This document shows positions 1-45,521 of a stretch of 45,521 nucleotides of DNA, piece by piece. Made by a program: the position numbers and the translations under genes. Where the stretch lies: positions 1 through 45,521 of the forward strand of contig JAFEAI010000245.1 of the NCBI GenBank assembly GCA_018266475.1. The letters run 5' to 3'. The DNA is from Bacteroidota bacterium (GTDB lineage: Bacteria > Bacteroidota > Bacteroidia > Flavobacteriales_F > PHOS-HE28). Under the pieces are notes generated by a model. That model did no database searches, was not told where the DNA came from, and saw only the letters and a list, made by a program, of their open reading frames with translations. Positions within the stretch are counted from its first letter, which is position 1. Each line of letters starts with the position of its first letter.

Positions 1-1598
1 GGTACCACCAGCCCATCTGCCGCGTTGGGCAAGGCCATGCCAAGCAAGGTGCATACCGTGGGAACTATGTCCGTGATGGACGTGCGCCGAAGCACTTCGT
101 TGCGGGCGATGTGCTTGCCGTAGAAGATCACCGGCACCTGGTTGTCATAGTTCCAGGCCGACCCGTGGCTGGTGCCTTTTCCATCGTTGCCGTCCTCCTT
201 TTCCAGGAAGCCCGGCTGCAGTTGAAAGAGCACATCACCGCAGCGCTGCGGCATGTATCCGCGGGCCATGGCCCGGGCCAACCCGGTGAATGCGCCCATT
301 TGCCCAAGACGGGAAGCCGGCAACGCAGCGGCGATGGCAGGGTGCATGGCCAAGGCACCTGCCAATGCCTCCGCCGTTTCCTGCGGCGCACCGGCCCGCA
401 GGAAGACTTGTCCTTGCCCCACTTCCTCCACCCATTGGCCAAGGCCGCGCCCGTCCATCCATTGGCGCAGCTCCTTCATGGAGGTGTAGCCTGCACTGCC
501 GCGCCGGTCCCGCAGGAATGCCGGCACATCGGCACCACCGTGGTCGCCGGTGAGGAAGACGGTGTATTCACCCGCGCCCACGCGCTTGTCCAAAAAGGTG
601 AGCAGCCGCTCCAGTTCGCGGTCCAGCCGGATGTACATGTCCTCCACTTCGAGGGCGCGCGGCCCCATCAAGTGCGCCAGCTCGTCCGTGCTGCTGTAGC
701 TGATCGCCAGCAGGTCGGGCACGGTGTCCGCGCCCATGTGCTCACCCTCCACGGCCGCCATGGCCATGTCCGTGGTCAAGGTGTTTCCCCAAGGCGTGTA
801 CACGATAAGGCCAAGGTCGTTCCCGGCCTTCCGCAAGGCGGGAAGGTCCACGGGCAGCGTGGGCGGAATGCCCTTGGCAATGGGCGCTTCGTAGGGGTTG
901 TTGTCCGGCAGCGGCGCATGGTAGCGTTCCTTCGGAAGCAGCATGTCCCATGGTTGGCCGAGGTACTTGGCAGCAAGGCCCTTCGCGTTGAACGCATTGA
1001 GCCATGGCGGCAATTCGCTGCGGTACCAGCTGCTGGTGGCGAACTTGCCTTCCTGCCCGCCGATGTACCAATAGGCGGCATCACCGGTGCGGCCGACAGG
1101 CATGATGGCGGAGCGGTCCTTCAGGGCCACGCCGATGGTTATGCCCCGGCCATCGGTGCGCAGCTCCAGCTCATCGGCCAGGGTGGACGCCAGCAATTGC
1201 ACCGGGGACCGCTGGGCCCGCGCGTCCTTGGTGCCTACGGCGGCCACGGTGGTGTCCTTGGCGATGTAGTAGTAGCTGCGGATGTCGCGCCGCCAGGGGT
1301 AGTTGGCCACGATGCCGTGGCGGGCGGGCGTGGTGCCGGTATAGATGCTGGCATGGCCCGGAGCGGTGTAGGTGGGCACATAGTCATAGTGCGCATCGCG
1401 CTGGAAGGAACCTTCGTCTGTGATGCGCTTGAATCCGCCCTGGCCGAAGTTGTCCCAATTGCGGTAGATGTGGTCCACGCGCATTTGGTCGATCACAATG
1501 CCCACCACCAGCCTGGGGGGATCGGCCCATTGCGGGGTTTGCGCCTGCGCGGCCGCACAGGCAAGCACAAGGGCGGACAAGGTGTGGAAGGTCTTCAT
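1..1598 (-). CDS. pafA: PafA-like alkaline phosphatase (C-terminus cut by window edge)
   Basis: Periplasmic phosphomonoesterase of the alkaline phosphatase superfamily. The 532 visible residues begin with a signal peptide (MKTFHTLSALVLACAAAQAQ). The nucleophile motif YTAPGHASIYTG lies at about residues 77-88, with Thr as the probable nucleophile, as in PafA. An early metal Asp sits in VIDQMR, and LTGDHGG and GTSHGSAWNYD are later metal-site motifs. The last visible residues (DIVPTVCTLLGM) are typical of the C-terminal end of the family, so only a short tail is missing to the left. The start codon overlaps the fluC stop (ATGA), so it is the last visible gene of the hpt-adk-obg run. Family assignment is firm; substrate (phosphate ester versus diester) is not settled by sequence. 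Confidence 0.88.
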   Translation of the reverse strand, partial: MKTFHTLSALVLACAAAQAQTPQWADPPRLVVGIVIDQMRVDHIYRNWDNFGQGGFKRITDEGSFQRDAHYDYVPTYTAPGHASIYTGTTPARHGIVANYPWRRDIRSYYYIAKDTTVAAVGTKDARAQRSPVQLLASTLADELELRTDGRGITIGVALKDRSAIMPVGRTGDAAYWYIGGQEGKFATSSWYRSELPPWLNAFNAKGLAAKYLGQPWDMLLPKERYHAPLPDNNPYEAPIAKGIPPTLPVDLPALRKAGNDLGLIVYTPWGNTLTTDMAMAAVEGEHMGADTVPDLLAISYSSTDELAHLMGPRALEVEDMYIRLDRELERLLTFLDKRVGAGEYTVFLTGDHGGADVPAFLRDRRGSAGYTSMKELRQWMDGRGLGQWVEEVGQGQVFLRAGAPQETAEALAGALAMHPAIAAALPASRLGQMGAFTGLARAMARGYMPQRCGDVLFQLQPGFLEKEDGNDGKGTSHGSAWNYDNQVPVIFYGKHIARNEVLRRTSITDIVPTVCTLLGMALPNAADGLVV

Positions 1599-1963
1599 GC
1601 CTGGCGGGCGATCAGAAAAAAGAGGGCGGTGCAGGCCAGCACATTGAGGAGGATGTTGGCGGCGGCCATTGCCACGGCACCTTCGCGGATGAGCAGGAAG
1701 TTCTCGTAACTGAAGGTGCTGAAGGTGCTGAAGCCGCCGCAGATGCCCACGGTGAGGAACGCACCGATGGCGGGCCGGTGCTGGAAGTGGTGCGGAATGC
1801 GCAGCAGCACCCAGGCCAGGATGAGGGTGGCCAGGGCGTTTGCGGCAAATGTGGCCCAGGGGAAAGCGCCGCGCAGGTCAAGCGCCAGCAGGAGGCGTGT
1901 GATGCCGTAGCGCAGCATGCTGCCGATGCCGCCTCCGAGGAAGATGGCCGCCCAGATGTTCAT
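1595..1963 (-). CDS. fluC: Fluoride channel FluC/CrcB
   Basis: A 122-residue inner-membrane protein with four predicted transmembrane helices, the usual size for a Fluc subunit. It carries the N-terminal GGGIGSMLRYGITR motif and the diagnostic GFSTFSTFSYE stretch, which holds the pore-lining Phe and Ser/Thr residues. Fluc channels work as antiparallel dimers that export fluoride. It overlaps the PAP2 gene upstream and the phosphatase downstream by 4 nt each (ATGA), so translational coupling is likely. A single gene is present, as expected for a homodimeric form. No fluoride riboswitch was seen; the gene sits inside an operon. Confidence 0.93.
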   Translation of the reverse strand: MNIWAAIFLGGGIGSMLRYGITRLLLALDLRGAFPWATFAANALATLILAWVLLRIPHHFQHRPAIGAFLTVGICGGFSTFSTFSYENFLLIREGAVAMAAANILLNVLACTALFFLIARQA

Positions 1964-2541
1964 TGCTCACCGGAGTATTGGTGGAGGGCCCGGAAGAGGC
2001 CGTAGGCAAGCCCGCCGATGAGCGTTCCGTAGAGCGCGCCAACGAGCACGTCGCCTGGGTAGTGCGCCCCGAGGTAGATGCGGCTGTACGCCACGGCTGC
2101 GGCCCACAGGAACAGGAGCGGCACGGCCCACCACGGGCGGTGGCGCAGCATGCCCGACATGAACATGGCCAGGGCGAAATGGTTGGACGCATGCGAGGAG
2201 ATGAAGCCGTACTGCCCGCCGCAATGGCCGTTCACCAAGTGGACCAGCCCTTCCAGGTCCGGCGCGTGGCAGGGCCGCAGGCGTTGCACGGTGTCCTTGA
2301 ACAGCAGCACGGAACCCGTGTCGCTGCACAGGATCATCAGTGCCGCCACGGGAAGCGTCCACCAGAGGCCGCGCCAACCCCAGCGCATGCGCACCAGCAC
2401 CAGAAAGAGGAGATAGAGCGGCACCCAGGTGAGCGGTTCGCTCAGGAGGCTCATCCAATGGTCCGCGGCCTCGTTGTGCGCGCCATTGATCGCCAAAAAG
2501 GCCGAGCGGTCCGCAGCCAAAAGTGGATCCGCCCAGGCCAT
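1960..2541 (-). CDS. PAP2-family membrane phosphatase
   Basis: A 193-residue integral membrane protein of the type 2 phosphatidic acid phosphatase family. The three catalytic motifs are visible: KDTVQRLRP (about residues 82-90), SSHASNHF (about 115-122) and SRIYLGAHYPGDV (about 153-165, with the nucleophilic His). Likely substrates are lipid phosphates such as undecaprenyl pyrophosphate or phosphatidylglycerol phosphate. Its ATG overlaps the obg stop codon (TGATG) and its stop overlaps the fluC start, so it is co-transcribed with both. The exact substrate cannot be told from sequence. Confidence 0.9.
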   Translation of the reverse strand: MAWADPLLAADRSAFLAINGAHNEAADHWMSLLSEPLTWVPLYLLFLVLVRMRWGWRGLWWTLPVAALMILCSDTGSVLLFKDTVQRLRPCHAPDLEGLVHLVNGHCGGQYGFISSHASNHFALAMFMSGMLRHRPWWAVPLLFLWAAAVAYSRIYLGAHYPGDVLVGALYGTLIGGLAYGLFRALHQYSGEQ

Positions 2542-3566
2542 CAGCCGACTTCGGTTTCCCGGGAAGCCGCTTGCGGGGCATGCAGCTTGGCCCAGATCAG
2601 GTCCTTGAGGCGGTCCAGGCCGTGCCCGGCCACGGCGCTGATGAAGACGTGATCCACCCCGGGCGGCATTTCCTTGCGCAGCGCGGCCTTCAGTTCGTCG
2701 TCCAGCAGGTCGCTCTTGGTGATCGCCAGGATGCGCTCCTTGTCCAGCAGTTCGGGGGAGTATTGGGCCAGTTCGTTCAGCAGCACCTTGTACTCGGCCT
2801 TCACATCGGGGCTGTCGGCGGCCACCATGAACAGCAGCAGGCTGTTGCGCTCGATGTGGCGCAGGAAGCGCAGGCCGATGCCCTTTCCTTCATGCGCCCC
2901 TTCGATGATGCCGGGGATGTCGGCCATCACGAAGCTGCGCCCGTCGCGGTAATGCACAATGCCCAGGTTGGGCACCAGGGTGGTGAAGGGGTAATCCGCG
3001 ATCTTGGGCTTGGCCGCGCTGACCACGGAGAGCAGCGTGCTTTTCCCCGCGTTGGGATGGCCCACCAGCCCCACGTCGGCCAGCACCTTCAGCTCCAGGA
3101 TGAACCATTGCTCGCGCCCGGGCTCGCCGGGCTGTGCAAAGCGTGGCGTTTGAAAGGTGGAACTGTGGAAGTGCTGGTTTCCCAGTCCGCCGCGCCCGCC
3201 CTCCAGCAGCACCTCGCGCTGGCCGTGGGCGGTAACCTCGCAGAGCAGCTCGCCGGTATCGGCATCCCGCGCCACGGTGCCCAAGGGCACCTTGATGATG
3301 CGGTCGGTGCCCATGCGCCCGCTGCGCTGGTTGGAGCCTCCGCCCTCGCCATCCTCGGCGATCACGTGCTTGGTGTAGCGCAGGTGAAGAAGCGTCCATA
3401 GCTGCTCATCGCCTTCGAGGATCACATGGCCGCCGCGCCCGCCGTCGCCGCCATCGGGGCCGCCCTTGGGCACGTACTTTTCACGGCGCAGGTGCCTGCT
3501 GCCCGCGCCGCCCTTGCCCGAGCGGCACTCGATGCGGATCTGGTCGATGAAGTTGGCGGCGGACAT
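2541..3566 (-). CDS. obg: Obg-family GTPase (ObgE/CgtA)
   Basis: An essential GTPase that binds the 50S ribosome and couples growth to ribosome assembly. The glycine-rich Obg fold fills residues 1-160 ([15 protein letters not shown]). It is followed by the G domain with G1 [12 protein letters not shown], switch/G3 [16 protein letters not shown], a G4 written TKSD rather than NKxD, and G5-like SAVAGHG. At 341 residues it is the short form without the C-terminal OCT domain. It starts 24 bases after the adk stop and its own stop overlaps the PAP2 start, placing it in the hpt-adk-obg transcription unit. Confidence 0.96.
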
Positions 3567-3590
3567 CGCGCGTGGCCGTACCTGGCCGGT

Positions 3591-4166
3591 TCAGCCCTCA
3601 ATGGCCGCGACAAGGCGGTCGGTGATGTGGTCGATGGAACCCATGCCATCGATGCGCCTGAGCTTGCCCTGCGCCTTGTAGTAATCCTTCAGCGGGGCCG
3701 TCTTGGCCTCATATTCGCCGATGCGCTTGCGCACCACCTCCTCATTGCGGTCGTCCGGCCTGCCGCTGGTGGCACCGCGCCCCAGCAGGCGCTTCACCAG
3801 TTCCTCCTGCTCCACCTCCAGGGAGAGCATCACGGTGATGCCGCTTCCGAGCTTCTCCAGCATGGTGTCCAACGCCTCGGCCTGGGCCCGGGTACGCGGG
3901 AACCCGTCGAAGATGAAGCCCTTTGCGCGCGGCTCCTCCACCACGCGGTTGCGGATCATGCCCACCACCACCTCGTCCGGCACCAGTTCACCGGCGCTCA
4001 TCAGTTCCTGGGCCTGCTTTCCGAGCGGTGTTTCGGCCTGTATCTCGGCGCGCAGCAGGTCGCCGGTGCTCAGGTGCTGCAGCCCGTAGCGGTCCATAAG
4101 AAATTTGCTCTGGGTGCCCTTGCCCGCCCCCGGAGGGCCGAAGAGCACGATGTTGGTCTTGTTCAT
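3591..4166 (-). CDS. adk: Adenylate kinase
   Basis: Catalyses ATP + AMP = 2 ADP in the cytosol. The 191-residue protein has the P-loop GPPGAGKGTQSKF at residues 10-22, the AMP-binding LSTGDLLRAEI and the FDGFPRTRAQAE motif. The lid region (LLGRGATSGRPDDRNEE) has no zinc cysteines and is short. This is the usual Bacteroidota form. It lies 30 bases after hpt and 24 bases before obg on the same strand. Confidence 0.97.
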   Translation of the reverse strand: MNKTNIVLFGPPGAGKGTQSKFLMDRYGLQHLSTGDLLRAEIQAETPLGKQAQELMSAGELVPDEVVVGMIRNRVVEEPRAKGFIFDGFPRTRAQAEALDTMLEKLGSGITVMLSLEVEQEELVKRLLGRGATSGRPDDRNEEVVRKRIGEYEAKTAPLKDYYKAQGKLRRIDGMGSIDHITDRLVAAIEG

Positions 4167-4196
4167 CTCGGATGGCGCAAGCCGCGCCGGATTGAT

Positions 4197-4730
4197 TCAA
4201 CTGTTGACGATCCGGTAGATGCCCGGTAAGTTACGGCCAAGGCCATCATGGTCCAGCCCGGAACCCACCACGAAGAAGTTGGGCACCTCCATGGCCACGA
4301 AGTCGATCGGCAGGTCCTTCTTGTACACGTCCGGCTTCAGCAGCAGGCTGGCGATGGCGATGCTGGCCGGGCGCTTTTCCCGCAGGGCCTCCACCACGTG
4401 CATCACCGTATTGCCCGTGTCAACGATATCCTCCAGCACCACCACATGCCGCCCGGCAATGCTCTCCTGCAGCCCGATCAGCTGCTTTACGGAGCCGCTG
4501 CTGCGCGTGCCGTGGTAGCTGGCCACCTTCACGAAGGAGATCTCGCAGGGGAAGGCGAGGCGCTTCATCAGCTCGGCCGCGAAGAAGTAGCTGCCGTTGA
4601 GCACGCCCAGGAACAGCGGCATCAGTTCGCCGTACTGCGCCGCCACGCGGGCCGCCACCTTGTCTATGGCGGCATCCAGTTCGGCCGGGCCGATGTACGG
4701 TTCAAATCGCTCGTTGTGCAGCGTTACCAT
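4197..4730 (-). CDS. hpt: Hypoxanthine phosphoribosyltransferase
   Basis: Purine-salvage enzyme that transfers phosphoribose from PRPP to hypoxanthine or guanine. The 177-residue protein has the PRPP-binding loop VVLEDIVDTGNTV (about residues 95-107), the FVKVASYHGTRSSG flexible loop and C-terminal VVGSGLDHDGLGRNLP. The frame stays open well upstream, but the conserved fold begins at MVTLHNERFEPYIG and a promoter box (4747-4754) lies 17 nt before this ATG, so the short start was chosen. It is the first gene of the minus-strand run down to the phosphatase and diverges from the gene at 4830. Confidence 0.93.
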   Translation of the reverse strand: MVTLHNERFEPYIGPAELDAAIDKVAARVAAQYGELMPLFLGVLNGSYFFAAELMKRLAFPCEISFVKVASYHGTRSSGSVKQLIGLQESIAGRHVVVLEDIVDTGNTVMHVVEALREKRPASIAIASLLLKPDVYKKDLPIDFVAMEVPNFFVVGSGLDHDGLGRNLPGIYRIVNS

Positions 4731-4746
4731 GGGTGCAAGAAGGGGC

Positions 4747-4754
4747 CGAAGGTA
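4747..4754 (-). promoter_or_regulatory. Bacteroidota -7 box for hpt
   Basis: On the minus strand the sequence reads TACCTTCG, 7/8 to TAnnTTTG. It ends 17 nt before the hpt ATG. No convincing -33 element was identified. Confidence 0.5.
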
Positions 4755-4782
4755 GCCATCGGCGGCAGCCGCCGCCCCGGAA

Positions 4783-4796
4783 GCAAGTCTACTTGC
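4783..4796. promoter_or_regulatory. 14-bp palindrome in the hpt / beta-barrel divergent region
   Basis: GCAAGTCTACTTGC: two perfect 6-bp arms around CT, in the 99-bp space between divergent starts at 4730 and 4830. The right arm contains the TTG that lies 21 bases before the plus-strand -7 box. A dimeric repressor could therefore block that promoter. This is inference from symmetry and position only. Confidence 0.35.
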
Positions 4797-4816
4797 GGGC
4801 GTTCGCTGCGGAACCC

Positions 4817-4824
4817 TACATTCG
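4817..4824 (+). promoter_or_regulatory. Bacteroidota -7 box, predicted leaderless start at 4830
   Basis: TACATTCG matches TAnnTTTG at 7/8, with a TTG at 4793-4795 as a possible -33 element 21 bases upstream. The box ends 6 nt before the ATG, so the transcript should begin at or next to the start codon. Confidence 0.5.
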
Positions 4825-4829
4825 GACCG

Positions 4830-5645
4830 ATGCAGAGACGCTCCACCCTTCTGATCGCCAGCCTGCTGCCCGCCGCCCTGCTGGCCGGCGGCGAACCGAT
4901 CCCCGCCAGCGCCCGCTTTGCCGGCATGGGCAATGCCGCCGCCACCCTTACCGGCCTGTGGTGTACCAGCGCCAACCAGGCGGGCCTGGCCGGCCTGGAG
5001 CAGGCCACCGCGGGCGCCTTCTACCAGCAACACTGGCTTTCGCCCGACCTGGCCATGCAGGGCCTGGCCTTCGCCCTGCCGCTGCGCGCGGGCACCTTCG
5101 CCGTGAGCGCCGGCTCCTTCGGCAACAACCTCTACGCCCAACGCACCTTCGGCCTGGCCTATGCCATGAAGCTGGGCGACGGCCTGCGCGCCGGCGTGCA
5201 ATTGGATTACCTGAACATCCGGCTCGGCGAGAACTACGGAAGCACCGGCGCCTTCACCGCCGAGCTGGGCGTGCAGGCCAGGCTAACCGAACGCCTGTGG
5301 ATCGGCGCCCACCTGTACAACCCCAACCGCGCCAAGTTGGGGGGGCCGTACGCCGAACATGTGCCCACCGTGCTCGGCGCGGGCCTCTCCTACCGCTTCA
5401 ATGATGAAGTGATCCTCTGCGCCGAGGCCAGCAAGGACATCGACCGCCAGGAACAATACCGCGCGGGCGTGGAATACCGCCCCACAAAGGCGCTCTTCCT
5501 GCGCACGGGCATCAGCACCGGGCCCGCGCGGGCGCACTTCGGCGTGGGCGTGCAGGTGGGGCAGGTGGACATAGACCTTGCCGCCGTGGTGCGATCGCAG
5601 CTCGGCTTCACCCCCATGGTGAACCTCAACTACCGCTTCAAATGA
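4830..5645 (+). CDS. PorV/PorQ-like small outer-membrane beta-barrel protein
   Basis: A 271-residue protein with an N-terminal signal sequence (LLIASLLPAALLAGG). The mature part alternates polar and aromatic/glycine residues like a membrane beta-barrel and ends NLNYRFK, a C-terminal aromatic strand as seen in outer-membrane proteins. The segment ASARFAGMGNAAATLTGLW resembles the start of PorV/PorQ-type proteins found near T9SS genes. The frame is open far upstream through the hpt region, but the promoter box and signal peptide fix the start here. It overlaps the next gene by 4 nt (ATGA), so the two barrel proteins are probably made together. Function is unknown; PorQ-like is a resemblance, not a proven assignment. 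Confidence 0.78.
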   Translation: MQRRSTLLIASLLPAALLAGGEPIPASARFAGMGNAAATLTGLWCTSANQAGLAGLEQATAGAFYQQHWLSPDLAMQGLAFALPLRAGTFAVSAGSFGNNLYAQRTFGLAYAMKLGDGLRAGVQLDYLNIRLGENYGSTGAFTAELGVQARLTERLWIGAHLYNPNRAKLGGPYAEHVPTVLGAGLSYRFNDEVILCAEASKDIDRQEQYRAGVEYRPTKALFLRTGISTGPARAHFGVGVQVGQVDIDLAAVVRSQLGFTPMVNLNYRFK

Positions 5646-7819
5646 AACGGGCGCTCCTCGTGCTGGCCACCTGGTGCGCCTGCCTGGCAGCCGCACAGGC
5701 ACAGCGGGATATTTCGCCCGAGCTGCGGGACATGATCGAACAGCGCTTGAGCGCCGTGGCGGAACAAACCGCGGAAGGAAGCGACGTGGACCTCTCCGAG
5801 CTGGCCGACCAGCTGCTTGACCGGCTGAACGACCCCATCGACCTCAACCACACCACTGCCGCGGAGCTTGGCTCCCTGCACCTGCTTTCCGACCTGGAGA
5901 TCGCCGCCATCCTGGACCACATCCGCCGCTTCGGCAAGTTCATCAGCATCTATGAACTGCAAGCCGTGGACGGCCTCGACCTGGGCACCCTGGAACTGAT
6001 CCGCCCCTTTGTAATGGTGAGCGGCGAAGGAAGCTCGCGCACCCCGCTGAAGACCATGCTCACCAAGGGCCGCCACGAGGTGCTGCTCCGGTCGCAGATC
6101 AACATTGAGCAACGCCGGGGCTTCCTGGGCCGAGATCCCTTCAACAGCCCCTACCGCTATGCCAGCGGCGCTCCGCTGCCCAATGTCAGCGACCCCGCAG
6201 TAATGGACTCCCTGCGCCGGAACAACAAGGTATACCTCGGCAGCCCCTGGAAGCTCTACACCCGCTACCGCTACCAGTACCGGCGCAACATCGACTTCGG
6301 GATCACCGGCGAAAAGGATGAGGGCGAGGAATTCTTCAAAGGCACGCAGAAGCAGGGTTTCGACTTCTATTCCGCGCACCTCTTCCTGCGGGACATCGGT
6401 CCCTTCAAGGCCGTGGCCCTCGGCGATTACCAGGCCCAGTTCGGCCAAGGCCTCACCTTCTCCAGCGGCCTCTCCTTCGCGCGCAAATCGGCATACACCA
6501 TGAACATCGACCGCAACGCACCCGGCCTGTTCCCCTATGCCAGCGTGAACGAAAACCAGTTCCTCCGCGGGGCCGGGGCCACCATGGGCTTGGGCAAGCG
6601 CTTCGAGGGCACCGCCTTCATCAGCCACAAAAAGTACGATGCCAACGTGGTGGCCTCCGTGGACACCTCCTTCGGCGGCACGGACCCCGACCTGGTCACC
6701 TTCAGCTCCTTCCAGGAGGACGGCTACCACCGCACCTACGCCGAGCTGGCCAAGAAGAACGCCCTTGATGAGTTCATCTACGGCGGCCACTTCCAGTACC
6801 GCGGCAGCCGCGCACAAGTGGGCGCCACCGCCGCACAGGTAACCTTCGGCCACGCATTGGACAAGACCAACGTGCAGCCCTACAACCAGTTTGAATTCCT
6901 CGGCAAAACAAACACCACCTACGGGCTGGACTGGAAGGTGCCCTACCGCAACATCGTCTGGTTCGGCGAAGCGGCACACAGCGCCGGCGGCGGATCGGCC
7001 GGCGTTACCGGGCTGCTGGCCGCGCTGGACAAACGCTTCTCACTGGCCCTGCTTTACCGCGACCTGCAGCGCAATTTCCACGGCCTCTACAGCAGCGCCT
7101 TCGCCGAAGGAAGCAGCCCCTGGAATGAACGCGGACTGTACACCGGCATCGAAATAAAACCCACGCGCCAGTGGGTGTTCAACGCCTACTTCGACCAGTT
7201 CGCATTCCCCTGGCTGCGCTACCAGACCAACGGCCCCAGCGACGGGTACGAGGCCCTCGGCCAGCTTACCTGGACGCCTTCGCGCGGCGTGCAGCTCTAC
7301 GCAAAGGCCCGCCGGCAGGTGAAGCCGCGCAATACCGGCGAAGCCCTGCCCGGCGTGCTTCCTCTGGTGGACACCCGCCAGGACAACTTCCGCTTCAACG
7401 CCAGCTACCGCGTAAGCCAGGACGTAACCCTGCACACCCGCGTGGAGCACGTGCAATACCGCCAGGGCGCGGAAAAACCACAGCAAGGCTTCCTCGTCTA
7501 CCAAGACCTGGTACACCGCCCCATGCGCGGCAAGCTGGAGTTCACCGGCCGCATCATGCTGTTCTCCACCGACAGTTACGATGCGCGCCTCTATGCCTTC
7601 GAGAGCGACGTGCCCGGCGTGTTCAGCCTGCCGCCCATCTATGGCCGCGGCATGCGCTGGTACGCCATGCTGCGCTGGTCCGTGGCGCGCCACATCGACC
7701 TGTGGGCACGCTACGGCGCCACCTTGTACACGGACCGTGATGTGATCACATCGGGCCTGCAGGAAATAGCCGGAAGCCGCAGAAGCGACCTGAAGATGGA
7801 GCTCCGCCTGAAGTTCTGA
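5642..7819 (+). CDS. Helix-hairpin-helix outer-membrane protein
   Basis: A 725-residue protein with signal peptide MKRALLVLATWCACLAAAQAQ. Residues about 60-125 hold two ComEA-like helix-hairpin-helix units (DLNHTTAAELGSLHLLS and GKFISIYELQAVDGLD). The remaining 550 or more residues look like a large beta-barrel rich in Tyr, Gly and Arg, with repeated YRYQYRR-type strands and a final MELRLKF. Such HhH-barrel fusions are common in Bacteroidota and have no settled function; DNA handling at the outer membrane is possible but unproven. It is coupled to the upstream barrel gene by a 4-nt overlap. Confidence 0.85.
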   Translation: MKRALLVLATWCACLAAAQAQRDISPELRDMIEQRLSAVAEQTAEGSDVDLSELADQLLDRLNDPIDLNHTTAAELGSLHLLSDLEIAAILDHIRRFGKFISIYELQAVDGLDLGTLELIRPFVMVSGEGSSRTPLKTMLTKGRHEVLLRSQINIEQRRGFLGRDPFNSPYRYASGAPLPNVSDPAVMDSLRRNNKVYLGSPWKLYTRYRYQYRRNIDFGITGEKDEGEEFFKGTQKQGFDFYSAHLFLRDIGPFKAVALGDYQAQFGQGLTFSSGLSFARKSAYTMNIDRNAPGLFPYASVNENQFLRGAGATMGLGKRFEGTAFISHKKYDANVVASVDTSFGGTDPDLVTFSSFQEDGYHRTYAELAKKNALDEFIYGGHFQYRGSRAQVGATAAQVTFGHALDKTNVQPYNQFEFLGKTNTTYGLDWKVPYRNIVWFGEAAHSAGGGSAGVTGLLAALDKRFSLALLYRDLQRNFHGLYSSAFAEGSSPWNERGLYTGIEIKPTRQWVFNAYFDQFAFPWLRYQTNGPSDGYEALGQLTWTPSRGVQLYAKARRQVKPRNTGEALPGVLPLVDTRQDNFRFNASYRVSQDVTLHTRVEHVQYRQGAEKPQQGFLVYQDLVHRPMRGKLEFTGRIMLFSTDSYDARLYAFESDVPGVFSLPPIYGRGMRWYAMLRWSVARHIDLWARYGATLYTDRDVITSGLQEIAGSRRSDLKMELRLKF

Positions 7820-7834
7820 CCCCTTTGCCGCCGG

Positions 7835-8026
7835 CTACTGCGGGGGCACCATCACCCCCGAATGGTCGGGCACCGCGTTCTCCCGCTTCTCCTTGTGCGA
7901 GGTGAGCACGATCACCGTGACTCCCACCACGAAAAGCGCGATCATCATCCAGAACATGAAGAACACGGCGCGTGTATCATTGGCCTTTCGCGTTGTTTTC
8001 GGGGCTTCCCGCTGCATGGTCTCCAT
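7835..8026 (-). CDS. Small single-pass membrane protein
   Basis: A 63-residue protein with a basic N-terminus (METMQREAPKTTRKAND), one transmembrane helix (AVFFMFWMMIALFVVGVTVI) and a short polar tail ending VMVPPQ. No family is recognised. The frame extends to an ATG at 8071, but a promoter box at 8050-8057 (minus strand) lies inside that extension, so the ATG at 8026 is preferred. It is convergent with the HhH protein gene, 15 bases away. Confidence 0.6.
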   Translation of the reverse strand: METMQREAPKTTRKANDTRAVFFMFWMMIALFVVGVTVIVLTSHKEKRENAVPDHSGVMVPPQ

Positions 8027-8049
8027 GGCCGTCCGGTATTTTGGCAACC

Positions 8050-8057
8050 CGAAGGTA
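8050..8057 (-). promoter_or_regulatory. Bacteroidota -7 box for the small membrane protein
   Basis: TACCTTCG on the minus strand, 24 nt before the ATG at 8026. It decides the start choice for that gene. Confidence 0.4.
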
Positions 8058-8154
8058 GGGAATCGCCGCACCGCTCAACCTGCGTTCGCTCCTTCCCGGC
8101 GGAATTCCTTGAAGCAGCGGAAACCATGCGCGACGCGATTGAGGGAAAAGGGGT

Positions 8155-8282
8155 GAGAGGATGAGAGGATGAGAGGATGAGAGGATGAGAGGATGAGAGG
8201 ATGAGAGGATGAGAGGATGAGAGGGTGCGAGGATGAGAGGGTGCGAGGATGAGAGGGTGCAAGGGTGCAAGGGTGCAAGGGT
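8155..8282. repeat. Octamer tandem repeat (GAGAGGAT)n
   Basis: Eight perfect copies of GAGAGGAT (8155-8218) are followed by eight degenerate copies that alternate GAGAGGGT, GCGAGGAT and GCAAGGGT (8219-8282), 16 units in all. The copy number of such perfect short repeats usually varies between strains. The array ends 28 bp before the pirin promoter box. The period of 8 is not a multiple of 3, so it is unlikely to be coding. Confidence 0.95.
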
Positions 8283-8310
8283 GAAAGGAGTGGGCGCTTC
8301 AAACGCGTAG

Positions 8311-8318
8311 TACCTTGC
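8311..8318 (+). promoter_or_regulatory. Bacteroidota -7 box for the pirin gene
   Basis: TACCTTGC, 19 nt before the ATG at 8337. It lies just downstream of the octamer array, so array length changes would move sequence upstream of this promoter. Confidence 0.5.
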
Positions 8319-8336
8319 AGGCATCCAATCATCCAC

Positions 8337-9221
8337 ATGTCCAATATCGGATTGATCATTGAGGAACGCCCGCGCACGGTGGGCAACTTCATGGTGGGGC
8401 GCCTGCTGCCCTTCCGGCACAAGCGCGCCGTGGGCCCGTTCGTTTTCATCGACCACATGGGCCCGGTGAAAATGAACGACCATGAAAACGTGGACATCGG
8501 CCCCCACCCGCACATCGGGCTCAGCACCCTCACCTATCTCTTCGAGGGCAACATGATGCACCGCGACAGCTTAGGCACTGAAGTGGAGATCACGCCCGGG
8601 GCGGTGAACTGGATGACCGCAGGCGGCGGCATCGTACACAGCGAACGCACGCCCGACCGCCTGCGCCAGACCGACAAGCACATGCACGGCCTGCAGATCT
8701 GGGTGGCCCTGCCGAAACACTTGGAGCGCATGCCGCCTTCCTTCCACCACGTGGAAGCAAAAGCGCTGCCCGGCTGGGAGGCCGATGGTGCCCGCTACAA
8801 GCTGATCGCCGGCGAAGTGCTCGGGCACCGCTCGCCCGTGCCGGTACACAGCAAGCTGTACCTGCTGGAGATCCAATGCGACGCGGAGCACGAGGTAAAG
8901 CTCAGCGGTGAACTGTACGGGGAAACCGGCCTGTACATCCTGCATGGCGCCGTGCATGCCGAGGGCGAGGAGTTCGGGCCGCGCCGCATCCTGGTGGCAA
9001 AGGACACGGCCCGCTGCGGATTCCGCATGGCACCAGGCACCTCCGTGTACCTCTTCGGCGGCGAACCCTTCCCGGAGGAGCGCCTGATCTACTGGAACTT
9101 CGTGGCCACCGACCAAGCTACCATAGATGAAGCCAAGCAGCGGTGGCGGCGGCTTGAGTTCACAATGCCGCCCCGTGAGCACGGCCCGGTGCCCCTCCCC
9201 GGTGAACGCTGGCCTGCCTGA
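8337..9221 (+). CDS. Pirin family protein
   Basis: A 294-residue bicupin. The N-terminal cupin has the pirin signature DHMGP (residues about 39-43), the metal ligands in IGPHPHIGLSTLTYLFEG and the glutamate/histidine-bearing GGGIVHSERTP. The C-terminal cupin (YKLIAGEVLG through GTSVYLFGGEPFPEERLIYWNFV) is also complete. Pirins bind iron; some bacterial members are quercetin dioxygenases and others are redox-sensing regulators. The role here cannot be told from sequence. The start follows a clear promoter box by 19 nt; the longer open frame upstream runs into the octamer repeat and is rejected. Confidence 0.92.
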   Translation: MSNIGLIIEERPRTVGNFMVGRLLPFRHKRAVGPFVFIDHMGPVKMNDHENVDIGPHPHIGLSTLTYLFEGNMMHRDSLGTEVEITPGAVNWMTAGGGIVHSERTPDRLRQTDKHMHGLQIWVALPKHLERMPPSFHHVEAKALPGWEADGARYKLIAGEVLGHRSPVPVHSKLYLLEIQCDAEHEVKLSGELYGETGLYILHGAVHAEGEEFGPRRILVAKDTARCGFRMAPGTSVYLFGGEPFPEERLIYWNFVATDQATIDEAKQRWRRLEFTMPPREHGPVPLPGERWPA

Positions 9222-9278
9222 CAACGCACAACAACGCCGCCCTGCTTGTTCCTGCTACGCCCGCAATTCACCACGACC

Positions 9279-9674
9279 ATGAAATACACAGTAAATGCAC
9301 ACATCGGCCGCGACCATTACAGAACGGAGATCCGAACCGCGACACAATTGATCATAGCGGACGAGTCCTTCAGCAATGGCGGCCAGGACCTGGGTTTCTG
9401 CCCGCATGAACTGCTTATTGCCGCCCTGGCCGGATGCACCAACGCCACGCTGCGCATGTATGCCGACCGCAAGGAATGGCCGCTGGAAGCCGTGGACACG
9501 CGCGTGGAGATCGAGCATGGAGACACCTTTGACCAAACGCGCATCCACCGTGTCATCCGCCTCACCGGTCCGCTGACCACCGAGCAGAAGGACCGCCTGC
9601 TGCAGATCGCCAACCGCTGTCCCATCCACAGAACCCTCTCGGGCGACCTTGCGGTCAGCTCGGAACTGGCGTAG
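9279..9674 (+). CDS. OsmC family peroxiredoxin-like protein
   Basis: A 131-residue OsmC/Ohr-fold protein. Both redox cysteines are present: the first in LIAALAGCTNATLRMYAD and the second in IANRCPIHRTL. That spacing and the CPIH second motif fit the OsmC-like branch that reduces organic hydroperoxides. The start follows about 57 bases of intergenic DNA after pirin, and both genes may answer to oxidative conditions. No clear -7 box was seen; TACGCCCG near 9255 is poor. Confidence 0.88.
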   Translation: MKYTVNAHIGRDHYRTEIRTATQLIIADESFSNGGQDLGFCPHELLIAALAGCTNATLRMYADRKEWPLEAVDTRVEIEHGDTFDQTRIHRVIRLTGPLTTEQKDRLLQIANRCPIHRTLSGDLAVSSELA

Positions 9675-9690
9675 CCCCGGCAAAGCGTCT

Positions 9691-10161
9691 TCACCGCGTG
9701 CCCCACTCCTCCACGCCTTCCTGCGCGTTCCGGGCCTCACGCACCTTGCGCACGTTCGCCTCCACCTCCCGCAGCTGGCGGGCCAGCACCGCGCGGGTCG
9801 CTTCGTTCAGGTCCGCACTGTTAAGCACCTCTATGTAGTGGTTGATCAACACCCGCTCCTGCTTCTCGCATTCCACCATCACGTTCACGTCGCTGGTGTC
9901 ATTCACCGCATCGCGGAACGCCTGCACAACCCTATGCAACGCCCCGTGCGCCGTGCCGGACGGAGCTGCGCTTGAACCGTGCTGCACCAGGTCGCGCTCC
10001 AACTCGCCTTCCAGCTCCTTGCGCTCACCTGCGATCTTCAACAACAGCTCTTTCGTGCCTGCACCTTGCACGCGCCCTGCGGTGGCCACATACTCCCGCC
10101 GACTGTCTTCCAGCAGCCCATGAATTTCATGCACCGCCTTCACTTGCTCCTTGGTATGCAT
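9691..10161 (-). CDS. PA2169-type four-helix-bundle protein (DUF2383)
   Basis: A 156-residue, almost wholly helical, charged protein with no signal peptide. The pattern VKAVHEIHGLLEDSRREYV, then LLKIAGERKELEGELERDL and a late HYIEVLNSADLNEATRAVL, matches the ferritin-like PA2169/DUF2383 family. Members are found in stress contexts, but no biochemical activity is established. The frame extends upstream to 10281, but MHTKEQVKAVHEIHG is where the family begins. It is convergent with the OsmC gene. Confidence 0.8.
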   Translation of the reverse strand: MHTKEQVKAVHEIHGLLEDSRREYVATAGRVQGAGTKELLLKIAGERKELEGELERDLVQHGSSAAPSGTAHGALHRVVQAFRDAVNDTSDVNVMVECEKQERVLINHYIEVLNSADLNEATRAVLARQLREVEANVRKVREARNAQEGVEEWGTR

Positions 10162-10353
10162 TGTCGCTCTTTTGGCGTGGTCCCTGCCATCTTCGGGCCG
10201 CATTGCGCGCAAGGGCGGAACCAGCCCCCGGGAGACCGCCAAGGTGAAGTGTTTTCCCAACATGGGGAATTGCAGCCACAACCGCAGGCGGCATCAGCAG
10301 CACAGGGAACCGCCATGCCGACATGGCATACTTTCTGCCCGGCGCTGCACGCC

Positions 10354-10572
10354 ATGTACAAGGTTATCAGCATCGCCTTCCTCATCACTGCGACGCTTTT
10401 TGCAGTCGCCGGCATGCAGGAATTTCGGGGATCCCTGCAACTGTCGGGTGCGGACCTGACGGCCTACAACGAGGCCGTTCATCCTTAGATCAACCTCGCA
10501 GGCACCGGCGTGTGCCTCCTGCTGGCCATCGTGCTTTGGATGAAGCATCCGAAAGCCGATGCGCCAGTGTGA
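10354..10572 (+). pseudogene. Two-TM small membrane protein gene interrupted by an in-frame TAG
   Basis: From the ATG at 10354 the frame gives 44 residues with one transmembrane helix (VISIAFLITATLFAVAGM), then a TAG at 10486-10488. The same frame continues for 27 codons with a second helix (NLAGTGVCLLLAIVLWM), a charged tail (KHPKADAPV) and a TGA at 10570-10572. The two halves read as one 71- or 72-residue hairpin membrane protein broken by a single amber codon, perhaps a CAG-to-TAG change. A functional 44-residue one-helix product or a sequencing error are the alternatives. No family is recognised. Confidence 0.5.
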
Positions 10573-10652
10573 TCGCCATGCGGCCGGTGCCACTTGCACC
10601 GCACGGGCATTGGGCGAACCGCAGCAGCGTTGGAAGATCGCGGCGAACATCG

Positions 10653-10660
10653 TTCCTTTG
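10653..10660 (+). promoter_or_regulatory. Bacteroidota -7 box for the DksA-like gene
   Basis: TTCCTTTG, 7/8 to TAnnTTTG, ends 8 nt before the ATG at 10668. It predicts a very short leader and supports this start over the longer open frame. Confidence 0.45.
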
Positions 10661-10667
10661 CAACGCA

Positions 10668-11123
10668 ATGGAAACTACAGCGCACAACGCGGGCAATCCG
10701 CGGTATTCCGCCGAAGACCTGAAGGAGTTTGAGGCATTGATCCACGCCAAGCTCGCCAAGGCGGAAGAGACACTTCAATTGGACAAGGATTCGCTCCTGC
10801 GCCTTTCGGCAAACTCCACGGACGACACCTACCTCGGCCAAAGCGGGCTTGAGGACGGCACGGCCATGATGGAACGCGAGGACCTCACCCGCTCGGTGAT
10901 GCGCCAGGAGAAATTCATCAGCCAGCTAAAGGCCGCACTAGGGCGCATCCGCACCGGGGAATATGGCATTTGCCGCATTTCGGGCAAGCTCATCCCCAAG
11001 GAACGCCTGCGCCTGGTGCCGCACGCCACACTTACCGTGGAGGCCAAGAATGATCGCCTGGAACCCGTGCCCGAGCCTTCCACTACCGTGAACGACCTTC
11101 CGGCGGAAGAAGACCTCCTTTGA
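10668..11123 (+). CDS. TraR/DksA family transcriptional regulator
   Basis: A 151-residue coiled-coil protein with the DksA-type C-terminal module. In well-known DksA the module has four zinc cysteines; here YGICRISGKLIPKERLRLVPHATLT keeps the backbone motif but only one cysteine, and the second CxxC is replaced by TVEAK. This cysteine-poor version is familiar in Bacteroidota. The long helical hairpin spans about residues 15-105. The likely role is binding the RNA polymerase secondary channel. Whether it responds to ppGpp is unknown. Confidence 0.88.
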   Translation: METTAHNAGNPRYSAEDLKEFEALIHAKLAKAEETLQLDKDSLLRLSANSTDDTYLGQSGLEDGTAMMEREDLTRSVMRQEKFISQLKAALGRIRTGEYGICRISGKLIPKERLRLVPHATLTVEAKNDRLEPVPEPSTTVNDLPAEEDLL

Positions 11124-11153
11124 GCGCAACGCGGGGGAAGCTCTTGCGGCCGT

Positions 11154-11483
11154 TCACTTTCCCGGCTCCCCGTCCGTCCCTTCCCTGCGTGCCTTTCGCT
11201 CGGCCGCCTCGCTCATGGCCGCCTTTCGCTTGCGGCCCGGCGTTTTTATGCCCACCGTGCTCTGGGCGCGGCGCACCTTCTTCTTGCCGCCTGGCGTGGG
11301 CATGTGTTCCGGAAGCTGGATCACCTGCTCCTCTTTTCCTTCTTCATCCTCCTTCGCGACCGGTATAGGCATGTGCTCTGGCAGCTGGATCACCCCTTTG
11401 CCCGCCTCCTCCATCTTCGCCTCCTCCCCGGCCTTCCCTTTCCCGGGCGTTGCCGCCTTCTCCCTTTCGTCCTTGGTTGCCAT
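11154..11483 (-). CDS. Low-complexity protein with duplicated QLPEHMP motif
   Basis: A 109-residue, soluble, probably disordered protein of unknown family. The N-terminal part is mixed-charge and rich in Lys, Glu and Ala. The motif VIQLPEHMP occurs twice, about 24 residues apart, followed by IP or TP. The C-terminal third is strongly basic (KKKVRRAQSTVGIKTPGRKR) and could bind nucleic acid. The start MATKDEREK was chosen because the only earlier candidate is a TTG. It is convergent with the DksA-like gene. The repeated motif makes a random frame unlikely, but this is not a confident assignment. Confidence 0.6.
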   Translation of the reverse strand: MATKDEREKAATPGKGKAGEEAKMEEAGKGVIQLPEHMPIPVAKEDEEGKEEQVIQLPEHMPTPGGKKKVRRAQSTVGIKTPGRKRKAAMSEAAERKARREGTDGEPGK

Positions 11484-11568
11484 GGTCCTGTTGTATTGCC
11501 TTGCCAAATTCCCCCCGAATACTGTGCCGGAAGTGCGGTGCCCGATAAAAACCCTCCATGAAATGCCC

Positions 11569-11576
11569 TAACCTTG
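11569..11576 (+). promoter_or_regulatory. Bacteroidota -7 box, predicted leaderless start at 11581
   Basis: TAACCTTG ends 5 nt before the ATG of the S1/P1 nuclease gene. The distance predicts transcription starting at the A of the ATG. Confidence 0.55.
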
Positions 11577-11580
11577 CAGC

Positions 11581-12348
11581 ATGAGCCCAATAAGGTTGAT
11601 CCTGTTCTGCGTGTTGCTGCAACCCGCCGCCCTCTTTGCATGGGGCCGCACCGGCCACCGCACGGTGGGGGCCATTGCGGAAGACCACCTTTCACGTAAG
11701 GCGCGCAAGGCCGTCCACCGCATCCTGGGGAATGAATCCATGGCCATTGCCGCCACCTGGATGGACGACATCAAAAGCGACCACGCCTATGACGGCATGC
11801 GGGATTGGCACTGGGTGACCATTCCCGACGGCAGCACGTATGCGCAGGCGGAGAAAAATCCCAAGGGCGACGCGGTGGAGGCCATCGGCCGCATGGCAGC
11901 AGCGCTGAAGAGCGACACGCTGACGCACGACCGCCAGGTGTTCTGCCTGAAAGTGCTGATCCACCTGGTGGGTGACCTGCACCAGCCGCTGCATGTAGGC
12001 CGCGGCGATGACAAGGGCGGCAATGATTTCCAGGTGCGCTGGTTCAAGAAGGGATCCAACCTGCACAAGGTGTGGGACAGCGAAATGATCGATGGCAGCC
12101 AGTTGAGCTACACGGAACTTGCCGCCTGCACGGACCACGCCACCGCGCAACAGATCAAGCAATGGACAAGGGGCACCGCCGTGGATTGGGCGCAGGAAGC
12201 CACTACGCTCCGCACGGCCATATATCCGCCGGCACCGGGGGCCGATCTGGGCTACGAATACCAGTACCTGCACTGGACCCTGGTGCAGCAGCAGCTCCTG
12301 AAGGGCGGCATCCGGCTGGCCGGCATGCTCAACGCCATCTTCGGATAG
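11581..12348 (+). CDS. S1/P1 family zinc nuclease
   Basis: A 255-residue secreted nuclease. After the signal peptide (LILFCVLLQPAALFA) the mature protein would begin WGRTGHRTVGAIAE, with the N-terminal Trp that S1/P1 enzymes use as a zinc ligand. Further zinc ligands are in AATWMDDIKSD, HWVTIP, LIHLVGDLHQPLHVG and NLHKVWDSEM. All expected ligand positions appear intact, so it should cleave single-stranded DNA or RNA or remove 3'-phosphates in the periplasm or outside the cell, probably for phosphate or nucleoside scavenging. Confidence 0.93.
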   Translation: MSPIRLILFCVLLQPAALFAWGRTGHRTVGAIAEDHLSRKARKAVHRILGNESMAIAATWMDDIKSDHAYDGMRDWHWVTIPDGSTYAQAEKNPKGDAVEAIGRMAAALKSDTLTHDRQVFCLKVLIHLVGDLHQPLHVGRGDDKGGNDFQVRWFKKGSNLHKVWDSEMIDGSQLSYTELAACTDHATAQQIKQWTRGTAVDWAQEATTLRTAIYPPAPGADLGYEYQYLHWTLVQQQLLKGGIRLAGMLNAIFG

Positions 12349-12357
12349 CCGGGCAAC

Positions 12358-12771
12358 TCATGCCGCCGGCCGGTGCAGCAGCTTGCCCGCCATCTGCACA
12401 AGCTCACGCAACCGGAACGGCTTCGCCAGGACCGCATCGGCGCCGCACTGCATTGCAGCACCACAAAGTGCCGTGCCCGGCTTGCCGGAGATCAGCAACA
12501 CCGGAATGCCAACGAGGTCGCCGGCCTGCTTCACCTCCCTGCAAACCTCCTCCCCGCTCTCCTGCCCGATCTCCAGGTCAAGGACCAAGGCTGCCGGATG
12601 CGCATCGCGCACGGCCTGCAGCGTAGGCGCATGAGTGCTCACCTGCACTGCAAAGCCCGAACGGAGCAATGCGCCCTGCATCAACCAAAGCAGGTCCGCA
12701 TCATCATCCACCACCATCACCAGCGGCTGCGGCGCATCCACGGTCAGCGTTTTGCCAAGCATGCCGGCCAT
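12358..12771 (-). CDS. Stand-alone response-regulator receiver domain
   Basis: A 137-residue single-domain receiver. The acidic pocket VVDDDADLL, the phospho-acceptor Asp in LVLDLEIG, the Ser of LLISGKPG and the Lys of LAKPFRLREL are all present. There is no output domain, so it probably relays phosphate or acts by protein contact. ATG codons at 12813, 12771 and 12762 are all possible; 12771 is preferred because a weak -7-like box (12776-12783, GTGGTTTG on the minus strand) lies at the 5-nt spacing seen at other genes here. No kinase is adjacent. Confidence 0.82.
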   Translation of the reverse strand: MAGMLGKTLTVDAPQPLVMVVDDDADLLWLMQGALLRSGFAVQVSTHAPTLQAVRDAHPAALVLDLEIGQESGEEVCREVKQAGDLVGIPVLLISGKPGTALCGAAMQCGADAVLAKPFRLRELVQMAGKLLHRPAA

Positions 12772-13076
12772 CACGCAAACCACGCGCCATGCCGGAATTT
12801 TCCGCCCAGGCATGCCGCACTACCGGCCATGGTGCAGGGCCACACCTGCACTGCACCCTTGCCACCTGCGGCATAGCATGCTTGCATGATCGGGGAATTC
12901 CACGCCATCCGGGGCATCGCTTTCCCCGCATTCCACACCCGTGGCCGTTCCATGGTTGGCTGCGCGGGATGGAGTGCGAGGGTGCGGGACAGTCTCCACG
13001 CCGCAACAGACCCAAATTTTGCCCATTTTCCGGGTACACGGAATTCCCCCGGGCCTGTGGAACCCGTGTGTTGGCA

Positions 13077-13084
13077 TAACTTGG
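13077..13084 (+). promoter_or_regulatory. Bacteroidota -7 box for the LTXXQ-like gene
   Basis: TAACTTGG, 7/8 to TAnnTTTG, 25 nt before the ATG at 13109. Confidence 0.4.
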
Positions 13085-13108
13085 CCCTGCCTAAAAAACG
13101 AAGCAACC

Positions 13109-13495
13109 ATGAAATGGATGATGACCTTGGCGCTGGCTGCCGCACTGGCCGGAAGCGCCCAAGCACAGGACAAGGACCGCACCGGCTTCAACGTGCCCGA
13201 GGCGGCGCAGCGGCTTACTTCCCGCATGACCGAGGAATTGGGCCTGAGCGCCGACCAGGCCGCACAGGTGCAAGCACTCAATGAAAAGTACCTGCGGAAA
13301 ACCATGGTGTCACGGGAAGAAGCGGCAAGCGAGACCGGCAAGCCGGACAAGCAGGCGATCTTGGCCGAACGTGAGCGCGACCTGAAGGGCGTGCTGACCG
13401 CCAGCCAGTTCGAAAAAATGCAGCAGATGCAAGGTGCCCGCCCAGCAAGGACCCCGGAGGGAAAGCCGATCAACGAAGTGGCGCCGGTGCGGTAA
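13109..13495 (+). CDS. Secreted LTXXQ/Spy-like protein (paralog A)
   Basis: A 128-residue protein with signal peptide MKWMMTLALAAALAGSAQAQ and a helical mature part. MTEELGLSADQAAQVQALNEKY followed by GVLTASQFEKMQQMQ gives the paired LTXXQ-type motifs of Spy/CpxP-like proteins, which act as periplasmic chaperones or envelope-stress sensors in Proteobacteria. The protein at 17396-17851 is clearly related. The 3' end of this gene is copied about 340 bp downstream, on the far side of a repeat array. Function in Bacteroidota is unknown. Confidence 0.78.
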   Translation: MKWMMTLALAAALAGSAQAQDKDRTGFNVPEAAQRLTSRMTEELGLSADQAAQVQALNEKYLRKTMVSREEAASETGKPDKQAILAERERDLKGVLTASQFEKMQQMQGARPARTPEGKPINEVAPVR

Positions 13496-13856
13496 CAGGC
13501 ACGAGCGATACTTGGAGTGGAGACCGCCAAGACGCGGAGCGCGCCAAGGGAGCCTCACGCGAAGACGCGAAGGCGCGAAGGATGGCATAGCTCAAAGAGG
13601 AACCGCCAAGACGCGGAGCACGCCAAGTAATGCCTCACGCGAAGACGCGAAGGCGCGAAGAATGCAGGCTCACGCGAAGACGCGAAGGCGCGAAGAATGC
13701 CATAGCGCAAGGAGGAACCGCCAAGACGCAAAGGGCGCCAAGAATGCGACCTCACGCGAAGACGCGAAGGGCGCGAAGAATGCCCTAGATCAATGAGGAA
13801 CCGCCAAGACGCGAAGGCGCGAATGGGTGCGGTAACGGACAAGAACGATAGTTGAA
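13486..13856. repeat. Two-unit repeat array flanked by imperfect direct repeats
   Basis: Between 13517 and 13825 two kinds of unit alternate: GAACCGCCAAGACGCGGAG-type (near 13520, 13599, 13713, 13797) and CACGCGAAGACGCGAAGGCG-type (near 13553, 13633, 13669, 13750). The block is bracketed by a direct repeat, 13486-13516 and 13826-13856, identical at 25 of 31 positions. The left copy includes the last codons and stop of the LTXXQ-like gene; the right copy is followed at once by a terminator. The units are nearly identical with no variable spacers, so it is not a CRISPR array. Confidence 0.85.
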
Positions 13857-13860
13857 AAGA

Positions 13861-13888
13861 GGGCCGTCCCAGCAGGGATGGCCCTTTT
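13861..13888 (+). terminator. Rho-independent terminator
   Basis: A 10-bp stem GGGCCGTCCC / GGGATGGCCC with one G-U pair and an AGCA loop, followed by TTTT. Flanking AAAAGA and CTTTTC extend it. It probably once lay directly behind the LTXXQ-like gene and is now separated from it by the repeat array. Confidence 0.8.
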
Positions 13889-14026
13889 CGTTGCCCCCTA
13901 TCCTGCCTGCGGTGCGGATGGGAAGCGTGGAGTTGCATTGCACCGGGCAGTACACGCCAACCTTTGGCCGGGCCATGCCCCACCGCACAATGCAACCTGC
14001 TTCAGCAGATCATTCCAAGCGGCACA
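13889..14026. other. Intergenic DNA without recognisable feature
   Basis: About 140 bases between the terminator and the stop of the TonB-type gene. With the array it forms a 531-bp gene-free stretch. No further repeat, RNA or open frame with support was seen. Confidence 0.5.
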
Positions 14027-14524
14027 TCAGTGCGTACCGTCCGGGGGGGCCTGCGGCTGTTCCTTGTTCAACTTGAACGCCAAGGGGATGGTGAACCGCA
14101 CGGCCACCGGTGTGCCATCCTTCCGGCCCGGGCTCCAGCGCGGCATGCCCAGCACCACGCGGATCGCCTCGGCATCCAATGAAGGCGACACGCCGCGCCT
14201 GATCCGCACATTGCCCACCTGCCCCTCCTTGTTGACCACAAACTCCACGAACACCTTTCCTTCCACGCCACCCTGGAAGGCATCATCCGGATAGCGGGTG
14301 TTCGCTTGCAGGTAGGCGTACATGGCCTCCATGCCCCCCGGATAGTCAGGTTGTTCCTGCAGGGTGGCAATGTCCAGTACGCTGTCCTGCCGCGCCTGGA
14401 AGCCGTTGTCATGCATGCGCTGCGCCGCATCGGACGCAGGGCCCAGCTGGCTGCCGTTGGTTTGGGCATGGCCCCAGGTGAGGGCCGCGCAGGCAAGCAG
14501 GGTCGAAAACCATCGGTACATCAT
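14027..14524 (-). CDS. TonB C-terminal domain protein
   Basis: A 165-residue exported protein. The signal peptide is MYRWFSTLLACAALTWGHAQ. From about residue 55 it has the TonB C-terminal fold: PGGMEAMYAYLQANTRYPDDA, GKVFVEFVVNKEGQVGNVRI, LDAEAIRVVLGMPRWSPG and a final VRFTIPLAFKL strand. It lacks the transmembrane anchor and Pro-rich linker of energy-transducing TonB, so it is a free periplasmic form common in Bacteroidota, of uncertain role. The first of two consecutive ATG codons lies 5 nt after a -7 box. It diverges from the tryptophan dioxygenase gene. Confidence 0.88.
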   Translation of the reverse strand: MMYRWFSTLLACAALTWGHAQTNGSQLGPASDAAQRMHDNGFQARQDSVLDIATLQEQPDYPGGMEAMYAYLQANTRYPDDAFQGGVEGKVFVEFVVNKEGQVGNVRIRRGVSPSLDAEAIRVVLGMPRWSPGRKDGTPVAVRFTIPLAFKLNKEQPQAPPDGTH

Positions 14525-14528
14525 GGCT

Positions 14529-14536
14529 GCAAGGTA
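14529..14536 (-). promoter_or_regulatory. Bacteroidota -7 box, predicted leaderless start at 14524
   Basis: TACCTTGC on the minus strand ends 5 nt before the first ATG of the TonB-type gene. Confidence 0.55.
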
Positions 14537-14578
14537 CCAGCGAAAAGCATCCGGGACAACATTGCACCGCCCTCCAAT

Positions 14579-14586
14579 TACATTTG
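14579..14586 (+). promoter_or_regulatory. Consensus -7 box for tryptophan 2,3-dioxygenase
   Basis: TACATTTG, a perfect TAnnTTTG, 23 nt before the ATG at 14609. It lies in the 84-bp region between divergent genes. Confidence 0.6.
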
Positions 14587-14608
14587 AGCATTCATCAAAA
14601 ACCCTGAA

Positions 14609-15610
14609 ATGAGCAACGTGTATTATCCCGATTACCTCCAGCTGGAGCGTATCCTGAGTTCGCAGCAATTGGAGAGCGACAAGCTGGGCAAGCACGCCCA
14701 CGACGAAATGCTCTTCATCGTCATCCACCAGGCCTACGAGCTTTGGTTCAAGCAGCTGCTGTACGAGGTGGGCAGCATCATCGACATCTTCGAGGGCGGC
14801 ACGGTGGACGACAACGCCGGTGCCCTCAACATCGCCGTACACCGCATGCACCGCGTGAACACCATCGTGGACCTGCTGGTGAAGCAGCTTGGCATTCTGG
14901 ATACCATGACGCCGCTGGATTTCCTGGATTTCCGCGACATGCTGCGCCCGGCAAGCGGCTTCCAAAGCATGCAGTTCAAGATCCTGGAGGCACGGCTGGG
15001 CCTTCGCATGGAAGACCGCTTCGGAAAGGAGTACTACACCAGCCAATTGCGGCCCGAGCACAAGGCACAGATAGAGGCCCTGGAGAAGAAAACCACACTG
15101 GTGGAGCTGGTGAACGCCTGGCTGGAGCGCATGCCCTTCCTGGACCCGAAGTACTGGCCCGGCAAGGAGCAGTTCTTCGACAAGCTGGAGGCCCTCTATG
15201 TGGGCAGCCTAGTGGCCGGCGAAGAGCAGAACGCACAGCTGTGGAAGGAGATCTTCGTAACCGGCGGCAGCAAGCGCAAGTTCTCCCCCAAGGCCGCACG
15301 CAGCGCCCTGTTCATCATGATGTACCGCGATGAACCCTTGTTCCAGCAGCCCTTCCGCTTACTGGACGCGCTGGTGGAACTGGATAACGGCATGGCCCGC
15401 TGGCGCGCCCGCCACGTGGACATGGTACACCGCATGATCGGCCTGCGCCTAGGCACGGGCGGCAGTTCCGGCAAGGGCTACCTGCGCGGCGCCATGGACC
15501 ACCACTACGTGTTCAAGGAGATCGCCGACATGAGCAGCTTCCTCTTCGAGCGGCGCAAGCTGCCCGCCTTGCCCGCAGAACTGCACAAGGCCATGCGCTT
15601 CGCCGGGTAG
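14609..15610 (+). CDS. kynA: Tryptophan 2,3-dioxygenase
   Basis: Heme enzyme that opens the indole ring of tryptophan to N-formylkynurenine, the first step of the kynurenine pathway. The 333-residue protein has the substrate-binding HDEMLFIVIHQAYELWFKQL (residues 31-50), RPASGFQSMQFK and a C-terminal GTGGSSGKGYLR substrate loop. The heme-ligand region is RWRARHVDMVHRMIG. All conserved motifs are intact. No other kynurenine-pathway gene is in the window. The ATG is preceded by an A-rich stretch (AAAAACCCTGAA), typical of Bacteroidota initiation sites. Confidence 0.96.
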   Translation: MSNVYYPDYLQLERILSSQQLESDKLGKHAHDEMLFIVIHQAYELWFKQLLYEVGSIIDIFEGGTVDDNAGALNIAVHRMHRVNTIVDLLVKQLGILDTMTPLDFLDFRDMLRPASGFQSMQFKILEARLGLRMEDRFGKEYYTSQLRPEHKAQIEALEKKTTLVELVNAWLERMPFLDPKYWPGKEQFFDKLEALYVGSLVAGEEQNAQLWKEIFVTGGSKRKFSPKAARSALFIMMYRDEPLFQQPFRLLDALVELDNGMARWRARHVDMVHRMIGLRLGTGGSSGKGYLRGAMDHHYVFKEIADMSSFLFERRKLPALPAELHKAMRFAG

Positions 15611-15718
15611 CGCAGGGCTGTTGCCCAGGCAGGGGAACCCTTGCGCTGGTGGCATCCGCATGGTTGGGGGATGCATGAACCCTGGGACGGCGGATGCTTG
15701 CGGGTGCGTTGGGAAGAG

Positions 15719-15794
15719 GGCGTGGGGCGTGGGGTGTAGGGTATAGGGTATAGGGCGGAAGTGCCCTACGAACCACAAACTACGCCCTACGAAC
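15719..15794. repeat. Short low-complexity repeat block
   Basis: GCGTGGG and GGGTATA-type repeats (15719-15757) are followed by two copies of GCCCTACGAAC (15763-15773 and 15784-15794). The block lies in the 269-bp gap between the convergent tryptophan dioxygenase and metallo-beta-lactamase genes. Nothing else was recognised in that gap. Confidence 0.65.
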
Positions 15795-15879
15795 AACCGT
15801 GGGTTGCTGCGCGCAGCGCCGACCCATGCAATGGCGCGAACGAAGCGGGCTCAGGGATCCCTTCACAGCCCAGGCGCCG

Positions 15880-17292
15880 TCAAACCTCGAACCGCTGCCC
15901 CTGTTTGGGCAGATCAATGTGGGTGAAGCCGTGCTGTGTGTACAGGGTGCGCAGGCCCGCCATGGATTCGTCCGTGCCATGCACCAGGAACACCTTGTTC
16001 ACCAAGCCCGGATCTTGGCAACCGATCCATTGCAACAGTTCATTGCGATCGCCGTGGGCACTGTAGCTGCCCATGGTGAGGATGGCGGCGCGCACGGGCA
16101 CGTCCTCGCCGTACATGTGTACCACATCGGGCTTTTCCAGCAAGTGCGCGCCCAAGGTGCCGGGTGCGCAGAAGCCCACGATGAGCACGGCATTGTTGGC
16201 GTTGGGCAGCCCATGGAACAGGTGGTGGCGGATGCGCCCGGCATCCATCATGCCGCTTGCCGCAATGGTGATGCTCGGCCCTTTGCGCGTGTTGAGCTCC
16301 TTGCTGCGCGCCGCCTCGCGGATGAACTCCACGCCGGGGAAGCCGAACAGGTCGGGGTCCTGCTCCAGCTCCTTGCGGATCTCCGGCCGCAGCAGCGCCG
16401 AGTGCTTCCGGTAGATGTTGGTGGCATTGATGGAAAGCGGGCTGTCCACGAACACGGGCACGTGCGGAAGGCGCCCCTGGTTGAAGAACCGGTTGAGCGC
16501 ATAGAGGATCTCCTGGGTGCGCCCCACGCTGAACGCGGGGATGATCAGGCGGCCCTGCTGCTCCACGCACACACGCTGCACATGCCCCAGCAGTTCCTGC
16601 TCGGTGCCCTCCGCAGGCGGATGGTCCCTGTTGCCATACGTGCTTTCGCAGAGGATGACATCGGCTTGGGGGAACGGCTCCGGCGGCGGCAGCAGCTGAT
16701 CCACATACCGCCCCACATCGCCGCTGAAGGTGATCTTGCGCACGCCCTCCCTGCCGGCCACGGTGAGGTGTACGGAGGCGCTGCCGAGGATGTGCCCGTT
16801 GGGGATGTACGTGAGCGTGACGCCTTGCATGATCTCTACCGGCGTGGAGAAGGGCAACACCCGGAAGAGGGCCATGGCTGCATCCACGTCAATGGAACTG
16901 TACAGCGGGCCCACCTCCGTCATGGCCGCATGCTGCTTCTTGGCGCGTTTGGCATCGTAGCGGAAGTCGTTCTCCTGGATGAAGGCACTGTCGGCCAACA
17001 GGATCTCGCACAGGTCACGCGTGGCCTCGGTGGCGTAGATGGGGCCGCGGAAGCCTTCGGCCACCAGGCGGGGGATCAGGCCGCTGTGGTCGATGTGCGC
17101 GTGGGAAAGCACCAGCGCGTCAATGGATTCAGGCTTGAAGCCGAAGCGCCGGTTGAGCGCATCGCTGGCAGGGCCTTCCCCTTGGAACATGCCGCAATCG
17201 AGCAGGATGCGCCTGCCGTCCGGCAATTCCAGCAAATGCTTGCTGCCGGTGACCATGCCGGCGGCGCCGTGAAAGGTGATCGATAGGGACAT
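15880..17292 (-). CDS. MBL-fold beta-CASP ribonuclease-like protein
   Basis: A 470-residue metallo-beta-lactamase fold protein. It has the metal motif LSHAHIDHSG, the downstream IPNGHILGSAS histidine and FSGDVGR aspartate. The beta-CASP motifs are CESTYGNRDH, SASGMMDAG-like (IAASGMMDAGRIRHHL) and GSYSAHGDR. Members of this group are related to the CPSF-73 nuclease and are likely RNA-processing enzymes in the cytosol. The frame extends 12 codons upstream; MSLSITFHGAAG is the natural family start. A -7 box lies 33 nt upstream. Confidence 0.92.
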   Translation of the reverse strand: MSLSITFHGAAGMVTGSKHLLELPDGRRILLDCGMFQGEGPASDALNRRFGFKPESIDALVLSHAHIDHSGLIPRLVAEGFRGPIYATEATRDLCEILLADSAFIQENDFRYDAKRAKKQHAAMTEVGPLYSSIDVDAAMALFRVLPFSTPVEIMQGVTLTYIPNGHILGSASVHLTVAGREGVRKITFSGDVGRYVDQLLPPPEPFPQADVILCESTYGNRDHPPAEGTEQELLGHVQRVCVEQQGRLIIPAFSVGRTQEILYALNRFFNQGRLPHVPVFVDSPLSINATNIYRKHSALLRPEIRKELEQDPDLFGFPGVEFIREAARSKELNTRKGPSITIAASGMMDAGRIRHHLFHGLPNANNAVLIVGFCAPGTLGAHLLEKPDVVHMYGEDVPVRAAILTMGSYSAHGDRNELLQWIGCQDPGLVNKVFLVHGTDESMAGLRTLYTQHGFTHIDLPKQGQRFEV

Positions 17293-17324
17293 CCGTGCAG
17301 GGCCTTGTTGATAGGGCCACCGGC

Positions 17325-17332
17325 GCAAGGTA
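17325..17332 (-). promoter_or_regulatory. Bacteroidota -7 box for the beta-CASP protein
   Basis: TACCTTGC on the minus strand, 33 nt before the ATG at 17292 and just beyond the terminator of the gene upstream. Confidence 0.45.
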
Positions 17333-17346
17333 CAGGGCGCAAACCG

Positions 17347-17375
17347 AAAACCCCGGCCGATCGGGCCGGGGTTTT
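17347..17375 (-). terminator. Rho-independent terminator behind LTXXQ-like paralog B
   Basis: A perfect 12-bp stem, AAAACCCCGGCC / GGCCGGGGTTTT, with a 5-nt loop. It is symmetric and can act on both strands; on the minus strand it lies 20 bases after the stop at 17396. Confidence 0.88.
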
Positions 17376-17395
17376 CAGCTCATGTACGCTCGGTT

Positions 17396-17851
17396 CTACT
17401 TCTGCGGGGCCTTGGCCGGGGCGGTGTTCGCCGGTGCCGGCTTGGCTCCCTTCCCCTGCATGTCGCGGTGTTCCATCCCCTTGTGCTCCTCGCGCCTTTC
17501 CATGTGCTCCTTCTTCATCTCCGCTTGGCGGGCCTCCAGTTTTTGGTATTGGTCCGGCGTCAGCACGGATTTGAATTCAGCCATCCGGGCCTTCTCCATT
17601 TCCTCCCACTGCCCCTTTTTCGCACCTGCTTCCTCCTTGCGCTCCTTGCGCATCTCATCCACCTTGGTGGCATACTTTTCATTGATCGCCTTCACCTTGG
17701 CCGCCTGGTCATCATTGAGCCCCAATTCCTTCACCATGCGCTCAGTGCGCATTTCGGAACGGTCCTCGGCAGTACGCTTGGGTGGATCCTGTGCATTGAG
17801 GGAAATGACCGACAACGCTGCCACCGCAGTGCTCAACATCAACTTTCTCAT
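17396..17851 (-). CDS. Secreted LTXXQ/Spy-like protein (paralog B)
   Basis: A 151-residue exported helical protein with signal peptide MRKLMLSTAVAALSVISLNA. MVKELGLNDDQAAKVKAINEKY and SVLTPDQYQKLEARQAEMK align directly with MTEELGLSADQAAQVQALNEKY and GVLTASQFEKMQQMQ of the protein at 13109-13495. It differs by a longer Lys/Glu-rich middle and a tail rich in Ala, Pro and Lys (AKPAPANTAPAKAPQK). The two are paralogs about 4 kb apart on opposite strands. A periplasmic stress-binding role is plausible; no function is established. Confidence 0.82.
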   Translation of the reverse strand: MRKLMLSTAVAALSVISLNAQDPPKRTAEDRSEMRTERMVKELGLNDDQAAKVKAINEKYATKVDEMRKERKEEAGAKKGQWEEMEKARMAEFKSVLTPDQYQKLEARQAEMKKEHMERREEHKGMEHRDMQGKGAKPAPANTAPAKAPQK

Positions 17852-18120
17852 TGGTTATGCGTCTTTATGCCGACGCGGCAATTGGTTGGTTCGGTCAGGA
17901 TGGAACAAGCCCCATGCCACGCGATTGCGGAAGGCAGTCACCATTAGGACAATTTTGCACCGGGAGGGCGGCATCATGAGGGTGCCTTTGCCCGATCAGG
18001 GCATAAACTGTAGAGGTCGTTCCTCGTTCCTTGACCATCCACGGACTTGATCTTTTGGAGCAAACCCGGCAACTGGCCACGCTCTGGGGCCTTAAGGGAC
18101 TTGTTGGCACGATCCGGGCA

Positions 18121-18705
18121 ATGGGAATTGAAACTGCGCACACGATGACCGCCACGTTCACAGGAAGGAAGAATTCCCCAAAGGCACCACAGGCCACTGA
18201 AAAGGAGATGCCGGAATACCCCATGGAACCGAAGGAGCTGGTGTACCCCGGTGAAGGTTCCCCGTTCAGGGCTACTGATCCGAAAGGCACGCAACCCGAG
18301 CGTCCGGTATCTCATCCGGCCTATCCGCCCACGGAGCAGCCGCAACGCAAGATGCCGGGCAGTGCAACAATGGCAGCCGGCCTGCTGAAGACGCTTACAG
18401 ATTGCATTACAGCATGTGAACGCTGCAATGCGGAAGGCCGCACGATGCTCCATGCACACAATTCCGCCGAAACCATGGCCACCAGCCAAGCATGCGCGGA
18501 CATCTGCGTTTTACTCCACAGCTATGTGTCGGGCATGCACCAGGACGGATTGTTCGGCATGGCACTCGACCTTGCCCCGGTGTGCGCACGCGTATGTGAA
18601 GCCTGCGCCTTGGCGTGCAGCAAGCTCCCGGAAATGGCGGCCTGCGTGACCTGCGAACAAGCTTGCCGGGACTGTGCGCAACAGTGCCGCAGCTTCGCGC
18701 AATAA
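18121..18705 (+). CDS. Csp-like copper-storage protein (DUF326)
   Basis: The C-terminal 105 residues form a four-helix bundle lined with cysteines: TDCITACERCN, SQACADICVLL, APVCARVCEACALACSKL and AACVTCEQACRDCAQQCR. This is the signature of Csp proteins, which bind many Cu(I) ions inside the bundle. There is no export signal, so it resembles the cytosolic Csp3 type. The N-terminal 80-90 residues are Pro-rich and probably disordered. The start is uncertain: ATG codons at 18031, 18121 and 18208 are all in frame, and no promoter box decides between them. Copper storage fits an organism that builds the copper enzyme nitrous oxide reductase. Confidence 0.8.
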   Translation: MGIETAHTMTATFTGRKNSPKAPQATEKEMPEYPMEPKELVYPGEGSPFRATDPKGTQPERPVSHPAYPPTEQPQRKMPGSATMAAGLLKTLTDCITACERCNAEGRTMLHAHNSAETMATSQACADICVLLHSYVSGMHQDGLFGMALDLAPVCARVCEACALACSKLPEMAACVTCEQACRDCAQQCRSFAQ

Positions 18706-18871
18706 GCGGCTGACCCGCAGTGCTACCTGGTATGGCGCCTTCCGTATGGCGCGACCGGAGGTGGAATGCTGCACGGTTGCCACTATTCTTCACCTTGGCA
18801 GCCGGACGGGCCCCGGTGCCTGCCCGGACGTATGGATGAGACCCGATGGGCGTGGCGGGCGTACGGGGGAT

Positions 18872-20296
18872 TCAATCCTCCGGTGCAGGCGCATTGCCTT
18901 GCTTGGGCATGAAGGCGTACACTATGGCGCCGAGCATGACGATGGCGAGCCCCATGCCGGTGTACACCGGTTTGCGCCATAGCAGATTGATGCAGAAGGC
19001 GGCAGCGGCGGCGATGTAGATGGCCGGAAGCACCGGATAGCCCCATGCGCGATAGGGACGTTCCGCCTGCGGTTCCTTGCGCCGCAGTACGAACAGCCCC
19101 GCAATGGTCACAATGTAGAAAAGCAAGGAGGCGAACATGGTGTACTCCAGCAGGTCGCCGTAGCGGCCGCTGAGGCAAAGCAGGGATGCCCAGATGCACT
19201 GCACCCAAAGCGCATGGCCCGGCACCGCGGCATCGTTCAGCACGCCTGCGCGGCGGAAGAACAGGCCATCCTTCGCCATGGCATAGTACAGGCGCGCGCC
19301 GGAAAGAATGATCCCGTTGTTGCACCCGAAGGTGCTCACCATGATGAGGGCGGCCATGATCAGCGCGCCCTTGTTCCCGAAGATCACCGCTGCGGCGGCC
19401 GCACCCACGCGGTCCTGCGCGGCATGTTGTATATCCTGCACGGGCAGCAGGGCCAGGTAGGCGAAGTTGGCCAGCAGGTACAGCACGGTCACCAGCCCGG
19501 TGCCGAGCACCAGGCCCAAGGGAATGTTGCGCTGGGGGCGGTCCACTTCACCCGCGATGAAGGTCACATTGTTCCAGGCATCGCTGCTGAACAACGAGCC
19601 CACCAAGGCCACCCCGAAGGCGGACACCAGGAGCATTCCGCTGAGCGGCACTGCGGCCTCCGCTCCATCCACGCCGGTACGCAGGCCGGTGGCCTGCCAT
19701 CCGGCGCCAAAATTCTGCGTGAGCGTGCCCGTGCCCAGGCCCACCCACAGCCCCGCCACCACCAGTGCCACCAGGGCCAGGATCTTGGCCAGCGTGAAGC
19801 TCGTCTGCAGCACCTTGCCTTTGCGCACCCCGCGCGCGTTGAATGCGGTGAGGAACACGATGCTTGCGATGGCGAGCACCTGCGACGCATTGATGCGCAG
19901 CGCGCCCAGGTGCAGCAACACGTGCTGCTCGCCCAGCGCCGGCAGGAACACCGCCGTATACTTCGCGAAGGCCACGGCCACGGCGGCGATCAGCCCGGTT
20001 TGGATCACCGTGAAGACGGTCCACCCGTACATGAAGGCCGGCAGCTTGCCGAACGCGCGCTGGATGTACACGTACTGGCCGCCCGCCTTGGGCATCATTG
20101 CAGCCAGCTCGCCGTAGGCCAGCGCCGCCAGCACCGTCATGATCCCGGACACCACCCACGCGGCCATCATCCACGCGGGCGACCCGAGCTGCCGGAGCAT
20201 GTCCGCGCTCACGATGAAGATGCCGCTGCCGATCATGGAGCCGGCCACCAGCATCATGGCATCCAGCAGGGTGAGCGAGCGATTGAATCCGGGCAT
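18872..20296 (-). CDS. APC-family amino acid permease
   Basis: A 474-residue inner-membrane transporter with about 12 hydrophobic helices. The first helix carries the unwound substrate motif GSMIGSGIFIV (residues 18-28) of LAT/APC transporters. Later landmarks are YGELAAMMPKAGGQYVYIQRAFG, FSSDAWNNVTFIAGEVDRPQRNIP and FGCNNGIILSGARLYYAMAKDG. It is probably an amino acid uniporter or antiporter; the substrate is not predictable. The start MPGFNRSLTLLDA follows a -7 box by 27 nt, and the longer open frame upstream is not supported. Confidence 0.93.
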   Translation of the reverse strand: MPGFNRSLTLLDAMMLVAGSMIGSGIFIVSADMLRQLGSPAWMMAAWVVSGIMTVLAALAYGELAAMMPKAGGQYVYIQRAFGKLPAFMYGWTVFTVIQTGLIAAVAVAFAKYTAVFLPALGEQHVLLHLGALRINASQVLAIASIVFLTAFNARGVRKGKVLQTSFTLAKILALVALVVAGLWVGLGTGTLTQNFGAGWQATGLRTGVDGAEAAVPLSGMLLVSAFGVALVGSLFSSDAWNNVTFIAGEVDRPQRNIPLGLVLGTGLVTVLYLLANFAYLALLPVQDIQHAAQDRVGAAAAAVIFGNKGALIMAALIMVSTFGCNNGIILSGARLYYAMAKDGLFFRRAGVLNDAAVPGHALWVQCIWASLLCLSGRYGDLLEYTMFASLLFYIVTIAGLFVLRRKEPQAERPYRAWGYPVLPAIYIAAAAAFCINLLWRKPVYTGMGLAIVMLGAIVYAFMPKQGNAPAPED

Positions 20297-20322
20297 GGGT
20301 GCGCGCGTTGGTCGGAAGGGCG

Positions 20323-20330
20323 GCAATGTA
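20323..20330 (-). promoter_or_regulatory. Bacteroidota -7 box for the amino acid permease
   Basis: TACATTGC on the minus strand, 27 nt before the ATG at 20296. Confidence 0.45.
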
Positions 20331-20502
20331 GCAGCATGCAGCCGTTGCACCGCCACCGCATGGATCCCGAACCGCATGGCAGCAGCACCGGCAACCGCCG
20401 GACATTCACAAGGCCCGCCCTCCTTGCGCACCGGAGGCGCCTGTCCCGCTCCCCTGTTGAAAACAAGGAACGGCAGGTTCGGCCACCTTTCAAGCCCACG
20501 CC

Positions 20503-20510
20503 TATATTGG
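20503..20510 (+). promoter_or_regulatory. Bacteroidota -7 box for the TonB-dependent receptor
   Basis: TATATTGG, 16 nt before the ATG at 20526. The local sequence is AT-richer than its surroundings. Confidence 0.5.
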
Positions 20511-20525
20511 CTCCGCAACACCCAC

Positions 20526-23432
20526 ATGCCACCCACCCCCATGCGTCCGCTGCTGCGGTCCTTCCTTCTTCTTGCCGTTGTTCTCCTTGCCTGCAACGCC
20601 GCGGATGCCCAGGCCCTCAAGCTGAAAGGCAGCGTACATGATGCCGGCACCGGCGAAGCCCTGGTGGGCGCCGTGGTGAAGGTGAAGGGCATGCCCGGAG
20701 GCGTCTCCACCGACCTGGACGGCCGCTTTTCACTGCCCGTGGATCATCCGCCGCCCTTCACGCTAAGCGTAGTGTACTTCGGCTACAAGGCCCAGGACAT
20801 AGCGGTTGGCTCGCTTGCCCAGGACCTGCGTGTGGGCTTGGTGCCGGAGGACGTGCAGCTGAAAGATGCCGAAGTGGTGCGCGAGCGCATCAGCGACCGC
20901 CAGAAGCAGGCGCCCATGACGGTGGAGACCATGGACCTGCTTGCCATCAAGGAAGTGGCCGGCGGCGATTTCTACGAAGGCTTAGGCAACCTCAAGGGCG
21001 TGGACATGACCGCGGCCAGCTTCGGCTTCAAGGTGATCAACACGCGCGGATTCAACAGCACCAGCCCGGTGCGCAGCCTGCAGCTGATCGACGGGGTGGA
21101 CAACCAGAGCCCGGGCCTCAACTTCTCCTTGGGCAACTTCCTCGGCGCAAGCGACCTTGATGTGCTGAAAGTGGATGTGATCGCAGGGGCCAGCACCGCC
21201 TACTACGGGCCGGGCGCATTCAACGGCGTGATCAACATGACCACAAAAAGCCCCTGGACCTTTCCCGGCCTTAGCGCGAGCCTGAAGGGCGGCGAGCGGA
21301 ACATGCTGGAGATGGCCGTGCGCTGGGCCGAAGTGCTTGGCGACAGCGCCTCCACCCACCGCTGGGCCTACAAGCTGAACGCCTACGCCCTGCGCGCCGA
21401 CGACTGGCCTGCCGAAAACTACGCGCCCACCAGCAACAGCCCCACGGGCACCAACAACCCCGGCGGGTACGATGCCGTGAACATCTATGGCGACGAGGAC
21501 GTGAGCGTGAACAACGACTACACCTCCTTCTCCGGCCGCCGCAGCTATCCCGGCCTAGGCAAGTTCCTGCGCAACGGATACCGCGAGGTGGACCTGGTGG
21601 ATTACGGCACGCACAACATCAAGCTCGGCGGATCGCTGCACTACCGCATCAAGGACAGCTTGGAGGTGATGGCCGCAAGCAACTTCAGCACCGGCAGCAC
21701 CGTGTACCAGGGCGACAACCGCTACCGCCTGAAAGACATCCAATTCTTCCAGCACCGCCTGGAGCTGCGCCGCGAGGGCAAATGGTTCATCCGCGCCTAC
21801 GTGACCCACGAGGATGCCGGAAAAACGTACGACATCTACACCACCGCCCTGCGCCTGCAGGAAGCCAGCGGCCCCACCGGCGGCGCCAACGGCTGGAACT
21901 TCGAATACAACACCTTCTGGGGCTCGCAGATCACCCCGCAGGTGCAGGCCATGCCCGGCTACATCACCGTGCCGCAGGCCGCAGCCCTGGGCTGGAATAC
22001 GGCCCAATGGATAGCCTGGCAGAACCAGTTCATCCAGGACCACCTGGCCACGTTCTTCGCCTTCCACGACCAGGCCAGAGCCCATGTGAACACCATGACC
22101 ACCGCCTTCCTGGAGCCCTTCTTCGTGCCCGGCACCGCCCGTTTCAACGAAAAGATCGACGAGATCAAGGGCAAGCGCTTCACCGATGGCGGCTCCCTGT
22201 TCTTCGACCGCAGCGCGCTGGCCCATGTGATGGGCGAATACAAGCTCAGGCCCAAGTTCGCCGAAGTGACCGTGGGCGGCAACTTCAGGCAGTACATGCC
22301 CAACAGCGCGGGCACCATCTTCCGCGACACCGGCAACGTGGTGATCCGCAACAGCGAGTTCGGCCTGTTCGCCGGAATGGACAAAAAGCTGCTGGACAAC
22401 AAGCTCACCGCCACCGCCACCCTGCGCTTGGACAAGAACCAGAACTTCAAGCCCCTGCTCTCCCCCGCCCTCTCGCTCGTGTATGCCCGCACCCCCGCAC
22501 ATGTGTGGCGCGCCAGCTTCAGCAGCGCCATCCGCAACCCCACGCTTGCCGACCAATACCTCTACTACAACGTAGGCCGGGCCCTGCTGCTCGGCAACGT
22601 GGACGGGCAGTTCGAGGCAGGCCGCGACTCCATGTTCACCATCGCCAGTTTCCAACGCTACCGCGACAACGGCCTGGACCGCAGCCTGCTCGACTGGTTC
22701 CATGTGGACCGGCTGCGGCCCGAACAAGTACGCACCATTGAACTGGGCTACCGCGGCACGCATTGGGAAAGCCTCTACTTCGACCTGAGCGCGTACAACA
22801 GCTGGTACACCGATTTCATCGGCTACATCATCGGCCTGCACGCCGCCTTCCCGGGCCCAGGCAACATTCCGCCCGTGGGCCTGCAGGCCTACCGCGTGGC
22901 GGCCAACGCCTCCTCCCAGGTGGTGACGCGCGGCTTCAGCGCCGGCCTCAATTGGTACCGGCCCAAGCTCACCTACACCTTCAACTACAGCTACAACAAG
23001 CTGATCAGCGGTGCCGACGACCCCATCATCCCCGCCTTCAACACCCCGGAAAACAAGTTCAACGCCGGATTCAATGCCCGCGACCGCAAGGTGCCCTTCA
23101 CCCGCCTCAAGCGCTTAGGCTACGGCCTGAACTGGAAATACGTGGAAGGATACACCTTCGAGGGATCTCCCCAGTTCTCCGGCCCCATTTCCAGCTACGA
23201 CATGGTGGACGCACAGGTCAGCATGGCCTTCCCCAAGGAGCACCTGTCCGTGAAGCTGGGCGCCAGCAACCTCTTCGGGCTGATGCCCCTGTGGGACCCT
23301 ACCGTGCCGTCCGGAGACCGCCTCAACCGCATGCTGAACAACAATGTGTACTTGGTGTACGGCGGACCACAGATCGGCCGCCTGGCCTATGTGCAGCTCG
23401 TTTACGAATTGAACAACCGCGGAAAAAACTAA
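20526..23432 (+). CDS. TonB-dependent receptor with carboxypeptidase-like N-terminal domain
   Basis: A 968-residue outer-membrane receptor. After the signal peptide (SFLLLAVVLLACNAADAQ) comes a carboxypeptidase-regulatory-like domain (KLKGSVHDAGTGEALVGAVV to about residue 110). The plug follows (LKGVDMTAASFGFKVINTRG, LQLIDGVDNQSPG, IAGASTAYYGPGAFNGVINM) and then a 22-strand-type barrel ending AYVQLVYELNNRGKN. It is not a SusC with an adjacent SusD; instead it is followed after 28 bases by a T9SS-exported esterase-like protein, probably its functional partner. The substrate is unknown. An in-frame ATG at 20541 is a possible alternative start. Confidence 0.93.
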   Translation: MPPTPMRPLLRSFLLLAVVLLACNAADAQALKLKGSVHDAGTGEALVGAVVKVKGMPGGVSTDLDGRFSLPVDHPPPFTLSVVYFGYKAQDIAVGSLAQDLRVGLVPEDVQLKDAEVVRERISDRQKQAPMTVETMDLLAIKEVAGGDFYEGLGNLKGVDMTAASFGFKVINTRGFNSTSPVRSLQLIDGVDNQSPGLNFSLGNFLGASDLDVLKVDVIAGASTAYYGPGAFNGVINMTTKSPWTFPGLSASLKGGERNMLEMAVRWAEVLGDSASTHRWAYKLNAYALRADDWPAENYAPTSNSPTGTNNPGGYDAVNIYGDEDVSVNNDYTSFSGRRSYPGLGKFLRNGYREVDLVDYGTHNIKLGGSLHYRIKDSLEVMAASNFSTGSTVYQGDNRYRLKDIQFFQHRLELRREGKWFIRAYVTHEDAGKTYDIYTTALRLQEASGPTGGANGWNFEYNTFWGSQITPQVQAMPGYITVPQAAALGWNTAQWIAWQNQFIQDHLATFFAFHDQARAHVNTMTTAFLEPFFVPGTARFNEKIDEIKGKRFTDGGSLFFDRSALAHVMGEYKLRPKFAEVTVGGNFRQYMPNSAGTIFRDTGNVVIRNSEFGLFAGMDKKLLDNKLTATATLRLDKNQNFKPLLSPALSLVYARTPAHVWRASFSSAIRNPTLADQYLYYNVGRALLLGNVDGQFEAGRDSMFTIASFQRYRDNGLDRSLLDWFHVDRLRPEQVRTIELGYRGTHWESLYFDLSAYNSWYTDFIGYIIGLHAAFPGPGNIPPVGLQAYRVAANASSQVVTRGFSAGLNWYRPKLTYTFNYSYNKLISGADDPIIPAFNTPENKFNAGFNARDRKVPFTRLKRLGYGLNWKYVEGYTFEGSPQFSGPISSYDMVDAQVSMAFPKEHLSVKLGASNLFGLMPLWDPTVPSGDRLNRMLNNNVYLVYGGPQIGRLAYVQLVYELNNRGKN

Positions 23433-23460
23433 CTTTCGGCAACTCTAAAAACCAAAGCCC

Positions 23461-25155
23461 ATGTCCAAAAAGCTACGCATCGCCATTCCCCTCTGCATAG
23501 CGGCCTTCCCGGCCCTTGCACAGCAACGCTACCTCAGCGAAGTGTTCACGCCGGCACAGATCACCGTGACGAACGACATCACCTTCGGCACCAACATCGA
23601 CTTCCTCACCTCCCAGCTCACAAATCCGGCATTGGTAGGGCCCGAAGTGGTGCAGCTGCAGACCGCCGTCACCACGGGCAACCCCATCCCGGCACCCTTC
23701 TTCGACCCGCAGGATGCCAGCACCGTGGTAAAGGTGACCAACCTGAAGATGGACATCTACCAGCCGGACCCGGCCACGGACACCGAGACCGCCCGGCCCG
23801 TGATGATCTTCGTACACACCGGCAACGCCCTGCCCCCGCCCTTGAACGGAAGCCCCATGGGCACGCGCAAGGACAGCAGCGCCGTGGAAGTGTGCAAGCA
23901 GATGGCCCGCCGCGGATACGTGGCCGTGAGCATGAGCTACCGCATGGGCTGGAACCCGTTGGGATCCACCCTGGAGATCCGCCGCGGCACGCTGCTGAAC
24001 GCCATCTACCGCGCCATACACGACGTGAAGCAGTGCGTGCGCAGCCTGAAGGCCGATGCCGCAGCCGCCAACACCTACCACATCAACCCGAACAAGATCA
24101 TCCTGTACGGTGAAGGCACCGGCGGCTACATCACCTTGGCCACGGCCACGCTGGACCGCCCCGCGGAACTGTTCATCGAAAAGTTCATCCCCGATCCGCT
24201 GGGCGCGCCAGGCGTGAGCTACGTGGACACCACCAAGGTGGGCAACATTGAAGGCTTCGGTGGATCGCTCACCCTGTACCGGCCCAACGGGCAGAACAGC
24301 CACATCAACTTCTGCGTGAACACCGGCGGCGCCCTGGCCGACACCAGCTGGCTGGAGCAGGGCGATGTGCCCATGGTGGCCTTCCAAACCGTGTTCGACC
24401 CCTTCGCCCCCTTCGGCGACGGCATCGTGATCGTGCCTACCACCGGCGAGCAGGTAGTGGAGGTGCAGGGCAGCAACGTGTTCATGCCCCTGGTGGACAC
24501 CTACGGCAACAACAGCAGCTTCGCCACGCTGCCCAACGGGGACCCCTTCACCGACCGCGCACGCGCCCTGTACAACACCAACCAGACGCATGGCTCCAAC
24601 ACCGTACACATCAACGGCGATGCGGAGGGCCTCTTCCCCTTGGTGACGCCCAACTGGCCCGCCATCAACCCGGCCACCAAGGAGGAAGCCGGACCCTGGC
24701 AATGGTGGGATCCCGCCAGCGCCCTGGCACAAACCGTGATCATCCCCGGGCCGCCGCCCATCACCGCAGGGCAGGCCAGCCTGGCCAGCAACCCCAACAT
24801 GAGCCCGGCCAAGGGACGCGCCTACATCGACACCATCATGGGCTACATGAACCCGCGGATCGTGTGCGCCCTGCAGCTGGGGCCCTGCAGCCTGGTGGGC
24901 ATCAGCGAAAACAACCCCGTGGCCAAGGGCGTGGAGCTGTACCCCAACCCTGCACATGACGTGGTGCGCATCAGCAGCGCCTTCGCGGTGATCCGCATGG
25001 CCGAGGTGTACGACATCAACGGGCGGCGCGTGCAGGCGGAGAACGTGGAGAACAAGGTGTTCACCCTGCAGCGCAACGGCTTGAAACCGGGCGCCTACTT
25101 CGTTACCCTCACCTTTGATGAAGGCACGGTGACCCGCAAGCTGATGCTGGATTGA
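23461..25155 (+). CDS. T9SS-exported esterase-like protein lacking the catalytic Ser
   Basis: A 564-residue protein with signal peptide (AIPLCIAAFPALAQ), an alpha/beta-hydrolase of the carboxylesterase type (about residues 90-470) and a C-terminal T9SS type A sorting domain (VELYPNPAHDVVRISS through KPGAYFVTLTFDEGTVTRKL). VMIFVHTGNA is the oxyanion-hole region and VAVSMSYRMG the following strand. At the nucleophile elbow the sequence is ILYGEGTGGYITL: the G-x-S-x-G pattern has Gly219 in place of Ser. It is therefore probably a binding protein or uses another mechanism. It follows the receptor gene by 28 bases and ends in a strong terminator, so the two form one operon. Confidence 0.85.
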   Translation: MSKKLRIAIPLCIAAFPALAQQRYLSEVFTPAQITVTNDITFGTNIDFLTSQLTNPALVGPEVVQLQTAVTTGNPIPAPFFDPQDASTVVKVTNLKMDIYQPDPATDTETARPVMIFVHTGNALPPPLNGSPMGTRKDSSAVEVCKQMARRGYVAVSMSYRMGWNPLGSTLEIRRGTLLNAIYRAIHDVKQCVRSLKADAAAANTYHINPNKIILYGEGTGGYITLATATLDRPAELFIEKFIPDPLGAPGVSYVDTTKVGNIEGFGGSLTLYRPNGQNSHINFCVNTGGALADTSWLEQGDVPMVAFQTVFDPFAPFGDGIVIVPTTGEQVVEVQGSNVFMPLVDTYGNNSSFATLPNGDPFTDRARALYNTNQTHGSNTVHINGDAEGLFPLVTPNWPAINPATKEEAGPWQWWDPASALAQTVIIPGPPPITAGQASLASNPNMSPAKGRAYIDTIMGYMNPRIVCALQLGPCSLVGISENNPVAKGVELYPNPAHDVVRISSAFAVIRMAEVYDINGRRVQAENVENKVFTLQRNGLKPGAYFVTLTFDEGTVTRKLMLD

Positions 25156-25173
25156 TCCTGGACGCTTTCCCTG

Positions 25174-25205
25174 AAAAGGCCGGGCCGCAAGGACCGGCCT
25201 TTTTT
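25174..25205 (+). terminator. Rho-independent terminator of the receptor-esterase operon
   Basis: Stem AAAAGGCCGG / CCGGCCTTTT around a 10-nt loop, continued by more T residues, 18 bases after the stop codon. Confidence 0.9.
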
Positions 25206-25354
25206 CCTTCCGGCACCTGCCACCGGACAATAGCGGGAACACCGTGCCCGCATTGGCGGCGGTGCGTCCACATGCCCCGCTCCGTTCATCCGCCCCAGCG
25301 CACCGGTCATCCCAAAACCGGTACTTTGTTTTGCATACTACTATCCCGTACATA

Positions 25355-25362
25355 TATATTTG
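25355..25362 (+). promoter_or_regulatory. Consensus promoter of the padR-pspC operon
   Basis: TATATTTG, a perfect -7 box, with TTTG at about 25330-25333 as the -33 element 21 bases upstream. This AT-rich island stands out from the GC-rich surroundings. The box lies 50 nt before the PadR ATG, which leaves room for an autoregulatory operator, but no clean palindrome was seen. Confidence 0.6.
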
Positions 25363-25411
25363 CATCGTCAACTACCGGGCATGGCCCGATGAACGTGCGG
25401 AGCACCCAACG

Positions 25412-25747
25412 ATGAAAGTGGAGAACACCAAGGCACAGATGCGCAAGGGCGTGCTGGAGTACTGCATCCTCTCACTGCTTGCCAGTGAAGAGATGTACCC
25501 GTCGGACGTCATCGCCAAGTTGAAGGATGCAAAGCTGATCGTGGTGGAAGGCACGCTTTACCCCCTGCTCACCCGGCTGAAGGATTCCGGCTACTTAGCC
25601 TACCGATGGGAGGAAAGCCGCAGCGGCCCGCCGCGCAAATACTACAAGCTCACTCCGGTGGGCCGCAAGTTCCTGAAGGAGCTGGACGACACTTGGGACG
25701 AACTCGTGCAAGCCGTGAAAAAAGCCACCCGCAACAATCCCGCCTGA
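25412..25747 (+). CDS. PadR family transcriptional regulator
   Basis: A 111-residue winged-helix protein of the short PadR type: QMRKGVLEYCILSLLASEEMYPSDVIAKL, then VVEGTLYPLLTRLKDSGYLAY (the recognition region) and the wing SGPPRKYYKLTPVGRKFL. The longer open frame upstream crosses the promoter and is rejected. The stop overlaps the next ATG (TGATG). A PadR gene followed by a PspC-domain gene is a common Bacteroidota pair, in which PadR probably represses its own operon. Confidence 0.92.
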   Translation: MKVENTKAQMRKGVLEYCILSLLASEEMYPSDVIAKLKDAKLIVVEGTLYPLLTRLKDSGYLAYRWEESRSGPPRKYYKLTPVGRKFLKELDDTWDELVQAVKKATRNNPA

Positions 25748-27555
25748 TGAAGAAGACATTCACCGCCAACCTGGCCGGCACCGTGTTCCACATTGAAGAG
25801 GACGCCTACGACCAGCTGCAGCGCTACCTGGCCAACATCCGCGCCAAGTTCAGCGGCAGTGCCGAGGCCGGGGAGATCATGGCCGACATCGAGGCACGCA
25901 TCGCCGAGCTCTTCACCGAGCGCCTGCAAGGCCGCCAGGCCGTTTCCACGGCCGATGTGGACCATGTGAAGCAGGTGATGGGGCAGCCCGAGGACTATGT
26001 GGACGGGGAGGATGCCGGTGGTGGCAGCTTCCGGGCGGAGGACCGCACCGGCGGCGCGCCGCGCAAGCACAAGCGCCTGTACCGCGACCCGGAAGACAAG
26101 AAGGTGGCCGGCGTGCTTTCCGGACTGGGCCACTACTTCGGCATCGATCCGCTGTGGCTCCGCATCGCCTTCCTGGTGTTCGTGCTCGCAGGCTGGGGCT
26201 TCCCGGCCATCTTCTACATCGCCTTGTGGGTGCTGGTGCCTGAAGCACTAACCGCCGCGGAAAAGCTGGAGATGCACGGCGAACCCGTAACGGTGGACAA
26301 CATCAAGCGCATGTTTGAGGAAGGTGCAGAGCGCGTAAAGGCCGGGGCCGGGAAGGTGGCCGGCGAAGCACGCGACATGGGCCGGAAATACTGGGCGCAG
26401 GGGAGCAATTACCGGCATGAGGCCCGGTACCAGGCTCAATCCGCAGGCCATCAGGCCATCCATGTCTTCGGAAAACTGGTCGGCTTGGCCTTGCTCGTCG
26501 TTGCCGTGAGCCTGCTCCTTGGCCTGTTCGTCGGCATCATCGGCGGATCCGTTGGGCTATGGCAGTCCACTTGGAGCAGTGAAAACATCGGATTCCTCGA
26601 CCTCGGCGGCCACTTGTTCAACACCCGCTACCATGCCCTTTGGTTCGGCGTCGGTATGCTCCTGCTTGTCACCATCCCCATCATTGCCATGTTCCTTGCC
26701 GGCTTCCGCCTCCTGATGGGCACGCCCGCACCCAAATGGATGGGCTGGACCCTCAGCACCTTGTGGGTGCTCGCACTGATCCCCGTGATCTGGACCGGAC
26801 TTGCCCTGGCCAAGGATTTCGGCCGCGAAAACAGCGTGAGGACCGAACTGGCGATCGCCCAACCCGCCCAGGGCACCATCGACCTGGACATGCTGGCACC
26901 GGCGGATTCCAATGCTTCCGGCTGGAGCATCTACTACAAGCATGGCAGACTGGACCTGGACATGGGCGGGATCCATCTGGACCATGGCGACATCAGCGGA
27001 GCCTGGGGCGAGGTGGATATTGAACAAAGCACCGACAGCCTGTTCCATCTGCTGGTGATCCGCACCGCCCGCGCGTCTTCCGCAAAAGCAGCCGCAGCGC
27101 GGGCAGAGCGCGTGAGCTTTGCCTACAAGCAGGAAGGCGATGTGCTGTTCCTTTCACCGGTGGTGAGCTTCCATGCCAACGACAAGATCCGTGCGCAGGA
27201 TGTGAAGTTCATCCTTCAAGTGCCCTATGGCCGGTCGGTATTCCTGCGTGAAGCTTCACGCCCCATGCTGGACGACATTGCCAACACCACCAACACGTAC
27301 GACGGCGACATGGTGAACCACCTGTGGACCATGACACCCCAAGGTTTATCCATGGGCAACGGCATTCCCGCATCCAAGGACAGCACTGGAACGCCGCATG
27401 CTCCGGCCCCGCCGCCCGTTCCGGCCAAAAGGCCCGAACGCCCTGCTGGAAGCGCCGCCAGCAGATCGGAGAAAGAGCCTGTTGGCACTGCGGCCGTGAC
27501 CTCCGCACGCATGCCCAACCTCCTTGGCCTGCTCACGCAAGCACTCCGCCCTTAG
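25747..27555 (+). CDS. PspC domain membrane protein
   Basis: A 602-residue membrane protein. The N-terminal 90 residues are a soluble helical region (FHIEEDAYDQLQRYLANIRAKF). The PspC domain follows at about 113-170 (RLYRDPEDKKVAGVLSGLGH, then YFGIDPLWLRIAFLVF). Two or three further transmembrane helices lie near 240-345. The C-terminal half is a beta-rich domain that should face outside the cytoplasm, ending in a Pro/Ala-rich low-complexity tail. The family is linked to envelope-stress sensing. It is translationally coupled to padR. Confidence 0.88.
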   Translation: MKKTFTANLAGTVFHIEEDAYDQLQRYLANIRAKFSGSAEAGEIMADIEARIAELFTERLQGRQAVSTADVDHVKQVMGQPEDYVDGEDAGGGSFRAEDRTGGAPRKHKRLYRDPEDKKVAGVLSGLGHYFGIDPLWLRIAFLVFVLAGWGFPAIFYIALWVLVPEALTAAEKLEMHGEPVTVDNIKRMFEEGAERVKAGAGKVAGEARDMGRKYWAQGSNYRHEARYQAQSAGHQAIHVFGKLVGLALLVVAVSLLLGLFVGIIGGSVGLWQSTWSSENIGFLDLGGHLFNTRYHALWFGVGMLLLVTIPIIAMFLAGFRLLMGTPAPKWMGWTLSTLWVLALIPVIWTGLALAKDFGRENSVRTELAIAQPAQGTIDLDMLAPADSNASGWSIYYKHGRLDLDMGGIHLDHGDISGAWGEVDIEQSTDSLFHLLVIRTARASSAKAAAARAERVSFAYKQEGDVLFLSPVVSFHANDKIRAQDVKFILQVPYGRSVFLREASRPMLDDIANTTNTYDGDMVNHLWTMTPQGLSMGNGIPASKDSTGTPHAPAPPPVPAKRPERPAGSAASRSEKEPVGTAAVTSARMPNLLGLLTQALRP

Positions 27556-27605
27556 GCGCAACACGGCCATCAACGCAACGAGGGGTTTCGTTCGATCGGC
27601 CTTCG

Positions 27606-27631
27606 GCGGCCCCGGGAATTTCCGGGGCCGC
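27606..27631 (+). terminator. Strong hairpin after the PspC gene
   Basis: A perfect 10-bp stem GCGGCCCCGG / CCGGGGCCGC with a 6-nt loop, 50 bases past the stop. Only a weak T-rich tail (TTGCATTGG) follows, so termination may be incomplete. Confidence 0.55.
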
Positions 27632-27694
27632 TTGCATTGGGGCTTCCGCTTGGCGCATGATGCCGAACTTCGCCGCCCTACACCTGTAACCACA

Positions 27695-28747
27695 ATGAGC
27701 AAAGCCTCCAAGATCAAGGCCTTCGACCCCAACAGCCCCGGCAACGCACAAGCGGGCATCTACGGGCTTCCATTTACCGCGGAGGAAAGTGATGTTGTGC
27801 TGGTGCCCGTGCCCTGGGAAGTGACCACCAGCTACGGCGGCGGCACGGCCAAAGGCCCGGAAGCCATCCTGGACGCCTCGTTCCAAGTAGACCTCTTCCA
27901 CCCCGAATTCGCCGACCTGTGGAAACGCGGCATCGCCATGGACGAGATCCCGGAAGCCCTGCTGGAGCATAGCACCGCCCTGAAAAAGGAATCCGCGCAC
28001 GTGATCGACCTGCTGGTGAACGGCGGCGGCGCGGCCAAGGAAAAGCGCGCCGCCAAGGCCCTGCACCTGGTGAACGGTGAAAGCAAGGTGATGGAACAAT
28101 GGGTGGAGCAGCGCACAGGCTACTGGCTGGACCAGGGCAAGCTGGTGGGCCTGGTGGGCGGCGACCACAGCACGCCCCTGGGCTTCTACCGCGCGTTGGC
28201 CGCGCGCCACGGCCGCTTCGGCATCCTGCACTTGGACGCCCACCTGGACCTGCGCAAGGCCTATGAGGGTTTCACGCACAGCCATGCCAGCATCATGCAC
28301 AATGCCTTGGCCATCCCCGAAGTGGCCTCCATCGTATCGGCAGGCATCCGCGATTTCTGCGAAGAGGAGGCCCGCGTGTTCGCCAAGGAGGAACTGCGCG
28401 TGCGCATCCACCGCAGCGCCGAGCTCCGCCGCGAGCAATTCGAAGGCGCCACCTGGCAAAAACAGTGCGACCGCATCATTGCCCAACTCCCGGAGAAGGT
28501 CCACATCAGCTTCGACATTGATGCGCTGGACCCCTCGCTGTGCCCCAACACAGGCACGCCCGTGCCGGGCGGATTCGCCTTTGAGGAGGCCACCTACCTG
28601 CTCTCCAAGCTGGCGGCCAGCGGCAAAAAGATCATCGGCTTCGACCTGGTGGAAGTAACGCCCGGCCCGCAAGGCGATTGGGACGCCAACGTGGGCGCCC
28701 GCCTGCTGTGGCACCTGTGCGGCGTGCTGGCCAAGGCCAATCCATGA
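27695..28747 (+). CDS. Arginase/agmatinase family ureohydrolase
   Basis: A 350-residue binuclear-manganese hydrolase of the arginase superfamily. The metal-binding motifs are complete: GGDHSTPLGFYRAL, LDAHLDLRKAYEG and SFDIDALDPSLCP, plus the Glu of DLVEVTPG. The product could be an agmatinase, arginase or formimidoylglutamase; an insertion around residues 60-145 sets it apart from classic SpeB, and the neighbours do not settle the substrate. The frame is open upstream, but MSKASKIKAFDPNSPG lies after a weak box (TACACCTG at 27679-27686). The stop overlaps the next ATG. Confidence 0.9.
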   Translation: MSKASKIKAFDPNSPGNAQAGIYGLPFTAEESDVVLVPVPWEVTTSYGGGTAKGPEAILDASFQVDLFHPEFADLWKRGIAMDEIPEALLEHSTALKKESAHVIDLLVNGGGAAKEKRAAKALHLVNGESKVMEQWVEQRTGYWLDQGKLVGLVGGDHSTPLGFYRALAARHGRFGILHLDAHLDLRKAYEGFTHSHASIMHNALAIPEVASIVSAGIRDFCEEEARVFAKEELRVRIHRSAELRREQFEGATWQKQCDRIIAQLPEKVHISFDIDALDPSLCPNTGTPVPGGFAFEEATYLLSKLAASGKKIIGFDLVEVTPGPQGDWDANVGARLLWHLCGVLAKANP

Positions 28748-29202
28748 AGCCGCATGCCGGCCGCACCGCGCAGGCCGCGCAGCGCATGCAGCACGAGGCA
28801 TTCCCGCCAGGCCATCTCCTGCTCTTCGACGGTGTGTGCAACCTCTGCAACGGGCTGGTCCGCTTCATCCTCCGGCATGACCGCAAGGCCATGTTCCGCT
28901 TCGCACCGCTGCAATCACCTTATGCGGCACGCATCCTGGCCGGTTATGCGAACCTTCCGAACAGCCCGGACACCCTGGTCTACCTCCGCCATGGGCAGCC
29001 GCTGGAGCGCTCCACGGCGGCCTTGTACATTGCACGTGACCTGGGCTGGCCCTGGCGGGCCGCCTTCATCCTGATCCCGCTGCCCCGCATGCTGCGTGAT
29101 GCGATATACAACCTGGTGGCCCGCAACCGCTACCGCTGGGCTGGCCGCCGGCAACGCTGCATGGTGCCCGGCCCGGAGATCCGCGACCGGTTCGTTGCCT
29201 GA
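28744..29202 (+). CDS. DCC family thiol-disulfide oxidoreductase-like protein
   Basis: A 152-residue protein of the DCC (DUF393) family, named for its Asp-Cys-Cys motif. The motif is seen in LLFDGVCNLCNGLVRFILRHD (about residues 27-47) and the C-terminal RNRYRWAGRRQRCMVP is also typical. The family has a thioredoxin-like fold, but its redox activity is predicted rather than proven. It starts inside the stop of the ureohydrolase gene (ATGA overlap) and ends convergently with the universal stress protein gene, 9 bases away. Confidence 0.88.
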   Translation: MKPHAGRTAQAAQRMQHEAFPPGHLLLFDGVCNLCNGLVRFILRHDRKAMFRFAPLQSPYAARILAGYANLPNSPDTLVYLRHGQPLERSTAALYIARDLGWPWRAAFILIPLPRMLRDAIYNLVARNRYRWAGRRQRCMVPGPEIRDRFVA

Positions 29203-29211
29203 GCGCGGGGC

Positions 29212-30024
29212 TTATGCCTTGTCGCGCAGCACCAGTAGCGGAACATCCACGTTCAGCACCAGCTGCTTGGCGGTGCTGGCATGGAAGATCCCTTCAAGGA
29301 AGCCGGTGTGCCGGTGGAGCACCGCGATCATTCCGGCACCTTCCCGTTCAGCCAGCAGGTCGATCACCCCGGCCACATCCTTTCCCTCCTCGGCAACAAA
29401 GCGGTAAGGCACGCCCTCGAGCAGCCCGTCATAACCTGCCACCAGGCCGGGGCTCGGCATTTCATCCGGGTTGCGCACCACATGCGCCAACACCACTTCA
29501 CACCCGGTGCGCTTAGCTATGTGCAGCAACATGGCCATGGCCGGCGCCTCGATGCCCTTCTGATCGACCGCCATCACGATGCGCCGCAGGCCGGCGGTGG
29601 CCGCCCTTGCGGGAACCACCAGCACCGGCGTGCCCCCGTGCTTCACCACCGCCGCGGCATTGCTGCCCAGGATGCCTGCGCCCGAATGCCCCAGCGTGCC
29701 CATCACCACCAGGTCCGCCCTGCGTTCGGCAGCCATTTCGGCGAGCACCCCCGGCAGTGGGCCGTACACCACCTCGGTGCGCAAGGAGGCACCGGCGAAC
29801 TCTCCCGTGGCACGTACGCGCCGCTCCCAATCCTTCATGCCTTCGGCGGCGGCCGTGTACAGCTCCTTGGCCATGCCGGCCCATGCGCTCACCGAGGGAT
29901 CGGCATCCATGTACGCATGCACCAGCGTATAGGCCACGTCCTGCACACCAAGCAATTGCGCGGCGTAGCGGAAGGCATGAAGGGAATTGTCGCTGAAATC
30001 AGTAGGCAGGAGCACGTTCACCAT
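29212..30024 (-). CDS. Tandem universal stress protein (UspA family)
   Basis: A 270-residue protein with two Usp domains. Domain 1 begins VNVLLPTDFSDNSLHAFRYA and contains the ATP-binding-type loop DLVVMGTLGHSGAGILGSNAAAVV. Domain 2 begins RRIVMAVDQKGIEAPAM and is more degenerate, with no full G-x2-G-x9-G(S/T) loop. Fused pairs of this kind are common in Bacteroidota and are often induced by oxygen limitation or starvation. The start MVNVLLPTDF lies 19 nt after a perfect -7 box. The gene diverges from the dioxygenase-kinase-regulator operon. Confidence 0.9.
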   Translation of the reverse strand: MVNVLLPTDFSDNSLHAFRYAAQLLGVQDVAYTLVHAYMDADPSVSAWAGMAKELYTAAAEGMKDWERRVRATGEFAGASLRTEVVYGPLPGVLAEMAAERRADLVVMGTLGHSGAGILGSNAAAVVKHGGTPVLVVPARAATAGLRRIVMAVDQKGIEAPAMAMLLHIAKRTGCEVVLAHVVRNPDEMPSPGLVAGYDGLLEGVPYRFVAEEGKDVAGVIDLLAEREGAGMIAVLHRHTGFLEGIFHASTAKQLVLNVDVPLLVLRDKA

Positions 30025-30042
30025 GGGCAATTGGATCTTCCA

Positions 30043-30050
30043 CAAACATA
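30043..30050 (-). promoter_or_regulatory. Consensus -7 box for the universal stress protein
   Basis: TATGTTTG on the minus strand, a perfect TAnnTTTG, 19 nt before the ATG at 30024. Confidence 0.6.
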
Positions 30051-30115
30051 ACGGGCGGCATCTTTGCTCATGCACCGCCCTGATGAAGATCATTCGCGGG
30101 GGTCCGCGATCCCGC

Positions 30116-30123
30116 TAACCTTG
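30116..30123 (+). promoter_or_regulatory. Bacteroidota -7 box of the dioxygenase-kinase-regulator operon
   Basis: TAACCTTG ends 2 nt before the ATG at 30125 and exactly 5 nt before the next ATG at 30128. The 5-nt rule seen at other genes suggests that the second ATG begins a leaderless mRNA. Confidence 0.5.
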
Positions 30124-30124
30124 C

Positions 30125-30673
30125 ATGATGCCATTGATCGCCGATGAGCGTTCCGGCGCTGCGCCCATTGCCACCTTGGAGGAGCTGGCGCGCATCCTGG
30201 ACGGTGTGCTGCTGCCGGAGGCCTACGGCACCGCCATGCAGCGCGTGGCGATCAGCCCTGCCGTGCTGGAGCCGCTCTGCCTTTGGAACCCGCGGCAATA
30301 TTCCCGCCAATGCCTGCATCGCACGCACAGCCATGAACTGCTGCTGATCTGCTACGAGCCGGGCCAGCGCACCAGCATCCATGACTACGACAGCCAATCG
30401 GCCTGGATCAAGCCGGTGCTGGGCCAGGTGGTGGAGGAGCGGTTCGGCCTGGCACCTGATGGCAGCCTGGTCCGGCAAGGCATGCAGGTACTCTCCACCG
30501 GCAAACTGGAACACCTCGGCGGGGAGGGCACCATCCACCGCCATTCCAACCCGGGGCCGGGCCGCGCCATCACGCTGAACCTGTACGCGCGCCCGATCCG
30601 GCGGTGGCGCGTGTACGACGAGCGCACCGGAAGTTCATCGCTCTCGGGCACGCCGGACGCGGCCAGCGAATAA
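30125..30673 (+). CDS. Cysteine dioxygenase-like cupin
   Basis: A 182-residue cupin (181 if the second ATG is used) matching type I cysteine dioxygenase in length and layout. CDO converts cysteine to cysteine sulfinate with a three-histidine iron site. Here the first cupin motif reads YEPGQRTSIHDYDSQSAW: His86 is kept, but the second ligand (His88 in mammalian CDO) is Tyr, and the Cys93 position is Ala. His138/His140 (GTIHRHSNPGPG) and Tyr154 (NLYARP) are present. It may be a divergent thiol dioxygenase with a changed metal site. The kinase gene follows after 15 bases. Confidence 0.8.
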   Translation: MMPLIADERSGAAPIATLEELARILDGVLLPEAYGTAMQRVAISPAVLEPLCLWNPRQYSRQCLHRTHSHELLLICYEPGQRTSIHDYDSQSAWIKPVLGQVVEERFGLAPDGSLVRQGMQVLSTGKLEHLGGEGTIHRHSNPGPGRAITLNLYARPIRRWRVYDERTGSSSLSGTPDAASE

Positions 30674-30688
30674 CTTCACCGCCTGCTT

Positions 30689-31897
30689 ATGGCACACGGG
30701 GAATCCAATGTGGACCCGGTCCAGCTGGACCGGGTGCGCGAACTGCTGTTCAGCACGGCCGCCGAGGGCCTGGTGCTGGTGGACCGCACCGGCGCCATCC
30801 GCATGCACAACCCGCGCCTGCTGGAGCTCTTCGGCTACCGGGAGGGTGAACTCCTGGGCCGTTCCATCGAAGAGCTGCTGCCCCACCACATCCGGCAGGC
30901 CCATGCGGCATACCGCGAGGGCTACAACGCCATGCCCGCCAAACGCCACATGGGCCACGGCCGCGAACTCTTCGGGCTGCGCAAGGACGGCACCGTATTC
31001 CCCGTGGAAGTGGGCCTGAACCACTTCACCGTGGACCATGAGCTGTACGTGATGGGCCTGGTAACGGACATCACCGAGCGCAAAAAGGCCGAAGAAGCCC
31101 TGCAGCGCAACAACGCGGAACTGGAGAAGCGCGTGGAGGAGCGCACCGCCGAACTGGCCTTAGGCGCCAAGGCCGTGGAGGTGGCCTTCCAGCGGGAGAA
31201 AGAGCTCAATGCGCTCAAGTCGCGGTTCGTCTCCATGGCCTCCCACGAGTTCCGTACGCCGCTGAGCACCATCATGGGCTCGGCGGACCTCATAGCCCGC
31301 CATGCCGAAACCGGGGACCGCGAGCGGATCCTCAAGCACGTGCAACGGATCCGCACCAAGGTGCGCGACCTCACCTCCATCCTCAATGACTTCCTCTCCT
31401 TCGAGCGGATCAGCGAGGGCGAGCCCGCCACGCAGGCCGAACCGATCGACATTGTACACTTCTGCATAGGCTTGGCCGAGGAGCTGCGGGGCACGGCCAA
31501 GCCCGGCCAAGCATTGGAATACGACCATGGCGGCGAGGAGCGCGCCATCACCGTGGACCGCACGATGCTGCTGAACGCCATCACCAACCTGGTGACCAAT
31601 GCCTTCAAGTATTCGCCCGAGGGCAGCCCGGTGACCCTGCACACGTCCATCACCAACAGCGTGCTCGACATCACCGTGGCGGACCGCGGCATGGGCATCC
31701 CCACCGAAGACCAGCCACACCTGTTCACCCCCTTCTTCCGCGCCCAGAACGTGCTCACCATCCAAGGTACCGGGCTGGGCCTCCATTTGGTAAAACGCTA
31801 TGTGGACCTGATGGGCGGGCAGATCGATTTCACCAGCATGCCGGGGCAAGGCAGCACGTTCCACATGCGCATTCCTGAAAACAGCCAAAGACCATGA
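30689..31897 (+). CDS. PAS-domain sensor histidine kinase
   Basis: A 402-residue soluble kinase with no transmembrane helix. The PAS domain covers about residues 12-130 (EGLVLVDRTGAIRMHNPRLL, FPVEVGLNHFTVD, VTDITERKKAEE). A coiled coil (132-175) leads to the HisKA domain with His186 in SMASHEFRTPLS. The ATPase domain has N-box LVTNAFKYSPEG, G1 DRGMGIP and G2 GTGLGLHLVKRY. A cytosolic PAS kinase suggests an internal signal such as oxygen, redox or a small molecule; no heme- or flavin-binding signature was identified. It overlaps the next gene by 4 nt (ATGA), and the two form a cognate pair. Confidence 0.94.
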   Translation: MAHGESNVDPVQLDRVRELLFSTAAEGLVLVDRTGAIRMHNPRLLELFGYREGELLGRSIEELLPHHIRQAHAAYREGYNAMPAKRHMGHGRELFGLRKDGTVFPVEVGLNHFTVDHELYVMGLVTDITERKKAEEALQRNNAELEKRVEERTAELALGAKAVEVAFQREKELNALKSRFVSMASHEFRTPLSTIMGSADLIARHAETGDRERILKHVQRIRTKVRDLTSILNDFLSFERISEGEPATQAEPIDIVHFCIGLAEELRGTAKPGQALEYDHGGEERAITVDRTMLLNAITNLVTNAFKYSPEGSPVTLHTSITNSVLDITVADRGMGIPTEDQPHLFTPFFRAQNVLTIQGTGLGLHLVKRYVDLMGGQIDFTSMPGQGSTFHMRIPENSQRP

Positions 31898-32955
31898 AGA
31901 CCATCCTGCTGATAGAAGATGATGCCGACGTGCGCGACAACACCGGCGAGATCCTGGAACTGGCCCACTACCGCGTGCTGAAGGCCGATAACGGCAAGAA
32001 AGGCGTGGACCTTGCGCGCAAGGAGCTGCCCGACCTGGTGCTCTGCGACATCATGATGCCCGAGCTGGACGGCTACGGCGTGCTGCACATGCTAAGCCGG
32101 ACGCCGGAAACGGCCGAGATCCCCTTCATCTTCCTTACCGCCAAGGCCGAGCGCAGCGATGTGCGGCGCGGCATGGACCTGGGGGCGGACGACTACCTCA
32201 CCAAGCCCTTCGAGGAAAGCGAGCTGCTGAACGCCATTGAAGGCAGGCTGCGCCGCAGCGAATTGTTCCGCAAGGGCTTCGACCGCTCGCTGAACGGCCT
32301 CAACGATTTCATGGAGCACGCGCGCGGCGCGGCCGCCCTGAGCGACCTGAGCAAGGACCGCAAAACCAAGGGCTATGAACGAAAGGGCATCCTCTTCCAC
32401 GAGGGCGACGAGATGCGCCATGTCCCCTTCCTGGTCTCGGGAAAGGTGCGCACCTTCAAGGTGAACAACGACGGCAAGGAGTTCGTCACCGGATTGCACG
32501 TGCCGGGCGATTTCATCGGATACCTCGGCATGCTCGAAGGCGGCCATGCCACCGAAACGGCAGAGGCCATGGAAGAGAGCGAGGTGGCCCTGGTGCCCCG
32601 CGAGGACCTGCTGCGGCTGCTGTACCGCGACCGCGATGTGTCGATGCGCTTCATCCACATGCTGAGCCACGACGTGGACGAAAAGCAGGAGCGCCTGCTG
32701 CAGCTTGCATACGCCAGTGTGCGGCAGCGCGTGGCGTTGGCGCTGATCCAGCTGCACGCGCGCTTCAGCGCCGTGCAATCGGATGACCTCGGGGTGCGCA
32801 TCAGCCGCGATGAACTGGCCGCCATCGTGGGCACCGCGACCGAATCGCTGATCCGCTGCCTCACCGACCTGAAGGACGAGGGCCTGATCGCCACGCAAGG
32901 CCGCGACATCCGCATCACGGACCACCGCCGCCTTGCAAAGCTGGCAAACCAGTGA
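31894..32955 (+). CDS. Receiver-CRP/FNR fusion response regulator
   Basis: A 353-residue protein with two parts. Residues 1-120 are a receiver (IEDDADV pocket, phospho-acceptor Asp52 in LCDIMMPELDG, Thr82, Lys104 in YLTKPF). Residues about 150-265 are a cyclic-nucleotide-binding-type beta-roll (GILFHEGDEM, FVTGLHVPGDFIGYLGML) and about 285-345 a CRP-type winged helix (RISRDELAAIVGTATESLIR). The recognition helix keeps the Glu and Arg of the E-x-x-x-R pattern, but Ile replaces the Ser found in FNR. There is no N-terminal iron-sulfur cysteine cluster. Output is thus set by phosphorylation from the adjacent kinase, perhaps with a ligand. Targets are unknown. Confidence 0.93.
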   Translation: MKTILLIEDDADVRDNTGEILELAHYRVLKADNGKKGVDLARKELPDLVLCDIMMPELDGYGVLHMLSRTPETAEIPFIFLTAKAERSDVRRGMDLGADDYLTKPFEESELLNAIEGRLRRSELFRKGFDRSLNGLNDFMEHARGAAALSDLSKDRKTKGYERKGILFHEGDEMRHVPFLVSGKVRTFKVNNDGKEFVTGLHVPGDFIGYLGMLEGGHATETAEAMEESEVALVPREDLLRLLYRDRDVSMRFIHMLSHDVDEKQERLLQLAYASVRQRVALALIQLHARFSAVQSDDLGVRISRDELAAIVGTATESLIRCLTDLKDEGLIATQGRDIRITDHRRLAKLANQ

Positions 32956-33011
32956 TACCAATGTGACCTTCAGGCCAGTCCAAAGGACGACCTGAAGGTC
33001 TATCGTGGTAT
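32955..33011. other. Long inverted repeat between convergent genes
   Basis: Outer arms ATACCA / TGGTAT and inner arms GACCTTCAGG / CCTGAAGGTC (perfect 10 bp) enclose a third small stem GTCC-AAA-GGAC. It begins in the stop codon of the receiver-CRP gene and lies between that gene and the queD stop. No T-run follows on either strand. It could block read-through between the convergent genes, be a processed RNA hairpin, or be a protein-binding palindrome. Confidence 0.7.
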
Positions 33012-33078
33012 ATGCCGTGCGTACAAACAAATGGCCGGAGCGGTGCGAAGCCGGATCGGACCCTATTGTTTGTCACAA

Positions 33079-33091
33079 CGGTATGATACCG
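33079..33091. promoter_or_regulatory. 13-bp perfect palindrome CGGTATGATACCG
   Basis: It lies 4 bases beyond the queD stop. Its ATACC half-sites also occur at the outer ends of the inverted repeat at 32955-33011. Between them is a third pair, ACAAACAA near 33024 and TTGTTTGT near 33067. Meaning unknown. Confidence 0.4.
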
Positions 33092-33095
33092 CAGG

Positions 33096-33551
33096 TCAGG
33101 GCCTTGCCCATTCGGCCCAACTGGTGGCCGTTTCCTGCAGGCGCACCGCCGCCAACATGGCGGGTGCCGGCAGCGCCTCGCGCAACCTGGCCACAATGTC
33201 CAGCAGCACGTTCTCGCAGCTGGGCTGCCATGGCGTGAACCGCGTCCTGCCGAAGAGGCCGGCCTGCCCTGAGGCCACCTGCACTTGGCCCCGGTCCTGT
33301 TCCTGCAGCACCAGCGCATGGTCATAATCCGAGATCACGGCCCGGTTCACCAGCTTTTTCAATTCCGAGAAATCGATCACCATGCCGTTTTTCGGGTGGC
33401 CGTTCTCCTGGCGGGGCGTCCCTTCCAAGGTAACGTCCAGCACGTAGGAATGGCCGTGTATGTTGGCGCACAGGCCGTCATGGCAATGCAGGGCATGCGC
33501 CATTTCAAAATGGAAACGCTTGGTGACACGCACCGTTTGGTCCAGGTTCAT
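33096..33551 (-). CDS. queD: 6-carboxytetrahydropterin synthase (QueD/PTPS family)
   Basis: A 151-residue member of the 6-pyruvoyl-tetrahydropterin synthase family. Zinc histidines are seen in RFHFEMAHAL and HGHSYVLDV; the catalytic Cys is in the HDGLCANIHGH loop and the DYDHALVL motif is present. QueD makes 6-carboxy-tetrahydropterin, the second step of queuosine and 7-deazaguanine synthesis, in the cytosol. No other queuosine gene is adjacent. It lies 37 bases after the His-rich lipoprotein gene on the same strand and ends convergently with the receiver-CRP gene. Confidence 0.92.
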   Translation of the reverse strand: MNLDQTVRVTKRFHFEMAHALHCHDGLCANIHGHSYVLDVTLEGTPRQENGHPKNGMVIDFSELKKLVNRAVISDYDHALVLQEQDRGQVQVASGQAGLFGRTRFTPWQPSCENVLLDIVARLREALPAPAMLAAVRLQETATSWAEWARP

Positions 33552-33588
33552 CAGCAGGGGAAATGGGCTGGGCGCATCCGCCTGCCGG

Positions 33589-34047
33589 TCAATGGAAATA
33601 ATCCGGATAGGTGCCCAAGTAGTCGCTCAACGCGGAAAGCTCATCCGGCGTGGGCTGGTCTCCCAGGCTATCGAGCATCGCCTTGATGGGTACCAGGTAA
33701 TGGTGCAGTTGCTCGTGTGCTTCACCGGTCATGGTACACTTGGCGAAGATGTCCTTGAATTCGGCGGCCAGCCCTTCTTTTAGCGCGGCACCGTCCCCGA
33801 TGCCGGGATCAAACCCGTCCACCAATGCCTTCATGGCTTCCACGCCCTCGGTGGTCTCGGGGTTGGCAGCCCAGGTCTTTCCGTTGTCCAGCAGCACGGT
33901 GGGCATGCCTTCCGGTTCCTGCTGTTCATGCGCCGCAGCTTCGGCGGCAGCGTGGTCATGGCCATGCTTGTCCGGTGCTTCCACCGGACTGCACGCCGCC
34001 GCCAGCAAAATGGCCAGCAGGCCGGATGTGATCAGGTTATGGTTCAT
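33589..34047 (-). CDS. His-rich lipoprotein of unknown function
   Basis: A 152-residue lipoprotein: MNHNLITSGLLAILLAAAC puts the lipobox Cys at position 19. After it comes a His-rich stretch (DKHGHDHAAAEAAAHEQQ) that could bind metal. The folded part contains VLLDNGKTWAANPETTEGVEA and CTMTGEAHEQLHHYLVPI; this Cys/His pattern resembles a small uncharacterised protein family I recall from other Flavobacteria. The frame is open far upstream, but the lipoprotein signal fixes the start. It overlaps the four-TM gene upstream by 4 nt (ATGA). Confidence 0.8.
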   Translation of the reverse strand: MNHNLITSGLLAILLAAACSPVEAPDKHGHDHAAAEAAAHEQQEPEGMPTVLLDNGKTWAANPETTEGVEAMKALVDGFDPGIGDGAALKEGLAAEFKDIFAKCTMTGEAHEQLHHYLVPIKAMLDSLGDQPTPDELSALSDYLGTYPDYFH

Positions 34048-34478
34048 TTGCGCTTTTGGTTGTGGTTGCGATCTTTTACAACGGCTCGCTTGAAAAAATA
34101 CCGCGCCGCAGCATACAGCAGCAGGGTAACGACGATCCGGATGGCAAGCGCCCCGAAGGTACGCGGCTCGTACGGCAGGCCCTGCCGCACATGCAGCACG
34201 AAGCCGATCGCGGCCCCCGCCAGCAGCAGCACGGCCAACAGCAGCAGCACCAAGGTCCATCGCCGGCGGGCGATCAGGCCGCACCCTGCCGCCAAGTAGA
34301 GGAAGGACGCCGCGAAATTCATCCAGAGCACCAGTGGCACCGCGTGCCCTGCTTCGGCCTTCGCATTGCCCAGGTTGAACAGGACGGCACTGCTGGCAGC
34401 CAGGGTCAACAGGCCGAAAAGGAGCAGCAATGCGGCAAGCACCGCCCATCCGCGTGGATATGTGATGCGCGCGCCCAT
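34044..34478 (-). CDS. Four-TM membrane protein
   Basis: A 144-residue integral membrane protein with four hydrophobic helices (AVLAALLLLFGLLTLAAS; FAASFLYLAAGCGLIA; LVLLLLAVLLLAGAAIGFVL; IRIVVTLLLYAAARYFF) and a basic tail (KDRNHNQKRK). No family is recognised. MGARITYPRG was chosen because CAACTTTG (34486-34493, minus strand) lies 8 nt upstream; an ATG at 34508 is possible. The 4-nt overlap with the lipoprotein gene suggests that the two work together at the envelope. Confidence 0.7.
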   Translation of the reverse strand: MGARITYPRGWAVLAALLLLFGLLTLAASSAVLFNLGNAKAEAGHAVPLVLWMNFAASFLYLAAGCGLIARRRWTLVLLLLAVLLLAGAAIGFVLHVRQGLPYEPRTFGALAIRIVVTLLLYAAARYFFKRAVVKDRNHNQKRK

Positions 34479-34543
34479 GGTCCCGCAAAGTTGGCCTTTC
34501 TCCGCCATTGTGCAATTGATGCCGCCAAAGTTGCGCCGAAGGT

Positions 34544-36130
34544 CTATGTGCGGTCCGCAGCGGCGCCACTCCCCTGCCGGCCCGGGGCAATGGGCATTGC
34601 GGCCAGGTCCTCGCACCAGTGCGCTCCGGCATTTGTCCGTTGCTCCAGTGCGGAACGGGCAATGGCAGCCGCCACCTGGGCCAGGTCCCGCAACTCGAAC
34701 CAGGCCCAGGCCGGTTCCGCTTTCCGAAGGGCCGCTTCACATTCCGCACTGATGCGGTCCAGCCGGTCACGGGCCTCTTCCATTCCGGCCAACGTGCGCA
34801 GGATGCCCACGTTGGCGGTCATCAGCTGCTTGAGCTCAGCCCGCAGGCAGTCCGCACGTGCGGATGTCAGGCCCGGTTGGATCGGGGGCAACTGCCCCGG
34901 CAGCCCGCGGACCGGTGGTTGGATCACTGCCCCGGCAATGCGTTCCGCCGCGCGCTGGGGCATCACCAGGGCCTCCAGCAGGGAGTTGGAGGCCAACCTG
35001 TCGGCGCCATGCAGGCCGCTGCTGGCGCATTCGCCTACGGCAAAAAGGTTGTTCAGGGCGGATTCGCCATGGTCGTCGGTGCGGATCCCGCCGCAGGAAT
35101 AGTGGGCCGCAGGCATCACGGGGATGCGGTCGCGCCCGCCCACGATGCCCAACCTGCCACAGGTATTTGCGATGTTGGGGAACATGCGCGAGAAGTCCTT
35201 TACGCCGATGGGCGCCGTGTCCAACCAAACATGCGGAGCGCCGCTTTGCCGCATGGCGCGGAAGATCTCGCGTGCCACCACGTTGCGCGGCGCAAGGTCG
35301 CCCTTGGGATGCAGGCCCGCCATGAGCAGTGCGCCATCGGGCCGCAACAGGCGCGCACCGGCACCACGCACCGCCTCGCTGATGAGGAATGTGGCCGCAG
35401 CGCCCGGATCGAAAAGCGCCGTGGGATGGAACTGGATGAACGCCATGTCGCGCAATGGCACGCCCGCGCGGATGGCCATTGCGATCCCGTCGCCGGTGGC
35501 TGCCGGCGGGTTGGTGGTGTGCTGGTATACCTGCCCTGCACCGCCGGTGGCCAGTACCACGGCCCCGGCCTCGAAGCGCGCCACCTTGCCGGTGCCTTCG
35601 TGCATGGCCAGTACGCCGGTGCAGCGTTTTACGCCGCCCTCTTCCACCACCAGCAGGTCCAGCACGCGCTGGTGCTCCAGCACGTGGATCCCGGGTTCTT
35701 CCATCACGCGGCGGCGCAGCACGCGGACGATCTCGGCACCGGTGGTGTCGCGGTGATGGACCACCCGGGCTTGGGAGTGGCCTCCTTCGCGCGCCAGCAG
35801 CAACCGCCCCTGTGCATCGGCATCGAAGCGGGCCCCGGCCTCCAATAAGCGTTGAATGGCCTTGGGCCCTTCCTGCACGATCAATCGCACCACATGCTCG
35901 TCGCATCGCCCCGCCCCCACCGCCAAGGTGTCCTGCACGTGCTGCTCCACGGAATCCTCCGGCAATACCACGGTGGCCACGCCGCCCTGGGCCAGGTAGG
36001 AGTTGCTGGCTTCCACCGGTGCCTTGCTCAACATGAGCATGCGCATGCCCGCCCCGCCCAAGGCCGCCATCCGCTCGGCGAAGGCCATGCCGGCAATGCC
36101 GCCGCCCACTACGATCACATCCGCTTCCAT
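34544..36130 (-). CDS. nadB: L-aspartate oxidase
   Basis: FAD enzyme that oxidises L-aspartate to iminoaspartate, the first step of NAD synthesis from aspartate. The 528-residue protein has the dinucleotide fold VIVVGGGIAGMAFAERMA, the SYLAQGGVATV loop, REGGHSQARVVHHRDTTG, the active-site region FIQFHPTALF, and HYSCGGIRTD and GADRLASNSLLEAL near the FAD site. The C-terminal helical domain is complete. It follows nadA by 16 bases on the same strand, as expected since NadA uses its unstable product at once. Confidence 0.96.
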   Translation of the reverse strand: MEADVIVVGGGIAGMAFAERMAALGGAGMRMLMLSKAPVEASNSYLAQGGVATVVLPEDSVEQHVQDTLAVGAGRCDEHVVRLIVQEGPKAIQRLLEAGARFDADAQGRLLLAREGGHSQARVVHHRDTTGAEIVRVLRRRVMEEPGIHVLEHQRVLDLLVVEEGGVKRCTGVLAMHEGTGKVARFEAGAVVLATGGAGQVYQHTTNPPAATGDGIAMAIRAGVPLRDMAFIQFHPTALFDPGAAATFLISEAVRGAGARLLRPDGALLMAGLHPKGDLAPRNVVAREIFRAMRQSGAPHVWLDTAPIGVKDFSRMFPNIANTCGRLGIVGGRDRIPVMPAAHYSCGGIRTDDHGESALNNLFAVGECASSGLHGADRLASNSLLEALVMPQRAAERIAGAVIQPPVRGLPGQLPPIQPGLTSARADCLRAELKQLMTANVGILRTLAGMEEARDRLDRISAECEAALRKAEPAWAWFELRDLAQVAAAIARSALEQRTNAGAHWCEDLAAMPIAPGRQGSGAAADRT

Positions 36131-36146
36131 CCTTCGGCTGGTTCGT

Positions 36147-37127
36147 TCAGCCCAGGTCCAGCATCGCCCGCAATGACCGCAATGCCTTCACGCGTACCGC
36201 CTCGTCAAGGGTGATCTCCGGCTTTCCGTGGAGGAGCGCTGCATGCACCTTTTCCAAGGTGTTGAGCTTCATGTACGGGCATTCCGCGCAAGCACAGGAA
36301 TTCTCGGAATTGGCCGGGGCGGCAATGAGCGTTTTATCCGGAACCGCGGCCCGCATCTTGTGCAGGATGCCGCCTTCGGTGGCCACAATGAACGTGGTGC
36401 CGGGATCTGTCTGCACAAATTGGAGCAATGAGGAGGTGCTGCCCACATGGTCCGCCTCCGCCAGGATGTGCGGCGGGCACTCCGGATGGGCCACCAGTTT
36501 GGCATCGGGATGCTTCCCCAACAGGAACTTCAACTTGTCGATGCTGATGTCCACATGCACCTCACACACGCCGTCCCACAACACCAGGTCGCGGCCCGTG
36601 GCGCGTTGCACATAAGCCCCGAGGTGCTTGTCGGGGGCGAAGATCACCTTGCGGTCCGCGGGGATGCTTTGCACCACGCGTACGGCATTGCTGCTGGTGC
36701 AGATGATGTCGCTCATGGCCTTCACCTCGGCACTGCAGTTGATGTAGCTCACCACGACATGCCCCGGATGCGCATCCAGGAACGCGCGGAATTTCTCCGG
36801 TGGCGCGCTGTCCGCCAGCGAACAGCCGGCGTTGAGGTCCGGTAGGAGCACCTTGCGCAAGGGATTCAGGATCTTCGCGGTTTCAGCCATGAAGTGTACC
36901 CCGCAGAAGAGAATCGTGCCCGCGCCGGTCTTTTCGGCGGCTTGCGCCAAGGCCAGGCTGTCCCCCACGAAATCCGCCAGCTCCTGGATCTCCGGCTGCT
37001 GGTAGTAGTGGGCAAGGATCACCGCGTTGCGCTCCTCCTTCAAGCGGTGGATCTCCTCTACGAGTTCGTGATCGGACAGCCTGCCGTGTTCCTTTTCCAG
37101 CGTGTGTTGCGTTCCAACAAAGTTCAT
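36147..37127 (-). CDS. nadA: Quinolinate synthase
   Basis: A [4Fe-4S] enzyme that condenses iminoaspartate with dihydroxyacetone phosphate to quinolinate. The 326-residue protein has the three-domain repeat with ILAHYYQQPEIQELADFVGDS, the cluster cysteines in DLNAGCSLAD, DGVCEVHVDIS-type and CACAECPYMKLNTLE regions, and VAHPECPPHIL. The upstream sequence GAACTTTG (37133-37140, minus strand) ends 6 nt before the ATG, close to the spacing seen at leaderless starts here. It is the first gene of the nadA-nadB run. Confidence 0.96.
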   Translation of the reverse strand: MNFVGTQHTLEKEHGRLSDHELVEEIHRLKEERNAVILAHYYQQPEIQELADFVGDSLALAQAAEKTGAGTILFCGVHFMAETAKILNPLRKVLLPDLNAGCSLADSAPPEKFRAFLDAHPGHVVVSYINCSAEVKAMSDIICTSSNAVRVVQSIPADRKVIFAPDKHLGAYVQRATGRDLVLWDGVCEVHVDISIDKLKFLLGKHPDAKLVAHPECPPHILAEADHVGSTSSLLQFVQTDPGTTFIVATEGGILHKMRAAVPDKTLIAAPANSENSCACAECPYMKLNTLEKVHAALLHGKPEITLDEAVRVKALRSLRAMLDLG

Positions 37128-37203
37128 GCAAGCAAAGTTCCCGGTCTTATCCGTGTGAAAAGCTGACCGGGGTCAGTTGCCCCCGCCACGGTTCGCGCCC
37201 CGG

Positions 37204-37211
37204 TACCTTTG
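37204..37211 (+). promoter_or_regulatory. Consensus -7 box, predicted leaderless start at 37216
   Basis: TACCTTTG, a perfect TAnnTTTG, ends exactly 5 nt before the ATG of the NRDE gene. Confidence 0.65.
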
Positions 37212-37215
37212 GGCC

Positions 37216-37947
37216 ATGTGCTTGATCGTAATGGCCTACAAGGTGGACAAGGCGTATCCGCTGATCCTGGCGGCAAACCGCGATGAAGTGATGGACCGCC
37301 CCGCGCAGCCCGCACACTTCTGGGAGGATGATCCGGGCTTGCTGGCCGGACGCGACCTGCAGGCAGGGGGAACCTGGATGGGCATTGCCCGGAACGGGCG
37401 TTTCGCGGCGATCACCAACCACCGCGACCTGCACCGCCCGCGCAAAGCGGCCCCGCCATCGCGCGGGTTGATCGTAAAGGCCGCGCTGGACGGCAAGCTG
37501 GACCTGGCCTCCACCTCTGCCTATGAAGGATTCAATCTGCTGTATGGCACGGTGGAGGCGCTGCGCTACCACAACAATGTGCAACCGGCTGACACCGCCC
37601 TGAAACCGGGCATCCATGGCCTTAGCAATGCCTTCCTGAATTCTCCCTGGCCAAAGGTGGAGCGGGCCAAGGCAGGGCTGAAGGCACTTTTACAAGAACC
37701 CCGGAGCACCTTGGCTTCGGGCCTGTTCACGTTGCTTGGCAACGAGGAACGGGCCGCCGACCCGTTGCTGCCGCGCACCGGCCTCAGCCTTGAGATGGAA
37801 CGTGCCGTATCCCCCATCTTCATCCATGCCCCCGGCTATGGGACACGATGCAGCACAGTGCTGCTGGTGGACGGGACAGGGCGGGTGTACTTTGAGGAGC
37901 GTACAGTGGGCGGCGGGACCGTACGGGAGGAGTTTCTGCTGGGTTAG
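37216..37947 (+). CDS. NRDE (TANGO2-like) protein
   Basis: A 243-residue protein of the NRDE/TANGO2 family, named for the Asn-Arg-Asp-Glu motif, seen in PLILAANRDEVMDRP (about residues 15-29). The N-terminal Cys2 (MCLIVMAYKV) is conserved and could act as an N-terminal nucleophile; GLLAGRDLQAGGTWMGIARNG and HGLSNAFLNSPWPKVERAK are further family motifs. TANGO2-like proteins have been linked to heme handling and metabolite repair; a bacterial role is not settled. A tandem repeat array begins 24 bases after the stop. Confidence 0.93.
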   Translation: MCLIVMAYKVDKAYPLILAANRDEVMDRPAQPAHFWEDDPGLLAGRDLQAGGTWMGIARNGRFAAITNHRDLHRPRKAAPPSRGLIVKAALDGKLDLASTSAYEGFNLLYGTVEALRYHNNVQPADTALKPGIHGLSNAFLNSPWPKVERAKAGLKALLQEPRSTLASGLFTLLGNEERAADPLLPRTGLSLEMERAVSPIFIHAPGYGTRCSTVLLVDGTGRVYFEERTVGGGTVREEFLLG

Positions 37948-37970
37948 CGTATAGGACAGGACGTACACGA

Positions 37971-38155
37971 GAATGCCTGGGGACAGGATTACAGGATGTA
38001 CAGGAGAATGCCTGGGGACGGGATTACAGGATTCACAGGAGAATGCCTGAGGACGGGATTACAGGATTCACAGGAGAATGCCTGAGGACGGATGTACAGG
38101 AGAATGCCCGAGGACAGGATTACAGGATTCACAGGAGAATGCCTGGGGCGGGATT
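37971..38155. repeat. 35-bp tandem repeat array (left arm of inverted pair)
   Basis: Units beginning GAATGCCTGGGGACAGGATT start at 37971, 38006, 38041, 38076 (a short, 26-bp copy) and 38102, with a partial copy from 38137. The core GGGACAGGATTACAGGAT is shared, in reverse complement, with the array at 38697-38877. The two arrays bracket the GxxExxY gene. Neighbouring units are almost identical, so there are no CRISPR-type spacers. Confidence 0.9.
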
Positions 38156-38196
38156 GATGTGCCGCGGCTGGTTGCAAGGCCCTTGCCACTCCGTGC

Positions 38197-38580
38197 TCAT
38201 GCCGTTTTGGGGCGATAGATCCGGTTTTTGCGCTTGAACTTGAGCTGATCTGAGCCGAAGTTGAAAAGCAGCCCCAGATCGAGGCCGGTGGCGGTGAGGT
38301 AGTTCACCACTTGCACCTCATGGATGGAATGTAGGGACTGCACCGCTTTGAGCTCCACGAGAACGGCTCCGTTCACCACCATGTCCGCCACGAATTCCCC
38401 CACGACGATGCCGTTGTAATGAACCGTTAACCGGCATTCACGATCTACCGCCAGGCCAGCGCTACGCAATTCATGCGCAAGTGCATTTTGGTAAACTGAC
38501 TCCATGAAGCCAGGCCCCAATGCGCCATGGACCGCCATGGCACAGCCGATGATCTTTCCGGTCAACTCCCCGTGTTCCAT
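38197..38580 (-). CDS. GxxExxY protein, PD-(D/E)XK nuclease-like
   Basis: A 127-residue protein with the name-giving motif GFMESVY at residues 24-30. The core EFVADMVVNGAVLVELKAV gives Asp66, Glu76 and Lys78, a D-x9-E-x-K pattern like the PD-(D/E)XK nuclease fold; EVQVVNYL adds a conserved-looking Gln. All these residues are intact, so it may be an active nuclease, although no activity is established for the family. The frame runs upstream through the repeat array to 38841, but a -7 box 5 nt before 38580 fixes the short start. The basic tail (KFKRKNRIYRPK) may bind nucleic acid. Confidence 0.88.
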   Translation of the reverse strand: MEHGELTGKIIGCAMAVHGALGPGFMESVYQNALAHELRSAGLAVDRECRLTVHYNGIVVGEFVADMVVNGAVLVELKAVQSLHSIHEVQVVNYLTATGLDLGLLFNFGSDQLKFKRKNRIYRPKTA

Positions 38581-38584
38581 GTAG

Positions 38585-38592
38585 CCAATGTA
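38585..38592 (-). promoter_or_regulatory. Bacteroidota -7 box, predicted leaderless start at 38580
   Basis: TACATTGG on the minus strand ends exactly 5 nt before the GxxExxY ATG. The repeat array begins about 105 bp further upstream. Confidence 0.55.
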
Positions 38593-38696
38593 AGCTGTCC
38601 TTCCGGTAGCACCACTTGGCCTCAGTTCGGCGCGTCCCTGCGTGGGCTTGGCCATGCTCTGCCTTCGATGTGTTGCCCGCGCCACTCCAATGCTGC

Positions 38697-38877
38697 CATC
38701 CTGTTCATCCTGTAATCCTGCCCCAATCCTGTTCATCCTGTACTCCTGTCCCCAATCCTGTTCATCCTGTAATCCTGTCCCAATCCTGTTCATCCTGTAC
38801 TCCTGTCCCCAATCCTGTTCATCCTGTACTCCTGTCCCCAATCCTGTTCATCCTGTAATCCTGTCCCAATCCTGTTC
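38697..38877. repeat. 28/29-bp tandem repeat array (right arm of inverted pair)
   Basis: Seven copies of a unit AATCCTGTTCATCCTGTA followed by (A/C)TCCTGTCCC(C). Copies start near 38697 and at 38725, 38754, 38782, 38811, 38840 and 38868. Two versions occur: TGTAATCCTG with CCC (28 bp) and TGTACTCCTG with CCCC (29 bp). The reverse complement holds the same ACAGGATTACAGGAT core as the array at 37971-38155. The array lies in a 354-bp space that otherwise holds only the promoter of the GxxExxY gene and the reductase terminator. Confidence 0.92.
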
Positions 38878-38883
38878 AACGCA

Positions 38884-38914
38884 AAAGGCCGCAACCCGTA
38901 AGGGCGCGGCCTTT
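38884..38914 (-). terminator. Terminator of the ribonucleotide reductase gene
   Basis: A 9-bp stem AAAGGCCGC / GCGGCCTTT with a small inner CCC/GGG pairing. On the minus strand it ends in TTTT, 20 bases after the stop at 38935. Confidence 0.75.
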
Positions 38915-38934
38915 GCATCGAGACCCCTCCTGTC

Positions 38935-41517
38935 CTACCCGCACTTGCTGCTGCCGCAGCTCCTGCACTTCAGGCAGCCTTCCTCGTAGTACACGCCTTC
39001 GCTGTCGCCGCATTCATTGCACTTGCGGCCGCTGGCGCTGGTGCCGTCGGGTATGTAGCGCTGCAGTGCCCGTGCCACACCGTTCTTCCAGGTGTTCAGC
39101 GTGGCGTCGTACAGGTTGAGGTTCACCACCGTGTCCACCACATGCGGCACGGATACGCCTTGGCGCAGCATGCCGCTGATGAGGATCGCATAGTTCCAGT
39201 ACTCCTTGTTGAAGCTGCGGCTGAGGCCCTGGATGGTCACCCGGTAGTCATCCGCATCGGCATACTGCAGGTCATAGATGTTCTTCTGGGTCTTGGCGTC
39301 CTTGCGCTTGATCACCCAGCCCTTCTCCACCCAGTTGGGCAGCTTGAACACGCCGTCCGCCTTTCCGGTGAAGATCTCATAGGGCTTGCCGTCCAGCAGG
39401 CCCACCACGGCGATCCACGGCTCCAGCTCGTTGTTGAAGCGGATCACTTCAGCCTCCAGCACCTCGGGGCGCTTGAGGTGCGCCGCTGGCGCATCCTTTT
39501 TCTTGTCCTTGGCCTCATCGGTGGCCACCAGCACGCCGCTGCGCGATCCGTCGCGGTATACGGTGACCCCCTTGAGGCCCATGTGCCATCCCTCCATGTA
39601 GATATTGCCCACCAGCTCGGGCGTAACCGTGCTGGGCAGGTTGAGGGTGCTGCTGATGCTGTGCGTGGTGAACTTCTGCACGGCGGCTTGCAGGCGCAGG
39701 CGGTGGTGCCAGTCAATATCCTGGGCGGTGCTGTTGTGGTACGGGCTTTCCTTCACGTCCTTCTTGCCGGTGGCGTTCATCCAATCCACCAGGCGCGGAT
39801 GGTGTACGGTGAACTCCTCCCATTGGTCGCCTAAGGCATCGGTGAAGGTGACCTTCTCCGCAGGCGCGTTGGGGCCCAATTTGCGGCGGCGCGTATAGCC
39901 CAGCATGTACACGGGCTCGATGCCGCTGCTGGTGCGGGTGAGCAGGCTGAGGGTACCGGTGGGCGCCACGGTGCTGATGCTGATGTTGCGGCGTCCGTGC
40001 TTCATCATCCGCGCGTGCAGCTCCGGAAGTTCCTCCCCGAGCATGGTGGTGAACTCGGAGGTCTTCTCGATGGCGGGGTCGAAGCCGGTGAAGGCGCCGC
40101 GCTCGATGGCCATGTCGATGCTGCTGTTGAACTCAGCCTCGCACTTGGTGCGCATGATGTGCCCGGCCGCCTCCACGGCCGCCGTGCTGTCGTATGGCAG
40201 GTTGAGGGCGGCCAGTGCATCGGCCATGCCCGTGAAGCCCAAGCCGGTGCGGCGTCCTTTGCGCCCGGTATCGCCCAACAGTTGCCAGGTTTCGCGCTCC
40301 ACGCGCTTCACGGCATCGGGCTCGGGGTCGTTGTCGATCTTCACCAGGATGCGCTCCACGGCCTCCAGCTCCAGGTCCACCAGGTCGTCCATCAGGCGCT
40401 GGGCCTCGTACACCACCTTGCCCAGGCGCTCATGGTCAAACTTGGCCTTGGGGGTGAAGGGGTCCTTTACGAAGGAATAGAAGTTGATGGCGATCAGGCG
40501 GCAGCTGTCACCGCCCTGCATGGCGATCTCGCCGCAGGGGTTGGTGCTTTCGTTCTTGAAGCCCGGATAGATGGAGGAAGTGGAGTACTTGTGCTGGCGG
40601 TCCCAGAAGATGATGCCGGGTTCGGCGCTGTTGTGGGCGCACTTCACCAAGGTGTTCCACAGCTCGCGCGCCTTCACCTTTTTGGTCACCGAGGGCTTCT
40701 TGCTGTCGATGGGCCAGCGGTGCGTGTATTCACCGTCCTCCTCCACGGCCTTCAGGAACTCATCGCTCACGCGCACGCTCACGTTGGCGCCGGTCACCTT
40801 GGTGAGGTCCTGCTTGATGGTGATGAAGTGTTCCACGTCGGGGTGCGCGATGTCCATGGTGAGCATCAGTGCGCCCCTGCGGCCCTTTTGGGCCACCTCG
40901 CGCGTGGTGTTGCTGAAGCGCTCCATGAAGGAGACCGCGCCGGTGCTGGTGCGGGCGGCATTGCTGACGGCCGCGCCGGAGGGGCGCAGCGTGCTGAGGT
41001 CGAAGCCCACGCCGCAGCGGCGCTTGAACAGTTGCGCAAGCTGCTGGTCATTCCGGAAGATGCCGCCGTAGCTGTCCACCGGCGCGGGGATCACCACGCA
41101 GTTGCTCAGCGAGGCCAGGCGGGTACTGTCGCCCAAGGAAGCCATCACACTGCCCTGGGGCACAATGTCGCGGAACCCGTCGAACAGTTGGAAGATGCCT
41201 TCCTCGTCCAGCGGCTTGCGCTTTTGGCCGTATGCGGAAAGCAACGCTTTCTTTTCCGCGGGCACGGGATCGTACGCGCGTTCGATCCTGGCGAACTCGC
41301 GGGCCATGCGCCAGTGGGTGTCGGCAGGGGTCATCTCCACCAGGTCGCCATGCTCGTTGCGCAGGGCGTACTTGTTCATCCAGGTGGTGGCGGCCAGTTC
41401 GTCGTTTTGGAAATACTCGAGCGCGGAGGCCAGCACTTCCTCCGGGGTCAGGCGAGGCTTAACTGCGGGAACGGCAGGCATTTGCGTGAGGGCTTCAAAG
41501 AGTATGGCTTGAGGCAT
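38935..41517 (-). CDS. nrdJ: Class II (adenosylcobalamin-dependent) ribonucleotide reductase
   Basis: An 860-residue enzyme reducing ribonucleotides to deoxyribonucleotides with a B12-derived radical, without oxygen. Landmarks are SLSNCVVIPAPVDSYGGIF (first redox Cys), RRCGVGFDLSTLRPSGA, the active-site NPCGEIAMQGGDSCRL with the thiyl-radical Cys and catalytic Glu, and ISTVAPTGTLSLL. The C-terminus carries a zinc-ribbon-like CNECGDSEG / CLKCRSCGSSKCG segment that holds the re-reducing cysteines. No other reductase class is in the window. No cobalamin riboswitch is visible in the 255-bp upstream region. Confidence 0.96.
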   Translation of the reverse strand: MPQAILFEALTQMPAVPAVKPRLTPEEVLASALEYFQNDELAATTWMNKYALRNEHGDLVEMTPADTHWRMAREFARIERAYDPVPAEKKALLSAYGQKRKPLDEEGIFQLFDGFRDIVPQGSVMASLGDSTRLASLSNCVVIPAPVDSYGGIFRNDQQLAQLFKRRCGVGFDLSTLRPSGAAVSNAARTSTGAVSFMERFSNTTREVAQKGRRGALMLTMDIAHPDVEHFITIKQDLTKVTGANVSVRVSDEFLKAVEEDGEYTHRWPIDSKKPSVTKKVKARELWNTLVKCAHNSAEPGIIFWDRQHKYSTSSIYPGFKNESTNPCGEIAMQGGDSCRLIAINFYSFVKDPFTPKAKFDHERLGKVVYEAQRLMDDLVDLELEAVERILVKIDNDPEPDAVKRVERETWQLLGDTGRKGRRTGLGFTGMADALAALNLPYDSTAAVEAAGHIMRTKCEAEFNSSIDMAIERGAFTGFDPAIEKTSEFTTMLGEELPELHARMMKHGRRNISISTVAPTGTLSLLTRTSSGIEPVYMLGYTRRRKLGPNAPAEKVTFTDALGDQWEEFTVHHPRLVDWMNATGKKDVKESPYHNSTAQDIDWHHRLRLQAAVQKFTTHSISSTLNLPSTVTPELVGNIYMEGWHMGLKGVTVYRDGSRSGVLVATDEAKDKKKDAPAAHLKRPEVLEAEVIRFNNELEPWIAVVGLLDGKPYEIFTGKADGVFKLPNWVEKGWVIKRKDAKTQKNIYDLQYADADDYRVTIQGLSRSFNKEYWNYAILISGMLRQGVSVPHVVDTVVNLNLYDATLNTWKNGVARALQRYIPDGTSASGRKCNECGDSEGVYYEEGCLKCRSCGSSKCG

Positions 41518-41562
41518 GGCGGTGTCTGATTCAGGAAGGCCAAAGCTCCATCATCCGATCAT

Positions 41563-41596
41563 TGATCCACATCATGTTCGCCGGGGATCATCCACA
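41563..41596. promoter_or_regulatory. Two DnaA-box-like nonamers upstream of nrdJ
   Basis: TGATCCACA (41563-41571) and TCATCCACA (41588-41596) each differ from the DnaA consensus TTATCCACA at position 2 only. They lie 46-80 bp upstream of the nrdJ ATG with the same orientation. In E. coli, DnaA controls another ribonucleotide reductase operon. Here the role is inference from sequence similarity. Confidence 0.3.
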
Positions 41597-41695
41597 GCGT
41601 TATGAACGATCGGCAAAAATCACCCTCCAACCCGCAAGTTATTCCGGTACCGATCGTTGAAAAAATCGGCAATGGCTTGCCGGCGCTGAAAAACA

Positions 41696-41722
41696 GCGAA
41701 GGCGCCCAAGGGACGCCTTCGC
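41696..41722 (-). terminator. Rho-independent terminator of the fasciclin gene
   Basis: A perfect 9-bp stem GCGAAGGCG / CGCCTTCGC. On the minus strand it is followed by TGTTTTT. It lies about 50 bases past the stop at 41773. Confidence 0.85.
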
Positions 41723-41772
41723 CGACTTTCACCAGGCCCCCAAGGAAGAAGGGGCGATGGCATTGGGGTGGA

Positions 41773-42330
41773 TCACTGCCCGGGCAGCAACACCTTATCT
41801 ATGACGCAGACCATTCCATTGGCGGCCGGCACCACGCCGATGATCTTGGCATCGTTGATCATCACCTGGCCATCCTTCACATGGAAGGTCGCGTTGCCTC
41901 CGTTCACCATGCCAAGCACTTGCCCGTCCTTCATATCGGTGGGCTTGTACACGCCAACGGCCACATGGTATTGGAGAATATCGGTGAGGGCATCCTTCTT
42001 TTCCGGCTTCAGCAGGCCGTCCACGGTGCCGGCCGGCAAGGCGGCGAAAGCGGCGTTGGTGGGGGCGTACACCGTGAAGGGACCGGCGTTGGAAAGCGCG
42101 TTCACCAGGTCGGCCGCCTTTACCGCAGCTACCAAGGTGCTGTGGTCCGGGGAGGCTACGGCAACCTGCACCACGTTGCGCTGCGATTCATCGTCCACTA
42201 CGTTCGACTGTCCGATGGCTTGTGCCGGCGCGGCCGCAGCTTCCGGAGCGGTATTGGTTTCCGTGGCTCCTCCCCCGCAGGCGCAAAGCAGGGCGATCAA
42301 GGCCAAGGGAGCGATTTGCTTCGTTTTCAT
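41773..42330 (-). CDS. Fasciclin-domain lipoprotein
   Basis: A 185-residue lipoprotein: MKTKQIAPLALIALLCACG has a lipobox with the Cys at about position 18. An Ala/Pro-rich linker leads to one fasciclin (FAS1) domain: STLVAAVKAADLVNALSNAGPFTVYAPTNAAFAALPAG (shown in the sequence as two joined FAS1 boxes), then LTDILQYHVAVG and a final GMVCVIDKVLLPGQ. FAS1 domains mediate adhesion or binding at the cell surface. A perfect FNR-type palindrome lies about 100 bp upstream of the start, so the gene is probably controlled by oxygen or redox state. A terminator follows it. Confidence 0.92.
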   Translation of the reverse strand: MKTKQIAPLALIALLCACGGGATETNTAPEAAAAPAQAIGQSNVVDDESQRNVVQVAVASPDHSTLVAAVKAADLVNALSNAGPFTVYAPTNAAFAALPAGTVDGLLKPEKKDALTDILQYHVAVGVYKPTDMKDGQVLGMVNGGNATFHVKDGQVMINDAKIIGVVPAANGMVCVIDKVLLPGQ

Positions 42331-42401
42331 GACTATGCGTTTTAGCTGGTGATGGCGTTTTTGTGCGCATCAAAAATCGGGGCATGCAAGTATGTGATCA
42401 T

Positions 42402-42413
42402 TGCGTTTACGCA
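42402..42413. promoter_or_regulatory. Inverted repeat TGCGTTTACGCA
   Basis: Two 5-bp arms around TT, between the FNR-type box and a weak -7-like sequence (minus strand, around 42387-42393). It could be a second operator for the fasciclin gene. Confidence 0.35.
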
Positions 42414-42422
42414 GGCTTTGAA

Positions 42423-42436
42423 TTGATTATTATCAA
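42423..42436. promoter_or_regulatory. FNR/CRP-type box TTGATTATTATCAA
   Basis: A perfect match to the FNR consensus TTGAT-N4-ATCAA, extended by one more paired base on each side. Its centre is about 100 bp upstream of the fasciclin ATG and about 49 bp from the start site predicted from the weak -7-like sequence. It is the only AT-rich patch in this 401-bp gap. Confidence 0.7.
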
Positions 42437-42731
42437 TAACATGCGGAAGCATGAACGAGCCGGTCCCCCGCGTAAACAGGGTTCAACAACCGCCCATGCA
42501 TGCGCTTGCTGCACTCCTTGGCGTGCTGCCAACCTGCGGATCGCAATGAGGTGCTTTCCACCCGGCCCGTTGTCGCCTGGGTCAGGCGGTACGGGCAAGG
42601 CAGTGCGCATGAAGGCGATCTGGGGAATGGGGAAGCACCCCGCAGCCCCGCCCATGCGGGGCTGAAGCGCGAACCGGGCCGTGGCTCCTTACCGCCGCCC
42701 CGGGTAGCAGGCCATGTGCCGTGGCAGGTGT
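42437..42731. other. Gene-free stretch downstream of nosY
   Basis: About 295 bases with no supported open frame or RNA gene. It holds one perfect hairpin, AGCCCCGC / GCGGGGCT with a CCAT loop (42644-42663), 69 bases past the nosY stop. It may slow or end transcription of the nos operon, although no T-run follows on the minus strand. Confidence 0.5.
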
Positions 42732-43499
42732 TCAGAAATCTTTCCGGCGAAACGACCGGAAGGCAAGGGCAGCTGGCAGCAGCACCCAGGCCGCGAGGGC
42801 GAACAGCGCGATGAGGATCCCGCGAATGCTGCCGAAGAACTTTTCATAGACGGCGCCGCTGTAACCCATCATGGCCGCGAGGTCCACCTTCAGCATCACC
42901 ATGATGCGGCCCAGGTCGATGGGGTCCAGTGCGGCCAACGGCACGATCAACGGCTCGATGGGGTAATCGCTGAAGGCGAACATCACCCAGAGGAGCACGG
43001 CATCATACACCAGCACGAAGAGGAACCACACCACCAAGCCCAGGCCCACGCCCCGCGCCTTTTCGCGGTTGCGGATGGCGATGAGCGCACCGATGGCCGT
43101 GAAGACCAGCGTGAGCATGATGCAGGCCAGCAACAGCGTGGCGGAGGCTCCGCCCGGCAGGAAGATCATCATGGGGATCCCCGCGCCAAGCAGGGCGCCC
43201 AGCACCAGGGCCGTGCCCAATGCCATCACCTGCCCCCCCAGGATCTTCGACCGGTGCAGGGGCTGCACCGCCAGCAACTCGGTGAAATCGGTGGCATCAT
43301 AGAGGTACACGATGGTGAATACCGACGCCACCAGCGGCACCAGGGCCAGCAGCACCTGCGAAAGGCTGAGCATGGCCTTTACCGGCTGGTCCTCCAGTTG
43401 GAAGAGGCCCAGGCTGATGGCCAGCAGCAGCAGCAGCCATCCGCCCACGAACTTGTTGCGGGCCAGGTCGATCAGGGTGTATTTATACACTTTCCACAT
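42732..43499 (-). CDS. nosY: ABC transporter permease NosY
   Basis: A 255-residue inner-membrane permease with about six transmembrane helices, of the NosY/ABC-2 type. It begins MWKVYKYTLIDLARNKF and contains LYDATDFTELLAVQPLHRSKIL, the region expected to meet the ATPase. With NosF and periplasmic NosD it forms the complex that supports copper-site assembly in nitrous oxide reductase. The gene overlaps nosF by 17 nt. No further gene follows on this strand for about 400 bp, so it is probably the last gene of the operon. Confidence 0.9.
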   Translation of the reverse strand: MWKVYKYTLIDLARNKFVGGWLLLLLAISLGLFQLEDQPVKAMLSLSQVLLALVPLVASVFTIVYLYDATDFTELLAVQPLHRSKILGGQVMALGTALVLGALLGAGIPMMIFLPGGASATLLLACIMLTLVFTAIGALIAIRNREKARGVGLGLVVWFLFVLVYDAVLLWVMFAFSDYPIEPLIVPLAALDPIDLGRIMVMLKVDLAAMMGYSGAVYEKFFGSIRGILIALFALAAWVLLPAALAFRSFRRKDF

Positions 43500-44220
43500 G
43501 GGCCTTGGGATTGCGGGTGAGCATGGCGGGAATGGCCTTGGAAAGGCGGTTGTGGCCGGTGGTTTCGATAACCTCCTCGGGTGAGAGCAGGAATTGCAGG
43601 CGCCCTTCTTGCAAGTACGCGATGCGGTCCGCCAGGGCCTCCACTTCCTCCATCAGGTGGCTGGTGATGAGCACGGTGCAGCCGGTGCGCTTGATGTCGC
43701 GCACGGCGGCCAGCAGGCTTTCGGCGCTCACCGGATCAAGGCCGGCGGTGGGCTCGTCCAGCACCAGCACGCTGGGCGCGTAGCGGAATGCCAGCACGGC
43801 GCTCACCTTTTGGCGCTGGCCGCCGGAGAGCGTGCCGAGGCGCTTGTCCATCATGCGGTCCACGCCAAGCTCCTTCATCAGGGGGCCGTCGTTGCGGGCC
43901 AGTTCGCTGCCGCGGATATCGTCCATCAGGTTGATGAGCTGCCCGATCTTCAGTTCGTTGGGGAAGCGCGAGATCTGCGGCATGTGGCCCACCTGGTGGC
44001 GGTAGGCGGGATCGGTGCCCACCCGCTGGCCGTTCACCTGGATGGAGCCCGTGGTGGCGTGTACCAGCCCCAGCAGGCACTTGATCATGGTGGTTTTCCC
44101 CGAGCCGTTGGGCCCGATCACGGAGACCGTTTCACCGGGCACGAAGCGCGCGCTGAACGCGCGGAGCGCCCACAGCTTGCCGTATTGCTTTCCGACTTGC
44201 TCAAACAGGACGCGTTCCAT
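43483..44220 (-). CDS. nosF: ABC transporter ATPase NosF
   Basis: A 245-residue ATP-binding subunit. Walker A is GPNGSGKTT (residues 36-44), the Q-loop lies in GHMPQISRFPNEL, the signature is LSGGQRQKVSAVL, Walker B is VLVLDEPTAGLDP and the H-loop is LITSHLMEEVE. All catalytic residues are present. It overlaps nosD by 20 nt and nosY by 17 nt, so the three are co-translated. Its place between NosD and NosY makes NosF the clear assignment over a generic ABC ATPase. Confidence 0.93.
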   Translation of the reverse strand: MERVLFEQVGKQYGKLWALRAFSARFVPGETVSVIGPNGSGKTTMIKCLLGLVHATTGSIQVNGQRVGTDPAYRHQVGHMPQISRFPNELKIGQLINLMDDIRGSELARNDGPLMKELGVDRMMDKRLGTLSGGQRQKVSAVLAFRYAPSVLVLDEPTAGLDPVSAESLLAAVRDIKRTGCTVLITSHLMEEVEALADRIAYLQEGRLQFLLSPEEVIETTGHNRLSKAIPAMLTRNPKAHVESV

Positions 44221-45469
44221 GGGGCGGCTTCATCAAGGGTTTGTCATCCTCCAGGCCTTCCGGGGTCATGGAGGGCAGCAGGCGCTCGGCCTGGTCCAGC
44301 AATTGGGTGAGCAGGCTGCGCGAGAGCACCACGGCGTAGGGCATGCGCTCGTTCACCAGCGCAAAGAGGCTCAGCGGGCGGAAGGGCACGTCGCCCACGC
44401 CGTTGCGGTCCAGGTCGTAGCCTTGGTAGCGGTCCCAGTAGTTCCCGCTGAAGCTGTTGTACTTGGGATTGCCGTTGGTGCTCAGGTCGAAGGTGTTGCC
44501 GGCAAAGGTGTTGCCGTTGAAGTGGCAATCCATGGAGTTGGCGAACAGGCGTACGGCCCAGCCGTTGCCTTGCAGCAGGTTGCCGTTCACCTCGGCCCGG
44601 TTGCAGCCGTCCACCATGATGGCGGTGGTGTTGTCGATGAACTGGTTGCTGTCGATCACCGAGTCGTTGATCTCCTTGAGCAGCAGGCCGTAGGCGCTGG
44701 CGCCCCGGTTGCGGATGAAGCGGTTGCGCCGCATGTCCACTTCCTTGCTGAACATCACGGCCACGCCCGCGCCGTTGTCGGTGAAGAGGTTGTCCGAGTA
44801 GGTGTCGCGGTGGCTGAACATGAAGTGCAGTCCGTAGCGCGAGTTGTGCTGGCTGTTGTTGCGGCGGATGTGGCTGTCGGTAACGAACTCGAAGTAGATG
44901 CCGTCGCGGTTGTCCCGTGAGTTGTTGTCGGCGATCTCGGCGCCGGAACAGCGCCAGAGGTGGATGCCGTTGGCCTGCCGCGATTCAGGCGCCTTGGGGT
45001 CGCCCAGCACTTGGTTGCGCAGGATGGCCGTGTTTCTGGAGTTGGCCACATGGATGCCGAAGAAGCACCGCTCCACCACGTTGTCGATCACCGACACGTT
45101 GTCGGCGTCCTTCACCTTGATGCCGGCGTTGTCGTTGATGTTGCTCACCAGCGTACCGGTGATGCGGAAGCCCTGCACGGTGGAGCCGGCCGCTGCGATC
45201 ACCAGCACATCGCCTTGCTGCCCGCCATCGATCAAGGGCCTGCCGAGGCCGATGAGGGTGAGCTTTTTGCCTATGGTGATGGTGCCCTCGGCGTAGGTGC
45301 CGGGGCCTACGCGGATGGTATCGCCCGCAGATGCGGCCGCCACTGCGGCGCTGATCTTCGCGCTGCCGCCGCTTGCCTCCACCACCCACGTTCTTGCCGC
45401 CAGCGGCCCGGTGGCCCATGCCAGCACCAGGGCTGCGGCCAAGCGGATTCGGGCCTTGGGCGGGGTCAT
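44201..45469 (-). CDS. nosD: Nitrous oxide reductase maturation protein NosD
   Basis: A 422-residue periplasmic protein with a signal peptide (AAALVLAWATGPLAA). The mature part is a right-handed beta-helix of CASH/PbH1 repeats: AGIKVKDADNVSVIDNVVER, NGIHLWRCSGAEIADNNS, DGIYFEFVTDSHIRRNN and YGLHFMFSHRDTYSDNLF. The GNYWDRYQGYDLDRNGVGDVP motif is characteristic of NosD. It works with NosF and NosY in delivering what is needed to build the CuZ centre of NosZ. It overlaps the upstream gene by 4 nt (ATGA) and nosF downstream by 20 nt. Confidence 0.95.
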   Translation of the reverse strand: MTPPKARIRLAAALVLAWATGPLAARTWVVEASGGSAKISAAVAAASAGDTIRVGPGTYAEGTITIGKKLTLIGLGRPLIDGGQQGDVLVIAAAGSTVQGFRITGTLVSNINDNAGIKVKDADNVSVIDNVVERCFFGIHVANSRNTAILRNQVLGDPKAPESRQANGIHLWRCSGAEIADNNSRDNRDGIYFEFVTDSHIRRNNSQHNSRYGLHFMFSHRDTYSDNLFTDNGAGVAVMFSKEVDMRRNRFIRNRGASAYGLLLKEINDSVIDSNQFIDNTTAIMVDGCNRAEVNGNLLQGNGWAVRLFANSMDCHFNGNTFAGNTFDLSTNGNPKYNSFSGNYWDRYQGYDLDRNGVGDVPFRPLSLFALVNERMPYAVVLSRSLLTQLLDQAERLLPSMTPEGLEDDKPLMKPPHGTRPV

Positions 45470-45521
45470 TCGTCGGTGAACAGTTTTTTCACCGCGGCCC
45501 AGTCCATGGCCGTGCCGGGGA
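45466..45521 (-). CDS. C-terminal fragment of the gene upstream of nosD (possibly nosL)
   Basis: Only the last 17 codons are visible (PGTAMDWAAVKKLFTDE and stop). The stop overlaps the nosD ATG, so this gene belongs to the nos operon. In Bacteroidota nos clusters, nosL or another accessory gene often precedes nosD, but the fragment is too short to identify. Confidence 0.6.
   Translation of the reverse strand, partial: PGTAMDWAAVKKLFTDE

Follow-up and report, generated by a model that had tools for sequence, protein, structure and literature searches.

A GxxExxY nuclease gene between inverted arms of phased heptamers: a probable copy of a widespread, REPIN/RAYT-like element

A small nuclease-like gene enclosed by two tandem-repeat arrays in opposite orientations raises the question of whether gene and repeats constitute a single unit and, if so, of what kind. 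Such a locus is found in the window analysed here, i.e. the whole stretch of 45,521 nucleotides. The gene and its repeats look like one mobile or repeat-spreading unit, because the matched repeats are mirror images of each other and the block is cleanly present or absent between species. The reading favoured here, with a probability of roughly 0.65, is that the unit represents a widespread and apparently undescribed class of elements, autonomous and REPIN/RAYT-like, composed of a GxxExxY nuclease gene and inverted arms of phased heptamers.

The features of the locus are collected in Table 1. The first-pass annotation had described two arrays sharing the core ACAGGATTACAGGAT in opposite orientations around the gene, and a pattern search of the window bears this out: with up to two mismatches, four matches were found in the left array, all on the + strand, and six in the right array, all on the − strand, while none lay outside the two arrays (0.03 expected from shuffles). 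The inverted match between left and right arrays had a score of 31. Both are plain tandem repeats (TRF) of an arm of 29–35 bp containing three ACAGGAT-like heptamers, and both point towards the gene, whose start codon is likely to be the ATG at 38580 (an in-frame alternative lies at 38655). The neighbouring genes encode a TANGO2-like protein and ribonucleotide reductase (RNR). Neither a cas operon nor an array of unique spacers at regular intervals was seen at the locus, and an Rfam scan gave no family above the gathering score.

Table 1. Positions of the gene, its two arrays and the whole unit in the window
Feature	Position	Strand	Description	Basis
Left array, 3′ side of gene	37956..38145	+	~5 tandem copies of ~35-bp arm ACAGGATTACAGGATTCACAGGAGAATGCCTGAGG, inward-reading	TRF, pattern search
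GxxExxY gene (PDDEXK_3)	38197..38580	−	127 aa from ATG 38580	TIGR04256/PF13366, conservation, AF2 model
Right array, 5′ side of gene	38698..38878	−	6.3 copies of ~29-bp arm, inward-reading on − strand	TRF, pattern search, unit-chain scan
Whole unit, ~0.92 kb	37956..38878	.	Between TANGO2-like (NRDE) gene and ribonucleotide reductase gene	Empty-site comparison

The assignment of the gene to the GxxExxY family, also made in the first-pass annotation, is upheld by scores of 144 bits against TIGR04256 (cut-off 35) and 137 bits against PF13366 (cut-off 22), the latter being the only Pfam family above its cut-off. The motif and active-site residues are G24, E27, Y30, D66, E76 and K78 (numbered from ATG 38580), with Q90 and Y94 as further marked residues, so that the three candidate catalytic residues named earlier, Asp66, Glu76 and Lys78, are indeed intact. 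In an alignment of 49 diverse relatives E27, Y30, D66 and K78 are invariant and Q90 is nearly so; E76 was nearly invariant in a first set of 20 sequences. An AlphaFold2 model of the protein (pLDDT 93.6) had as its best structural match in the PDB SSO0001, a Cas4 protein (Foldseek E value 6e–4; Z 10.8 over 104 residues, rmsd 3.6), followed at lower rank by LHK-exonuclease, lambda exonuclease, MGME1, AddAB and Hjc. These matches to a predicted structure, together with the D..ExK..QxxxY motif, place the protein near the RecB/Cas4 branch of the PD-(D/E)XK nucleases, as a minimal form. The fold and this motif are shared with the Cas4, RecB and lambda-exonuclease enzymes. The GxxExxY protein differs from them in its length of 127 aa, in having no conserved cysteine cluster in its alignment consensus, in a family-specific N-terminal GPGxxExxY helix, and in standing alone with its repeats, without cas genes. 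The PADLOC match to Cas4 was weak (E=0.058), and no relative was found in a sequence search of the PDB or in phage records. Rpn (recombination-promoting nucleases) and TnsA of Tn7 belong to the same superfamily and are linked to recombination or transposition; their Pfam families are different ones, TnsA requires partner proteins, and we know of no dedicated flanking arms at Rpn genes. The GxxExxY protein is under purifying selection, dN/dS between orthologues being 0 to 0.13. Stops occur in 7 of the approximately 89 full-length copies in the genus, and fragments are frequent.

The source genome contains four GxxExxY genes, each flanked by repeat arrays whose inverted partners lie on the other side of the gene, and each with a different unit (ACAGGAT, CACCGAT, CACGGAT or CGCAGAT). 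The arrangement thus belongs to the gene family and not to one repeat sequence. The expectation that ACAGGATTACAGGAT would mark GxxExxY genes at large did not hold: it is the repeat type of the window copy only, and elsewhere in the family different units are found in this layout. A single universal repeat is likewise ruled out, as unit types differ by clade.

A motif-free test was applied to three sets of loci, with 560 bp upstream of each gene compared with the reverse complement of 560 bp downstream and a score of at least 16 counted as an inverted flank. In the genus (45 genomes), inverted flanks were found at 85% of 61 usable GxxExxY genes and at 0.4% of 467 control ORFs from the same loci, the median best match being 21 and 10, respectively. 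The corresponding values were 45% vs 3.6% in a Bacteroidota sample, and 62% (of 80 genes) vs 1.1% in a named multi-phylum set. In this last set, arms were detected by one criterion or more in 15 of the 16 named phyla, although many of the phyla contributed just one or two loci. A second test made use of the unit pattern C[AG]CN[AGC][AC][GT], chained at 8–12 bp. Inward chains of at least two units were present on both sides at 66, 41 and 60% of the GxxExxY genes in the genus, phylum and named sets, compared with 2.0, 0 and 0.3% of control ORFs (Fisher p 2e–37, 8e–18 and 2e–39); the motif-free test is the cleaner of the two, since the unit pattern was drawn up after inspection of the same data. 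Chance and general repeat richness are ruled out by the control ORFs of the same loci (467, 192 and 281) and by orientation controls. Depending on the set and criterion, recognizable arms on both sides are absent at approximately 15–55% of GxxExxY genes.

It is apparent that the arms share a common architecture, (TTAACC) followed by three to four CRCRRAK heptamers 8–12 bp apart; in column frequencies the typical arm start is T-T-A-A/C-C and then C-R-C-R-R-A-K, and a GTAG/CGTC-type tag at the arm start is absent from them. On either side, approximately 30–180 bp separate the arm from the gene, and the first unit of one arm is separated from the first of the other by a median of 491 bp (5–95% range 424–638). 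A GGTGAAT heptamer repeat was also seen in a coding-looking region approximately 700 bp from another GxxExxY gene (L003, 2478–2551).

The two arms of a locus resemble each other in phasing, and both vary with the protein. The first two unit spacings were equal in both arms at 23 of 30 loci in the genus set, 9 of 11 in the phylum set and 19 of 27 in the named set, compared with means of 6.4, 1.6 and 3.8 when arms were shuffled among loci. When mapped on a protein tree of the 63 copies from the genus, a count that takes in syntenic orthologues, repeat type changed 17 times, as against a shuffled mean of 37.6, and none of 200 shuffles gave so low a value. For a comparison of arms with protein identity, all pairs sharing any homologous neighbour gene were removed, and 10,428 pairs remained. 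Similar arms were found in 0–1.6% of these below 50% protein identity, in 24–28% at 65–80% (reversed-orientation control, 9–13%) and in 62% above 80% (13 pairs; control, 23%). Flanks of shared ancestry are ruled out as the cause of the match between type and protein, the trend having persisted after this removal. Even at unrelated positions in the genome, the closer two proteins are in sequence, the more their arms resemble each other.

The first-pass annotation had also proposed a search for orthologous loci without the whole unit, and these exist, both at the window's own locus and at other sites. The gene order nadA, TANGO2-like gene, RNR is kept in G033 and G034, where only ~120–140 bp, with no repeats and no GxxExxY unit, separate the latter two genes. 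In G042, the same gap holds a gene-less inverted pair of ACAGGAT arrays with a spacer of ~26 nt that includes a palindrome. At a second site, a cassette of 456 bp, starting with ACCGCAGAT and ending with ATCTGCGGT, follows directly after a stop codon, and another species has 8 nt in its place (flanks 80 and 83% identical). In another genus, a cassette is continuous in three genomes (G098, G144 and G070), and in three others (G193, G113 and G109) the alignment is interrupted each time at query positions 1459–1460 and 1911–1912, an absence of ~451 bp between two genes; in G082 an arm is kept at this site and the gene has decayed. Outside the window, block size is about 450–650 bp. The block is therefore a discrete insertion, present or absent, with inverted ends and an empty-site counterpart. 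No target-site duplication was visible at the empty sites compared, where flanks are only 68–83% identical. Many copies in the genus have been inherited in place, as syntenic pairs, and the copies within the source genome have diverged, so element activity may be rare or lost.

Repeats of the same design also occur without the gene. Chains of at least three units, no more than 150 bp apart and with no gene between them, numbered 40 inward, 8 outward and 33 on the same strand in 2.45 Mb, a count in which some pairs adjoin cassettes and a few loci overlap. Two gene-less pairs were folded as single-stranded DNA and gave hairpins with z values of –7.9 and –9.4. The triple-unit pattern was found in 31 of 148 Bacteroidota genomes, species that are not phylogenetically independent, and 30 of the 31 carry PF13366, compared with 75 of 148 overall (p=1e–9); read backwards, the pattern was found in none of the 148. 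AACG-type repeats are commoner in members of the genus with an AACG-type gene or remnant (p=0.0004, matches at gene sites excluded), G024 being an exception with many AACG repeats and only broken GxxExxY genes seen. Distant arrays agreed with a resident cassette in both the type of unit and its spacing in 18 cases, compared with 4.9 expected (p=0.0006), and in the genus alone, more weakly, in 13 compared with 6.8 (p=0.07); these figures refer to loci not chosen by pattern, and inclusion of the pattern-chosen loci gives p=0.013 for the genus. Remnants of the gene lie beside arms in G082, G006 and G022. The earlier proposal that repeats and gene are one unit is supported by the inverted arms at most GxxExxY genes, across 15 named phyla, and by the gene-less copies in gene-bearing genomes.

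ACAGGAT pairs number 70 in the source genome, 27 in G019 and at most 10 in any other, with none in 33 of the 45. G019 is a draft genome that has no gene matching its 27 pairs, its only detected GxxExxY gene being of another type; two of its loci (L287 and L288) are gene-less inverted pairs of the ACAGGAT type. The first-pass annotation had also considered that the same repeats might be just as common beside unrelated genes. This holds in so far as ACAGGAT arrays, all one-directional, occur on 12 other contigs of the source genome, mostly with no GxxExxY gene nearby, but not for the repeats as a whole. They are near-confined to GxxExxY genomes (30 of 31), and the arrays away from the gene are therefore read as satellites. 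Six source-genome arrays (L274, L275, L276, L281, L284 and L285) lie inside a second dispersed repeat that ends in GGGAGTTCCCTCAAGGTCTCCCGAAGGGGACCTTGCAGG. At another locus (L329, in G168; 3736–12125), many four-unit arms with a spacing of 10-9-12 and a single orientation lie downstream of a GxxExxY gene, at intervals of 245 to several thousand bases.

The distribution of gene-less copies bears on two other explanations, both of which are considered improbable. According to the first, the upstream repeats are binding sites at which GxxExxY, or some other factor, regulates transcription of the gene, and the copy downstream serves as a terminator or stabilizing hairpin. The arms do lie at promoter and terminator positions, and selection on the protein is compatible with a host function, but gene-less inverted pairs, and arrays remote from all GxxExxY genes, would be unexpected, as would exact presence or absence of the whole block, arms included, and a downstream arm that mirrors the upstream one with equal unit spacing. 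The second supposes an independent family of repeats, into whose inverted pairs GxxExxY genes insert as homing-like hitch-hikers. Gene-less pairs are numerous, and that in G042 lies exactly at the site of the window gene; this pair is equally explained by gene loss, however, as the remnants beside arms elsewhere illustrate, and pre-existing targets would not be expected to follow the protein phylogeny in type and spacing or to be nearly missing from genomes without GxxExxY. Least probable is a domesticated housekeeping nuclease that no longer moves its arms and uses them as dispersed chromosomal sites for repair or for replication-fork or recombination control: low dN/dS, long retention at orthologous positions, the Cas4/lambda-exonuclease/AddAB-like fold and the precedent of RAYTs, which are single-copy and appear incapable of self-mobilization (PMC3116915), are in its favour. 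Turnover is a better fit than a fixed function, however, to patchy presence, decayed copies with stops, a block present in one species and absent from a related one, and repeat types specific to the locus.

An autonomous element of gene and arms has its nearest parallel in the REPtrons, i.e. RAYT (TnpA-REP) genes with their REPs and REPINs, in which a DNA-processing gene stands beside cognate repeats whose types co-vary with the protein (PMC3116915, PMC8266576). The likeness extends to the small size of the gene, to several distinct single-copy genes per genome, to intergenic location and to dispersed gene-less inverted pairs, cognate repeats at a spacing of up to 150 bp being inward in 40 cases and outward in 8. 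The enzymes differ, however, GxxExxY being a PD-(D/E)XK protein and RAYT an HUH tyrosine transposase, and so do the repeats, since GxxExxY arms are direct-repeat iterons of three to four heptamers without a REP palindrome or its GTAG/CGTC tag. Because both enzyme family and repeat structure fail to agree, the unit is not a REPtron by membership; in addition, both of its arms closely bracket the gene. Miniature inverted-repeat elements (MITEs) and small insertion sequences, too, form discrete blocks whose ends are inverted, exist both with and without a gene, and have empty sites. The GxxExxY unit differs from these in having no known transposase and no evident target-site duplication, and in arms that are phased iterons, often expanded into tandem arrays.

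We infer that the block is mobilized and that its arms are cleaved by the nuclease. The enzyme may recognize the phased heptamers of its own arms, either as duplex iterons or as a long single-stranded hairpin, and would cut there; repair or replication would then copy the block, and gene-less satellites, into intergenic sites. Such an element would be functionally analogous to RAYT and REPIN, the enzyme being an unrelated one. Slippage or unequal exchange could give rise to tandem arrays like those of the window, where each arm would since have been expanded into a 5–6-fold array. A broader proposal, to which we give slightly less than even odds, is that lone Cas4-like GxxExxY nucleases drive an unrecognized, multi-phylum form of selfish DNA, in which arm–gene–arm units and REPIN-like hairpin satellites are mobilized by cutting of their own arms and specificities co-diversify.

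No function is known for the annotated family GxxExxY/PDDEXK_3, and many bacterial genomes contain repeats such as AACCACAGAGGACACAGAG; the present finding connects the two. In the literature searched, a body that excluded bioRxiv and most subscription journals, GxxExxY was mentioned in two papers and only as an annotation, no element with GxxExxY arms was described, and searches with the repeat strings gave no relevant paper. The finding provides the family with a testable substrate, accounts for one group of the repeats and hairpins that lie between bacterial genes, and suggests that the task performed by RAYTs with REPINs has been solved a second time, independently. As the likely DNA target of this 127-aa nuclease is visible next to the gene that encodes it, the family would offer biochemistry a ready collection of natural specificity pairs.

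Two other repeats were observed in the window. At 8154–8288, an octamer tandem repeat, GAGAGGAT, drifts into AGGGTGCA, and its design is unlike that of the arms. At 13525–13824, a gene-less array of ~300 bp in one orientation has the design of GxxExxY arms, with arm types ACCGCCAAGACGCGGAGCGCGCCAAG and TCACGCGAAGACGCGAAGGCGCGAAG alternating. The four GxxExxY genes detected in the source genome lack these units, which are present at genes of G030, G033 and G017 (L106, L118 and L122), so the array may consist of orphan satellites.
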